Part shown: positions 1 through 64,000 of the stretch, one piece after another | Layout: the number at the start of each line of letters is the position of its first letter | Numbering within the stretch: position 1 is the first letter of the stretch | Source: Bugulina stolonifera | Lineage: Eukaryota; Bryozoa; Gymnolaemata; Cheilostomatida; Bugulidae | Assembly (NCBI GenBank): GCA_935421135.1 | Contig: OW285197.1 | Location: 1,925,068-1,989,067 of the forward strand | Direction: 5' to 3' | DNA length: 64,000 nt | The notes under the pieces: generated by a model | What the model was told of the DNA's origin: nothing | Databases searched by the model: none | The model's input: the letters and a program-made list of their open reading frames with translations, nothing else | Translations under genes and position numbers: made by a program

Positions 1-472
1 TATGTATAATTGTAAACTAATACATGTATGTGATAGTTGTGTATTGTGTAGGTGACAATGAACTCAAACTAATAGTGCACTGTGAATACACAGTGATACA
101 ATTATATAGATATACTATTGTGTGCAGTGTGTGTATATAGACTAATCTAACAACAAGAGCACAACATGTACCAGGAAGGACAGCTAATCAGCTTGACTGT
201 CCAGTGGAGGTAGGAGCAGGTCAACGCAATAAGAGATGTACATTAGATAGAACCCAAAACTGTGAAGTCCAGCACCATGTGGGTCAAGGTAGAATGGGAG
301 CGACATGTCTATATGGACGGCTGAGATAATTCAACCATCCCTTACAGGACCACTGGTGCTGGTAGAACTGGTTATTCAGTTGATCATGACAGCGACTGTA
401 TGCTGGGTAGCCTAGGTACCACAGTTGTACTGACCCAAGTGGCGGTTGGGGGGGGGGGAGGGTTAGACTCAC

Positions 473-1170
473 GTGATCTGATACGGGCTCCTCACTCTTC
501 ACTTCACTACCAGGTTTGATAATCATCTCTTCTATAAAGCTCTGGTATGCAGCTCTCTGCTTACTGAGTGTGTCCTCCCAGTCGGCTCTCTTGCGCGGGA
601 GGTAGTATAACATCAGTTTCCATGACAACGACCGGATTCCCTTTACATCCGGACAACCTGAGAGTACATTGTATACTATGTAAACAATTGGTACAGAGGC
701 AGTGGACAAGTGGGCCAAGTATGAACTTACATAGGTCAGGCAATAGAGGATTGGGTAGTCCTCCTATTTCTCATTATGTTCACACCTTCTCCCTAGTTAC
801 ACTTTCCCACTAAAAATTTTAACCATGTAACTGTCTTAACATTCCCTTACTAACCCATAGTGCGAAGTAAATGTTAGAATCTAAGGCTAGTAATGAGTGC
901 AAATGATTAATATGAATGGTTCTAGTACAGGAGTTGTGCCAAAAGTAAGCAAAGATGATATGCCATGGGTATTGGGTAGCCTGAAGCACCAAGTCACTCA
1001 GAATGCATTGAAATTGGATAATCACTAGCAGTAAGTCACGTGATCCAATAGGAGTATTTAAGAGACATTCTACAGACAGCAATGACGTCTCACCCCCATT
1101 AAAGCATAGCTTAGAGAGCTCTTTGAGATTGACACTGTCCTGACTCAGTAACTTCTCAAACTCGTTTATC
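473..1170 (-). CDS. TBC1D13: TBC1D13-like RabGAP, two N-terminal exons (partial)
   Basis: Two minus-strand exons are visible: 1170-1094 and 657-473. The first follows a TTTCAG acceptor and encodes RINEFEKLLSQDSVNLKELS followed by KLCFNG. It ends at GGGG|GTGAGA in phase 1. The second follows CTCTCAG, keeps the frame, encodes a stretch with IRSLSWKLMLYYLPRKR and SFIEEMIIKPGSE, and ends at a GTGAGT donor. This is the start of a TBC (Tre-2/Bub2/Cdc16) domain. The WKLxLxYLPxxR and EMIIxPG pattern is typical of TBC1D13, a GTPase-activating protein reported to act on Rab35 in membrane traffic. The start-codon exon was not found upstream of 1170. The catalytic Arg and Gln fingers would lie in exons beyond position 1, outside the window. 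The family call rests on these roughly 87 residues. Confidence 0.75.
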
Positions 1171-1368
1171 CTGAAATCAAAATAAAACACAATATACATA
1201 TGGGAGCAGAAGTTGAGGTGAGAGGACTTGCTGTGAGCTGACTACTAAGCTGCTCACTGGGCGGTCAACCCAAAGCTAGGAGGGCAGATTACAGATAAGG
1301 TACTGTATGCTGGTGGAGCTAGCAACTACCCTCTGTACTAAATAATAACTGCTGAATATATAGTAGAG

Positions 1369-2205
1369 CGGGGTAAGTTGGACAATTTTAGGTTTTTCAG
1401 GAATAACACAAATCCTACAGCTCATAGCATAATCATTTAGTGCATAGAGGTACTTTGATATATTGCCCCACTATAGCCTGAAGCGTATACATGTACACGG
1501 GTAAGTAAGCATAGCGTGGTTATCCATGATTTAGGTGTGTATGTCAAACATCCCAACTTGCCCGTTGACGGAATAAAGTTGATCCAACCTGCTTCTTTCA
1601 TTCGGTACTAATTACTTTTCCTGGGTCTTGAACAGTTTAAATTTAAATATTTACACATGGAAGTCCCAGAATTTTTTAACATTTGATTGAATTATTGATT
1701 ATTTATAATATGTGATTGAATTATTCCTTGGTAGGCTACTTTCTCAAAGGATGCTATACATCTGGGGGAGGCTTGGAAACCAAGGGTTGGGTAACAAGAA
1801 GTATCTAGAGACTTTGATTTTATAGCCTGCTTGTCTGGTTTGAAAAAGAAAAGAGAATCCTGGAAACTTTACAACTAGTTTATACCTAATACCCCACTGG
1901 ATTATTAGCTTAGTGCAGTCTGATAGTGTTAGCCTACTTGGTATGATGCTTCAAAAGCTTTATAACAATAGATCAGGTTTGACCAATTTCTAGTACCAGT
2001 AATATTGACACTACTTATAACACCTTTCAAACAAGAAATTGTAGTTGTCTGTCTACTTTAAACACCCTCCAAGACTCGTCAATCAACTTTTAGTTTGATA
2101 TAGGTGAAATTACAGTGATTTTATGGGCTTGTATCATTCCATAAATATAATTTGTTATCACAAATGGGCAAGTTGTGTGTCCCCACAATTTACCTTACAC
2201 TCCTG
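1369..2205 (-). mobile_element. Degenerate copy of the pogo-like transposon found intact at 9921-12028
   Basis: The left edge, GAGCGGGGTAAGTTGG near 1371, is the reverse complement of the right terminal repeat of the element at 9921-12028. Similarity continues in the same inverted order. The CTGAAGC block near 1480 matches 11910. The CATCCCAACTTGCCCG block near 1550 matches 11825. The TTTTCCTGGGT block near 1617 matches the transposase remnant near 11000. Positions 1716-1930 match 10735-10890. A large internal part is missing, so this is a deleted, diverged copy. The right boundary is a guess: a faint terminal motif may lie near 2180. Confidence 0.55.
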
Positions 2206-2273
2206 TCTTTTGCAAAAAAAAAACAATATATATCAGGCCTACTACAATTTTTAAATTAAACTATAATTTTGAG

Positions 2274-2502
2274 TTGTGACCCAGGCACTCAATTTTGGAC
2301 CTCGTGCGCACATAGTCCTCAGATTTGGAGGGCTCCGAGCAGTGCAGTGGAAGTTATAGAGTTTTCAGATTTTCAGATTAGACAAAAAGCCAAATACTGA
2401 AAATTGTTGCGCTAGCTCTACTACTTTCCCTGCCCTGTTAGGAGCCCTCCAAATTTGAGGACTACGTGCGCACGGTGTCTGAAAATGAGCACCTGGGTCA
2501 CA
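2274..2502. mobile_element. MITE-like inverted repeat, about 229 bp
   Basis: About 60-bp arms at 2274-2335 and 2440-2502 pair as an imperfect inverted repeat. Outer ends are TGTGACCCAGG and CCTGGGTCACA; inner ends are GGAGGGCTCC and GGAGCCCTCC. There is no coding capacity. A clear target duplication was not found, so the transposon family is open. Confidence 0.6.
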
Positions 2503-4239
2503 TAGCCTACATATAAATATATTTTTGTGTTTTCCTGTTTGGTGATATTCACATACTTGCACTAACTTGCCTCAAAAATTTTAGAAATGACTTGACTTGT
2601 TCACTTGCAAGTTGACTTGCACCCAACTTTGGATGATAGTATAGTAGCCTACACTCAAAATTGCCTAACAGCACAAACAGCAAAGTGTCTCTTTGGTAAT
2701 AGTGATAGTAAAAGTAAATGTGTTATAATATTTCTTCCGCATTTAATAGTATTCAATAACCTACAATAATTCAGTTGTGAATGAATGGGGCAATACATCT
2801 CTGTTGCAATGCAACTGTTCACTGTAATATATTCATATTGGGGCATTTGATTTACTATTCTATAATGTAATAATTTTAATCATTGTTACAATATTATAAT
2901 AATGATTTTATTATAATAATGATTATTAATAATTAATTAATATTATAATTATATTTCATTTACTACAGTCGAGTCTAGACAAGTCACAATAGAATAGCCA
3001 ATAGTAAAAGTAAAGTATAGTATAGCAAGGAGTAAGACTCCTTGAGTATAATATACTATACTCCTTGAGTATAGTTATAGTTATAGTTTTATGGTTTTTT
3101 ATTAGCAAAATCAATGTTGTTGAGGTAAAAACTAACTATGATCGTCATGATCATAGGTCATTTGAATTACATTTATTTATATTCACAAATCATCTAACTA
3201 CTTTTTACTTGAATTATAATCAAAATGCCCCACCTCTTCTTGTGTCCTTCCATGTTGATGTCCGTTTATAAATAAATAAAAGTTCAGTGATGTGCCGAAC
3301 AGAACCCAGCAGGTTGGTTATCGCTCTATGCTTGCACATTGGAACACATACCTGCTGCTGATGGCCTTAGTTCTACTTTTTTAAACAATGGGGTTGTCCG
3401 CCTGATAACCATAAAGATATAGAAAACTCTTTCAAAATCCTTCTTTTAATTATAACCTCGCATGCTAAATGTTAGAATTTAAGCAAGCTTTTATCACAAC
3501 TTTATAAAAATTAAAATTAAAACTTTTATAATTATTATATAGTACTAAAATTTTAATGCATAATCTTGTTTTAACAAGAATTGTGAGTTTAAAACACGAC
3601 GAGAGTATAAGACCAGTTCCGATCGCCACTCCATGCCTTCTTGACACAATCTTTTACACGACTATTTCGGATTTCCTTATTTTTTGGGTTTTCTTCCTCT
3701 TTCATGTTGTTGTCTCAATATCAATGCTAAGCTAAGGTACTATGTGGTATATGTAACAAGTTACCAGTTCAAAAACTAGGCCCAACATTTTTTAGTGTAG
3801 TGTTGCAAACTTGCAAACGGGTTTCAATTCATGATGATGATTAAAAATTAATTTTTCCTTAAATATAATTAATCATATAAAATAATCATGATGAAACCTG
3901 TTTGCAACACATTATTCATAATGATTAAAAGGCCCTCTAACTTTGAAAGGGCAATAATTATTCGAATAATATACTTGTTTCATTTATAATTACCGTGAAT
4001 TTAAATTTTTAAAAAAATATTTTTATATTAAAGCCACGCAAAATTAGTAAAGTATATTTAATTTCCTATTTTGATTTACTTTGTAATAGATTTGATTGCT
4101 GCCATTCTTTTCCTCTAATCTCAAAGATACAAGACCTTATTTTTGTATTTATCATAACCCTTTTATTATCTTCGAGATTATAAATATCTTTATCTTCTTA
4201 TTGGCCATAACGTGGACCAATAAGATTGTCATAATTTGC
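2503..4239. other. AT-rich intergenic DNA without a gene
   Basis: No exon-like ORF is seen. The stretch holds very AT-rich DNA (2870-2960), a short inverted repeat around 3030-3075 (ACTCCTTGAGTAT), and an imperfect palindrome at 3800-3910 whose outer arms read GTGTTGCAAAC and GTTTGCAACAC. Part of 3450-4239 may belong to the 5' LTR of the following gypsy element, but without a second LTR this cannot be fixed. Confidence 0.5.
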
Positions 4240-4424
4240 ATAACTACATGTATATAAAGAGGTGATTTTTGTTCTGTTGATCAGTTTTGAGTTTATCGCT
4301 CATACTCATTTTTTTCTTTCCAGGTTACAAATAAAATATCATCAAAAGTCCTAAATCACTCAATACTGATATTTAGGCCGAACCTCAAGAGCAAGAATAG
4401 CACAGTTGGCGACTCCGGTGGGAC
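4240..4424 (+). promoter_or_regulatory. Putative R/U5 end of 5' LTR and primer-binding site
   Basis: TATATAAAG at 4251-4259 could drive element transcription and AATAAA at 4330-4335 could serve polyadenylation in the LTR. The LTR seems to end in CACA at 4401-4404. It is followed after two bases by TGGCGACTCCGGTGGGAC, in the position and form of a tRNA-primed minus-strand start site. The tRNA was not identified. Confidence 0.5.
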
Positions 4425-4595
4425 TGCTTCAAGAGCAGACAACTTTGGACAGAGTTCCTACTATACTGAGCGGTAGGACTGCTTCAAGAGCAGACAACTT
4501 TGGACAGAGTTCCTACTATACTGAGCGGGAGGACTGCTTCAAGAGCAGACAACTTTGGTGAATCAGAAGTTATCCCTGCTATACTTAGCGGTAGG
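4422..4595 (+). repeat. Three 55-bp direct repeats in the retrotransposon leader
   Basis: Units start at 4422, 4477 and 4532, each beginning GACTGCTTCAAGAGCAGAC. The third diverges after about 28 bp. Each unit holds a small TGCT...AGCA hairpin. They lie between the primer-binding site and gag, where packaging signals sit in retroelements. That role is inference. Confidence 0.8.
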
Positions 4596-4813
4596 GACAG
4601 GTTAATACCTTTAATCCCTAGGTACACTGGGCTTTGGTACAACCTTGAGTTGTATATCGGCTACAGAAAACCGTATTGGGTGTTCCCTGGCAACCCTCAC
4701 TTGCCTGTTGGAACTACTGGTATTAACTCACTCAGAGTGAGGGGGTTGGTAGTTCAAGGAACACCATACCTATCAGCAAAAACTGCTAGAAGAGCAGATA
4801 AATACAACTTACA

Positions 4814-5800
4814 ATGCCGAAGACTAGGAAAAGCAAGAATATGGTGGATACAGAGACCACCGAATCGACACTGTTACTTGAAGAATTGAAAAAAGTTCGC
4901 CAGGACATGACCACGATACAGTTGGAACAAAAAAATCTCAGGAAAATAGTAAATGACACAGTTAATGAAAACCATAATACTCCAAATTCTACTCTTAACA
5001 CAAATATGAATGCCAACGTGAGTTCTACAAGTCCAGCTCATGAAGTAGAATACGTAGATCCGGTATTTCAACCATCCGCCACTTCAGCTCCAACTTACAA
5101 ATATAAGGCATCTATCTGTCCGTTACCCTCTTTTCATGGCAGTGATGGTCTGAAGAAGTTCCTTAGTAACTTCAGGGACGTATGTAGACTAAATGGTTGG
5201 CATCTACAAAATGAACAAGGACTATGGTTGAAAATGTGCTTACAAGGTAAAGCAAGGGATGTATTATACGATGATACCAACGATCCTGGTGTTATTAGCA
5301 ATAGGCTACAGGCTCGATTCGGCGAACAGTTATTAAAGAAACGATATGAACTTGCTCTACCCAGAAGGAAACGAAAACCTGAGACACTGGCAGATTTAGC
5401 CAGTGACATTAGAAACATGGTAAACATTGTTTATGAAGAGCTAGATTTTGATACAAGGGAAAAGATGGCAGTAAAACATTTCATAATGGCTCTGGAATCC
5501 CCAATAACACAATACGAATTATTATTGAGGACAGAACTAACTCTAGAAGGAGTTTTAGACGCTGCCCAGCTCCGAGAAGTATATTTCGGAAAAGAAACTC
5601 CCTGGGACAACCCCTCCCAGCGCTCTGTTCAAACTGAGAGGAAAATGCCCCCACTAACTATGACAGACCGATCAGAAAACAGAAATTCTAGAAATTGTAA
5701 ACATTGTGGGGGAAATCATCCAGCCTACATCTGTCAACCTTGCCGCCATTGTAAAGGAGCACATTATGACCACAAATGTCCTAGTTTACAGGGAAACTAG
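4814..5800 (+). CDS. gag: Gypsy gag polyprotein
   Basis: The 328-residue ORF has a coiled, charged N-terminus (about residues 10-50) and a retrotransposon capsid-like helical region from about 100 to 250. At its C-terminus are two zinc knuckles of the form C-x2-C-x3-H-x4-C (CKHCGGNHPAYIC and CRHCKGAHYDHKC). It would form the nucleocapsid shell that packages element RNA. ATG 4814 is the first in-frame start after the leader. The ORF stops at TAG, and pol begins 114 bases downstream in the -1 frame. Expression of pol could therefore use frameshifting or reinitiation; neither is proven here. Confidence 0.85.
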   Translation: MPKTRKSKNMVDTETTESTLLLEELKKVRQDMTTIQLEQKNLRKIVNDTVNENHNTPNSTLNTNMNANVSSTSPAHEVEYVDPVFQPSATSAPTYKYKASICPLPSFHGSDGLKKFLSNFRDVCRLNGWHLQNEQGLWLKMCLQGKARDVLYDDTNDPGVISNRLQARFGEQLLKKRYELALPRRKRKPETLADLASDIRNMVNIVYEELDFDTREKMAVKHFIMALESPITQYELLLRTELTLEGVLDAAQLREVYFGKETPWDNPSQRSVQTERKMPPLTMTDRSENRNSRNCKHCGGNHPAYICQPCRHCKGAHYDHKCPSLQGN

Positions 5801-5913
5801 CAACCCCAACCAAACCGCCCACCTGGAAGGGGACCAATAATACTCGGGCCACCAACATAACATCTATTTACGAACAACAAAAGCTACAAACTTTACAAGA
5901 GATAAAACAATAT

Positions 5914-8550
5914 ATGAATCCTACCAGTCCCAAAGAAAATACTGAATACAAAGATGACAAATCCCCCTACTTAGAAGTAGAAATCAATAATCACAAGTGT
6001 GTTTTCCTCCTAGATACCGGTGCCACTCACACAATCATGTCTCGTCAATATGCTGAACAAATCGGTATATTGAATCTTACAGGATACACACCAGATACTA
6101 TCTGGGAAGGAAAGGCAGTAAACGGTGAACCTATTATCTGCTATGGATCAATTCAAACCATTATCAAGCTAGGAAATAAACAGGAAACTTGCAACATCAT
6201 CATATCTGACATCACTGATGTCGGAATATTTGGAATGGATTCTATAACTAAATTTGGTTGCAAGATAGATTTCACAGAGATGATCTTACAGGTACAAGAC
6301 AAAAGTTTACCCATGTTGAGTAAAACCGGTTACAGACTAAAAACCCGCTGTGTTATTAGCAGGAAAATAACCATACCTCCGATGAGAGAGACTTTGATTC
6401 CAGTAGAAAAACAACATCATACGGATGATCCAGTAGGCATGATCGAACCTGTCCATGATCATCCGTTATATAAAGAAGGACTACTAGTATCTAGGTGTTT
6501 GGTAAACAATAAAGCTCTCATAGCACGAGTAGCCAACACCTCTAAACACCCCATAACTCTCCAGGAACAACAGATTATCTGCAATTTTATATCAAATTCG
6601 GTCTTACAAATAGAAAGTCCTACCAATATAGATTTACAACACACAACGTCGGAAGAAACGTTGCCAGAACACTTACACTGTTTACTGGATAGCATACCCA
6701 AATCAGTAACACAGAATACTCAAAGTCAAGTAAAGAAGTTACTTCACTCCTACCAAGATATATTCTCTACAGGTCCAACTGATATGGGTCGAACAAATAT
6801 ACTGGAACATGAAATAAAGTTACAACCAGGAAGTAAACCAATCAAAATTCCTCCCTATCGGAGTGGATTTCACAATAACCAGGAAATTGAAAAACATATC
6901 CAAGATCTTATCGAACCAACCACCAGCCCATATAGCTCACCAGTGATTTTAGTAGCAAAAAAAGACGGCACCACCAGGTTTGTAATAGATTACCGACAAC
7001 TAAATAAACATACGGTTATTGATGCTTACCGTCTCCCAAGAATAGACGACAGCTTAGAAGCTCTTGGTGGAGCACGAATCTTCTCCACGTTTGACTTGCT
7101 CAGTGGATTTTGGCAGGTACCTCTGTCACAGGATGCAAAAGACAAAGCAGCATTTTGCACCAGGTCTGGATTGTATACATGGAAATGTATGCCTCTGGGA
7201 CTGGCCGGTAGTCCCGCCACTTTTGAGAGACTAATGGAACTAGTCATGCAGGGCCTACAATGGCAAATCATGCTCATATACCTAGATGATATTATATGCT
7301 TTTCTACAACTGAACAAGAACATATAGAACGACTACAACTCATATTTGAACGATTGAGAAAAGCAAATCTGAAAATCAAAGTTAGTAAATCTAAGATCTT
7401 TCAGGAAGAGGTAAAATATCTTGGACACATAATCTCACCTCAAGGGATTAAAACTGACCCTGATAAAATACTTGCAGTTAAAAATCTCCCAACACCTACC
7501 AACAAAAAGGAACTTCGCTCAGTTTTGAGACTAACAGGATACTACCGCCGTTTTATACCTGAATATGCAAATATAACCAGACCACTAGTCTCACTAACCA
7601 AGAAGAAAACAAATTTCAAATGGAACTCTGGCCATGAACTGGCTTTCAATCAGTTAAAAAATGTTATGACCAGTCCATCAACCTTGGCCTACCCAGATTT
7701 TCAGAAACAATTTATCCTCGACACAGATTGTTCAGGAATAGCCATGGGGGCAGTCTTATCTCAGAAAGATACCGAAGGATATGAACGCCCCATAGGATAC
7801 TTTAGTAAAGCCCTTAATCCGGCCCAACAAAGATATGCCATCACTAAACAGGAAATGTGTGGAATGGTAGAAGCCATACGACACTTCAAACCTTACCTCA
7901 TAGGTTCAAAATTTTTATGCCGGGTAGACCACCACTCTCTGTTATGGCTAACCAATCTGAAGAATCCTACTGGGATAATCGCTCGATGGCTTCAAACTTT
8001 GGCTGAGTTCCAGTTCGAAGTAATACATAGACCTGGAAAAATACATCTAAATGCTGATGCACTATCACGGTTACCATATACTACCACTTCTATAGAAGAT
8101 GAACACTCATATCAGGATTCATTAAAAAAGCAAGTTGAACAAAGTATCAAAATTAGAGGTCTACAAGTACAATCTATCAGCATTCAAACTACAGATATCA
8201 GCCAAGCCCAACATTCTGATCCCGAACTTATACCCATCATACATATAATAAAAGGAAATTCCACACCTACCCATAACGAAATCAAACAATTTCCACGTGC
8301 TACCAGATTCTACATCGGAAAACTATCCAGTTTAATACTGAAGAATGAAGTACTTACCGAAAAAAATGGTGACACCTGCAGAATTATTATACCATCCAAA
8401 CTTCAAAGTACAATAATCAAAAGTTTCCATGATGATGACCATGCTGGAAAAGATCCAACTTTAGCCAAAATATCTCAGTACTATCTATGGTATGCTATGG
8501 CTACAAAAATAAACACATGTACATACATGTGTAATTTGTCAACCGAATAA
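5914..8550 (+). CDS. pol: Gypsy pol: protease, reverse transcriptase, RNase H, start of integrase
   Basis: The 878-residue ORF starts with an aspartic protease (FLLDTGATHTIMS, Asp34). The reverse transcriptase carries FVIDYRQLN and catalytic YLDD at residues 456-459 (codons at 7279-7290). It ends in a connection/RNase H domain with FILDTDCSG and the terminal NADALSRL motif. It then enters the integrase zinc finger, where the His pair is visible (FHDDDHAGK). The frame changes before the two cysteines: a CxxC is read in another frame at 8527-8538. The ORF therefore stops at 8550 and integrase continues in the next ORF. I read this as one broken polyprotein rather than two genes. Confidence 0.9.
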   Translation: MNPTSPKENTEYKDDKSPYLEVEINNHKCVFLLDTGATHTIMSRQYAEQIGILNLTGYTPDTIWEGKAVNGEPIICYGSIQTIIKLGNKQETCNIIISDITDVGIFGMDSITKFGCKIDFTEMILQVQDKSLPMLSKTGYRLKTRCVISRKITIPPMRETLIPVEKQHHTDDPVGMIEPVHDHPLYKEGLLVSRCLVNNKALIARVANTSKHPITLQEQQIICNFISNSVLQIESPTNIDLQHTTSEETLPEHLHCLLDSIPKSVTQNTQSQVKKLLHSYQDIFSTGPTDMGRTNILEHEIKLQPGSKPIKIPPYRSGFHNNQEIEKHIQDLIEPTTSPYSSPVILVAKKDGTTRFVIDYRQLNKHTVIDAYRLPRIDDSLEALGGARIFSTFDLLSGFWQVPLSQDAKDKAAFCTRSGLYTWKCMPLGLAGSPATFERLMELVMQGLQWQIMLIYLDDIICFSTTEQEHIERLQLIFERLRKANLKIKVSKSKIFQEEVKYLGHIISPQGIKTDPDKILAVKNLPTPTNKKELRSVLRLTGYYRRFIPEYANITRPLVSLTKKKTNFKWNSGHELAFNQLKNVMTSPSTLAYPDFQKQFILDTDCSGIAMGAVLSQKDTEGYERPIGYFSKALNPAQQRYAITKQEMCGMVEAIRHFKPYLIGSKFLCRVDHHSLLWLTNLKNPTGIIARWLQTLAEFQFEVIHRPGKIHLNADALSRLPYTTTSIEDEHSYQDSLKKQVEQSIKIRGLQVQSISIQTTDISQAQHSDPELIPIIHIIKGNSTPTHNEIKQFPRATRFYIGKLSSLILKNEVLTEKNGDTCRIIIPSKLQSTIIKSFHDDDHAGKDPTLAKISQYYLWYAMATKINTCTYMCNLSTE

Positions 8551-8584
8551 ACTAACATCAGTCAGCAAAACATCCAAGAAAACC

Positions 8585-9574
8585 TTGAAGGTTGGTACCA
8601 TCATGGACCAAGTATCTATTGACCTTGTAGGACCATTTCCACAGACCACTAAAGAAAACACCATCATATTGGTAGCAATAGATCATTTTTCTAAATGGGC
8701 AGAAGCATATGCCTTACCTCACGCCACTGCTGAACTTTGTGCTCAAGCTCTCTATGATGGCTTCTTTAGCAGATTCGGGTTTCCACTTACATTACACTCA
8801 GATCGTGGCACAGCTTTCACATCTAACATCTTCAAAGAATTATGCCAGTTAGGCCACACTAAGAAGACCTTTTCTGCACCATATCATCCCACTGGAAACT
8901 CTGTATGTGAAAGAGTCATTGGAACACTGGTAAACATGATCAGAACAAAAGTACATGATACAAACTTTGAATGGGATGAGATCCTGGAAACAGTTATGAT
9001 GGCCTATAGGGCTACACCACACACCAGCACCCGACTATCTCCCAATCAAATAATGGTAGGGAGGAATATACGTCTCCCATACGTTATGTGCCCACAGACT
9101 GATCCTGTTCCAGTAGAACAGTATATTAAAGATCTCAATAACAAACTACAAGCAATATATAATCAAGCTAATATAGAACGAGAACCAGCAAGTTTTGATC
9201 CTCTAATCCACAAACCTTATAGAGAAGGAGATCTAGTATGGGTATTGAGAGCCAAAAGTAAAACTAACAAACCCGGAAAGTTAGAGCCACGGTACATCGG
9301 CCCATACAGCATCAAGGAAGTCCTCGACTATGACACATATATTATCAATGAAAATCTAGACGATGATAGTTCTAAAGACAGAATAGAACATCATGTCAGA
9401 TTGAAAAAATATCGGTCTGATCAATTTCACTTATATTTGTATGCTGCTCTAGTGGTCAAAAATATGTTCATATTACATGCATATTGGAATGGTTTTAAAA
9501 TGGTGGGAAGAATTAGAATACGAATGAAGTTGCAAAGAGCGCTTCAGATTGGATTATCTAAAGAAGGCCTATAA
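8585..9574 (+). pseudogene. pol: Gypsy integrase segment, separated from pol by a frame change; C-terminus replaced by MITE
   Basis: This ORF continues pol in the +1 frame. The integrase core shows the catalytic triad D13 (SIDLVGPF), D73 (LHSDRGTAF) and E109 (SVCERVIGT), with the normal 35-residue D-E spacing. A C-terminal GPY-like module follows (KLEPRYIGPYSI). Residues after about 300 are translated from the palindromic MITE at 9484-9870 and are not native. The nominal ATG is not a true start. The core looks intact, but the element as a whole is inactive because of the upstream frame change and the missing 3' LTR. Confidence 0.85.
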
Positions 9575-9870
9575 AACTTGCTACAAAAAAAAATTTATTA
9601 GAAACCAAATTTTTGTTTCATTCTATGATAAATTATAAACATATAAATACATGTATCCTAACTTATGAAAATACTCAATTATAATTATTACAATAAGTTA
9701 GGATACATGTATATGTTTATAATTTATCATAGAATGAAACAAAAATTTGGTTTCTAATAAATTTTTTTTGTAGCAAGTTTTATAGGCCTTCTTTAGATAA
9801 TCCAATCTGAAGCACTCTTTGCAACTTCATTCGTATTCTAATTCTTCCCACCATTTTAAAACCATTCCAA
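9484..9870. mobile_element. Palindromic MITE (387 bp) with TA target duplication
   Basis: Nearly the whole element is one inverted repeat with arms of about 180 bp meeting near 9680. It begins TTGGAATGG and ends CCATTCCAA, each flanked by TA (9482-9483 and 9871-9872). TA duplication points to the Tc1/mariner group. It is inserted in the gypsy integrase reading frame and supplies that ORF's artificial C-terminus. Confidence 0.85.
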
Positions 9871-9920
9871 TAATAATTCAGTATTTTCATAAGTTGAGTT
9901 ATTTAGCCATTTTCTATCTA

Positions 9921-12028
9921 GGGGAGAGCGGGGTAAGTTGGGACGCGGGGTAAGTTGGAACGCGGGGTAAGTTGGGACGCGGGGTAAGTTGGGACAGGGC
10001 TGTTTTGGGTATTATGAGACTCATTACATTTTTATGGTATGGACCAAAGGTTAGATCAACATAAATAAACATAACCCACTATTTTGTTTTTTAAGTTGAG
10101 TAAGCATTTTTTTTGCAATTTGCAATAATGTAATATTTGCATGTTTGAGTAAATTTTTTTCTATTGACGAGTTTCTAATTTTTTTAATGAAAGAATGACT
10201 CCATAGATTTAAAAAATTGCACATAGAGACTCTATAGCATCTAGTTAGAACAACTAAAGTTAAAATTAGCTCAAGTCAAAAATCTTAATAAAAAATTGTG
10301 TTTTACTAAAAAAGGGAGTGTGGGGCAAGTTGGGACGCTGGAAGTGGGGCAAGTTGGGACACCATTTGTAATAATAAATCATGTTTGTGGAATGATATGA
10401 ATCCAAGATGACACTGTAATTTCACCTTTTCTCTAACTAAAAGTTGTTTGATGAATCTTGGATAGCATTTGACTTTGGCAAAGAACGCCAATCCTGTGCG
10501 GGGATGGCATTATAGCTAGTATTGATATTACTCGTGGTAGAAACGGGTCAAACCTGACTCATTGCTATAACAGCTTTTGATCTCTGTTCTGTCCTCACTT
10601 TACTCATGTCCCTGACAGCAGTAGCACCAACACAATGTATAAACTACGTCCTTGTCCTACTCATACCTACACTTTGAACACCGTTTCTGCGTCTTTTGAC
10701 ACCCCCACCAGACCAACTAACATCATCAGGCAGCACCAAGCTAATAATCCAATAGATTATTAGGTATAATTTAGTTATAAAGTTTTGGGGATTCACTCTT
10801 TGTTGTTCAAACTAGACAAGTAGGCTATATACAATCAATGTCTCTCCACACTTATTGTTACCCAACCCCAATTGAACTACCATCTTCGGTGAGAGTACCA
10901 AGGAATAGTTTAATCAAACATCATCGATAATCTATTTGCAAAGTTATAGGTTTTGCAACTGTAAATATCCAATTCACCACTGTCCAAAACCCAGGAAAGG
11001 TAATTAGCACCAAGAGAAAGACACCGGTTGGATCGACTCCATCGCATGAATGAGGCGGATTGACTACTATCCCGGTGTTATAAATGCTGCCATGAACTCT
11101 GGGTTGGGTTGCCAAGTGAAATTAAAATTCAACAGTCTTTTTTCTGCTCAATGATTTCATTTTATCTAGAGTGTCAGTGGTTCAATTGTACATCAAACTC
11201 TAATAATAATTATAGTAAAAATCAACATTTTTGCCTATATTTCCGAGTATTGGTTTATTTCTGATGTTTTGGTTTTATATTCTATTTATTTTAAGTGACA
11301 AATTTAAAGCTTAAGAAAATTTGCTGTACCAAAATTAGAAAAATGGTCACCTACGATGTGCTAGTTTATTTTATAGTTTCAAGTCTAATAGGCATAAGTA
11401 GACTGGAACTTGATCAAAAAAGAGCGTTATAAATTATTACAGCTAATAGAGCTATTATAAATTATTACACCTATAAGGCGCCAAACGAATTAAGGGGTTT
11501 TCATGTTTAAGCTGGCATCCTCCTATTCTAACAAAGATTTACTTAACATTCTCTTTTACATCAAAACAATTTTCATACCTTCCCTAGACTATCTTGTAAT
11601 AAAAAAAATTAAACACTTCGAGGCCGAACTAAATTAAAGTTCAGCAGTTTTTTACAGATATTATGTTTTTTGACATATGTGGCAATAATTTTAAATATAT
11701 GTGTAATATTATTGTAACATTTCAATTCTATCTGTTCATGATAAAAAAGGAGACTAATCTAAATCTAAAATCTATATTTTCAATGGTGTCCCAACTTGCC
11801 CCACACATGTCCCAACTTACCCCGTCAGTGGGGTAAGTTGGGACGTTTGACATGCGCTGCCAAATCTTGGATTACCGCACTATGCTGACTTGTCAATGTG
11901 TGTGCTTCAGGCTATAGTTAGACAACATATTAAAGTACTTCCATGCAAAAAATGATGATGCTATGACCTCTCGACTCCGTATTATTCCCAAAAAACCAAA
12001 AATTGTCCCAACTTATCCCGCTCTCCCC
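9921..12028 (+). mobile_element. pogo-like DNA transposon, 2.1 kb, decayed
   Basis: Terminal inverted repeats GGGGAGAGCGGGGTAAGTTG and its complement at 12009-12028 are flanked by TA on both sides. The 17-bp block GCGGGGTAAGTTGGGAC is repeated in tandem about four times at the left end, and related blocks recur at 10318-10360 and, inverted, at 11788-11845. A transposase remnant lies inside on the plus strand. The flanks TTTAGCCATTTTCTA and TATATATTGTATTT occur joined, without the insert, at 12302-12345, which shows the insertion directly. Confidence 0.75.
10950..11130 (+). pseudogene. pogo-family DDE transposase remnant
   Basis: In the plus frame a broken reading FTTVQNPGKV...TKRKTPVGSTPSHE then GGLTT matches, in order and spacing, the catalytic-region block typical of pogo/Tigger transposases. 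That block has TxVQxPxKV followed by GxxTSxERG. Stop codons interrupt it. The N-terminal DNA-binding region would lie around 10680-10900 but is too degraded to read confidently. This fits the TA target duplication of the host element. Confidence 0.6.
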
Positions 12029-12089
12029 TATATATATATTGTATTTCTAGCAAGGAATATGTCTGTGAGCAGTCAGAGACCTGTTTCAA

Positions 12090-12200
12090 ATCCATGAAAA
12101 TACCAGTCCCTGACTGGGGTTTAAACATGGGGCTCTACAGCACCTAATCGCCGAGCCGAACAAAACATGCTACCACTACACCAGCTCAGCAACCTTTAAA
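12090..12200 (-). mobile_element. tRNA-derived SINE fragment
   Basis: Read on the minus strand it starts GCTGAGCTGGTGTAGTGGTA, an A-box-like tRNA head, followed about 50 bases later by a degenerate B box in TTTAAACCCCAGTCAGG. The same CCTGACTGGGGTTT piece occurs at 47918-47933. Boundaries are approximate. Confidence 0.55.
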
Positions 12201-13284
12201 AAGGAAGCTTCACGGGTGAGCGGTAGACATGCTCTGAGCGAACTGCACACAAGGGCACCCCTCTTATTATGGCCACCTTGCGCCTTACTGAATGTTAAGG
12301 GGTTTAGCCATTTTCTACATATATATTGTATTTTTAGTAAGGAATTTGTCTGTGAGCTCTGTTCGCTCAGAGCATGTCTACTTCTTTACCTGTATCGAAT
12401 CCTTATCGTAATACACATCATATTTGGAAAATGTAGGTCTACAACTATACAAATAATGTCATTTACTTTCCTAGAAAGCTCAGTGTCAATTAATTTTTAC
12501 AGCGTTGCAACGGTGACGTTAAATTGTTGCAATGGTGACACTAATTGGAGCTTCTCAACTCAAACCATGATAATATATTGCTTAGATTTTGCGCTCCTAA
12601 TGTAGCCGCACATGTTCTCAACATTATATCTATGCAAGAAAAGTGAGATGCAACACAATCCACCGAGTTTTTAACAATGGTAAAACATTTTAACACATTG
12701 TCGCCTTTCAGTATTCGAGTATTTCACAATTGTTAAATATTGAAACAACTCTGCTTTATTTGAGTGTATCATACCATTACCCTAATAAACAACATATTTG
12801 GTAGATGTGAAACCATAAAAATGCGATTTATTTTCCTAAAAAGCTCAATTTGTCCATTAAATTTGAAAGCGTTGCAACGGTGACGATGGATTGTTGCAAC
12901 GGTGACACCGATTTAAGCTCGTCAGATCAAGGCACACTAAGATATTGCTTAGGTTTTTGGTTTCTAGTGTAGCTGCATAGGTTCTCAACATCATATCTAA
13001 GCAAAAAAAGTGAGAAGTGACACAAATCACAGAATTTTCAATAACGGCAGAACATGTTTTAGAATTCCATTTCTCTAACATTGCAACGGTGACACATATT
13101 TTAGGACAGCGTCAGCAAACTGGTTATCTCACATGAACATTTAACATATCATTTTGTAGAGAATTTTAAGCTCTATCAGCCTGCTCTGTTCAACAAGTTT
13201 GGACAATGTTAAATAAGTGGCTACATTCAGATATGTTCTCTAAATGTTGCAACGGTGATTATGGACAGACCCATATGAGTTTAT
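12200..13284. repeat. Repeat-filled intergenic DNA
   Basis: Positions 12302-12345 are the empty-site copy of the flanks of the pogo-like element. Positions 12217-12236 and 12366-12384 form an inverted repeat around GCTCTGAGCGAAC. Positions 12495-12690 and 12865-13055 are diverged direct copies of one unit about 365 bp apart, each starting GCGTTGCAACGGTGACG. The TTGCAACGGTGAC core recurs at 13081 and 13246. No gene is evident. Confidence 0.7.
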
Positions 13285-13450
13285 GCATCTCTGCTACCTC
13301 CCTGCCGCTTTTCCATGCAATACCTGCAGACATCTGGTTTCAGATTCTAAATAACTTTAATGGCCGCAATGTTCTCGAAACGCTTTCTTTTCAACTTGGA
13401 CCTGGGAAACAAATGAAGTCATTGGGAGCTATATCTGATGAGTAGGGTGG
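13285..13450 (-). pseudogene. mariner transposase C-terminal fragment
   Basis: The reverse strand encodes a decayed PPYSSDIAPNDFICFPG, the mariner block around the third catalytic Asp. It is about 75% similar by eye to 54165-54345 of the longer mariner relic. No other part of the transposase is present. Confidence 0.7.
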
Positions 13451-13657
13451 TCAATTCATGGGCATTTGTTTAGGCAGCATTTGATTAATGATTCATTAGG
13501 AGCTGAATCTGAGAGATATTCATAGACAGACGCCAGGAGACATACAGACTCCGGGTGACAGACAAACTCCAGGAAACAGACAGAAGGTCTTTAGGAGACA
13601 GACAGACCGATTCCAGGAGACAAACAGAAATACTTTAGGAGATAGACAGTCTCAGAG

Positions 13658-16600
13658 ATGGACGGGAAGAAAAAGACAAGGAAGAGAAAAAGAGGGAAGT
13701 CATCAGAAAATAAAAATGGAACTGCATCTGGCCAAACTATATCCATCTCGGTGAGTGAACCTAGATAGAGGCTAAAATGTCTTTGAGTATTCTTGTATCT
13801 GCCCAATTCGCTAGACCTAGTGTGTTATTTAGGGTGGACGCGTAACCTAGTTTGACAGCCTGTGATTTGGCAAAGTTGAACAAAATAAAATACAGGGCAT
13901 TGACCCTTCTTGTTGACATTTCATTCACACATACATAATATAATCCATGTATACATACAGATGGTGCCTACCATGGAAGACTATAGTGATGTGTTACGTA
14001 AAGCTGATGAAGAAGATGAGGTTAGATCCGAACTCCTCGAGTACAAAGTGAAACTGAGAGCTGCTCGTAAAGCTGGAGATAAGAAAGAGATCAGCAGACT
14101 TATGAAGATGAAAGAATTGGAGAACATTCTAGAGGTCAGTGTGGACTATATCAGTGACTGTACCATGACTATTCACTCAGTGACTGTACCATGACTATTC
14201 ACTCAGTGACTGTACCATGACTATTCACTCAGTGACTGTACCATGACTATTCACTCAGTGACTGTACCATGACTATTCACTCAGTGACTGTACCATGACT
14301 ATTCACTCAGTGACTGTACCATGACTATTCACTCAGTGACTGTACCATGACTATTCACTCAGTGACTGTACCATGACTATTCACTCAGTGACTGTACCAT
14401 GACTATTCACTCAGTGACTGTACCATGACTATTCACTCAGTGACTGTACCATAACTATTCACTCAGGGACTGTACCATGACTATTCACTGAGGGACTGTA
14501 CCATGACTATTCACTCAGTGACTGTACCATGACTATTCACTCAGTGACTGTACCATGACTATTCACTCAGTGACTGTACCATGACTATTCACTCAGTGAC
14601 TGTACCATGACTATTCACTCAGTGACTGTACCATGACTATTCACTCAGTGACTGTACCATAACTATTCACTCAGTGACTGTACCATGACTATTCACTCAG
14701 TGACTGTACCATGACTATTCACTCAGTGACTGTACCATGACTATTCACTCAGTGACTGTACCATAACTATTCACTCAGTGACTGTACCATGACTATTCAC
14801 TCAGTGACTGTACCATGACTATTCACTCAGTGACTGTACCATGACTATTCACTCAGTGACTGTACCATGACTATTCACCCAGTGACTGTACCATGACTAT
14901 TCACTCAGTGACTGTACCATGACTATTCACTCAGTGACTGTACCATGACTATTCACTCAGTGACTGTACCATGACTATTCACTCAGTGACTGTACCATAA
15001 CTATTCACTCAGGGACTGTACCATGACTATTCACTGAGGGACTGTACCATGACTATTCACTCAGTGACTGTACCATGACTATTCACTCAGTGACTGTACC
15101 ATGACTATTCACTCAGTGACTGTACCATAACTATTCACTCAGTGACTGTACCATGACTATTCACTGAGGGACTGTACCATGGCTATTCACTCAGTGAATG
15201 TACCCTAACTGTTTACTCAATGAATAACCTGCTGTGGTTGATAGGTTGTGGAGTTGTCTTACCTTAAGTCTGGACTGAACCATTTCGAATACCATGATTA
15301 CAAAAGTTGGTCACTCTATATAGTTGATATAAGTTGGAGGTGATAAAGTTCAGAGTTGTGTTACCTTTGAGTTGTTAAACTCCAATTTATCCACTGGGGG
15401 ATAACAAATTTGAACTGGGTAGTGCCAGACAAGTTGTTGGGTTCCATTATTATGTTCGGTGATTGGAGAGCACTCTAAAACTCGTATACACTTCCTGTAC
15501 ATGTGGAGATGACTACAGTCATTTCATCACAATATTGAAAGAAATAAGAGATGTCTGTTCTGTGATTTTACATGCAAATGGTCTATATTACAGCCTGAAG
15601 ACCAGTTTCAAGGGGAAGCACCAATAAGCCGTAAAGCTTTACTCAAGCATGGCAAAGGTGTGGAGCTGACCAAGGTTAAGCAGAAGGTAGCTAGGACGGT
15701 GGAGAAGAGCCTACAGTCAGAAAGACTGTCCCGTAGAACAGCCCACACCACTTCAATCATGTGCAGCGCCGTGAGACAGGCTGCTAAATCGGAGTTCATG
15801 CTGCCCGAGGAGAGCGGGTTCATAGAGGCTGACGAGGGAGAGGCTACTGCCGATATATCACAGCATGACATCGTCAAGTCAGTAGATATACAGTCAGCAC
15901 AGAAGGTAGGCACTCTACTCCTACCCCGCGCGTGGTAGTATTCACTGCTACCCATAGTGCATTGTGGTCAGTGCAATGCTATTCTACACATTGATTGCAA
16001 TGTAGAATCAGTTGAACATATAACTTAGCTGGGAGTTATCATCCCTTTAGTTTACATGAACTCCACCAACTAGCAGCAGCTAATGAGCTCCCGGCTAAAA
16101 TATTGTCAGTCTTTGCTTATAATAATATCTCAAATAAGAGATGTGACAACTTCTAATTAGGTAGGCATTGATAGGAGAGTATAATGATGTGTACTCTAAT
16201 AGATGGTATATTTTATTATTCCTGTAGCATTTCACTCTGTCCCTGAAAGACTTTGGTCCATACCACATCAACTACTCGTCTAACGGGAGACACCTGGCCC
16301 TGGCCGGCTCTCTCGGACATACAGCAGTCATTGACTGGCAGCCTAAGTCACTCAAGTGTGAATTCAATGTTATGGAGTCAATACACGACATCAAGTAAGT
16401 GTATATAGTAAACGTAGCCTATGTATGTGTACAAGGGTTGTCTCCTCTCTTCGTGGTTTATAGGTGTAGTCTACATGTGTTGCAACACAATGTTTTAGCG
16501 AGTCGTTTTGTGTTTTAAATTTTATATTTAATGAATGATTTTCTTGAAATTGTTGAACAATATGGGGGGGGGGCTTTGTTTTAAGTAAAGATGGTAGAAA

Positions 16601-19600
16601 TAAAACAATCCCCTATTTTAGCGCTTGCAGACGGTAGTTGTGTATTTGTCTACTTGATACTATTATATGAGCTTGTGGGTATACATGAGTATAACTAGCC
16701 AAGGGTTGTGTATCCATGTACATGATTCTGTGTGTTTATTCAACTGTATAGTACACGTACAACAGGTACCAACATACTATATAAACTACTAACTACTACT
16801 ACTGCTAGTAACCACAAATAATACTAGCTACTACATGTACATACTATCACCCCACCAGGCACCTACACAATGAGACCATGATGGCTGTGGCACAACGTCA
16901 ATGGGTAAACATATACGATAATGAGGGCATCGAGTTACATTGTCTGAAAGTACTTGACTCACCTCTACAGCTACAGTTCCTACGACATCACTTCCTGCTG
17001 GCGTGCTCCGTAAGTCCATCATAGACTATATTAGTTAGTGTCGACTCTATGTCCACTCCAGCTGGCACCCGTTTTTGTTCTCTGTTAGATGACCATCAAG
17101 TGAAAAAGGGGAATAATGCTATGTTCCTCATGTTTATGGTAAACTGAAGGTCTGACTATGTCACAAATTCAGTCAATATTATACTATCATTGTTTTATTG
17201 GTGCAGGGTTTTATATGTATATGTATATTTTAATGGTCATGCATTTTATTTCATATCTTTTTATCATTGTACTCTAATATTTTACTAGTGGTGTTTTATG
17301 GGACAGTAATATTACATGCATGTGTAGTGTCTATGTATACAGTAGTAGAGTAGGCTGCTACTATAATGTATTAGTGATCATATGTTTATGAATCAGAGGT
17401 GTAAACAACCTATAATTAGTAATGTCCCAAATTCTTATCCCAAGCAATTTATGTGACTAAATTTTTCTAAGCCATGATTTTATGCATGACTTATTTTTGA
17501 AGTGTCAGGTACTCTGAGGTATAAAAGCAGAGACCCAAGTTTTACAATTACAGTACAGTGACAGTTCAGTTAGAAGTTCAGTTCAGTGTAGTTTTAGTAA
17601 GTCCAGTAATAAACCATCTTATCAATCCAGTATTCATGACTGATTTTTAAAGAATCTGAAATCACAAGTAGGGAAATTGTGACAATTGGTGCCATGACCA
17701 GGATCAGTCACTGAGGATAAGCAGAAGAATATTGGATTGCTACAAGTTACTGAACAGTGGTGGTGAGAGAGCGATTTGGCTACTTCACCGTGTAAGTAAC
17801 TCTAGTGTTAGTGAGTTACAAGTGGAAACAAGTGTTGTCTGAGGAGACATTTGGACAGTTTGGTGAGACAGCAGTTGGCGACTTCACCGTGGTAGTGACT
17901 CTAGTGTCAAAGTGTGTAACAGTGTCAAGTATAATCTGAGGATATACTTAAAGTCAACATGGATATTGAGAAATTAGTGGCTCTTGCTAAACAGATGGGA
18001 TATGATGGAGAAAGTCTACAACAGTTTGTAAGAGAGCAGCAGACAGCTGAAAGAGAGGAGCGACAACGTGAAAGAGAGGCTAAACTTGCATTAGCAGAGA
18101 GAGAATCTAGGTTAGCATTGGCGGAGAAGGAGGCTGAGGAAAGGCAACACAGAGCAGAAGCTGAAGAAAGGAGAATGACTCATGAACTTGATATGAAGAA
18201 GTTAGAACTAGAACACAAATCAGGTGAGTCAAGGGCTAATGTCAGTGGTATGAGTACAATGGGTAAAAGTCCAAAATTGCCAGTTTTTGTCGATGGTAAA
18301 GACGAGTTAGATAGTTACTTGCAGAGGTTTGAGAGGTTTGCTAAGAATAATAGTTGGAATGTCAGTGTATGGGCCACTTATTTGTGTACATTGTTGACTG
18401 GTCGTGCGTTAGAGGTGTATTCCCGTTTGTCAGACGAGGATGCAGTTGATTATAAGTCATTGAAATTGGCTTTGTTGGAGCGGTATGACCTCACAGAGGA
18501 GGGTTACCGTAGAATATTCAGGCGTGAGAGACCTGAAGGTGTCGAGAGCTCTAAGCAGTTCTTAGTTAGACTAGAGAATTTTTATTCCAAGTGGGTGACT
18601 GCAGCAGGTGCTGAGTCTTTGGAGCGTGTGGCTCAGTTGTTAGTTCGTGAACAGTTTTTCCAGACCTGTCCAAAGGATCTGGCTGTGCATTTGAAGGAGC
18701 AAAATGCTAAGAGTCTAGATGAGTTGGCGGAAATGGCGGATAGATTTTTGGCCGCACATGGTAGAAGGCTGTCTGACAGTTCTAAACAGACTGTTGAGAG
18801 GAAGAGTTTTGAGCCATCTAGTGGTCAGCAGTTTAGTGGTGTGCAATGTCATAACTGTGGTAGTTATGGGCATAAGGCTAGTGATTGTAAGGTTCCAAGG
18901 CGCAAGTGTCTGAAGTGTGAGAAGTTTGGGCACATTGCCAAGTTTTGTCCCAATGTGAGGCAAGACAGTTTGAAGGTCAAGAAACCTGTTGGTGCATATG
19001 GAAAGGATGCTGAGCAGGTTGCTGTGTACCGGAGGGAAGATTTAGATGATGAGAATCTACCCTTGGTTGATGGTTTTGTGGGCGATACTAAAGTGAAAGT
19101 ATTGCGAGATACCGGTTGTACAGCTATTGTAGTTCATGAGAGTTTGGTGAAGCCTGAGCAGTTTTTAGGCACTCATGCAACTTTTACTATGATGAATGGA
19201 ACTAAGCAGGAAGTTCAACGGGTGAAGATTGTTGTTGATACACCTTATATTTCTGGCCAGGTCAAGGCTTATAGTATGAAGGATTGTATTTATGACTTGA
19301 TTGTTGGAAATGTTGATGGCTCGCATTTCGCTGCTGTTGATGGTGTAAAGGAGATTGGTGGCGTAACAACACGAGCTCAAGCTCAAGAAAGCAAAAGGAC
19401 GCCATCTTCATTGAAGGTCAAAGAGATAACTGACCTTAATGTTGATAGGGAGGATGTGGTTAAGATGCAGCAAGGTGATCAGAGTTTGCAATCTATTTGG
19501 AAGAAGGTTGAGACGGGTGTTAAAGGTGATAAGGAATGGTTTGAGGTCAAGCGACAGATTCTGTACAGGTTCTTTGCTAATGAGAATGGTGAACATTGTA

Positions 19601-22600
19601 AGCAGCTGGTGGTGCCAGCAGAGCTGAGAAAAAGAGTAATGGAACAAGCTCATTGTTCTATTCTCGGAGGTCATCTTGGGGTCGCCAAAACAAAGAGGCG
19701 TATTTTGGCATGTTTTTATTGGCCGGGGTTGCATGATGATGTAAGTCGGTTTTGTCAGTCGTGCGACATTTGTCAGAAGACAATTAGTAAAGGGAGTGTG
19801 CAGAAGGCTCCTCTTCAGAAGATGCCATTAATGGATGTACCATTCAAGCGTGTGGCAGTAGATCTGATTGGACCTATAGCCCCACCAAGTGAACAGGGTC
19901 ACCGTTTCATTCTTACGTTGGTTGATTATGCTACGAGGTACCCTGAAGCAGTGCCTTTGAAGGACATCAGTACCGAGACCGTGGCAGAGGCCCTAGTTGA
20001 TTTCTTTAGCAGGTTAGGTGTTCCTGAGGAGATTTTGAGTGATATGGGTACACAGTTTGTGTCTCAGTGCATGAAGGAGGTTGGACGCCTTAGTATAAAG
20101 CAGTTGGTTACGACTCCATACCATCCAATGTGCAATGGGCTGGTAGAAAAGTTTAACGGTACACTGAAGCAAATGTTGAAAAGGTTATGTAGTGAGCAGC
20201 CAAAGCAGTGGCACAGGTATATCAATGCTCTCTTGTTTGCTTATCGTGAGGTGCCGCAGGAGTCTAGTGGATTTTCCCCTTTTGAGTTACTCTATGGTCG
20301 TACAGTCCGTGGTCCCATGCATATTTTGAGGAAGTTGTGGACTACAGAGGAGAATGACGCAGAGGTCATTAATACATATCAGTATGTGTTTGAGCTTCGT
20401 GAAAAGTTGGAAGATACTTTGCAGTTGGCCAGGGATAATCTTGAGAAGTCCCAGAAGAGGTACAAGTTTTACTATGACCGAAAGGCCAAGAGGAAACCTT
20501 TGAACTCTGGTGATGAGGTATTGGTCTTGTTGCCCACTGACAGCAATAAGTTATTGATGCAGTGGAAGGGTCCTTTCAAGATAGTTGAGGTAGTTGGTCT
20601 AAATGATTATGCAGTGATGATAAATGGTCGTCGACGCATTTATCATTCAAATCTGTTGAAGAAGTACTTCACCGAAGGTGAAAGCAAACCCAGTGGAGTG
20701 TTAGACAAGGTGGGTTGTGCGGTGATAGATAGTGTTGAAGAGGATATTATGGATGATGACATTCCAGAGATAGGTTGTTTTGTGCCCAAAGAATCTTTTG
20801 AAGATGTCCGGTTCGGGGCAGATCTTAATGTGGATCAGTTGTCAGCATTGAAGGCTGTAGTGAAAGAACATGCCAGTGTTTTTACTGATAGGCCAGGGAG
20901 TACTGATCTTATTCAACACAAGATCAATTTGACAAGCTCCACCCCGATTCGTTCCCATCCATATGTTGTTCCATTTTCGATCAGAGAATCCTTGAGCAAG
21001 AACATTGAGGAGATGTTACAAATGGGGGTAATAAGACGCTCTACCTCAAGTTATGCTAGTCCAGTTGTGGTTGTGAAGAAGCCTGATGGGTCAGATCGTG
21101 TATGCATTGACTACAGGAAGTTGAACAAGATTACGTTGTTTGATCCTGAGCCAATGACTTCAATTTCCGAGTTGTTCCATAGGTTATCTGGTGCTAAGTA
21201 CTTCACCAAGATTGACCTCAGCAAGGGTTATTGGCAAATCCCTGTGGCCCCGGAAGATGTTGAGAAGACTGCTTTTGTCACTCCTGATGGCTCATATGAG
21301 TTCTTGAAGATGCCCTTTGGTATGATGAACTCTGGTGCTACTTTGGTTAGAGCTATGAGGAAGTTGATTGGTGGAATGGTTGGTGTCGAGAATTATGTTG
21401 ATGATATTTTGGTGTATACTTCCACGTGGGAAGAGCATCTTAAGGTCCTGTCTGAGCTGTTGGGTCGCATGGCTAAAGCAAGATTGACAGCTCGACCTTC
21501 GAAGTGTTTTTTGGGATCGACACACGTAGAGTTTGTTGGTCATGTGTTAGGGAGTGGGTCAATGAGTCCTATGGATTCAAATGTGGAGAAAGTAAAGAAT
21601 GCACCTAGGCCTAAGACGAAGAAAGAAGTTAGGTCATTCTTGGGCTTGACTGGTTTTTATAGGGAATACATTCCTGAGTATGCTGCTATAGCTGTTCCAT
21701 TGACAGATTTGACACGTAAGGGACAGCCTAATAAGGTTGAGTGGTCAGTTGCGGCAGAGAATGCGTATCGGGTGTTGAAGGAGAAGATTGTGTCAAAGCC
21801 AATCTTAAAGTTACCTGATCAGACGAAGCCGTTTGTTTTAAGGACAGATGCTTCTGATTGTGGGATTGGTGCTGTTTTGTTGCAAGAAACAGAGGGAAAG
21901 TTGTTCCCAGTTAGCTATGCCAGCAAAAAGTTGAATGGTGCTGAGTTGCACTACAGTACCATAGAGAAAGAGTGTTTAGCGTTAGTGTGGGCAATTAAGA
22001 AATACCAACCATATCTATATGGGACCCGCTTTGTACTCGAAACTGATCATGAACCTTTGACTTATCTGAAACAGGCCCGATTTATAAATAATCGTGTAAT
22101 GAGATGGGCCATGTTTTTGCAGGAACATTCTTTTAGAATAGAATCAATTAAAGGAAGTGATATCTTGGTGCTGACTTCCTGAGCAGAGCTGTATGTGATT
22201 AGAATTTGTGTGCTGTAAAGAAAATTCTATGGAATTTCCTCTTAAGAAGGGGGTGATGTCACAAATTCAGTCAATATTATACTATCATTGTTTTATTGGT
22301 GCAGGGTTTTATATGTATATGTATATTTTAATGGTCATGCATTTTATTTCATATCTTTTTATCATTGTACTCTAATATTTTACTAGTGGTGTTTTATGGG
22401 ACAGTAATATTACATGCATGTGTAGTGTCTATGTATACAGTAGTAGAGTAGGCTGCTACTATAATGTATTAGTGATCATATGTTTATGAATCAGAGGTGT
22501 AAACAACCTATAATTAGTAATGTCCCAAATTCTTATCCCAAGCAATTTATGTGACTAAATTTTTCTAAGCCATGATTTTATGCATGACTTATTTTTGAAG

Positions 22601-25600
22601 TGTCAGGTACTCTGAGGTATAAAAGCAGAGACCCAAGTTTTACAATTACAGTACAGTGACAGTTCAGTTAGAAGTTCAGTTCAGTGTAGTTTTAGTAAGT
22701 CCAGTAATAAACCATCTTATCAATCCAGTATTCATGACTGATTTTTAAAGAATCTGAAATCACAAGTAGGGAAATTGTGACAGACTACTCCATCTACAAC
22801 AATCTGGTGTTCTATGACGGTTAGATAGTGTTGTGGGTCTCACTATCTGGGGTGTATCACTTATGGAAATGACAGAGTAGAATTATTAAGTCCTGCTTTC
22901 TCAAACTCCCAATTAAATTAATGGTAACATCCAGTCACTCTACATATGTAGTTATGGGCAGTGGGTGTCCAGTTAGATGTTGACTAAACAATGTACAATG
23001 TAATATAGTTTAGCAGGTAGTTGACTGGGAGTCTATCAGCATATCGTGTTGGACCATGACACATACATAGTATGCAATACATGTAGGTATAAAATTTATT
23101 ATTATGTGGTTACATGTGTATGTATAAGCTATACCACCCACTATCTGCTCTACCTGCTACAGAATGCCAAGGGCTACCTCAGCTGGTTAGATGTAAGTAT
23201 AGGACAGAAGGTAGCTGGTACACAGACCCATAGAGGTAGACTCAATATAATGGCACAGAACCCATCTAATGCCATAGTACACCTGGCTCACTCTAGAGGC
23301 ACGGTGAGCTTGTGGAGTCCTAACTGTAAGGAGTCACTAGTTGAGATGTTAGTTCATGGAGCACCTGTTCACAGCCTCTGTATTGACAAGTCTGGCAAGT
23401 GAGTGTCTGTGTGTGGTAATATATACTGTGCCATAGCCTACTACTGCTGTACAGCTTTTCACACAGTTGACAGCTTCTTGATCTGTCTCCCTCCAAATCT
23501 ATGGGTCACCTTGTTTCATTGGTTTCTCTTATCCTCCATGCTATATTATAATATACACTCTGTTGTGTTCTTCAGTTATATGGCCCACTATATTATATAC
23601 ACTCTGTTGTGTGCTTCAGTTATATGGCGCTCTATATTGTATACACTCTGTTGTGTTCTTCAGTTATATGGCCACATCTGCAGCAGACAGAAAGGTGAAA
23701 GTCTGGGATTTGAGGAAATACAAATGTCTGCATGAGTTTAAAGTACCTGCTGGTCCTGCCAGTATGCACTTCTCTAGTCAGGGATTGCTGGCTGCAGGTG
23801 TTGGGAACACAGTCTATGTGTACAAGGTAAGGGAACACAGTCTATGCGTACAAAGTAAGGCAACACAGTCTATGTGTACAACGTAAGGGAACACAGTCTA
23901 TGTGTACAACGTAAGGGAACACAGTCTATGCGTACAAGGTAAGGGAACACAGTCTATGCGTACAAGGTAAGGGAACACAGTCTATGTGTACAAGGTAAGG
24001 GAACACAGTCTATGTGTACAAGGTAAGGGAACACAGTCTATGCGTACAAGGTAAGGGAACACAATCTATGCGTACAAGGTAAGGGAACACAGTCTATGCG
24101 TACAAGGTAAGGGAACACAGTCTATGCGTACAAGGTAAGGGAACACAGTCTATGCGTACAAGGTAAGGGAACACAGTCTATGCGTACAAGGTAAGGGAAC
24201 ACAGTCTATGTGTACAAGGTAAGGGAACACAGTCTATGCGTACAAGGTAAGGGAACACAGTCTATGTGTACAAGGTAAGGGAGCACAGTCTATGTGTACA
24301 AGGTAAGAGATCCACAAAGTGATGACATCTCTAAACTGGTAAGTACATACAGTGGGTGTAGCTGGTAACTACATACAGTGGGTGTAGCTGGTAACTACAT
24401 GCAGTGGGTGTAGCTGGCAACTACATACAGTGTGTGTAGCTGGTAAGGAAGTCTTTGCCTCCACTTTGTCTATATCTCTGGAGATGTTATTCCATCAGTG
24501 TTCACTATATCAATAGAGATGCAAGTTACAAACCTGTGTCTGTATAGCTGCCATAACATGTGTTGAAACTCCCTTCACAGAGCCATGGTATGCTGTACCA
24601 ATGGGAGGATTGAGGGGTCACTGTGTGCCATATTGGGTCCATAACTGGACGATTGAAAGCAAGGTGATACGTTTTTTTTAGACAAAAACGGGGCTTTTTG
24701 ACTTCTGGTGGTTTCCCTCTCATACTCAATACTTTTCCCACCAATGACGTCACTGACGACCATATTATCTACTTACAGGACACGCTCATACGGCCCCCTA
24801 CCTCAGCCTACATGTCTCACGTAGCCCTAGGTCCTGTAAAGCAGGTACAATTCTGTCCCTATGAAGATGTGTTGGGAGTCGGTTCCTCCACGGGATTCGA
24901 GAGTTTACTTATACCAGGTAAGTGTTACACACATGTACTACTATATACCAGGTAAGTGTTACATACGTGTACTACCATATACCAGGTAAGTGTTACATAC
25001 ATGTACTACCATATACCAGGTAAGTGTTACATACATGTATTACCATGTACCAGGTAAGTGTTACATGCATGTATTACCATGTACCAGGTAAGTGTTACAT
25101 GCATGTACTACCATATACCAGGTAAGTGTTACATACATGTACTACTATATACCAGGTAAGTGTTACATACATGTACTACTATATACCAGGTAAGTGTTAC
25201 ATGCATGTACTACCATATACCAGGTAAGTGTTACATACATGTACTACTATATACCAGGTACATGTAAGTGTGTGAATGATTGACTGACACTGTCTGTGTC
25301 TCGTACTTTGTCCAGAGACTATTATGGTGACCATTACCACTTTGTGGAAGACAAGTTGAGGTTCAGCAAAACCGTTTAATCATCTCATCTTGTATTTGTA
25401 GTCGTGATATTATTGTCTGCCATTGCTTCAGCCATTTTAGCTTAGCAGCTGCAGCCCTCCTAGCTGTTCATCTGCCTCACATGTATACGATACAGTTCCT
25501 TCCTGTCTTCACCATAACAACATAGTGTAGCATGTTACTATGTCCTTCCTCTCTCCTACCACCAGGTGCTGGTGAACCAAACTTCGACTCTATGGAGGCC

Positions 25601-27333
25601 AATCCATTCCAGAACAAGAAGCAGAGGCAGACGATGGAGGTGAAACAGCTATTGGATAAGATACCATATCACCTTATAACACTACAGCATGGTGGGTTAT
25701 ATGTGTGTGTTTGTGTGTATTCTGCCCTCGGGCAGTTCCCTCATTCTCCTGCTCTCCAAGAGTCTATTTTTGCCGCCCTCTTCAAGATTTTTTCGTTTTG
25801 CACATATCTGTCATCATTCTCTTTCTCCCTTTGGGTTGTTTCCCTTCCATCTTTCCTTCAATGACATCCTTCACTAATCCCTCATGTCTCAATATATGTC
25901 CCACCCATCTGTTCTTAATTGACCTGATAGTTTCCACTAATTTTTGAGGTTCTCTCTTTCTCTAGGACGTTCTCATTACTGACCTTTTCTGCCCAGTTTA
26001 TCTTCTCCGCCCTCCTCCATATCCACATCTCAAAAGCCTAAATTCTTATCAACTCTGCCTTTCTGCTAGTCCATATCTCTGAACCATACATGAGATTAGC
26101 CTTTTCTCCATGTCTCCTGTGATTAGTCTCCGTGTTTCTCAAACATGTTTTACCCATTGCTATCGTACTGTACCGTACTGCATTAGATATGTACGTGTAT
26201 AGATACCATATCTTCCTCTATACAGAGTCTATCAAATCAGTGAGACCATCTGATGCTGTGGTGGAAGAGAAAAATAAGATTCCTAAGAAATGGCTGAAGA
26301 TGAACTACAAGCCGAGTAAATCTAGTATGGAGTCTAAACGTAGATGGGTAAGTAGTAGTAGTAGTACTTGTCGTAGTGTCGGTACTAGTAGTAGTAGTAC
26401 CTGTCGTAGTGTCAGTACTAGTAGTAGTAGTACCTGTCGTAGTGTCAGTACTAGTAGTAGTAGTACCTGTCGTAGTGTCAGTACTAGTAGTAGTAGTACC
26501 TGTCGTAGTGTCAGTACTAGTAGTAGTAGTACCGGTCGTAGCAGTAGATCAGTACTAGTAGTAGTATCACTACTAGTAGTAGTAGTATTAGTACTAGTAG
26601 TAGTAGTATCAGTACTAGTAGTAGTACCTGTCGTAGTGTCAGTACTAGTAGTAGTAGTTGTGGTAGTAGTATCAGTACTAGTATTAGTGTCAGTACTAGT
26701 AGTGGTAGTGGTAGTAGTAGTATCAGTACTAGTAGTAGTAGTATCAGTACTACTACTAGTAGTTATATATAGAACAGTCTGCCCAGTACTTTATACCTAC
26801 ATGTAGTGCGTCTCTAAGATGGCCCACTAGAAAGTCACCAATGGGGAGTTATCATTCCACTATTGTCATTTGTGAGCCAAATAGACTTTATAATAACAAT
26901 AACGCTCTCAAGTTTCAAACCAAATAACTCATCGTAAAATATTGGGATTAATAATATTTTTTGATCTACAAACATAAGATGGGAAACACGTAGTGGTAGC
27001 ATATTATTGTAGCCCCCTCCCCCCCCCCTAATATCACCTGATTGACTGTGTGATCTTTGGTTACTGCGCTAGAGGTTATATTGTATTACATGCATATATT
27101 GTACTCCGTGTATCAACTTCAAGTGCAGTCTAGGTTACATGGATATTTCATAACTTGTCAGGTGTCAGTTAATGTAGTGTATGTGTACCCACCCTCACTG
27201 GTTATTATTAATATTTCAGGAACTCAAGGCTAAACTGGCCAAAGAGAAGGCAGAGAGAAGTAAGAACTACAAGGAGACACAAAAGAACCCAGGGCTCTAC
27301 AATCCTCTGGCTAGATTCAAGTTTGGGGGCTGA
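13658..27333 (+). CDS. WDR46: WDR46 (BING4/Utp7) WD40 protein, 11 exons
   Basis: Exons: 13658-13750, 13961-14134, 15594-15905, 16228-16394, 16859-17009, 23163-23398, 23664-23826, 24779-24917, 25566-25691, 26226-26347, 27220-27333. All phases agree and give 598 residues (the human protein is about 610). Recognisable blocks are a Lys/Arg-rich N-terminus, [16 protein letters not shown]40 blades such as [19 protein letters not shown] and [18 protein letters not shown], and the BING4 C-terminal region from [11 protein letters not shown] to [15 protein letters not shown]. The family acts in the nucleolar small-subunit processome for 18S rRNA maturation. ATG 13658 heads the basic nuclear-type N-terminus. 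Intron 5 (6.15 kb) carries a complete LTR retrotransposon. Introns 2, 7, 8 and 10 carry tandem repeats. Repeats touch the exon 7 acceptor and the exon 7 and 8 donors. Confidence 0.95.
14150..15228 (+). repeat. 26-bp minisatellite in WDR46 intron 2, about 41 copies
   Basis: The unit is GTGACTGTACCATGACTATT plus CACTCA, nearly identical throughout. Sporadic variants (ATAACT, AGGGAC) recur in the same order around 14450-14520 and 14996-15055, which suggests block duplication. There are no spacers, so it is not CRISPR. Confidence 0.95.
17159..17684 (+). repeat. 5' LTR of the Gmr1-like element
   Basis: 526 bp, from TGTCACAAATTCAG to GGGAAATTGTGACA. TATAAAAG at 17520-17527 is a core promoter candidate and AATAAA at 17608-17613 a polyadenylation signal. 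The sequence just after it, TTGGTGCCATGACCAGG (from 17686), is the primer-binding site position; the primer tRNA was not assigned. Confidence 0.95.
17959..22182 (+). CDS. gag-pol: Gag-Pol polyprotein with integrase upstream of reverse transcriptase
   Basis: The ORF is 1,407 codons. Gag has a Glu/Arg-rich coiled coil (about residues 20-85), a capsid-like region and two C-x2-C-x4-H-x4-C knuckles from about residue 297. The protease motif RDTGCTAIV has its Asp near 384. Next come an HHCC zinc finger, the integrase core (D635, D695, E730) and a GPY-like module ([10 protein letters not shown]). Reverse transcriptase with YVDD at 1146-1149 and RNase H ([14 protein letters not shown]) come last. Normal Ty3/gypsy order puts integrase last. 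This PR-INT-RT-RH order defines the Gmr1-like group. Two oddities: integrase D-E spacing is 34, not 35, and the terminal ADFLSR motif of RNase H is read in another frame just past 22160, so the ORF end is shifted. Activity is therefore uncertain despite its young LTRs. Confidence 0.93.
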   Translation: MDIEKLVALAKQMGYDGESLQQFVREQQTAEREERQREREAKLALAERESRLALAEKEAEERQHRAEAEERRMTHELDMKKLELEHKSGESRANVSGMSTMGKSPKLPVFVDGKDELDSYLQRFERFAKNNSWNVSVWATYLCTLLTGRALEVYSRLSDEDAVDYKSLKLALLERYDLTEEGYRRIFRRERPEGVESSKQFLVRLENFYSKWVTAAGAESLERVAQLLVREQFFQTCPKDLAVHLKEQNAKSLDELAEMADRFLAAHGRRLSDSSKQTVERKSFEPSSGQQFSGVQCHNCGSYGHKASDCKVPRRKCLKCEKFGHIAKFCPNVRQDSLKVKKPVGAYGKDAEQVAVYRREDLDDENLPLVDGFVGDTKVKVLRDTGCTAIVVHESLVKPEQFLGTHATFTMMNGTKQEVQRVKIVVDTPYISGQVKAYSMKDCIYDLIVGNVDGSHFAAVDGVKEIGGVTTRAQAQESKRTPSSLKVKEITDLNVDREDVVKMQQGDQSLQSIWKKVETGVKGDKEWFEVKRQILYRFFANENGEHCKQLVVPAELRKRVMEQAHCSILGGHLGVAKTKRRILACFYWPGLHDDVSRFCQSCDICQKTISKGSVQKAPLQKMPLMDVPFKRVAVDLIGPIAPPSEQGHRFILTLVDYATRYPEAVPLKDISTETVAEALVDFFSRLGVPEEILSDMGTQFVSQCMKEVGRLSIKQLVTTPYHPMCNGLVEKFNGTLKQMLKRLCSEQPKQWHRYINALLFAYREVPQESSGFSPFELLYGRTVRGPMHILRKLWTTEENDAEVINTYQYVFELREKLEDTLQLARDNLEKSQKRYKFYYDRKAKRKPLNSGDEVLVLLPTDSNKLLMQWKGPFKIVEVVGLNDYAVMINGRRRIYHSNLLKKYFTEGESKPSGVLDKVGCAVIDSVEEDIMDDDIPEIGCFVPKESFEDVRFGADLNVDQLSALKAVVKEHASVFTDRPGSTDLIQHKINLTSSTPIRSHPYVVPFSIRESLSKNIEEMLQMGVIRRSTSSYASPVVVVKKPDGSDRVCIDYRKLNKITLFDPEPMTSISELFHRLSGAKYFTKIDLSKGYWQIPVAPEDVEKTAFVTPDGSYEFLKMPFGMMNSGATLVRAMRKLIGGMVGVENYVDDILVYTSTWEEHLKVLSELLGRMAKARLTARPSKCFLGSTHVEFVGHVLGSGSMSPMDSNVEKVKNAPRPKTKKEVRSFLGLTGFYREYIPEYAAIAVPLTDLTRKGQPNKVEWSVAAENAYRVLKEKIVSKPILKLPDQTKPFVLRTDASDCGIGAVLLQETEGKLFPVSYASKKLNGAELHYSTIEKECLALVWAIKKYQPYLYGTRFVLETDHEPLTYLKQARFINNRVMRWAMFLQEHSFRIESIKGSDILVLTS
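22183..22256 (+). other. 3' untranslated stretch with polypurine tract
   Basis: Between the ORF end and the 3' LTR, AAGAAGGGGG (22244-22253) immediately precedes the LTR and fits a polypurine tract used to prime plus-strand synthesis. Confidence 0.7.
22257..22782 (+). repeat. 3' LTR of the Gmr1-like element
   Basis: Same 526-bp length and, by eye, the same sequence as the 5' LTR. It ends GTGACA at 22782 and is followed by the GACTA target duplication. Confidence 0.95.
23551..23672 (+). repeat. Triplicated splice acceptor before WDR46 exon 7
   Basis: A 44-bp unit containing CTGTTGTGTTCTTCAGTTAT is present three times, with AG dinucleotides at 23575, 23619 and 23663. Each is followed by TTATATGGC. 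Only the last gives the correct reading frame into exon 7 (starting 23664). The two upstream copies would shift the frame. Confidence 0.85.
23803..24304 (+). repeat. 28-bp minisatellite built from the exon 7 donor, about 18 copies
   Basis: The unit GGGAACACAGTCTATGYGTA plus CAAGGTAA spans the last 24 bases of exon 7 and its GTAAGG donor. The first copy is the real exon end (to 23826). About 17 further copies follow in the intron, nearly all keeping AAG|GTAAGG. Confidence 0.93.
24338..24446 (+). repeat. 26-bp tandem repeat, about four copies
   Basis: The unit GTAACTACATACAGTGGGTG plus TAGCTG in WDR46 intron 7, right after the donor-derived array. Confidence 0.8.
24911..25262 (+). repeat. 34-bp minisatellite built from the exon 8 donor, about 10 copies
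   Basis: The unit starts ATACCAGGTAAGTGTTACAT. Its first copy is the true end of exon 8 (CCAG at 24914-24917 followed by GTAAGTG). Each later copy preserves CCAG|GTAAGTG, a perfect donor-like site. Confidence 0.93.
25745..26110 (-). mobile_element. LINE reverse-transcriptase C-terminal fragment
   Basis: The minus strand encodes [18 protein letters not shown], then [19 protein letters not shown]. After a frame break come [20 protein letters not shown] and [12 protein letters not shown]. This order is typical of the 3' end of non-LTR retrotransposon ORF2 (the GHxLRxxGLxxxVIEGKxEGKRPxGR block). Frameshifts mark it as dead. It lies in WDR46 intron 9, antisense to the gene. Confidence 0.85.
26350..26768 (+). 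repeat. TAG-rich microsatellite after WDR46 exon 10
   Basis: Tandem AGTAGTAGTACCTGTCGTAG-type units (five or more copies of about 33 bp) grade into AGTACTAGTAGTAGT repeats. It begins immediately at the exon 10 donor (TGG|GTAAGTAG). The Ser/Val-rich ORFs here are repeat artefacts. Confidence 0.9.
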
Positions 27334-28270
27334 GTATGCTATACCCTACTATGTTACTCTAATATTTAGCGTTAGTTACTCAGGCTACGAAATGTAATGA
27401 TTAATAGAATGGGTAGCCTCGGTTCCAAATCCGACGTCTACCCTGTTCTGTTGGGTAGGAAAGGTACACCTGATGTATATATTTGACGGAATATGATATG
27501 ATTAACTATGGATAAAGTACAATGTATATATGCTAGGCTATGCTGTATGTGCTAGCATGTCGAATAGCATTGTATGAATGGCCAACAGTTGTGTACATAT
27601 ATTTAAGTTATATCATCTTCACACTCTATGGTTGTTTCAAAGTTATCTTTTGGGCTCAACATAATTGTGTGATTTATTCACCGCAGCTGGGAGTCCCATT
27701 TTGTAAAATACATGGTTCTGTAGAATAGGGAGACGTATAGGTCATTTATTTTTGGAGGTTTGCGATAACGTATTTTATGTTCAGATCAAACGCTTCTGGA
27801 AATGATAAATAAAGTAGCTGTACATCCCTCGTCGATCTGTTTTGTTTGTATTGAAGTTATTCTCTGACTAATATCCATCTTACAAGTAGTTGTGATAAAT
27901 GAAACTAACAGATTACTCTGCTTCCACCTACTACCATATTTGGCTGTTATGGACTGGCTAAGAGTTGCCATATTGACACCTTTTATTGATGATTGGTCTG
28001 TCTTGGTGCGGTGAACTATTGTGTTTATAATGAAACTAGTAAGCATGAATTATTTTATAGATTGTGTACATGGGATGTTTTTAACAGCTGGTGTGATTGT
28101 TATAGTCAATTAATGTGATTTTACAAGTACATATGTTTTTCTGAAGGTGTTTGTTTATAGTTGTGTCTTGATTGTTATACATAACTACTTCATTGAGTCA
28201 CTCATCAGTTGACTCACTGTCACCACTGATTGATACCAGACTCACACTATCATGTACAGTCTAATAGATT
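27334..28270 (+). other. WDR46 3' UTR and short intergenic stretch
   Basis: The only clear signal is AATAAA at 27807-27812, about 475 bases past the WDR46 stop, the likely polyadenylation signal. The next gene starts at 28271 on the same strand. No separate promoter motif was recognised. Confidence 0.6.
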
Positions 28271-31200
28271 ATGAACTCTAGTAACATATCTAGCCACATA
28301 TCAGCAGAGTTGTTGGTAGCTGTAGTTTACCTCCTAGCAAGAGTGCAAGACACATCAGGTATGTTAATCAGTATATATAATGCCCATACTTGTGTGTTGA
28401 CATGTTCTGGTATGTATAATTAACTCTCGTTTCTGGCCATTTCTGGTCTAGCAATTCTGGTGTACACTTTGATTAACTCCCTACATGACGTTGTCTAATT
28501 GTATTGGACCCATATACCCACATTATCTTAGCTCTGTGGTTTAGTTAGGTAAAACTTTCGGCGTTGTGACACCCCTTGTGGGCAAATATGAAGAAACATG
28601 ACAGCATTTACCTTGACCTATATACCTGTTTCTATGACCTATATCCCTGTTTCTATGACCTATATACCTGTTTCTATGACCTATATACCTGTTTCTATGA
28701 CATATATACCTGTTTCTATGACATATATAATACCTGTTTCTATGACCTATATACATGTACGTGCATTCATATATATATTGAAGGCCAACTATTTACCATA
28801 TATCCAGAGGGTGTGAGGTGTTACAACACTGACACTGTGTATTCTGTATCCTGTATGGTGGACAGTAGTCTACAATCTGCAAGCTCTCAGTCTAAGGTAT
28901 GATCCTCAGGGTGACTGGAGTGTATGTAGTTGTAATGTATACTTGCTTGTGAAACCTTTACTATACACTACTACTACTACTACTAAGAGGTACAATTTAT
29001 CTGTTTATGTAGGTGGTCACCATAGTGCTGTGTATCATGTACAGTTACTCCAATATTATGTACTGCTCATCAACAAGTTGCTGCAGCTTTTAGTTTGTCT
29101 ATACTAGGCTACTAGTTGTGTGTCGTAGATCCTACAATTCATATCTCAGTCAGCATGTGTATTAGCACCACTGTACTATTACTATAGCATGTGTATTAGC
29201 ATCACTGTACTATTACTATAGCATGTGTATTAGCATCACTGTACTATTACTATAGCATGTGTATTAGCACCACTGTACTATTACTATAGCATGTGTATTA
29301 GCATCACTGTACTATTACTATAGCATGTGTATTAGCACCACTGTACTATTACTATAGCATGTGTATTAGCATCACTGTACTATTACTATAGCATGTGTAT
29401 TAGCATCACTGTACTATTACTATAGCATGTGTATTAGCACCACTGTACTATTACTATAGCATGTGTATTAGCATCACTGTACTATTACTATAGCATGTGT
29501 ATTAGCATCACTGTACTATTACTATAGCATGTGTATTAGCACCACTGTACTATTACTATAGCATGTGTATTAGCATCACTGTACTATTACTATAGCATGT
29601 GTATTAGCATCACTGTACTATTACTATAGCATGTGTATTAGCATCACTGTACTATTACTATAGCATGTGTATTAGCACCACTGTACTATTACTATAGCAT
29701 GTGTATTAGCATCACTGTACTATTACTATAGCATGTGTATTAGCATCACTGTACTATTACTATAGCATGTGTATTAGCATCACTGTACTATTACTATAGC
29801 ATGTGTATTAGCACCACTGTACTATTACTATAGCATGTGTATTAGCATCACTGCACCATTACTATAGCATGTGTACCCCATAGTCATGTTCTTGTAGTTT
29901 TATATTAACTGATTAGTTGTAGGTAATACTGGTTGGATTGGCGGTGAGAAGGAACACAAGCGGTGATGATGTAGTAGATACGCTACCAACACCATCTGTA
30001 TACTGTGTCAAGTCATACAACACATCAACCAGTCTAGATGTCTATGAACAGAAGACGACAGAAGACTTAGAGGTTGTTACCGACTCAAGTGATAGACAGC
30101 CGGTCTGTCAGCACTATCTAGGTGAGTCACAGTGCTCTCTATACTCTCTACTCTAGATGTAGTAATGTATGTAGATCTACATGTGTTCAGTGTGTGAGAC
30201 TTTTCACCACAACGGTCTCTATACTGATGCTGAATGAGAAAGATTCGCAGATGATATCCTACTACTTGGAATAGAGTGAACATTCCTACTCTCCTCCCAG
30301 ATGAGACTGGGAGAGCATTTGGAGAGGATAAACACACACATAGTTGTGTCTTTAACAGTGAATCAAATGATGGTCTAGTGATTGAACATGGCGGAAGATT
30401 CAGTAACTACAGCACCACAGACAAATGGAGTTGACCTTCAACTGCATTATATTCACTTAGCCTACTACTTTATAATTAGTATTTTCTGATGATATATATG
30501 TATAATATAGGGACATAGGAATGACGAGTGTTTGTTTATCATTATCTGTTTGTCTTGTAGATGGAGTACGATCAGGGGCTCTCAGTATGGTGACGTTCTC
30601 ATTGAGGCATACAGGTAAAGAGCGCCCCCTATCTTGTTTCTATCAGTTACAAGGGGGAGATAATCACTACTATTATGGACACGGTAAACTGTGGACTTTA
30701 CACGATGAACACGGTGAGTGAGATACTCGTATACTACTCTATACTCTTAGTGAGCGTGGAACTCACTGTGCACCTGTATGTATAGTCTTAGTCCTGGTGC
30801 AGCCTCTCATTGCTATCAGCACATCAGCTGACTCCTGCTATCAATCTCATTCATGACCAGAATAGTGGGTAGAGCTCCACTGCTCTGATCACTATGACAC
30901 AGTGTAGGTCAATTCTGTTCACTATAATACTCACTGTCGGTGATTTAAATAGTTGGGTCAATTAGTATGCATAACAAATGCAACTTCTGTTGCTGAAGTT
31001 TTAATGGAGACTTTTTGTTAGCTGGTCTAATTTCCGCTATTAGTTAAATGACTGTTTTACGTTTTCAGTTTGCAGTCATATTGATGTTAATCCTACGAGC
31101 GAAACTGGTGGAAAGGCGTTTGTTGACATCCAGGTATGTGACTTTATGCTAGTCTTCTCTCAACTCACTGATTGATTGACTGACTCACCAACCGACTGAA

Positions 31201-34200
31201 TGACTCGCCTACTGACTGAATGACTCACCAACCAACCGAGTGACTTGCCAACCGACTGAATGACTCACCTACTGACTGAATGACTCACCAACCAACCGAG
31301 TGACTTGCCAACCGACTGAATGACTCACCTACCAACTGAATGACTTGCCAACCGAATGAGTGACTCACCAACCAACTGAATGGGTGACTCACCATCGAAC
31401 TCACTGATCTGGTTAATGCTGCTACCAGTATCGAATTCTACTCTTATACTATTTGACTTACATGGGGATGGAAAGGAAGATAATATGACAGTTTTTATTC
31501 CTAACTGGCCAAAAGCTAGAGGAATGTGAGTAAATAATGGTTTCAAAACACATTATTGTTCCGAGTACAAGACAAGTATCTCAGTCAGTTGTGACACTCC
31601 CAGTTCTCAAAAGAGATATTTTATGAGAGCGTCTTTATACTAACCCGCAGAGCTATCACCATCTCTCTATGAGCTTGAGCTGAAAGTAAATATTGAGATG
31701 ATGACAGTGGCTGGTCAATAAAATTGTATCTGCTATTCATTTTGTGGGAACGGCAAATCTTATTTTTCGGATGTCTATGATAACTCCTCTTTTACTTGAT
31801 GACAGCTGTCAACAGGTGTTCTGGTGGTTGGTGTGGTTATACTAGCCATTGCTCTAATACTTCTCACCTGTTCCTACTGTCAGATACAGAAGCTCAGGAA
31901 ACACAATCTCAAAAGTAGGTCGTACACTTCTCTGTACATGTCCTATCATTACCTTTACCATGTGCTGTGTATCATGTGTTTGGTCTGTCATTGCGAACTT
32001 TTTGCTATTGTGTTATACTGCAGTTTTCGCATTTCTTAAAAATTCTGGTTGATTAGTTGCCAACCTCAGTGCATAGCATTTGTTATTGTTAATACTAAAG
32101 ACTATGTATCAATTCCCATGTGCTAAGGTGGTGGATGGTAAGTGAGTGAACACTAAGGCTAGCGAGAGTATATAGTAGCCCTTTACTAGCTTTCATAGTC
32201 CATGAAATAGTGTCACTTGAGTTGATTTACCCTTGTACGAATTGAGCATGGGATGAGAGGATAGTAATTTCTATCTCTACTGACCATGATACATGTACAT
32301 ACATGTACTGGTATGTACTTACATTGTACATGTACTTACATTGTACATGTACTTACATTGTACATGTACTTACATTGTACATGTACATACATGTAGTGTA
32401 AAGTATAACCTGTATCATGTGTTCTACCATCCTACAGGTCGGCTGGATGGCGGAAAAGATGTGAAGATATTTGTACACCAGGCTGAGGATGACCCTGACA
32501 ACAGTAGCCCTAATAACTCTTATGATGAAGTACATGGACTCCCATATAGACCCTCCCTCTCCCCACACATAATAAATGTAAGTACTAAGGCTATAGTGGG
32601 ATTTTTGTTACAAATGTAGTCCTGAACAGTCTTCTGGCATCATTCAGTTCTCTTTCTTCTCGGTTCAAAAACCACAGAATTTTAAAATGTAAACCAAAGC
32701 CGAATTTTGTGGTTCGTTATGATTCAAGTCATACCCATTTCCTGTAATGGCTAGTGTCGCATATGTGTGAATGCATAGTGTTGTACAGGCTTAGCTGCAG
32801 TCACCATTCTCACCCAGTGATGATTTACTTTAGTTTTACTCAGTTTTTAGTACTCAATATTACAGTATTTTTATAAACAATTATTATTTAATATATACAC
32901 TTTATCAAACAAAATAAAACATGACCCTCTATTATAGTTGAAAGCAGAGTGCGGCAAATTTGGCAATTGGATTCTGTTCTTTTTTTTTCCAAACCACGCC
33001 AAACTAGAACCGATGGGTGAAAGATAACTTTGGTATCATTCAGGTTTTTTTTTTAAACAAATCAGCACTAGTTAACCTAGATTAGACAGATGGACCAAGT
33101 TTAAAGCGATTGATTTTGCAATAATGTATTTTCTACGCTATAACAAATAGGCCTAATAGTGCCAACCTTGTTGTCCATGACAGTTTGCAAGTTGCTACAG
33201 TTATTCATTTGTTGATAGGTTGCTATGCATTCTCATGTGTTTATAGGTAGCTATACGTGTCGTCACGACTTAAACTTCAGACCCATGCTAATTTGCGGAA
33301 ATATTTTCCGGCACACATCCGTCAAAATCACAAACATACCAGCCTGGACTAAAAGCAAATTCCTCATTTTCGCATGAAGAAGTCCGTGTGCCGATGAGCT
33401 AGGGATGGTTTCGTCTGGCCAAGCAAAATCCCAGGCCAATAGCCCTTCTGACCTGGGTCGAACAGTCATCTTGTGATTTTTATTTGCGGCCCTGGTCTGT
33501 CAAAGAGGTCTTGAAGACACCTTATACATCCTCATGTGTTTATAGGTGGTTCAAGGACAAGGGGAACCCAACCTTAGAGTTCAAAGAGGGGATTACTCTC
33601 ACCCCAACTCCTGGCTGAAGGTGAATCCCCCCAGTACCCGGTCATCTATTCAGATGCCCAGAGCGCCCCTTCAGACTGTGTCTGCTAATGTATCAGGTAA
33701 AACTGTCACTAGTTTGTTCTTCCGTAGATAAGAGTCATTCTACATTCGGTCTCTCTGTGGAGTATTGAGAATTATCTTTCCTTAGGTTCATTCTAGAATA
33801 CTCCATGAGCTCTCTTTTCATTGGTTAGCAGAATCTGTTATTTTGCCTACTGAGACCACGGTTCTGCAACCAATGTGCCAGAAATATCAACATTCTAATT
33901 TTACGTAAACCTGTCATTGACCCAGAGTTGTTAGCCTCTTGATCTGGAAGTATTTATATACATATTATAAGTATTAGCTATTTTTACAGTAGACAGAAGA
34001 GTAGGTAACTCCAGTTAATGATGTCAGTAAGGTTACCCTACTGTATATATGCTGATACTCGGTGACTATTATACTGTATGAACATATCAGGTGGGGTCAA
34101 GGTTGGTGCCCACAAACCCCATGAGAGGAGGAAACGAGTGAGAAAGAAACTGACCAATTCTCCACACAGAGTGGTCAGTGACTGCATTAGTGTTCACTCC

Positions 34201-37200
34201 TCTAGACGGAACTCAGATCACAAACTTGGGAGAACAAATTCTCTACCTTCTCAGAGTGAGTTTGTCCTTTACTGATATGTATATTTTGTTACTCTGTCTG
34301 TTTGTCTGACTAACTGGTTGTCTCAGCAAGTAATTGAATATCACGTGATAGGCCTACTAGGTAATTATGTTGTAGCCAATCGTTCACCATTGGGCCATTC
34401 CATGGGGACTGATCAAATTTGCGTGCTGGCCCGACTCAGATTCTTTTGAAAATTTGCAGGTTGAAAGAGCACCCTTGAATTAGTGGGAAACCACCAATTC
34501 TTTTTCTGTTTGACCCCTGTGGTTCCGGCAGCAGCTCGTTAAAAATTGGAAAAATGTGGTGGGGACAACTCCAAATGGACTTTTTTGAAATTTCTGAACA
34601 TTCAAATTATTACTGTGGTCACTGTATGATACTTAGAGCTGTAATTTTTGTTACATAGATACTTTCATATACGTGCTTCAGTTTCACTACTCATTCAAGT
34701 CTGTATGGTCAACATATTGAGGGTCAGAGGTCACTGAAAACACCTCTCAGAGCTAGTTTGACCCAAATTCACTGAAAAGCGACCAAATAAATACTGCTGG
34801 ATTTGATGAAAAGAAGGTTGATATAGAATAACTAAGGATTAGAGGTGCTCAACACAAGGATAAATGAATTTTTGAGAACAAAAAAAACTCTCCAAAATGT
34901 GTTGTATGGCGACAGCGGCTCAAATTCAACATGGCCGTCGTCCGAGTTGGCGTTTTTGGGTGTTATTCAAGGCTAAATCTACTAAACTTAGTAGTGAAAA
35001 TTAATGGTGAAAATGTTGCTATATATTAATACAATTCACACTTGTAGATTCCATTTCTGCAATAAAAACTTTGTCTTTTTGGGTCTAAAAGACTGAATTC
35101 TCAAATACAAATTTTACATACATTCGCTACAATATAGTGACTATATCGCCAATGCAGTTAATTGGCTATGGCCATAAAGGTCAGTCAAGACTTAATTTAA
35201 GGTGGAATTTCAGGCTTAGCCTGGTTATGCAACCTACTTTGTGAAGAAAAATGGGTGAAATCCATTTTACTAGCCTAAACATGCAGTTTTGTTAACTTTG
35301 CCATTACTCTTCCTTTCACACGTTTGTTAAATGAGGCAGAGTAGCTAATCTAAGTAGTATTTCCAGGTCAGACTTAACCAAGTATTGTTTAATGAAAAGG
35401 AAGGGAAAGAAGATGGAGCTCCATAGAACTAAGGCTTCTTTAATCAGTGGGTGAGATGGCGTTTTAGCTCGGGATTTTTTTTATGGTCACCATTAGTTAT
35501 CAGATTCTAATCAAAAATATACATGCAAAATTGTAGCCACAGCCCACAAACAATAGTTTTGACAAACTTACATAATATATACATGTAAATGTATTTAGCT
35601 TACAATTAAACCAGTCTTTACTAATTAGCTTCAAAAATATTTTTTGTTCATGATAATGTGAATAGTTCCTTTTCCAGTGTATAAGTGTTGTACAGTATTT
35701 ATTAGAAGAGATTGAATTTCAGCAGTCCATAGTATAACAATTATTATGGCCAGGTCAATATGGTTGTCTGCACTTAGAAAGGTGAGATCTGCTCTTCTTT
35801 TATTCACTGAGCGTAATTTTTTTCAGATAAGTGGTTTTGTCTTTCAAAGGGCCAAAACTATCTCGATTGAAAATCAAGTTGTCGGTATAAGGAACGGTAA
35901 ATTTGGCGTGGTGATGCTAGCAAGTACATTAAACATTATTACCTTTGGAAACAAGCGAACACTTGTAATATAATTTCAATTTGCTAGGTACAACTAAAAT
36001 TATGTCTCACAAACCATATTCATATTTTTGATTACTCTGTTGATGAAAAGTTAATGCATGTCGCACCACTTACCTTAGTTGTGGTCATTAATATAGGACC
36101 AAAAAGATATTTTTGGAGCTAATTAGCAAACACCGGTTTAATTGTAAGCTACATGTAAATATATATAAAAATTGTTAAAAGTGATTGTTCGAGGGCTGTG
36201 GCTATAGTTATGCATGTACATGTATATATTTGATTAGAATTTGATAACTAATGATGACCCCAAAATTTGTCTTGAACTCCTCCTTTGCCTTTAACTCCTC
36301 AGCCTTACCCACTGATTAAAGAAGCCTCAGTTCCATAGAGCATCACTTTCTTCACCGTCTGTTTCACTAAACAATACTTGGTATAAGTCACACCTTGAAA
36401 TACTGCTTAGATTAGCTATCTTACCTCATTTAACAAACATGTGAAAGGACGAGTCATGGTAAAGTTACCAAAACTGCATGTTTGCGCTATTAAAAAAGAT
36501 TCCACCCATTTTTCTTGACCAATAAGGTTGTATAACCAGGCCAAGTCGCAAATTGTACCTCAAATTACGTCTTGACTGACTTCTATGGCCATAGCCAATT
36601 AACTGCATGGCCATGCAGTCACTATATTATAGCAAATATATGTAAAATTTGAATCTGAGAATTCAGCTATTAATTTTCACTATTAAGTTTAGTAGATTTA
36701 GCCTTGAATAACGCCCCAAAACGCCAACTCGGACGACGGCCATGTTGAATTTGAGCCGCTGTCGCCATATGATTTATTCTGGAAAGTGTTTTTTATTCTC
36801 AAAAATTCATTTATCCTTGTATTGAGCATCTTCAATACTTAGCTATTGTATATCAACCTTTTTTCATCAGATCCAGCGATGTCTATTTGGTCGATTTTCA
36901 GTGAATTTGGGTCAAACTAGCTCCGAGAGGTGTTTTCGGTGACCTCTGACCCTCAATATGTTGACCATGCAGGCTTGAATGAGTAATGAAACTGAAGTAT
37001 ATATATAAAAGTATCTATGTAACAAAAATTACAGCTCTAAGTATCATACAGTGGTCACAGTAATAATTTCAATGTTCAGGAATTTCAAAAAATTCAATTG
37101 TTGTCCCCACTACATTTTCCCTCTTTTCAACGAGCTGCTGCCGGAACCACAGGGGTCAAATAGAAAAGAAATTGGTGGTTTCCCACTAATTCAAGGGTGC

Positions 37201-40200
37201 TCTTTCTACCTGCAAATTTTCAAAAGAATCTGAGTCGGGCCAGCACGCAAATTTGATCAGTCCCCATGGAATGGCCCCATTCTAATATACCAGAGCTGTT
37301 ACATTGTAGTACTAAGACTAGTACAAGTGTTAGTACTAGGTATTAGTATCAGTATTAGTATCAGTATTAGTAGGTACTAGTGTTAGTATTAGTATCAGTA
37401 CTAGTAGGTACTAGTGTTAGTGTTAGTTCTGGTACCTCTATATTATAGTCTGCGATGTGGAGCTATTGATTGCTGTAGTTTATGTGTTGGTACAGTGCTT
37501 GTGTTTGTAACTTTTAGATGTGAAGAAAAACACTGTAGTTGATATGCTGTCAGCTGATGCACTATGGGACAGTGTAAGGGAACAGGGGGCTGGGTCTTTA
37601 CGTATGTATTATATACCACTCTTTGTGTGTTTATACCATATGTACATGTATATAATACACATAATAATAATAATTGCATTATATACTGCAGCAGCATACT
37701 ATTTTGTAATTGTCTTCTCTCACTTTTTCTCATAAAGAGAGGAGACAACTCCAACATATGGTAACACAAAGAACAACAATACATGTTATTTGCTACTGCG
37801 CTGCTCTTGTGTTCTATGCATGGACTATGTCTTACCTTTAGGACTTATCTGCTGAAGTAATCTGTGATATTCTGCAGTTATAATCTCTAAGTTATTGTTG
37901 TTAGTATAATGTTTTTGGCTCTTTTGTTCTTATATACCCATGCAAGGGTTTGTGTGTAACTTGTTGTTAACCCTGTGCTTGCTAACTGAGAATACTAATT
38001 GGTTAATATTCAGTGTGTTAGCCAATCATATCATTGCTTACATGCAGAGGGAAGTACCTATATGATCACAACTGAAGACATGATAGAGTTTATCAGAGCC
38101 AACAAAGTTCGGAACCAGACGAATAGCTCTGTACCGTCTAGCCAGCCCCATCAGCCTTCAGTGACCTCTGGCACTATGCCTAGCCAGGCTATATATATCA
38201 ACAGTATTGAGGATATGGTACAGCATGGACCTGTGTCTATGTCAAGGTGATTTACGTAGCCATAGTTCCAAGTTAGCTCTAGATATGTGGATGGGGGGAC
38301 ATCTTCACCATCCTACTTACGACATATTCCCTACACATGAATTGATACCCACCAGATTTCAGATTTTGGATTTGATGTTTTATAGTTGTCAAGTAGGCCT
38401 AGTCTAACTCTTACTTGATGTGAAGGGAGTTTTTATGAAAATTGATGATGTCTTTCTAATTTATTTTCAGAATATCATATTATATTCTTACTGACACTGT
38501 GATACGCCAATGTAGAATTGCATTGTCTTTCTGACTTAAACTTTGGTCACAGACCAACTTGTTCAAGAGTTTTCTGGCCCGAGTCTGTCATAAGGTCATA
38601 GGGTCGTGAACAAACTAGCCTGAACCAGAAGCAAATTATTATTTTCGTGTTAGAAACTTAGGTGTGTCGATGAGCTAGGGATGCTTTCCTTTGACTAAGA
38701 AAAATTCCTACTCAAAAGCCCTTTCGACCGAGCAGCCATCTTGGGATTTTTATTTTTGATCGTAACTGTTCTAGAAGGTCGTGAAAACACTTAACTATTC
38801 GTACTGACATTGGCCCTAGACAGTCCACTGGAATATTGGTGGGGCATGTAGAAGTACCTAAATATCTCTACAGTAATATGTATGCACATGTACGAGTACA
38901 ATGTACATACGATGTAGACCACGCAGCCACCTAGGACATTCCATTGAATTGTTTTGGTGTCCAAGGGTTTACCAAGATGCCAATGCTGTAAATTTCCTTT
39001 ATATACTGCAATGCTACATGTATATTAACTCTTCACTACATGCAAGTGTCTATTTAGGTCAGCCAATCAGGGTGGTGCTGGAGGGGCGGAGCTAGCACAA
39101 TATGGTGATGGGGAATCTAGCGGAGACACTGTGTTATTTGCAGATGGTTAGTAGGTACAGTATGAGTACAGTTACTGGTGGAGGATGTATAACGCCATTA
39201 CACTGTGTATTCACTTAAACAAAGTATCTCTACCTCTTCCACAATTTAATGTGTTTTAGGGAGTTAAAATAATATGAAATGACAGGTGCATGGATTATAG
39301 ATAGATTTTACGTAATATAATAGTTCACTAATTAATATGAAACCATGTTGTGGTTATCTCCCCTGTTATATAGTGTTAATATTGTTTGTATACTTTATAT
39401 ATTACATTACATTACAATGTATATATACTTACATTGTATACTTATGTTATATACTTAGATTATATACTTACATTGTATACTTATGTTATATACTTACATT
39501 ATATACTTACATTGTATACTTATGTTATATACTTACATTACATACTTACATTGTATACTTATGTTATATACTTACATTACATACTTACATTGTATACTTA
39601 TGTCATATACTTACATCACATACTTACATTGTATACTTATGTTATATACTTACATTATATACTTACATTGTATACTTATGTTATATACTTACATTACATA
39701 CTTACATTGTATACTTATGTTATATACTTACATTGTATACTTATGTTATATATTTACATTACATACTTACATTGTATACTTATATTATATACTTACATTA
39801 CATACTTACATTGTATACTTATGTTATATAATTACATTATATACTTACATTGTATACTTATGTTATATACTTACATTACATACTTACATTGTATACTTAT
39901 GTTATATAATTACATTATATACTTACATTGTATACTTATGTTATATACTTACATTACATACTTACATTGTATACTTATGTTATATACTTACATTGTATAC
40001 TTATGTTATATATTTACATTACATACTTACATTGTATACTTATATTATATACTTACATTACATACTTACATTGTATACTTATGTTATATAATTACATTAT
40101 ATACTTACATTGTATACTTATATTATATACTTACATTACATACTTACATTGTATACTTATGTTATATAATTACATTATATACTTACATTGTATACTTATA

Positions 40201-43200
40201 TTATATACTTACATTACATACTTACATTGTATACTTATGTTATATAATTACATTATATACTTACATTGTATACTTATGTTATATACTTACATTACATACT
40301 TACATTGTATACTTATGTTATATACTTACATTGTATACTTATGTTATATACTTACATTACATACTTACATTGTATACTTATGTTATATACTTACATTACA
40401 TACTTACATTGTATACTTATGTTATATACTTACATTACATACTTACTTTGTATACTTATGTTATATACTTACATTACATACTTACTTTGTATACTTATGT
40501 TATATACTTACATTACATACTTACATTGTATACTTATATTATATACTTACATTACATACTTACATTGTATACTTATGTTATATAATTACATTATATACTT
40601 ACATTGTATACTTATGTTATATACTTGCATTACATACTTACATTGTATACTTATGTTATATACTTACATTGTATACTTATGTTATATACTTACATTACAT
40701 ACTTACATTGTATACTTATGTTATATACTTACATTACATACTTACATTGTATACTTATGTTATATACTTACATTACATACTTACTTTGTATACTTATGTT
40801 ATATACTTACATTACATACTTACATTGTATACTTATGTTATATACTTACATTACATACTTACATTGTATACTTATGTTATATACTTACATTATATACTTA
40901 CATTGTATACTTATGTTATATACTTACATTATATACTTACATTGTATACTTATGTTATATACTTACATTGTATACTTATGTTATATAATTACATTATATA
41001 CTTACATTGTATACTTATATTATATACTTACATTACATACTTACATTGTATACTTATGTTATATAATTACATTATATACTTACATTGTATACTTATGTTA
41101 TATACTTACATTACATACTTACATTGTATACTTATGTTATATACTTACATTGTATACTTATGTTATATACTTACATTACATACTTACATTGTATACTTAT
41201 GTTATATACTTACATTACATACTTACATTGTATACTTATGTTATATACTTACATTACATACTTACTTTGTATACTTATGTTATATACTTACATTACATAC
41301 TTACTTTGTATACTTATGTTATATACTTACATTACATACTTACATTGTATACTTATATTATATACTTACATTACATACTTACATTGTATACTTATGTTAT
41401 ATAATTACATTATATACTTACATTGTATACTTATGTTATATACTTGCATTACATACTTACATTGTATACTTATGTTATATACTTACATTGTATACTTATG
41501 TTATATACTTACATTACATACTTACATTGTATACTTATGTTATATACTTACATTACATACTTACATTGTATACTTATGTTATATACTTACATTACATACT
41601 TACTTTGTATACTTATGTTATATACTTACATTACATACTTACATTGTATACTTATGTTATATACTTACATTACATACTTACATTGTATACTTATGTTATA
41701 TACTTACATTATATACTTACATTGTATACTTATGTTATATACTTACATTATATACTTACATTGTATACTTATGTTATATACTTACATTATATACTTACAT
41801 TACATACTTACATTGTATACTTATGTTATATACTTACATTACATACTTACATTGTATACTTATGTTATATAATTACATTATATACTTACATTGTATACTT
41901 ATGTTATATACTTACATTATATACTTACATTACATACTTACATTGTATACTTACATGTAGATGTTAAGTCTGGAGAGAAGAGAGATATTAAGCCGATCCT
42001 TATCAGGCATGGTCGCAGGTGAGATAGTATTAATAACTGTACATACAATTATGGTATAGCTATGAGCTGTGCTGATTGAATAAGTAGAATGTACATGTAA
42101 CAGTTCTTTATAGCCTGTGGTATTGGTGTGTACTAGAGCTGAGGCTTTGTTAACTCCTAAATTGCTGTTGTAATACGTTAGATCCAAATAGTGACCACTG
42201 CCCTGGCTGTTGATTGTATACAGTGTGAACTAGTGAGTAACTGTTGATTGTATATACAGTATGGACTAGTGAGTAATTGTTGATTGTATATACAGCATGG
42301 ACTAGTGAGTCACTGTTGATTGTATATACAGTATGGACTAGTGAGTAACTGTTGATTGTATAATATACAGTATGGACTAGTGAGTCACTGTTGATTGTAT
42401 AATATACAGTATGGACTAGCGAGTCACTGTTGATTGTATATACAGCATGGACTAGTGAGTCACTGTTGATTGTATATACAGTATGGACTAGTGAGTCACT
42501 GTTGATTGTATATACAGCATGGACTAGTGAGTCACTGTTGATTGTATATACAGCATGGACTAGTGAGTCACTGTTGATTGTATAATTATACAGTATGGAC
42601 TAGTGAGTAACTGTTGATTGTATATACCAGAGATGCCCAAACTTTTTGGTGGAAAGGGACAAATTCTAAAAGCGCACCAGAGCAAGAGACACTCAGTTTT
42701 TGCTGCTGCATTTATTGAGGTTATTAAATGGGCAGTTTGATTATGATACAAAACGAGTTGTTTTAAGATGCAAATTTATTGGTTGTGTTTTAACCAAAGT
42801 ATAACAGCAATTAGTCATCTGCGTTTGAAGTACACGAAAACAGAATCAAGGTAGAAACAGATTAGTGAATTGTGCACTGTTATTAGCTGCCAAATGACGG
42901 TGGAGCAACAAGGTCTCACAAAATTGAACGCAAAATGCCCTGTTTGCTAAATATCAAGGGTGTTTAATATTTTACGTTTAGCTATCAACAACACTGACTT
43001 CTGATTGGCAAGCAAAACTTTTATCGGCTCCATTCTCCACTTTTGTCTGTAAACGAAAATTTCAAATTGGGTTGCTGTTATTATGTCATTTACATGTAGG
43101 AGACATATATAACAACAATTGCCTGCCTTGGCACACATGGGGGAAAAAAGTTGTCATGCTGGCAAAACGTGGTGGAACGTGGTGAAAATATTCGATAATC

Positions 43201-46200
43201 ATATTTGGACTTGAGCAAATTAAATGAAAATTGTAATGAATTGCTGTCAAACTGATGACACTCTTTGGTAGCACATTATTGTGTGAGAGTTTGTCCAGTC
43301 AAGAACAAAAGTCAGACAAGACTGACTGACAAGCATACCAGGCAGCTACTAAAAGAGACAGACTTTGAGGATGATCCAAGAGAAAGGACAATTCCATGCT
43401 ACTCACTAATAATTACTGTATTCACAAGTGTAACATATAGCATGCATAGAATGTCTCTTTTAGTAGCTGCCTGGTATGTTTGTCAGTCAGTCTTGTCTGA
43501 CTTTTGTTCTCGACTGAACAAACTCTCACACAATAATGTGCTACCAAAGAGTGTCATCAGTTTGACAGCAATTTTAGATAATTTGGGGTAGCTGTGCTTT
43601 TCACTTTACTCTTCAGCTCTTGGCAATGTGATAAGGTCAACCAGCCCATCAATTTTTTGTAGCTTTTAACCCGTTGACAGAAATCTACTTCTGTGTCAGC
43701 TAAAAATGCTTTGGGATTTCCGAATTTGGGGAATTTTTAACATTATGATGTACATTATTTTTGAGTTTAACTTGAGCAGTGCAATTGCTTTCATTGCTCA
43801 GACACAAAAAGACATGTTTGCATGGAAAATTCAAAAGTGACAAAGGGACACCAAAATCCATGCAAAGGGACACTGTGTCCCTTAGGGACACATTTGGGCA
43901 TCCCTGGTATATACAGTATGGACTAGTGAGTAACTGTTGATTGTATACGGTATGGACTAGTGAGTAACTGTTGATTGTATATACAGTATGGACTAGTGAG
44001 TAATTGTTGATTGTATATACAGTATGGACTAGTGAGTAACTGTTGATTGTATACAGTGTGAACTAGTGAGTAACTGTTGATTGTATATACAGTGTGGACT
44101 AGTGAGTAATTGTTGATTGTATATACAGTGTTATGTATATAGACTAGATTGTAGACAGAGCACAGCATCTGACAAGGGAAACTCCCCTAGAAAGGTGTCT
44201 CTGGCCCCACCCCCTTCTTACAAATACAGCATAGGAGAAGAAAACCAAACGTATGGCTTGATGACATCACATCCTGATGAAGTTAGTGCGGCAGATGTGA
44301 GATCCATACAACCGAGTAACAGCACTCTGCTCTCTGTAGATGACAGGTTGATAAGTATAGTTTATATACGTTATCATACACCGTAGTACACTCTGTTATA
44401 CATGCAGTATACGGTAGTACACTCTGTTATACATGCAGTATACGGTAGTACACTCTGTTATACATGCAGTATACGGTGTATATTTCGTGTAGAAGGTCTT
44501 GAAAATATAAACCTAACTGGCTTTGTTTCCTGAAATTAATTCCACCTAAGCGCGCAATAAACTTAGGCATTGCTGGGCAACCTTTTTTAGCCTAAGGCCA
44601 CTTCTAGATGATGATTTTCTAAAAGGCCACCATCACCTTTAACTTTTAATACCAGAATGTTTACTTGGCTATATCATCGTTTGTCAGGATGTTAATGCTC
44701 CTAACATCATTTGTCATTACGTTGCTTTATGTTGATATTTTATAGATTGAATATTATGAAAAATTGAAAACGCTCAATTTCATTCAGTTATTTCAATGAC
44801 TGTTTCATTCACTTTAATTATCCTCAATGGCTGATAATTGTTAGAAAACTAGAAAAACACGTATCCAATCTTTTTATTTTGCCTACTCCAAGAAGGCAGT
44901 ATAAACTTAGCAAAATGGCGGCACATTTTCCATGGCTGATGTAAATAGATCTGCGTTTTTTCTAATTTGAGATGGGGAAGGAGTACTCCACCAATGACAA
45001 AGTTAACTGATGTAGCACAGGAGCGTTATAAGACTGGATGCTCTTTCTAACACCACCAATGTCCTTTTCGGGGAATGAAACCTGGGACTCCCACATAGAA
45101 GTCCAGAACCTAGCCCACGATTGCTCCCTACCCATGGAAATATATATTATGCTATACCATATATTGTATAGCTATATACTGTGGGACCTTTTTAAATTAA
45201 CGGGTTTTATCTTTGGGTCATGCCACCACTGATTTGAGGGCTTTAGTATTAGCAGGTTCATGCAATGTGTCGGTATTTATAGCAGTGAGAATGTAGGCAG
45301 TAACAGACTAATGCTACATTCACATTGCCGTTCATACTAACTACTAGCGGCGAGCGGCCAACGCTAACCACAACTACATTATATAGTGACATGCTCCAGT
45401 GAGCGGTAGGAGTCAACGAGTTCAACATGCTGAACTTTAAACCCTGGCGCTAACTAACACGTTCCAGATATAGTATAGTAAAGTTAACCACATTGTGGTT
45501 AGCGTTGGCTGTTCGCCACTAGTAGTTGGTATAAACGGCAATGTGAATGTAGCATAATATGAACAGCACATGCTTTATGCACACTGATATGAAGGGACAG
45601 TAGAGTAGTACATGCGTACATGACTAGATGGTTGTAATAGATAAGTATGAGTTAGTAGCCAATAACTAGACAGTCTGTAGGCATCCCTGTCTTGTGATCA
45701 CACTTAACCTGTGGGTTCTTATTTAACTGAGTGTTATGTCAGGTGGAACTCAGACTACACCCTCAATACACAGAGCTCTATTACCAGCACGGACACGGCT
45801 AACATGCACTATCAAGACTTCCTCGATATCATCAAGAGGCATGCTGGTGACAAATTGGCCAATGATACCAGGCTTCAGAATATGGCCAAGGTGGCTGTTG
45901 TCCTAGGGTAAGTCTAATACTAACATTTACATACTTATTTTATCTATGGTGTGTCGGCAGACAGTATCTATTATCTAAAGCTAACACCGATGGGTATAAT
46001 GTTGCCTATTAGACACTTCTCTGTTGGTATCTCGTCTCCTATTGCCCTCTTGTATAGTACTGACGATTCCAGTAGACGTCACTCAGAAGTAGGTCAAGAA
46101 TCGAGGTCAGCAGCTGCTGCTCGGTCTGACCTTGCATTGGCACACGAGGTTCGGAGTGACCTCTCAGTACCATCTCTACATGCCAAGGAGCCTGTGGTCA

Positions 46201-49200
46201 TTACTATGAATAAGAAACGTTCAACCTGGTCTCTCGTCCGCAGAGTGGTATGTACATGTGCATAATATTAGTATCAAGGGATTGTAGTTGTCTTAAACCA
46301 AGACATACGTGTACTAGCTCTAAATGGTACGGTTCCTTTAAACCTTTAAACGGTTCCTTTAAACAAGGAAGCAAAGTGCTAATTGGCTCAACTGGTGAAT
46401 TACAGTTTACAACTCAGTTCAGTATTGATTTTCACAATGGACGGTTTTCATGTAATCCATTTAAGTTTATCCGGACCACAGATGATACCCTACTGACCCC
46501 ATCTACACGATGGGCACTGTTTACATAGCTACTAAATAAACGAGCTCATATCCACATGCAGACACTCTAGAAAGCACATGCTCAACCATGGAATCACTTG
46601 ATACACCAAGATTAGTCCTAATCTCTTTAGCTACATGTATATAGCAGTAAGCCAAACAATCGCTACATATAAAACACCTTAACCATGTCCTTGTCTATTT
46701 GTAGTATTATGTCTCTTTTATCTGATGATTGCTATATATTTCATTCCAGTATATAGCATGAAACTAATAGTTATAAAAGAGATAAAACAGTGAGATTCTA
46801 CCAAATATTAATTAGCTCTGTTGTAAACATTGAGCACTTTGACTGAGATTCAGCAGTGCATAAACTCGTGTATTACTCCATATAGCTACTACTGTATATT
46901 GCTGTTGTTATACAAGCATGAGTATGTTGGAGTTGTCAATAACTTGACAAATTGAATATCACAGGTCACTTGTCACAGGTCACTAGTAGACAAAATCATT
47001 GTAGAGCAGAATGTGCCAGTGTTATTGGCTTGCATGTACAGTGCACAGTGCAGTGCACATTAGGCTGGGCCATTCACCGTTCCATGTAAAACCGCTATCT
47101 ATATATCTATCTATTCTTGATAAATTGCTTTGCTACTAATTTGGAGTTGTCTTAAATTCAATCTGAAGTGAACAATTCTTAGCTTACTGATTATATAATT
47201 TTGATTTTTGTAAATAGTAATCATACCTGCCAAGGTTTTCCTATTTGACGCATACCTGCCAAGGTCTCCCCCTTGGCGCATACCTGCCAAGGTCTCCCCA
47301 CTTTGAACAAACCTGCCAGCGTCTCCCTTTTGTCACATACCTGCCACAGTCCCCCATTAGAAAGGAGATTACCCCTTTTAAACTCCTTGCTCAAGAGTTG
47401 CGCTCTACTCATTCTCATAGCCTGTGGTCTCACAATACGCAGGTGCGCAGCGATAGACTGAGACGTAGAGCTAGGAGTAAGGGCAGTACCAGCATACAAC
47501 AGAACGGAGTGTTTGGAGTACAGGCTAAGAAGCTGAGCTACTATGGTCAGAGGAGTGCCCTAGCTCTTGGTCACTCTGGTCAAGGTAAGCTATTAGAGTC
47601 ATGTTGTGGTCATTGATAGAAGACTGACAGAAAAACGTAAGGTTAGTGTTGAGTCGAATGATAACTTCCTTTGGCTCTAATATTCAATCATGAGAGGATC
47701 TCCCATGTATGTCATCTTCTGGTACAATTCCGTTGGTTCTACGATACCAGCTCACTGCTACCTATCGCAACTGGTGGATTCCAGTAAGGTCCAGTGTTGC
47801 ATAGTTTCATGTGGTCTTAGGTATTTGTCTGTGGTTGGGGTGACACCATATAGTTGAGAAGGCAACTTCTCCAACTAGAATGAAAAAGCACAAAATTACA
47901 TGCGTGTAGATGTGAATCCCTGACTGGGGTTTGGACCCATGGCCTTTACTAACGTATAATTTTGCCGTGGCCTACATATAGTAAATGTGTAATGTTGTAA
48001 TGACTTCGGTGTATATCGTATGATGATATTATGACATATATATTCACCTAGATACGAGTATATCCGATAAAGGGCCACACATCCACCACTCCAAGTCACA
48101 CCGAGAGATCTCTTCCTCTCATGTCGCTCCACATTCACCTAACCCTATTGACATCACATTAACCGACACTGATGCAGTTGCTGCTGTCGCAAGTGCTAGC
48201 AGGTGAGTTATGTGTGTATGGGTAGAGAACTGTAGCAAGTGCTAGCAGCTGAGTTATGTTTGTATGGGTAGAGAACTTTAGCAAGTGCTAGCAGGTGAGT
48301 TATGTGTGGAGAACTGTGGCAAGTGTTAGCAGGTCAGTTATGTGTGTGTGCATTGTATGTCAATCGGCATGTGGTAGCAGATAAGTTTTGTTTGTATATG
48401 TATAACTGTGGCATGTGATCAAGAAGTAGTTTATTTGTATACGGGCCAATCTGGGTTTCTGGCTTGCTTGCTATTAGGTATTTGCATGTACATGTACATA
48501 ATATGTGTCACCCTTGTGTACGCTACCTTATATATATTTACTTTATATACAGTATATTATGTACATATATATGTATGACTTTAGTGTTTCAATAGCCTGT
48601 TTTTACTACAATACCTGTGTAGTTATAAGCATATGTGTACTGATATAAAAGTCATACTCTCCCTAGTTCTATTGCTCTGTTGATCCTATATCCATATGCA
48701 TTTGCTATATAAAATGAGCCTGTCAACTGCTAAGATTATTGTTGTTAGGAGGAAGGAATGGATATTAAACAAACCACTTGTGAATAATTACCTGAATGAG
48801 GTGTGATAATTTTTATCGTTAGAGCTCAAGTTCATGGCAGTGCCGTTAACGTGACATTGGTAAAAAAACTTAAGGTCACCATTGTCCGCCCAGTAAGGAG
48901 ATCAAGATTTTGAGATAACTACCGTTACACTTGTTAGCTTATTACATGTACTGCCTGTGAACAATTGTTTATATCTTATGTTCACTATCACCAACATTTA
49001 CATATTATTATTTAGTGCTAACAATGCTGGAACTTCATTACAAAGCACCTCTCCAGTAGCATCACTAAGCAACTCTGTCAAAATACCACCAGCTGGTGAA
49101 GAGGAGAAGCCAACAGATAGTCAGGGAGTAAGTGAGGGCACAAGGAAGAGGAAGAAGAAAACCAGGTAGTGCCTACACTTGTACCTCCACATTATTTGAT

Positions 49201-49775
49201 ACAGATTCACCTTCTAACTTTTACTGATAATTTCTGGTTAGATAGACAAGGGTCTGAATTGATCTACATGTACATTTGTATCATATCTCCATTTGGGATC
49301 GGTAATCATCTTCACCACGTAGGATTGTGAAGGCCTTATGTGTACTGCCTAAAACCTACTTGAGATCTGGGTAGAAAGGTGAAGGCTACTCCATCTAAGG
49401 TTGTAATGGTGTTAGTTAGTCCCTATAGCAACTATACTCAACACTATTATTTCAAGACTTGGTGTTAGTTAGTTGGCAATTGAGCAGCCAGGAACTGGTT
49501 TCCACCCATAAAAATGTGTGTATTGAGTTGTCCTTTCCTGTACCAATAAGAGAGGACAATTCTAAATTAGCCCCTCCTTGACACACTTCACTCATCTAAT
49601 TTCCAGATCTCTGTTCCGTAAAGCTGTGGAGCGAAATAGACTGATTATGAATGAGAATAATCTTTTGGAAGTGGAAGGTACTGAGGCTATACCCACCCCG
49701 CAACACAATCTACCACCCCTTAGAGTGGCTCCTAAAGTAGCCAAGGATCCACCAGAACAGAAAGGGTCATCATGA
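28271..49775 (+). CDS. Unrecognised type I membrane protein, 20 exons, 927 residues
   Basis: Exons: 28271-28358, 28784-28896, 29923-30121, 30561-30713, 31069-31133, 31806-31914, 32438-32577, 33546-33696, 34091-34255, 37518-37601, 38048-38246, 39058-39146, 41961-42018, 44143-44346, 45743-45907, 46058-46247, 47443-47584, 48052-48202, 49016-49165, 49607-49775. All phases join. The N-terminus resembles a signal peptide (AELLVAVVYLLARVQ). The ectodomain (about 30-206) has six Cys and N-x-S/T sites. One membrane segment, GVLVVGVVILAIALILL, lies at about 210-226. The roughly 700-residue cytoplasmic tail is Ser/Arg-rich, with a PPPSY motif (near 560) that could bind WW domains, NNSYDEV (near 271) and a KRKKKTR basic patch. 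I know no family match. A receptor-like or adhesion role is inference. The exon 14 acceptor (44142) is the least certain. Confidence 0.85.
28615..28755 (+). repeat. 21-bp tandem repeat before exon 2 of the membrane protein gene
   Basis: GACCTATATACCTGTTTCTA plus T, about 6.5 copies, ending 28 bases before the exon 2 acceptor. Confidence 0.9.
29153..29873 (+). repeat. 34-bp minisatellite, about 21 copies
   Basis: The unit starts GCATGTGTATTAGCAYCACT. The only frequent variation is one C/T position, alternating in a non-random order. It lies in intron 2 of the membrane protein gene, 50 bases before exon 3. Confidence 0.93.
31165..31395 (+). repeat. GACTGAATGACTCACC-type tandem repeat
   Basis: Irregular copies of a 16-20-bp unit (ACTGAATGACTCACCAACC), including a longer block of about 64 bp repeated twice. 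It starts about 35 bases after the exon 5 donor. Confidence 0.8.
32296..32396 (+). repeat. 17-bp tandem repeat
   Basis: TACTTACATTGTACATG, about five copies, ending roughly 40 bases before the exon 7 acceptor. It resembles the 13-mer of the large array at 39.4-41.96 kb. Confidence 0.85.
33249..33530. mobile_element. 282-bp insertion flanked by a 17-bp duplication of a splice acceptor
   Basis: CTCATGTGTTTATAGGT occurs at 33232-33248 and 33531-33547, directly flanking this stretch. The second copy holds the acceptor of exon 8 (AG at 33544-33545). The inserted body shares blocks such as GATGAGCTAGGGATG with 38536-38790, so it is a dispersed repeat. The length and 17-bp duplication suggest a SINE-type insertion, though no tRNA head or poly(A) tail is clear. 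Confidence 0.7.
34392..37277. mobile_element. Giant foldback element, 2.9 kb, arms of about 1.15-1.2 kb
   Basis: The ends are GGGCCATTCCATGGGGA and TCCCCATGGAATGGCCC, with a CATT duplication on each side (34388-34391, 37278-37281). The arms (34392 to about 35613 and about 36133-37277) pair almost completely, with small indels. Only about 520 bp in the middle is unpaired. No transposase ORF is visible; the 75-codon ORF at 35746 shows no known motif. It fills most of intron 9 of the membrane protein gene. It is a non-autonomous foldback element; the superfamily is unassigned. Confidence 0.88.
37318..37430 (+). repeat. TAGTATTAGTATCAG microsatellite
   Basis: Imperfect TAGTRTTAGTA/TCAG repeats just before exon 10 of the membrane protein gene. 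Confidence 0.75.
38536..38790. repeat. Second copy of the 33.25-kb dispersed repeat
   Basis: It shares ordered blocks with 33263-33520: ACTTAAACTT at the start, GATGAGCTAGGGATG, AAAAGCCC/ATAGCCC, CAGYCATCTTG and GGATTTTTAT. It lies in intron 11 of the same gene. Confidence 0.7.
39400..41960 (+). repeat. 2.5-kb satellite of 13-mers with 39-bp and 819-bp higher order
   Basis: Basic 13-mers are TACTTACATTGTA, TACTTATGTTATA and TACTTACATTACA. They combine into 39-bp units, with an 819-bp (63 x 13) segment tandemly duplicated. Landmarks at 40266 and 40604 recur at 41085 and 41423. The last 13-mer, TACTTACATGTAG, is the acceptor of exon 13 (41961). Long ORFs here arise because the unit has few stops in any frame. 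Confidence 0.95.
42205..42627 (+). repeat. 36-bp minisatellite, left part
   Basis: The unit is TGTTGATTGTATATACAGTA plus TGGACTAGTGAGTAAC, about 11-12 copies, with occasional two- or three-base expansions in the TATA part. The array is split by the hAT-like element at 42628-43906 and resumes at 43907. Confidence 0.93.
42628..43906. mobile_element. hAT-like non-autonomous transposon with 8-bp duplication
   Basis: The ends are CAGAGATGCCCAAA and its counterpart TTTGGGCATCCCTG. They are flanked by the identical 8-bp GTATATAC at 42620-42627 and 43907-43914. CAGRGATGCCCAAA-type ends with 8-bp duplications are the hAT signature. No transposase ORF is seen. Inside, 43236-43362 and 43447-43573 form a long inverted repeat (about 127-bp arms). 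It is inserted in the 36-bp minisatellite. Confidence 0.9.
43907..44130 (+). repeat. 36-bp minisatellite, right part
   Basis: About six copies of the same unit as 42205-42627. Each contains TGTATATACAG, a splice-acceptor-like string, and the array ends about 12 bases before exon 14 (44143). Confidence 0.92.
44383..44478 (+). repeat. 31-bp tandem repeat, three copies
   Basis: GTAGTACACTCTGTTATACA plus TGCAGTATACG, starting about 37 bases after the exon 14 donor. Confidence 0.85.
45312..45554. mobile_element. MITE (243 bp) with possible TAA duplication
   Basis: Terminal inverted repeats of about 65 bp: TGCTACATTCACATTGCCGT at the left and its complement at 45535-45554. TAA flanks both ends, which would fit a PIF/Harbinger-type insertion. 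Inner arms contain CCAACGCTAACCACA and its complement. It lies in intron 14 of the membrane protein gene. Confidence 0.75.
47223..47350 (+). repeat. About 29-bp tandem repeat, five diverged copies
   Basis: Units start CATACCTGCCAAGGTCTCCC, in intron 16, about 90 bases before exon 17. Confidence 0.8.
47800..47960 (-). mobile_element. SINE-like fragment with tRNA-related head
   Basis: On the minus strand, CCATGGGTCCAAACCCCAGT resembles a tRNA B-box region and shares AAACCCCAGTCAGG with the SINE at 12.1 kb. The downstream body, GTGTCACCCCAACCACAGAC, recurs in similar form around 57385-57425. Boundaries are approximate. Confidence 0.45.
48190..48345 (+). repeat. Donor-containing tandem repeat at exon 18, about 3-4 copies
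   Basis: GCAAGTGCTAGCAG|GTGAGTT at the end of exon 18 is repeated downstream near 48230, 48277 and 48320 in units of about 46 bp. The second copy has lost the GT (CTGAGTT) and the fourth reads GTCAGTT. Confidence 0.85.
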
Positions 49776-50523
49776 TATGATATAGGGCTAATATAGATGG
49801 ATACCTAACTGGATTGAATAAAAGCGTACCTGCCAGCCTGATGTATATATTAATCAGGCTGTCTGCTGCATAACAACAATTAATATTCAATTATAATTAT
49901 ATTTCCAACTTAAAATTGTTGTAGTAATGGTGTCATTACATGGTGAATAATAAAAAATGCAGTGATTTTCCATACAAGACACAAATAATCTGTGTAAAGT
50001 CAACCTTGGTATTGTTTTGTTATGGGCATTGACTGTAATGCTATGTCTTCCAATGTACAGTCACTGTTAAGAAGGTCAGAAAGGACAACTTTCCACTGTA
50101 ATCAATACAACTAAGCAACTCCATTACGATAATGAGAAATTGTATCATCCAAGCCAGTATGTACCAAGTACATAGGTAGTTCTACTAAAATAGCCACTGT
50201 TTGGTGGATAGCAAGTACATGCACCTGCAGAGATAATACAAGCACCTGCTGAAGCAGAGCAAGCTCCTGCTGAGGTAGCACAACTACAACAAGTATATAC
50301 CTGGTCTCACTAAGTCTGTTATATTGTACCAAGAATTAATGTAATGTAACTGTTTTGTTTCTTATATAGATGTATCATTTGTCTTCACGTAATTACCTAC
50401 AAAAATAAAATCTCAACCACAAAAACAGATGGAATAAAACATAACACTGCACAAGCTAGTAGATGGTTGCTAGTAGACCAAACTACTACAGAATATATCA
50501 GAGTCACTCAGAGATTCGATATG
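49776..50523. other. Short intergenic stretch between convergent genes
   Basis: AATAAA at 49817-49822 lies 42 bases after the stop of the membrane protein gene and is its likely polyadenylation signal. The rest is AT-rich and should hold the 3' UTR of PPP1R11 on the minus strand. No other gene is visible. Confidence 0.6.
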
Positions 50524-52750
50524 CTAAGATTTGCCTGCCCCTGTTCCACCTGAATGCTGGTAACACTTGCCCTTATGACCTTTACAGTGATCTGTCTCAT
50601 CGGAAGACGAATCAGACTCGTCAGATGAACTCTCTCCAAATAGCTTGGGTTTCCTGTATATGCAGCAGCCTGGGGAATAGATATGTATAGCATTGTACTA
50701 TGTATGCTGCTATGTAGGCTATATAATACATAATACTAATGTAGATAATAATATGTTGTATTATAAATGAGTATGCAGCAGCATAGTGGCAAATTTGGAG
50801 TTGTCTGCCTTCAGTATGGTGCAAAGCATGAAATGATTTCAATGCAGGGCAAGGACCTCTAACATTGTCTTATATTGATCACTAGACTGAAGCTGACCAT
50901 CGTACTGTTGACCTCAGATGGCCTACATGAACCTCGGACTGATGGACTCAACCAAATTATAAGTAAGACAACTCCAGCTAAATGTGATATTATCAGAGCG
51001 GATAGTTCTTCCACTCTATCCACTCAATGGTAATAATTAGAATGGCAAACAACTTCAAATTAACGGTATAATGCAAGGTACATAAATAAAATAGACAGCA
51101 ATATAATTAACAATACCATGTATATTACCTGGTAACACTGTGTATTACCTGGTAACACTGTTTATTACCTGGTAACCATGTGTATTACCTGGTAACACTG
51201 TGTATTACCTGGTAACACTGTGTATTACCTGGTAACCATGTGTATTACCTGGTAACACTGTTTATTACCTGGTAACCATGTGTATTACCTGGTAACACTG
51301 TTTATTACCTGGTAACCATGTGTATTACCTGGTAACACTGTGTATTACCTGGTAACACTGTGTATTACCTGGTAACACTGTTTATTACCTGGTAACCATG
51401 TGTATTACCTGGTAACACTGTGTATTACCTGGTAACACTGTGTATTACCTGGTAACACTGTGTATTACCTGGTAACACTGTGTATTACCTGGTAACACTG
51501 TGTATTACCTGGTAACAATGTGTATTACCTGGTAACACCGTGTATTACCTGGTAACCATGTGTATTACCTGGTAACCATGTGTATTACCTGGTAACCATG
51601 TGTATTACCTGGTAACACTGTGTATTACCTGGTAACACTGTGTATTACCTGGTAACACTGTGTATTACCTGGTAACACTGTGTATTACCTGGTGACCATG
51701 TGTATTACCTGGTAACACTGTGTATTACCTGGTAACCATGTGTATTACCTGGTAACCATGTGTATTACCTGGTAACCATGTGTATTACCTGGTAACACTG
51801 TGTATTACTTACACTTTGACTTCTTCTTGCCCATCCCCTCATTATCAACTGTCTCCTCGGTCCATTTTATTTTCTTTGTAGTTTTTGGTTTTCTCAGTAC
51901 AAGAGTAACATGCTGTTGAGAAGTTTCCTTCTCTTTCTGTAAAGTCAAATACTTTCTGCCTCACTGAGCAAGACTAGAGAGAAGATAACTCCCCACATAT
52001 AATTTACTAGAGGCTATAAAAGCAGACTACTCGACTCTGCAGGCATAGGCCTACTGTTTATTGTCAGTTGGATATGTATTAGATATTCTAAAGATTTATT
52101 TTAATTAGGTCAGAGTTAGTAAGACCCATGGCTCTACTCAATGATATATATTTTAGAAATTCAGAGTTGTCATGTCCCAAGTTGGCTCCAAGATTTGTTC
52201 AAAGACTACCATTGTTTGATATCGGTATGGTCAATTAAAAAAGTCCACTGACAATATAGAATTGTAGTACCTTTGAACTAAATTGTGAGGAATCCAACTA
52301 TAGCATGGAAGTTAACACTTTATGCATAACTTTTGAAATTCCTCCATTAGAAACTGCATGGATGACCTATAGGCGACATACAATAGGTAAAGGGACATTT
52401 TGAAAAGACAGTTTGAAACGGGACGCTTCACAACCAGACGTTTCACAACCAGACAGTTCACAACTGTAGATTACATTTAGAAGAACACAACCCATGGATG
52501 ATCAATTTTAATCAATTAAATAAATAAATGGGGTTGAAAATAAAAATAAAATAAAATCTGGTGGTTGAGGTTTGGGGTTTCGAAATGTCCTGCTTTGAAC
52601 TGTCTTTTCCAAACAGTTGCAAATTGTATACACTGAGGTCACCTCAATGCCATGTTAAGGTCAGAAAGGTAGACATACCTGCTGCTGCTCAGTGACTGTT
52701 TCAGTAATGACCTGCGTCTGAAGGCCGCCACTAGGATTAATATTAGACAT
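50524..52750 (-). CDS. PPP1R11: Protein phosphatase 1 inhibitor-3 (PPP1R11/YPI1), 3 exons
   Basis: Exons on the minus strand: 52750-52679, 51936-51813, 50669-50524, giving 113 residues (the human protein is 126). The N-terminus is MSNINPSGGLQTQVITETVT. Then come TLVLRKPKTTKKIKWTEETV with the RVxF-type PP1-docking motif KIKW (46-49), DNEGMGKKKSKCCCIYRKPK with the Cys triplet 66-68, and an acidic Ser/Asp stretch. A His/Cys-rich tail, HCKGHKGKC, ends the protein. The family binds and inhibits PP1 catalytic subunits, also in a complex with SDS22, mainly in the nucleus. Intron 2 (1.1 kb) starts with a donor-linked 20-bp minisatellite. The gene is convergent with the upstream membrane protein gene. 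Confidence 0.93.
51113..51806 (-). repeat. 20-bp minisatellite at the PPP1R11 exon 2 donor, about 35 copies
   Basis: On the plus strand the unit is TGTATTACCTGGTAACACTG (variants CCATG, TTTATT). On the minus strand, the sense strand of PPP1R11, each unit reads CAGTGTTACCAGGTAATACA, holding a CCAG|GTAATA donor-like site. The array begins 7 bases after exon 2 ends at 51813. Confidence 0.95.
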
Positions 52751-53504
52751 TCTTTTGGTTGTAGAGTTGAGTGTGTCGATAGCTAGATGACTACATTAGC
52801 ATCCACTCACTGTATGGACATCAATCTCTCTAATACTGAGCTAAAATAAGTAGATACTTCTAGAGTCTGTCACATGGTGAACATCACGGCATGTATCATC
52901 AGAAAAGCTAACAATAGCAGCTAGAATATCAGTTGCTTGTGGGACGTTCATTTGTTTCAATGAGTTTCCATCGCCTTGTGTTAAATTAATTTGTGACACA
53001 GAAGTACGCAACATATACATGTACATCCCTCCAATCGCTACAGTATCACTGTCACTGACGGTTCGTTCTAAGCGTTGACATCGCATAAGTTTTGGGAAAT
53101 GTGGAAACGTATAAAATAAACAAATAGGTTAAACATAATCTAAAAGTCTGCTCATAATTGATTAAGTTATGACTTCACACCCCAACATCTACGTTATATG
53201 TACATGTATATGCTAATGTAATATGTATGATCAGCAAAAGAAATATTCCACACCAACTCGAATTTATCTATATTATGTACTTGAGCTGAGCTACCAGTAC
53301 TTGACCTGACCTACCAGTACTTGACCCTTTCACTCTTTGAAAAAGCATTTTAATTTTACATGTTGTCCTTGCGGGTGGTCCTACATGGCTCACAAACCTA
53401 ACACCCATACTTGAGAATGAGTCTTGCCAAAGTCTGAGAAGCACCAAAACAAGACTGGGCATAGGAAATGTGACCTTAAAATATGATATTTTCATCCAGC
53501 TGTA
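52751..53504. other. PPP1R11 upstream region, no supported gene
   Basis: This should contain the PPP1R11 promoter and 5' UTR. A minus-strand 81-codon ORF (52841-53086) lies here, but I found no family match and no splice path into PPP1R11. A two-copy repeat, CTACCAGTACTTGACC, occurs at 53289-53326. Confidence 0.45.
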
Positions 53505-54482
53505 GTTCAAAAAGTAGGTGGAAAGTTGTTACAATTTCTTTCCAATAATAGGTATGATTTTCTCTTTTTGGGAGTTGTTTTTTCTATTCCTCAAGAGATA
53601 TTTTGCAAAAAAAAATTTTTCTAGGCAACCCATGGTTCTCAGGTTATATCCCATAATGTAAGGTGACCTTCATTGCCATTTCCTAATTTTCTAAGGATAG
53701 CTGAAATTCCCTTAGTGGAAGAGCAGAGATGTGTAATAAAATTCCTAGTAAAAACAGGGAAGAAAAAGTCTGACATTATTGATAGTTTACACCAAGCATT
53801 TGGTGAGTCTGTGATGTGTAAAAGTAGTATCTACAACTGGATAAAAAGATTTGAAGATGGTCACACCAGTGTCAAAGATGAGCAAAGGTCTGGCAGCCCA
53901 ACATTAAGCAGGAATGCAGAGAACATTGCTTTTATCCGCATCAAAATCTATGGAGACAGGAGACTAACATGCAGAGAACTTTCTGAAAAGTGCGGTTTGT
54001 CTATTGGATCAGTTTACACTATTCTCACTCAAGACCTGGAGATGAGACGTGTGACAGCAAAGTTTGTCCTGCGGTTGTTAACTGAGGACCACACAAAGCC
54101 CTCAGGACCAAGGAATGGCTAACAAAGAACGGTGTCTTTTTTGTTGACAAACCTCCCTACTCACCAGATTTAGCTCCCAATGACTTTTATTTGTTTCCCA
54201 AGACCAAGTTTACGCTGATAGGAGAGTGTTTCGAAGGCATTGTGGCCATTCAAGCTAACACCGATCGAGTTCTCAAGAGTCTGAAACCGGATGATTTTGG
54301 GCACTGTATAGAAAAGTGGCAGGGGAGGTGGCAGAGATGGATAGATTGTAATGGAGATTATTTTGAGGGTGATGCACATTAATAGTTTAGTATGTGAAAT
54401 TTATGTGAAGCTCAGTCACTTTTAACCCAAATAAAATGACGATAATTTAAAATGTCCATCTACTTTTTGAACGCACCTCGTA
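53505..54482 (+). mobile_element. mariner-type transposon relic
   Basis: Inverted ends: GTTCAAAAAGTAGGTGGA near 53508 and, at the right, TCCATCTACTTTTTGAAC followed by GCACCTCG|TA. The left end is degraded outside the TTCAAAAAGTA core. The transposase inside is interrupted and lacks its central part. About 980 bp remain, against roughly 1.3 kb for a full-length mariner. Confidence 0.85.
53673..54382 (+). pseudogene. mariner transposase with deleted catalytic centre
   Basis: The N-terminal helix-turn-helix region is intact in one frame to 54122. It includes KSSIYNWIKRFEDGHTSVKD and a second HTH around CGLSIGSVYTIL. After TEDHTKPSG the frame breaks. The C-terminus resumes in another frame with PPYSPDLAPNDFYLFPK, the block with the third catalytic Asp, and ends RWIDCNGDYFEGDAH at 54382. 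The segment with the first two catalytic Asp residues is missing, so it cannot encode a working transposase. Confidence 0.9.
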
Positions 54483-54974
54483 TGAGTTTTTCTAACTAAC
54501 CGAAAGATTGAGTGGAAGGTTTGTGCCTCATTTGAACAAACTTTGATAAGAAAACCTGTGCTAGCTTGATCTAGATATAGTTAAATTTCAGCTTATCCGC
54601 TGCAGTGACCTCAGCACAGGCCCTGTGACGGCCCTATGTCTATGCTGACAGCATTGTTGGCAGTGTGTGTAGCAGGACCATTGAGGGGCCCACATAGGCC
54701 TACATGTAAGTAGACTCTACATCATCTGAGTTGTGTGTTGATTTCACAGACTGATTGATAATAGACTATAAAATGGCATAAGCAGTACCTATAATAGGCT
54801 CATATCTATTCCTGTAACATCTTTAACATCTTCTTTTAGTTAAAAATAGCATGTCTACATGTATAAAAAGAAGAACATACTGATTTCAAAAAATATGAAC
54901 TTTAACATGATTTGGACCAACAGTATTCAGGCTATTGCTAGAACTTCATTGGTAAAACATGGGAGAACAAAATG

Positions 54975-55340
54975 AATAAAGGGAATCTTTACAAAATCAC
55001 TGGCTCCAGGCCTTTAACCTCCAGACTAAAGTTTCTCCGTCTATGCTGGAGTGGATGTGTCAATAGGATGCCTCAACACAGAATCTACCGACTACTTCTA
55101 CATGGGAGTACTAAAGCAGGGGGCGAGACAAACTGGATTTCAACTCCGGTTTAAAGATTTCATCGAGCATAACCTCAAAGACTTTGATATTGAACCGACA
55201 TCCTGAACTACCCTTTTCAGAGATCGGCCCTACTAGATACTGGCTGTGGCCATGATGCCAATTGTAACTTGAAAAGAAAATGTCTAAGGTGTCACAGACA
55301 AACGTTAAGGAGCCAAGCATTGTCACCCGTGACAGACACG
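54975..55340 (+). mobile_element. LINE ORF2 C-terminal fragment
   Basis: The plus strand encodes LKFLRLCWSGCVNRMPQHRI, then LLLHGSTKAGG. After a frame break come RFKDFIEHNLKDFDIEPTS and FRDRPY. This is the conserved tail seen after the reverse transcriptase in many non-LTR elements (LRWxGHVxRMPxxRxPxxLLYGxLxxG...RFKDxLKxxLK). Stops and frameshifts show it is dead. It appears to be a different LINE family from the fragment at 25.75 kb. Confidence 0.82.
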
Positions 55341-56076
55341 TGCCAACATGACACTAAATACTGGCCATGTAGCATTAGATACTAGCAACTGCTAACAATG
55401 ATACACATAAACAGCACACGCTATATACACAGAGTGCTTACTGGCCAGTCCTGCAATTCCAATCTACATATTCATGTTGTAGGCCTAGTAATGATTGCAC
55501 TATAGGCTACAATGTATACATGACTTATACAACACTTACACTGCCTACACCTTGTGTACTTGTAAAAATCTTCTGTGTAGTCTCATTTACACACAGCCTA
55601 GATGTTACTTGTGGTGTGCATCCTTATAGCTAGCCTTGATATACTCGGAGTGCTGCTAGTAGCGCCGATGAAGCACGAATGATAAATAGGTAGACAATTG
55701 AGACCTGTTTTTTACATATACATACACTGTAGCCTACAAAACTTTTATACTCTACATTGTCTTGCCAGAACCCAAGTCAAAGTCACAAATCACCCATGTC
55801 TCCAAGTCTAGTTACATTGATGAGCAAGTCAAGTCAACAATTTAGCAAGCCGAAGTTAAGTCTGCTTGTGACTCTACTATTGTGACTATAACTATAACTA
55901 TTGATTTTAACTCACAGAAAAGACCAAACCATTTTGAACTTCTCATTCTTTCTAGCCTTTTTCTTACTATAACTATATAGGCCTAATTAAATCACTCAGG
56001 CCTGAAAGTTTTAAACAGTGGACTTGAACTGCCTACACGAATAAATTAAAACTCATTTATATCCTAATATAACTAA

Positions 56077-56130
<54 letters not shown>

Positions 56131-57250
56131 TCAATCTGCATACAGTGTGAGTGTACTGTTTCGGTGTTTAACACCTCATCAGTGCAGCTCAGAGATATGC
56201 CTGGGAGAACACCTTATATATATATATATATATATACATAAAAACATATAAATATAAGAATAGAATTGAATAATAAAACAAAAATAAAATACTTATCTTT
56301 CTTAGGTAGGTTAGTCTAACTAATGCCAATAGAATAGATTTGGAAGGATGATATGATAAACTCCCTATTTAATGTTAACTATGTTATAAATCATTTTTAA
56401 AAAGAGCTTGCTTTATGCACATTAACAAAATTAAAATGTTCATATATTTTACGTTATTTATTGATTTTTTATTTTAATTTTTTTTCATCAATCGATGCAT
56501 TACTTGCAGTTCCATAATTAACAGGAAATGATTGTTGGGATCTGTCCAATCACCTCCATTGATAAGTCTATGATCGTCTCATTGGACAGATTGCAGCCCA
56601 TAATCTTGGTCTTTTCTATTTGGTTATGTCGATGAGAACCGATTGAAGCAAACGTGACTCAACAGATTAAACCAGTAACGCAGGAACGCATGACAGAAAT
56701 AACCATTAGTCAGAGAAAGTAGGCACTGGTGAGGATGTTGACGGTTTCCGCGCACAAGAATTAAATAATACAATGGAACCGGTACTAAATTGTTAGAAGC
56801 GAAACTACTGTTGTTTGTGGCGACAGATAATAATAAAGCGGTGGACAATACACTGTAGTCCGTTTATTCCTTGGCTCTCAGCGTTTTAACTTTTGACCTC
56901 GGGGGGGGGGGGGGGGTGAAGCATCTGGTTGGATTATCATTATCTATAGTAGCCTTGCGTGTGCAACATCACGTAGCAAGTTTTCGGGTAAGCGACCATC
57001 ACAATGAAAATTAAATAATAATTATTCATAATTATTATATTTTATTGAAAATTAAAATATATTTTTAGGCAGTTCAGTCACAATCTCAATCTGGAGTGAT
57101 AGAGGCTAAAATTATAATGAAAAATATGAATTGTATTCTGTTCGAATTTAGTCTAGTGACCTGATCACTTTTGTTTTTAGTAGTAGTAAAGTATGGTAAT
57201 AGTTAGTAAATACTAAATAGGTTCCCCAAGTAAGCAAGTTAGCAGTACCT
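55341..57250. other. Intergenic DNA with AT microsatellites
   Basis: (AT)n at about 56085-56128 and a shorter one at 56217-56236 flank an inverted CACTG/CAGTG-containing stretch. A G-homopolymer lies at about 56900-56916. No gene-like ORF with splice signals was recognised. Confidence 0.6.
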
Positions 57251-57650
57251 ATACATTGTCCAGACTCGAACCTGGACGCCTGCTACAAGACAGACTATCT
57301 CACTACTGCATTATTGACTCTGTGAAAAATGTCCTGCTAGATGCAGTAGAGTATTGCACAATTTTATGTAGCCTTAGATCTTTGTTTGTGGTTGGAGCAA
57401 CTGGGTTGGGAAAGGTGACACCATACATGTATATAACAGAGAAGACACCTTATCTGAAATTTCATGGACGATCCCTGTCTCAGTGTCTGGCTGAAACGCT
57501 GGTTGTGCTACATCACGAGTTAGGTGCAAAAGCGGAGAAATTTGAGGTTGCCTTTGTTCTTCAGCCAAAACTGAAGCAGGAGAAGTTGTCTTCTCTATAT
57601 TTTGTTGGTTGATCGCCCTTACCCCAACCACAAACAAGGAACTAAGTCTA
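57250..57650. mobile_element. SINE-like compound insertion
   Basis: On the minus strand, CAGGTTCGAGTCTGG (57258-57272) is a near-perfect RNA polymerase III B box, preceded by a tRNA-like AGTCTGTCTTGTAGCAGGCG. Blocks with GTTTGTGGTTGG at 57383 and, inverted, CCAACCACAAACAAGG at 57624 match the body of the SINE-like copy at 47.8 kb. It may be two copies in opposite orientation. The 118-codon ORF here is not a gene. Confidence 0.5.
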
Positions 57651-58252
57651 TCTCAGTCTCTCCATTACTGCACCTAACAGACCTAACAGTAGGCCCCTAC
57701 ATTACGGGGCCACGGTATCCTGGATTCCAGTGCCGAGGTAATTCAAATTTGATAAAAATTTACTGAAAATCATTTTATTTTGGTTAATTATAGTAGGCCT
57801 AAATAGAAATTTATTTATTTAGTTAAAACTCAGCTCGTCACTAAAATGACTCACTAACTAAAACCCATTGCTGAAGACAAACCAGCTAAGTTAGTAGTAG
57901 TAGAAACAAAAAATGTAATACTGAAAATAAAGATTTGTTGACAGCTGGGGCTTGGGGCTTAGAGTTTTCAAATAGTTGCTTTCCAAATGAATGTTTTTGG
58001 AGCATCCTGTTTCTAACTGACACTTTCGAACAGTCGCAAGTTCAAATTGTTCATACACAGTAGCACAAAATAAGTAGACCTAGTTAATCCCTTCTGGCGT
58101 TAGTCTGACATGTTTGTACAAACTAGTCTTAGTGTTTCTCGAATGCGCTTTTCGTTGCCGATGACAATATCCTCTACTTCCTGTCTTATTAACAACGCGA
58201 TTAGACGATCTTTACTTTACTTTTACAAATTTGTTCTGGACTGCAGCACTGG
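57651..58252. other. Stretch downstream of the virus-like block
   Basis: No ORF. Positions 57920-58065 resemble 52548-52632: a GGTTTGGGGTTTCGAAAT-like stretch, then ACTGTC/ACACTTTC and AACAGTTGCAAATTG. These are two copies of an unnamed dispersed repeat. Confidence 0.5.
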
Positions 58253-58711
58253 TTAGTGAAGTACCCATCTATTATACATAATAATATGAATAGAGAGTAA
58301 AGGTTTAGCATCATTGTCAACACCTGTTGTCTGCTGAGTAATACTGCCCAGTAACAAAACCCAAACCCCAAACCCCACACCTCCGAGTAAACTTGCCAAT
58401 GGCTTCAAAAGAAGACCTAAAAATCCGCCACGTTGTAGGATTAACTTTTTCTGCCTCACACTAGTACGAGAGTTGGTGAGATCCTCAATGGCCCTTCTAT
58501 GTCGACGTAGAGAGTTCAACTGAGCGGTAGTCAGATGAACATTACCTAATAATTCATTTCTAGCACACTCAACAAGAGCGAGTATAAGGTCTTTGTTAGC
58601 CTCAGCAATGGTTGAATCTCTGATGGTTGCAGATGCTTTTGTCAGTGCATATATACTCAAGGCATTCCTCCTCAACCTTGGAGAATACTTAGGTGAATTA
58701 ATATATCTCAT
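58253..58711 (-). CDS. pX-like small capsid-associated protein of a Polinton/adintovirus-type element
   Basis: The frame stays open upstream to 58744 but without ATG. The first ATG is at 58711, giving 152 residues. A helical N-terminal half precedes SLRRHRRAIEDLTNSR, then a basic-to-hydrophobic switch RQKKLILQRGGFLGLLLKPL and a glycine-rich hydrophobic segment (LLGGVGFGVWVLLLG). A short basic region leading into QxGGFLxxLLxPLxxLLGG is characteristic of the pX-like proteins of Maverick/Polinton and adintovirus elements, thought to be virion-associated. It starts 65 bases after the ATPase gene, on the same strand. The family call rests on this C-terminal pattern. Confidence 0.65.
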   Translation of the reverse strand: MRYINSPKYSPRLRRNALSIYALTKASATIRDSTIAEANKDLILALVECARNELLGNVHLTTAQLNSLRRHRRAIEDLTNSRTSVRQKKLILQRGGFLGLLLKPLASLLGGVGFGVWVLLLGSITQQTTGVDNDAKPLLSIHIIMYNRWVLH

Positions 58712-58776
58712 GCTTGATGATGGATGTGCCCTCTCCGAGTCCAAGACAGTTCATGGAGAGAGTAGAGATGTGAATG

Positions 58777-59436
58777 CTACTTATATTCCAGGGTATTCGG
58801 AATATATACAGTCATGGGAGAGTGCTCAGAAGCAAAATTACCGATCAGTCTAGCCCACTCCGGGGTTTCCTGGCGAAGATTCAAGAATAGAAAAGAGTGT
58901 GGCTTACGTGTAGCATCACTAAAAGCTTCTTGGACAGCTCTTGTACTCTGAGGAAAAGCCTGCTTTGCAAGGTTGGTAACAGACATTCCGTCTCTGGGGT
59001 TCTTGAACAAGAAAAAGTACTGCGAGTTTATTGACACTGTTCTATTATCTTTCGGGAAAAGGTTCTGTAGTAAGAAAAAGACGCTTATGTTCAGGTGGTG
59101 ACTGAACTTTGTAAAGATTGCATTAGTAGTCTCTTTCCCCCCGACTTCACCCATCAAGTCATCAATGATGAGCCAGCGATTCTTCCCATCATGCTCTATA
59201 TCCATCTCTACATCAATGAGTCCTGAATGAAACCTTACTTTATCCTTGTAATCCTCAAAGCGGCGTTGCCAAACTCCATAGCAGTAAATGATTTCAACAG
59301 GAGTGGGTGAAGCAATTTCATCAACTTTCTTAATAAGACTAAATAGTAGTTCCGTTTTTCCACTCCCTGTTGGACCACAGACTAGAGCTGTGAAGGGACT
59401 CTGCAAGCGAAGATCGATTTCTTGGTGTGGACGCAT
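58777..59436 (-). CDS. A32-like (FtsK/HerA) DNA-packaging ATPase
   Basis: 219 residues with a true ATG. Walker A GPTGSGKT is at 21-28 and Walker B WLIIDD at 88-93. A downstream LLQNLFPKDNRTVSINSQYF block ends with FKNPRD (about 122-149). The Q-N-L-F motif after Walker B and the FKNPRD block are typical of the packaging ATPases of Polinton/Maverick elements and adintoviruses, which pump genome DNA into capsids. The length matches that family. The gene overlaps the upstream membrane-protein ORF by 98 bases in another frame, a virus-like arrangement. It has no frameshift or stop, unlike most transposon genes in this window. Confidence 0.85.
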   Translation of the reverse strand: MRPHQEIDLRLQSPFTALVCGPTGSGKTELLFSLIKKVDEIASPTPVEIIYCYGVWQRRFEDYKDKVRFHSGLIDVEMDIEHDGKNRWLIIDDLMGEVGGKETTNAIFTKFSHHLNISVFFLLQNLFPKDNRTVSINSQYFFLFKNPRDGMSVTNLAKQAFPQSTRAVQEAFSDATRKPHSFLFLNLRQETPEWARLIGNFASEHSPMTVYIPNTLEYK

Positions 59437-59746
59437 GCTGATCCAGTTGAGTAGCTAATAGAGTTGTGTTTGTTTTTAAAAAGTGTCCTTGCTTAAGTAC
59501 TCCTTTGTCTTTGCCATTGGGTGGTTCCCTATCACTTAGATATGTGTAAACTGATGGGGATAAAGATGAGCAAGAAAGTATAAATAGTATTATGATTATG
59601 TAGAATGTGAACTTCTTTCTTTTGTTGCTTCTCTCTCCTATTTGCTCCCTTCCCTCTTCAGCATAGATAGCTACTACTTCATCTAAGAGACCATCAGCCA
59701 CATCTTCATAATTCTCATTTCTACATACTACCTCTTGCTTTGACAT
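59339..59746 (-). CDS. Small single-pass membrane protein in the virus-like block
   Basis: 135 residues from a true ATG. The acidic N-terminal part (about 1-40) is followed by a basic RSNKRKK, one strong membrane segment FTFYIIIILFILSCSSL (about 47-63), and a polar C-terminus with N-x-S/T sites. The basic residues before the membrane segment predict the N-terminus inside. It starts 41 bases after the upstream 431-codon ORF and overlaps the ATPase gene. No family is recognised. A virion or envelope role is only suggested by its neighbours. Confidence 0.6.
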   Translation of the reverse strand: MSKQEVVCRNENYEDVADGLLDEVVAIYAEEGREQIGERSNKRKKFTFYIIIILFILSCSSLSPSVYTYLSDREPPNGKDKGVLKQGHFLKTNTTLLATQLDQHASTPRNRSSLAESLHSSSLWSNREWKNGTTI

Positions 59747-59786
59747 CTTGCCCTTGTTTGAGAGAACAACTGGAATCTATACACTT

Positions 59787-61082
59787 TTATTCATCATTAC
59801 TTTCTCCTGTTGGAACCCACTGTGGTAGTTTAGTATCTTCCCCTTCTGCTTTTGCATCATCATCATCTAGTTTGTTAGCCAGGTGGGGAATTATGTGATC
59901 AATAATTGATACACTATCCATTTTTTCTTCTTCTTCTTCTTCTTTTTCCATTCTTTCCTCTGTTAACTTTTTTTCTAAGAAGGCAATGCGATTTGCTCTT
60001 CTCTCTTTTCTTGCACCAATTCTCTGTTGCATCTCTAGTGCTTCTTTCCACCCCAGTGCTCCCGCCAATTCCACTTTCTTTAGTGCCAATTCTTGTTCTA
60101 TCTTTCTAATCTCTTGTTCCCTTTTGTCACACATTTCAGCCTCTTCTTTAGTTTCTACATGAGTTTGCTCTTCTATCATAATCTGGTTATTCTCTCCTGT
60201 AGAAGTCTCTCTCACTTCCACTCTAGCTACTCCTGGTGAAGGGCTTCTTATCTCCTCTAACCTGTTTTTGGATGAATCTAGTTCTCCAATGTCACACATT
60301 TCAGCCTCTTCTATCATAACCTGGTTAGTCTCTCCTGTAGAAGTCTCTCTCACCTCTAATCTAACATCTCCTGGTGAAGGGCTTCTTATCACCTCTAACC
60401 CATTTTTGGATGGATCTAGTTCTCCAAACAATCGCCCTGCATATAGCGTATTACCTCTACTAAGAATTAAACCAGGGATGCTTTCTTCATTGTAACTCCT
60501 CTTCGCTCGCGATTTCTCCTTCCCATCCTCAAAGCGACATCTTCTTGCCCCATCCTTTAATATGTTCAATACTCTATGATAGAGTTCATTCTTTGACCCT
60601 TCCCCACCAGGTTCATTATCCAGATATAGTAAGAAGTGAGTGTTAAAAGTGGCCTCCGCTCCCACACCAGTTTCATCCCAGTTTCTATCTTCAATAATCT
60701 TCTCAACCTCCACTCTACACCAGGTTGACAACTCCGCATTCCTAAGAAGGAGTAAGGGAGAAGAAACGGATGCGTTTTTTGTTTCTACCATAGATGAAAA
60801 TCTTGACCTAGCTCCTGTTAAGTCTTCATAACAAAGTGCCATTTTCCTCAACTTTTCCTCTCCTATCTTAAAAGGGATATTCATAGAGAGTGAAAGTGTT
60901 CTAAAATAGATGGCAAGCTCTACCACTAAGGAATTATGAGCAAGTCTGTCAACCCAATACCACATCCATGGACTATTCGTCTCTTCGATATTACTTTTGA
61001 TCATATAATCCCATACAGACTTCGGGAGGACTTCCTTTAAAAGTACATATCTCCCCGCTGCTCCTTTGGTGAGAAAAGACAC
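59787..61082 (-). CDS. Uncharacterised 431-codon protein of the virus-like block
   Basis: The open frame runs 431 codons but starts at GTG, with a stop shortly upstream. The first ATG is codon 27 (61004). Because codons 2-26 look protein-like (YVLLKEVLPKSVWDY), a short upstream exon or a frame change near the start is possible. Residues about 1-200 look folded and Trp/Leu-rich (SPWMWYWVDRLAHNSL). Residues 240-310 hold an imperfect duplication around SPSPG...VRETSTGE. The C-terminal third is a highly charged coiled coil with an EEEEEE run, and the tail is LPQWVPTG. TATAAAAG lies upstream on the same strand at 61143-61136. I recognise no family. The position is compatible with a structural protein, but nothing proves it. 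Confidence 0.6.
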   Translation of the reverse strand: MSFLTKGAAGRYVLLKEVLPKSVWDYMIKSNIEETNSPWMWYWVDRLAHNSLVVELAIYFRTLSLSMNIPFKIGEEKLRKMALCYEDLTGARSRFSSMVETKNASVSSPLLLLRNAELSTWCRVEVEKIIEDRNWDETGVGAEATFNTHFLLYLDNEPGGEGSKNELYHRVLNILKDGARRCRFEDGKEKSRAKRSYNEESIPGLILSRGNTLYAGRLFGELDPSKNGLEVIRSPSPGDVRLEVRETSTGETNQVMIEEAEMCDIGELDSSKNRLEEIRSPSPGVARVEVRETSTGENNQIMIEEQTHVETKEEAEMCDKREQEIRKIEQELALKKVELAGALGWKEALEMQQRIGARKERRANRIAFLEKKLTEERMEKEEEEEEKMDSVSIIDHIIPHLANKLDDDDAKAEGEDTKLPQWVPTGESNDE

Positions 61083-61129
61083 GTTTGCTATGACTAAGTC
61101 TTCTTTGTATTAATACTATCATCAGACAA

Positions 61130-61145
61130 ACTTATCTTTTATAGT
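61130..61145 (-). promoter_or_regulatory. TATA box upstream of the virus-like block
   Basis: On the minus strand GACTATAAAAGATAAG contains a consensus TATAAAAG about 55 bases before the 431-codon frame. This would place transcription start near 61110. Confidence 0.5.
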
Positions 61146-61597
61146 CCCACCCCAGTGGAACTCGGGATGGGCGGCGGGCCGCTGCCTAGTCGCTTGGCCC
61201 GGTGGATACGGGGCACTGGCGTCGCCTCCACGTGTACGGTCGGCGCCGCACGCAACGTAGGCGGACGCGGCTTGACCGCCTCAAACGATCGGTCGTTCGG
61301 GTGAGTGGGGGTTGCGGGGGAGGGTGGGCGGCGGTGGAGGAGGGGTGGCGGTGATGACGGTGATGACGGTGATGGCGGCGGTGATGGCAGCGGCGGTGGT
61401 GGTGGCGGTGGTGGTGGTGGCGGCGGCGGTGGTGGTGGAGGCGGTGGTGAGGGTGGTGGTGGTGGAGGCGGTGGTGAGGGTGGTGGTGGCGGTGGTGCGG
61501 ACGGGACGAGGGCGGGGGAGGAGTGGGGGAGGGAAGGAGGGAGGGAAGGGGTCGTGACCGGGTTTGGGGTCAAGTGTGCAAATGTTTTTTCGACCAA
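61139..61597 (-). CDS. Proline-rich ORF at the head of the virus-like block (doubtful gene)
   Basis: 152 codons from ATG 61597. The middle is almost pure Pro with Ser, encoded by a CCACC-type low-complexity tract. The flanks are more complex (MVEKTFAHLTPNPVTT; TVHVEATPVPRIHRAKRLGS). It lies just upstream of, and on the same strand as, the virus-like genes, and CCAAT boxes lie just beyond its start. It overlaps the TATA box of the next ORF. The strand-specific low-complexity tract also opens other frames, so this may be noise. Confidence 0.3.
   Translation of the reverse strand: MVEKTFAHLTPNPVTTPSLPPSLPHSSPALVPSAPPPPPPSPPPPPPPPSPPPPPPPPPPPPPPPPPPPLPSPPPSPSSPSSPPPLLHRRPPSPATPTHPNDRSFEAVKPRPPTLRAAPTVHVEATPVPRIHRAKRLGSGPPPIPSSTGVGL
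61300..61560 (+). repeat. G-rich low-complexity tract (GGTGG/GGCGG)
   Basis: Imperfect GGTGGTGGTGGCGG repeats, GC-rich against an AT-rich background. The GTGGAGGCGGTGGTGAGGGT block is tandemly duplicated around 61434-61490. It has G-quadruplex potential on the plus strand. Confidence 0.85.
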
Positions 61598-61705
61598 TCA
61601 GAAGGGGGGATTTTGGGGTGACCTTGGCAAGGTCGCGTGCAGAACTTTTGTGCTCTTCTGTGATTGGTTGAAATCGGAAATACCGGCTTGTGATTGGTTG
61701 AAAAC
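61590..61705 (-). promoter_or_regulatory. CCAAT-box cluster
   Basis: Three CCAATCA sites occur within about 100 bases: CCAATCA on the plus strand at 61594, and ATTGGTTG (CCAATCAC on the minus strand) at about 61663 and 61692. The last two share a longer TGTGATTGGTTGAAA unit. The cluster sits where a promoter for the minus-strand block would be. Confidence 0.45.
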
Positions 61706-61759
61706 AGGGGTCAATGAGTGCGTGTATAGAAGTGCACTGACTGTACTACTACTATAATA

Positions 61760-63816
61760 TAAGACAATCAGTTTAGCCTATATTTTTTCGGTGGTCAGAC
61801 TCGTTCTATATCTGTTTCTAAAAATCGCAGTTTAATTTATCCAAATGTATCACAGCGTAAAAATGTCAACTGTTTTAGTATTTGCTACTTTGATAGAAAT
61901 ACTACTACTACTACACCTAATATCTTATTATTTGAGCAGTAATTTTACACCATAAGCGTCCCAAAATTGCATATCCAGGTAGTGCCTTTCCAATCTTTTT
62001 TCGTTGGAGGGCGCTGCGCCCCTCCGGCACCCGCTCCGTGCTCGAGCCCGCATGAACATCCAACTTATATATAAAAATACTTTGTTCAGAGTTAGTGTGT
62101 AGGCCTACCTACAAAATTTTAAGTTTATTAAATGTTATTAGTATTTTATCCATTAAAATACGTGCTACTTATTTTTAAAATTGTTCTTGCATTTTATCTA
62201 TTAAACAAACAAATTTATTGAGTTTAGATGTTTATTAATACAACAAATTCTTACTTTTTAAACGGTCGAGAGAGATAACTCACATTATACTACTTAATAA
62301 AAACTAAGAAACTTTTTCTGCAATTTTTGCTGTGGTATTTCTGAGTTGAAATAACACAATGTTAAAACCTTCATTTGATTTTAACTTACATGTAGCTATA
62401 CAAATTCTCCAGTTTTATATGAAAACCTTTGTTTATTATGTAAACCTTAAATCGTAAAAACCTTTCTGTTTCAATAAAAATTTCTTTATATTATAGTTAG
62501 GAAGAAGATTTTATTAGAGAGTGATATTTTTTGCGAGTTTGCAACACGCAAAGTTCGCTAAAGTTATTTCGTGCGGTCGTCCTTGGACGACTACCGACCC
62601 AAAACTGAAGTGCCTATGAGTGGTGCTAGGCCTTCTCATTACATGAAATATCGAGCGGTGTCAGTAGCCCAATAACTACCAGAGACGACCCATCTGGTCC
62701 TGAGTCTGACCTTCAGACTATACGTTGAAAGAGAGTGATCCGACCTAGTAGGCGGCTCGCTACGCGAATGACCTGACAAAAGGAAGTGAAAGTCTCTGTA
62801 TCAAGTATAGATGTGTCTTTATTGAAAGCCAAGTGAAGACTGAGACAATGAACGGTGAAACAATGCCCTTTATATAGTATAAGGACTTCCGACCGACGTA
62901 GTGTCGGGAAAAGACGACATAGGGTCGTCCGGAAGTTGTGCAACAACATGGCGACCGGAAGCCCGACGCCCGACCCAAAATAAGTCGGGTTATACAAAAG
63001 TTGCTTATAATCATGTAATTCATGTACAAAATGAATATCAAGTGATTCCGAAAGGTCGGGCTTCTTTACATGGGTATAAAAGAAACTAATAGACTTAGTA
63101 ATTTTCATACATGAATGTACATCAGTATGTAGTTAAATAGAGTGAGTATAAACACATAGATACACGTATATAGACAGTAAATGAATGATTTAGACATGCA
63201 ATGCAGTTGAGTACAAGCATACAAACAGCTAGTTATGAGAGTACGCGTGTTAGTTGAGTAGTGCTGTGACAACTACTAGGCACTTAGGGTGCTGTAGGGT
63301 TTATTCCGATAGCTGGAGTCATATACGAATGTCCTGTACCATTACAATATTATGTAAATTGGTTGAAGACCATATTTATATACTCAATTCAATGCAATCT
63401 AATTAAACCAAATAATGCAAGTATATATTTATAAACATCTACTGCATTATTTGGTGTCGATTATTTTTTAGATAATATAAAAGAGGTGGACCTTTAAAAG
63501 TTAACCCAATCACACTAACTAAGATGCTTATAATATATGCATAGGCTGAATAACACATTGATACGTTTAATGCAGACAATTTCAGTTGGAGTTATGCCAT
63601 TGTCTATGTTCACCCTGGAAAATTTAGGGAGTAAATTATAGCAGTATTGAAGTAGTGGTGACCTATGTAATACGAAAATTTTCATCATTCAATTTAGACA
63701 GTCAGTGGTATTTTATGTCCCAACATGAGGAAGGTCTTAAATTTGTTGCTGTCTGTCTAGTCACGAAAGTTGATTGGTTACAGGGTTCCTGTCGCCTCTA
63801 TCGATCTCAGTGAATT
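61760..63816. other. Intergenic stretch between the virus-like block and urate oxidase
   Basis: A GC-rich hairpin, GGAGGGCGCTGCGCCCCTCC, lies at 62007-62026. At 62700-63275 the minus strand has an LTR-like layout (TGTCACAGC near 63271, TATATAAAGG near 62870, AATAAAGAC near 62820), but no target duplication or partner was found. ACCAAATAATGCA at 63408 and TGCATTATTTGGT at 63443 form a small inverted repeat. The urate oxidase promoter should lie at the right end. Confidence 0.45.
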
Positions 63817-63937
63817 ATGGCCTCCATGTTAGCAGACAACCAGGTGACTATATCCGCCTCTTCTTATGGCAAGACGGGAGTGAAGATTCTCTACGTTCGA
63901 AGGGAAGGAGACTGGCATAGTATCACAGAGTATGAAG
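63817..63937 (+). CDS. UOX: Urate oxidase (uricase), first exon, partial
   Basis: ATG 63817 opens an exon encoding MASMLADNQVTISASSYGKT then GVKILYVRREGDWHSITEYE, ending at a GAAG|GTTAGA donor. The YGKxxVKxLxxxRxGxxHSIxE pattern is the conserved N-terminus of urate oxidase, the usually peroxisomal enzyme that converts urate to 5-hydroxyisourate. Lys19 of YGK corresponds to the family's catalytic lysine. The rest of the gene lies beyond the window, so peroxisome targeting at the C-terminus cannot be checked. The spacing from ATG to YGK is normal for the family. Confidence 0.85.
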
Positions 63938-64000
63938 GTTAGACAAACTAGTAGCCTAAATATTTCAGTAAATCTTTACTCCAGCCCAGCCACTCAATAG

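What the first reader, a model, noticed from the sequence alone, without database searches (positions are those of the whole stretch)
58253..61600. Virus-like gene block (packaging ATPase, pX-like, membrane protein, 431-codon protein) in animal DNA
Four same-strand ORFs lie within 2.9 kb with gaps of tens of bases or overlap, and no obvious introns, in a genome where neighbouring genes are cut into exons of about 150 bp. Two have Polinton/adintovirus signatures: the A32-like ATPase with a QNLF motif and FKNPRD, and the pX-like GGFLxxLLxPL. No PolB, integrase, protease or recognisable major capsid gene is nearby. It may be a partial endogenous viral element, a reduced satellite-like element, or a host-retained cassette. 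The frames are mostly intact, unlike the decayed transposons around it.
Basis: partly seen in the sequence, partly recalled or inferred. Interest (0 to 1): 0.85.

Follow-up and report, generated by a model that had tools for sequence, protein, structure and literature searches.

The report
Truncated copy of polymerase-less Maverick
The gene block is one end of a broken copy of a roughly 11-kb virus-like mobile element that exists in about 200 nearly identical copies in this animal genome and, unusually, carries packaging, integrase and probable capsid genes but no DNA polymerase of its own.

Summary
The four ORFs are real. They are one end of a longer element, cut off at window 58376 inside the pX-like gene; the terminus is at 61750. 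Other copies run about 11 kb between ~650-bp inverted repeats, with 6-bp target duplications (3 of 3 tested) and (AGT)2//(ACT)2 ends, as in Mavericks/Polintons. One copy, read in two separate pieces, carries a long helical ORF, membrane protein, A32-like ATPase, pX, integrase with chromodomain, three probable capsid-module genes and an adenain-like protease, but no PolB-sized ORF. Five of these genes occur 197-202 times each and the termini 720 times; decoys 0. So ~160 further terminus-bounded elements seem to lack these genes; their sequence was not seen. Ten protein-primed PolB loci exist; the four on C1 lie in none of 33 terminus pairs. Variants shared among 20 copies are mostly synonymous (73:20), private ones are not (58:92; p=1.4e-9). 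Best reading: a virion-forming Maverick satellite replicated in trans by another element's PolB (helper and virions inferred). The block is a relic; the family is a new variant of a known kind.

The parts
58376..61750 (-). Fragment (~3.4 kb, one end) of the PolB-less Maverick-like element; the end at 61750 is a true terminus, 58376 is a truncation point
   Evidence: blastn of the window against 20 other copies: matches run 58376 to ~61750 in 16 copies, in split or shortened pieces in 4; other copies stay alike for >=7.7 kb; terminus AGTAGT..
61171..61750 (.). Left terminal inverted repeat (about 650 bp in the L046 copy, shorter here); holds a GGT/GGC-rich tract and CCAAT-like motifs (by eye)
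   Evidence: window end inferred by mapping L046 coordinates onto the window; tandem repeats
61136..61143 (-). TATA-box-like motif ahead of the long ORF (by eye; no promoter test)
   Evidence: sequence
59787..61082 (-). 431-codon ORF (441 aa and ATG-initiated in L046); start codon here GTG; predicted mostly helical with a C-terminal coiled coil; no relatives found
   Evidence: model with pLDDT 42, not usable as a fold
59339..59746 (-). 135-aa predicted single-span membrane protein, overlapping the ATPase ORF by 98 bases
   Evidence: fused forms in relatives
58777..59436 (-). 219-aa A32/FtsK-HerA-type genome-packaging ATPase
   Evidence: Pfam PF04665; model pLDDT 90.9; best PDB matches STIV B204 packaging ATPase; adenovirus IVa2, giant-virus A32-like and adintovirus ATPases among viral matches
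58376..58744 (-). pX-like protein gene, 3' end missing; the ORF runs on to 58253 in flanking DNA
   Evidence: intact form in L046:5302-5700

Best explanation
The block is a truncated, ageing copy of a ~11-kb Maverick/Polinton-type endogenous virus that has lost (or never had) the protein-primed polymerase. Intact sister copies encode a packaging ATPase, pX, integrase with chromodomain, a probable minor capsid protein, core protein and major capsid protein, and an adenain-like protease, between inverted repeats with the (AGT)2//(ACT)2 ends that Maverick PolB uses. Proposed cycle: copies are transcribed, their linear DNA is replicated by a protein-primed PolB supplied in trans by one of about ten PolB-bearing loci in the same genome (or by a visiting virus), the DNA is packaged in virions built from the element's own proteins, and the element's integrase inserts it with a 6-bp duplication. 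Shown: anatomy, copy numbers, target duplications, intact frames, selection pattern. Inferred: identity of the capsid genes, helper PolB, virions, germline reinfection.
For: Terminus at 61750 and truncation at 58376. Inverted repeats: the same 150 bases at both ends at 100%, a further 449 aligned bases at 99.8%. 6-bp duplications in 3 of 3 copies tested. Gene content of one copy from L046 and L054. 30-mers of five genes 197-202 hits each, termini 720, decoys 0. Fifteen of 19 gene-bearing terminus pairs on C1 are 10.0-11.1 kb; the 4 longer ones hold no PolB match. PolB (PF03175) found at 10 loci only (11 matches); none of 4 on C1 lies in any of 33 terminus pairs, and the C2 one has no listed terminus near it. 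Selection: variants shared among copies 73 synonymous: 20 nonsynonymous, private ones 58: 92, Fisher p=1.4e-9; integrase 14:1, MCP 17:2, virion genes alone p=2.2e-7. The same end motif and duplication length in vertebrate Mavericks, with jumping-back replication as its proposed role (PMC8097293, section 7 and passages). One palindromic derivative (C6:15041303-15049181) carries the capsid-gene 30-mer and the right arm in both orientations, as expected of a linear, strand-displacing replication intermediate.
Against: No virion, transcript or extrachromosomal form was tested. Whether any PolB locus has matching termini was not seen. MCP, minor capsid and core proteins have no significant family match (best for the MCP PF16903, E 0.16); the protease matches are weak (PF00770 E 0.097, below cut-off; PDB 6lj9 E 0.047). 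The 195-aa ORF shows no constraint (dN/dS about 1). Private variants are not fully neutral (0.45); the 20 copies came from the top of a list ranked by ATPase score, which favours intact copies. Bulk amplification by host repair or cut-and-paste is not excluded.
Confidence: 0.6

Rival explanations
1. Polymerase-independent transposon: the integrase moves the element by cut-and-paste (as recalled for Ginger/TDD elements) with host repair making the copies; the capsid genes are passengers.
For: Integrase is intact and constrained (14:1); no polymerase in the element.
Against: Virion genes are constrained as strongly as the integrase (49:9 shared vs 38:52 private); the end motif of protein-primed replication is kept in 720 termini; 6-bp duplications, while Ginger's are recalled as 4 bp.
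Confidence: 0.13
2. Passive deletion derivative: a PolB-bearing master with the same ends does or did all the work; the PolB-less form spreads like a defective interfering genome and its genes look constrained only because the master's are.
For: PolB loci exist; deletion and fold-back derivatives are frequent. In axolotl, tuatara and pike, high-copy Mavericks all have broken polymerase genes (PMC8097293 section 8).
Against: No PolB lies in the terminus pairs that could be checked (33 on C1). The ~200 gene-bearing copies seem to descend from one PolB-less form, and the shared variants that show constraint arose among them.
Confidence: 0.15
3. Two-component virus: the ~160 terminus-sharing elements without these genes are a second genome segment that supplies the missing functions, as bidnaviruses split their genome.
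For: 720 termini against ~200 gene-bearing copies; 14 of 33 terminus pairs on C1 show none of the five genes in the printed rows and several cluster at 9.51-9.57 kb; they share the right arm but not the left-arm 30-mer (194 hits).
Against: PF03175 does not match inside any of them on C1. Of the 14, four have the right arm at both ends (printed rows), which suggests fold-back, perhaps non-coding, derivatives. Their sequence was not read.
Confidence: 0.08
4. Domesticated host cassette kept for a host function.
For: Mostly open frames in the window copy.
Against: Lost start codon, truncated pX and junction ORF, ~200 interspersed sisters, more private changes (7.8 per kb) than the 0.16-4.71 per kb counted over the coding regions of other copies.
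Confidence: 0.01

Closest known systems
Vertebrate Mavericks/Polintons (Barreat and Katzourakis 2021, PMC8097293; sections 7-8 and passages seen)
   Same: Intronless ORFs; module order int - minor capsid - PW - MCP - protease matches the order here (last four by position and weak matches); ATPase module; long inverted repeats; 6-bp target duplications; (AGT)2//(ACT)2 ends; purifying selection on core genes.
   Different: No protein-primed PolB; a 441-aa helical protein with no detectable relatives stands at the end of the ATPase module; all genes on one strand; ~11 kb instead of 12.7-24.6 kb; ~200 copies with largely open frames instead of at most 38 intact copies in a genome. That survey demanded integrase plus pPOLB, so it would not list an element of this kind.
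Adintoviruses (PMC11071296, sections 14-16 seen)
   Same: rve integrase with C-terminal chromodomain, FtsK/A32-type ATPase, adenain-like protease, animal host.
   Different: Their defining OTU-bearing PolB is absent; a BLASTp-recognisable hexon was not tested.
Tlr1-type Polinton-like elements of Tetrahymena (PMC11071308, passages seen)
   Same: RVE integrase without a typical pPolB.
   Different: Tlr1 has a large helicase with a polymerase-like palm domain; none of the 10 proteins of this element scanned with Pfam shows a helicase or palm domain.
Bidnaviridae (PMC4061559, passages seen)
   Same: Only as an analogy: two linear DNAs with a Polinton-derived PolB and inverted repeats.
   Different: Bidnaviruses have parvovirus-type capsids and an ssDNA genome; no PolB was seen on either element type here.

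Membership tests
Maverick/Polinton | Long terminal inverted repeats | tested here: met
   Same 150 bases at both ends at 100% plus 449 aligned bases at 99.8%; ~650 bp in the L046 copy
Maverick/Polinton | 6-bp target site duplication | tested here: met
   3 of 3 copies: ATCTGC, GTCGTA, CACAAG
Maverick/Polinton | (AGT)2//(ACT)2 end motif | tested here: met
   Left ends of 20 fetched copies and the window, right ends of 3, 720 termini at <=1 mismatch
Maverick/Polinton | RVE integrase | tested here: met
   PF00665 E 2e-11 and PF00385 chromodomain E 1.2e-6
[quoted passage not shown]
   No such ORF in L046 or L054; PF03175 matches lie outside the 33 terminus pairs of C1
Maverick/Polinton | FtsK/A32-type packaging ATPase | tested here: met
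Maverick/Polinton | Adenain/Ulp1-type protease | tested here: inconclusive
   PF00770 E 0.097 below cut-off; PDB 6lj9 E 0.047; Q..C spacing of 7 by eye, adenain motif recalled
Maverick/Polinton | Double jelly-roll MCP and minor capsid protein | tested here: inconclusive
   Weak PF16903 match E 0.16, no PDB match of note, no NCBIfam or PHROG match of note; assigned by gene order; no structure could be predicted for these loci
Adintovirus | PolB with N-terminal OTU-like domain | tested here: not met
   No PolB in the element
Adintovirus | Hexon recognisable by BLASTp | not tested
   No adintovirus hexon at hand; the IMG/VR scan with the MCP found no relative
Tlr1-like Polinton-like virus | S1 helicase/palm replication protein | tested here: not met
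   No helicase domain in the proteins scanned
Ginger-type transposon | 4-bp target duplication (recalled), no capsid genes | tested here: not met
   6-bp duplications; packaging ATPase present

The most novel reading that the evidence does not exclude
A two-component endogenous virus in an animal genome: about 200 PolB-less Mavericks make the virions and integrate, about 160 terminus-sharing elements of mostly 8.5-9.6 kb are a second, co-packaged segment (carrying unrecognised replication functions or being satellites of the satellite), and a third set of about ten PolB loci supplies polymerase. A virus-like genome whose functions are spread over separate integrated elements with common ends would be new for Mavericks as far as I know.
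Probability: 0.1. Interest if true: 0.9.

Novelty: new variant of a known kind. Interest (0 to 1): 0.6.

Why it matters
Mavericks are defined as self-synthesising, so surveys look for integrase plus PolB (PMC8097293 methods passage). A family that dispenses with PolB, reaches about 200 copies with constrained packaging, integrase and probable capsid genes, and sits beside a few PolB-bearing loci gives a natural test of whether Maverick genes work in trans and whether virions are needed for genomic spread. The pattern of constrained shared variants and looser private ones argues that the virion genes are used between insertions. The unread terminus-sharing elements make a multipartite arrangement directly testable.

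Tried and rejected
IMG/VR scans with the ATPase, its alignment, the MCP and the integrase found no relative. The genome-contig scan gave 5 bacterial contigs matching short P-loop stretches, not relatives of note. Two searches with the 431-codon protein found nothing; its single-sequence model is unusable. PF00136 matches: I looked at the C6 locus only and judged it a host polymerase cut into exons; C1 and C7 were not examined. Rfam gave nothing on L054. PHROG and NCBIfam scans did not help with the capsid genes. Rejected: host cassette, contamination, ordinary complete Polinton. The distribution argument for gene-less elements rests on whole counts plus printed rows, which list only the first ~100 places (zero-mismatch rows first), so some of the 14 C1 pairs may hold diverged genes. 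The size of the family in the genome (about 3.6 Mb) is my estimate from counts and lengths. Literature: phrases such as 'lacks PolB' with polinton and integrase gave 0 papers with three of five terms; listings showed no title or abstract start on a PolB-less integrase-bearing animal Maverick. This is no proof of absence; the adintovirus description PMC8502044 is not held.

Full report
Observation. The ATPase passes Pfam's Pox_A32 cut-off, folds confidently (pLDDT 90.9) like the packaging ATPase B204 of an archaeal turreted virus (best six PDB matches) and, among viral models, like adenovirus IVa2, giant-virus A32-like and adintovirus packaging ATPases. It has 132 relatives in the metagenome protein set; I aligned 28 of them with it and read 15. 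Eleven of those 15 carry an N-terminal extension with a membrane-like stretch (by eye), which explains the overlapping 135-codon membrane ORF here as a neighbour that other lineages have fused to the ATPase.

The block is one end of a longer element. The host genome is held (235 Mb, 27 contigs). The ATPase search scored 150 of 263 candidates; the 150 rows are full length at 98-100% identity and 149 show no stop. I fetched 9.9 kb around 20 of these copies, chosen mostly from the top of that list. The window matches them from 58376 to about 61750 and no further on either side, while the others stay alike for at least 7.7 kb unless interrupted. At 61750 each copy starts with AGTAGT and each has a different flank (20 of 20 fetched copies). 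The window copy is therefore a fragment with one true end; the last ~40 codons of its pX-like ORF are junction sequence.

Anatomy of an intact copy. The copy at C6:19051495-19062701 (11,207 bp from repeat to repeat) was read in two separate pieces, L046 and L054. In order, all on one strand: long helical ORF (441 aa), membrane protein (135), ATPase (219), pX (132), an unconstrained ORF (195), integrase with chromodomain (356; PF00665 and PF00385), 248-aa and 141-aa proteins, a capsid-sized protein (418+ aa in L046, 434+ aa in L049), and a 175-aa protease-like protein. Then follow a 31-bp minisatellite and the right repeat. Integrase - minor capsid - PW - MCP - protease is the module order of vertebrate Mavericks (PMC8097293 section 7), so I assign the 248-, 141- and 434+-aa proteins by position. 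Family matches for them are weak or absent, and the protease matches are weak. No ORF of polymerase size is left over. Target duplications of 6 bp were seen in 3 of 3 copies tested. The (AGT)2//(ACT)2 ends and the 6-bp duplication are as in vertebrate Mavericks.

Numbers. 30-base patterns with up to 3 mismatches gave 199 (long ORF), 201 (ATPase), 197 (integrase), 201 (MCP) and 202 (protease) hits; a 24-base terminus pattern with up to 1 mismatch gave 720; read-backwards controls gave 0 each time. So about 360 elements have both ends and about 200 carry the genes. On C1, where all printed lists overlap, 19 of 33 terminus pairs hold the genes and 14 do not; 15 of the 19 are 10.0-11.1 kb; several of the 14 measure 9.51-9.57 kb. 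The right-arm pattern occurs 315 times and the left-arm one 194 times. Among printed rows, 4 of the 14 gene-less C1 pairs have the right arm at both ends, 7 at one end and 3 at none (read off by eye). One element, C6:15041303-15049181, has the MCP pattern and the right arm in both orientations, a fold-back form.

Polymerase. PF03175 matches 11 stretches at 10 loci, most with open frames of 1,006-1,415 aa (780 in one; one stretch with a TGA). The four on C1 lie in none of the 33 terminus pairs; the one on C2 has no listed terminus near it; the others could not be checked against termini. So PolB-bearing elements live in the same genome, but I have no sign that they share this family's ends, and equally no reading of their ends.

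Selection and age. Among 20 copies, variants seen in two or more copies are 73 synonymous and 20 nonsynonymous (dN/dS 0.08), variants seen once are 58 and 92 (0.45), without the 195-aa ORF, which is unconstrained either way (3:12 and 3:14). The contrast has Fisher p=1.4e-9, and p=2.2e-7 for the virion genes alone. Integrase 14:1, MCP 17:2, 141-aa 8:0, ATPase 5:1. The simplest reading is that virion genes are needed when the element passes from one insertion to the next, and drift afterwards. The long ORF is less constrained (10:10). Caveats: copies were drawn from the top of an ATPase-ranked list, sites are few per gene, and relatedness is not modelled. Private changes range from 0.16 to 4.71 per kb, so some insertions are very recent. 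The window fragment has 21 private changes in 2,692 bases (7.8 per kb) and is 1.15% from its nearest fetched copy; 17 other copies differ by 0.07-1.51%, median 0.70.

Mechanism. The end motif that lets a protein-primed polymerase jump back (PMC8097293 passage) is kept although the polymerase is gone. With constrained packaging and integrase genes and a few PolB loci in the genome, the economical account is a helper-dependent, virion-forming satellite. Cut-and-paste by the integrase alone, passive spread of a deletion derivative, and a two-component virus are the rivals. I put the first at 0.6; identity as a truncated copy of a PolB-less Maverick-type element is much firmer than the mechanism.

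Comparison and novelty. It fails one defining feature of Mavericks (PolB), so I call it Maverick-derived, not a Maverick proper. Known neighbours: high-copy vertebrate Mavericks with broken polymerases (axolotl 287, tuatara 280, pike 172) and Tlr1, which has an RVE integrase but another replication protein (PMC11071308 passage). Here no polymerase gene is left at all while the other genes stay mostly open and constrained.

Noticed in passing
window 17959-22182 (+): A single 1407-aa ORF of a Gypsy-type retroelement in which the integrase (residues 552-723) precedes the reverse transcriptase (1039-1196), the order recalled for Gmr1-like elements; it also has a SCAN-like gag match.
   Followed up: partly
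window 4814-9574 (+): A second Gypsy-type element: gag-like 328 aa, protease/RT/RNase H 878 aa, integrase 329 aa.
   Followed up: partly
window 62563-63350: An interspersed repeat that also lies beside 5 of the 20 fetched element copies, in L037 directly against the element's terminus; chance or a shared target preference is open.
   Followed up: partly
G000:C6:15041303-15049181: A palindromic copy carrying the capsid-gene pattern and the right arm in both orientations, like a snap-back product of linear DNA replication.
   Followed up: no
L046:5684-6271: A 195-aa ORF between pX and integrase with no sign of constraint (dN/dS about 1); the other two forward frames hold 8 and 26 stops.
   Followed up: partly
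L054:1121-2125: A 31-bp minisatellite between protease and right repeat that fills most of the non-coding arm.
   Followed up: no
G000, ten loci: Ten loci with protein-primed PolB matches in at least three score classes (about 95-101, 45-51 and 24-29 bits), so other Maverick-like families probably live in this genome.
   Followed up: no
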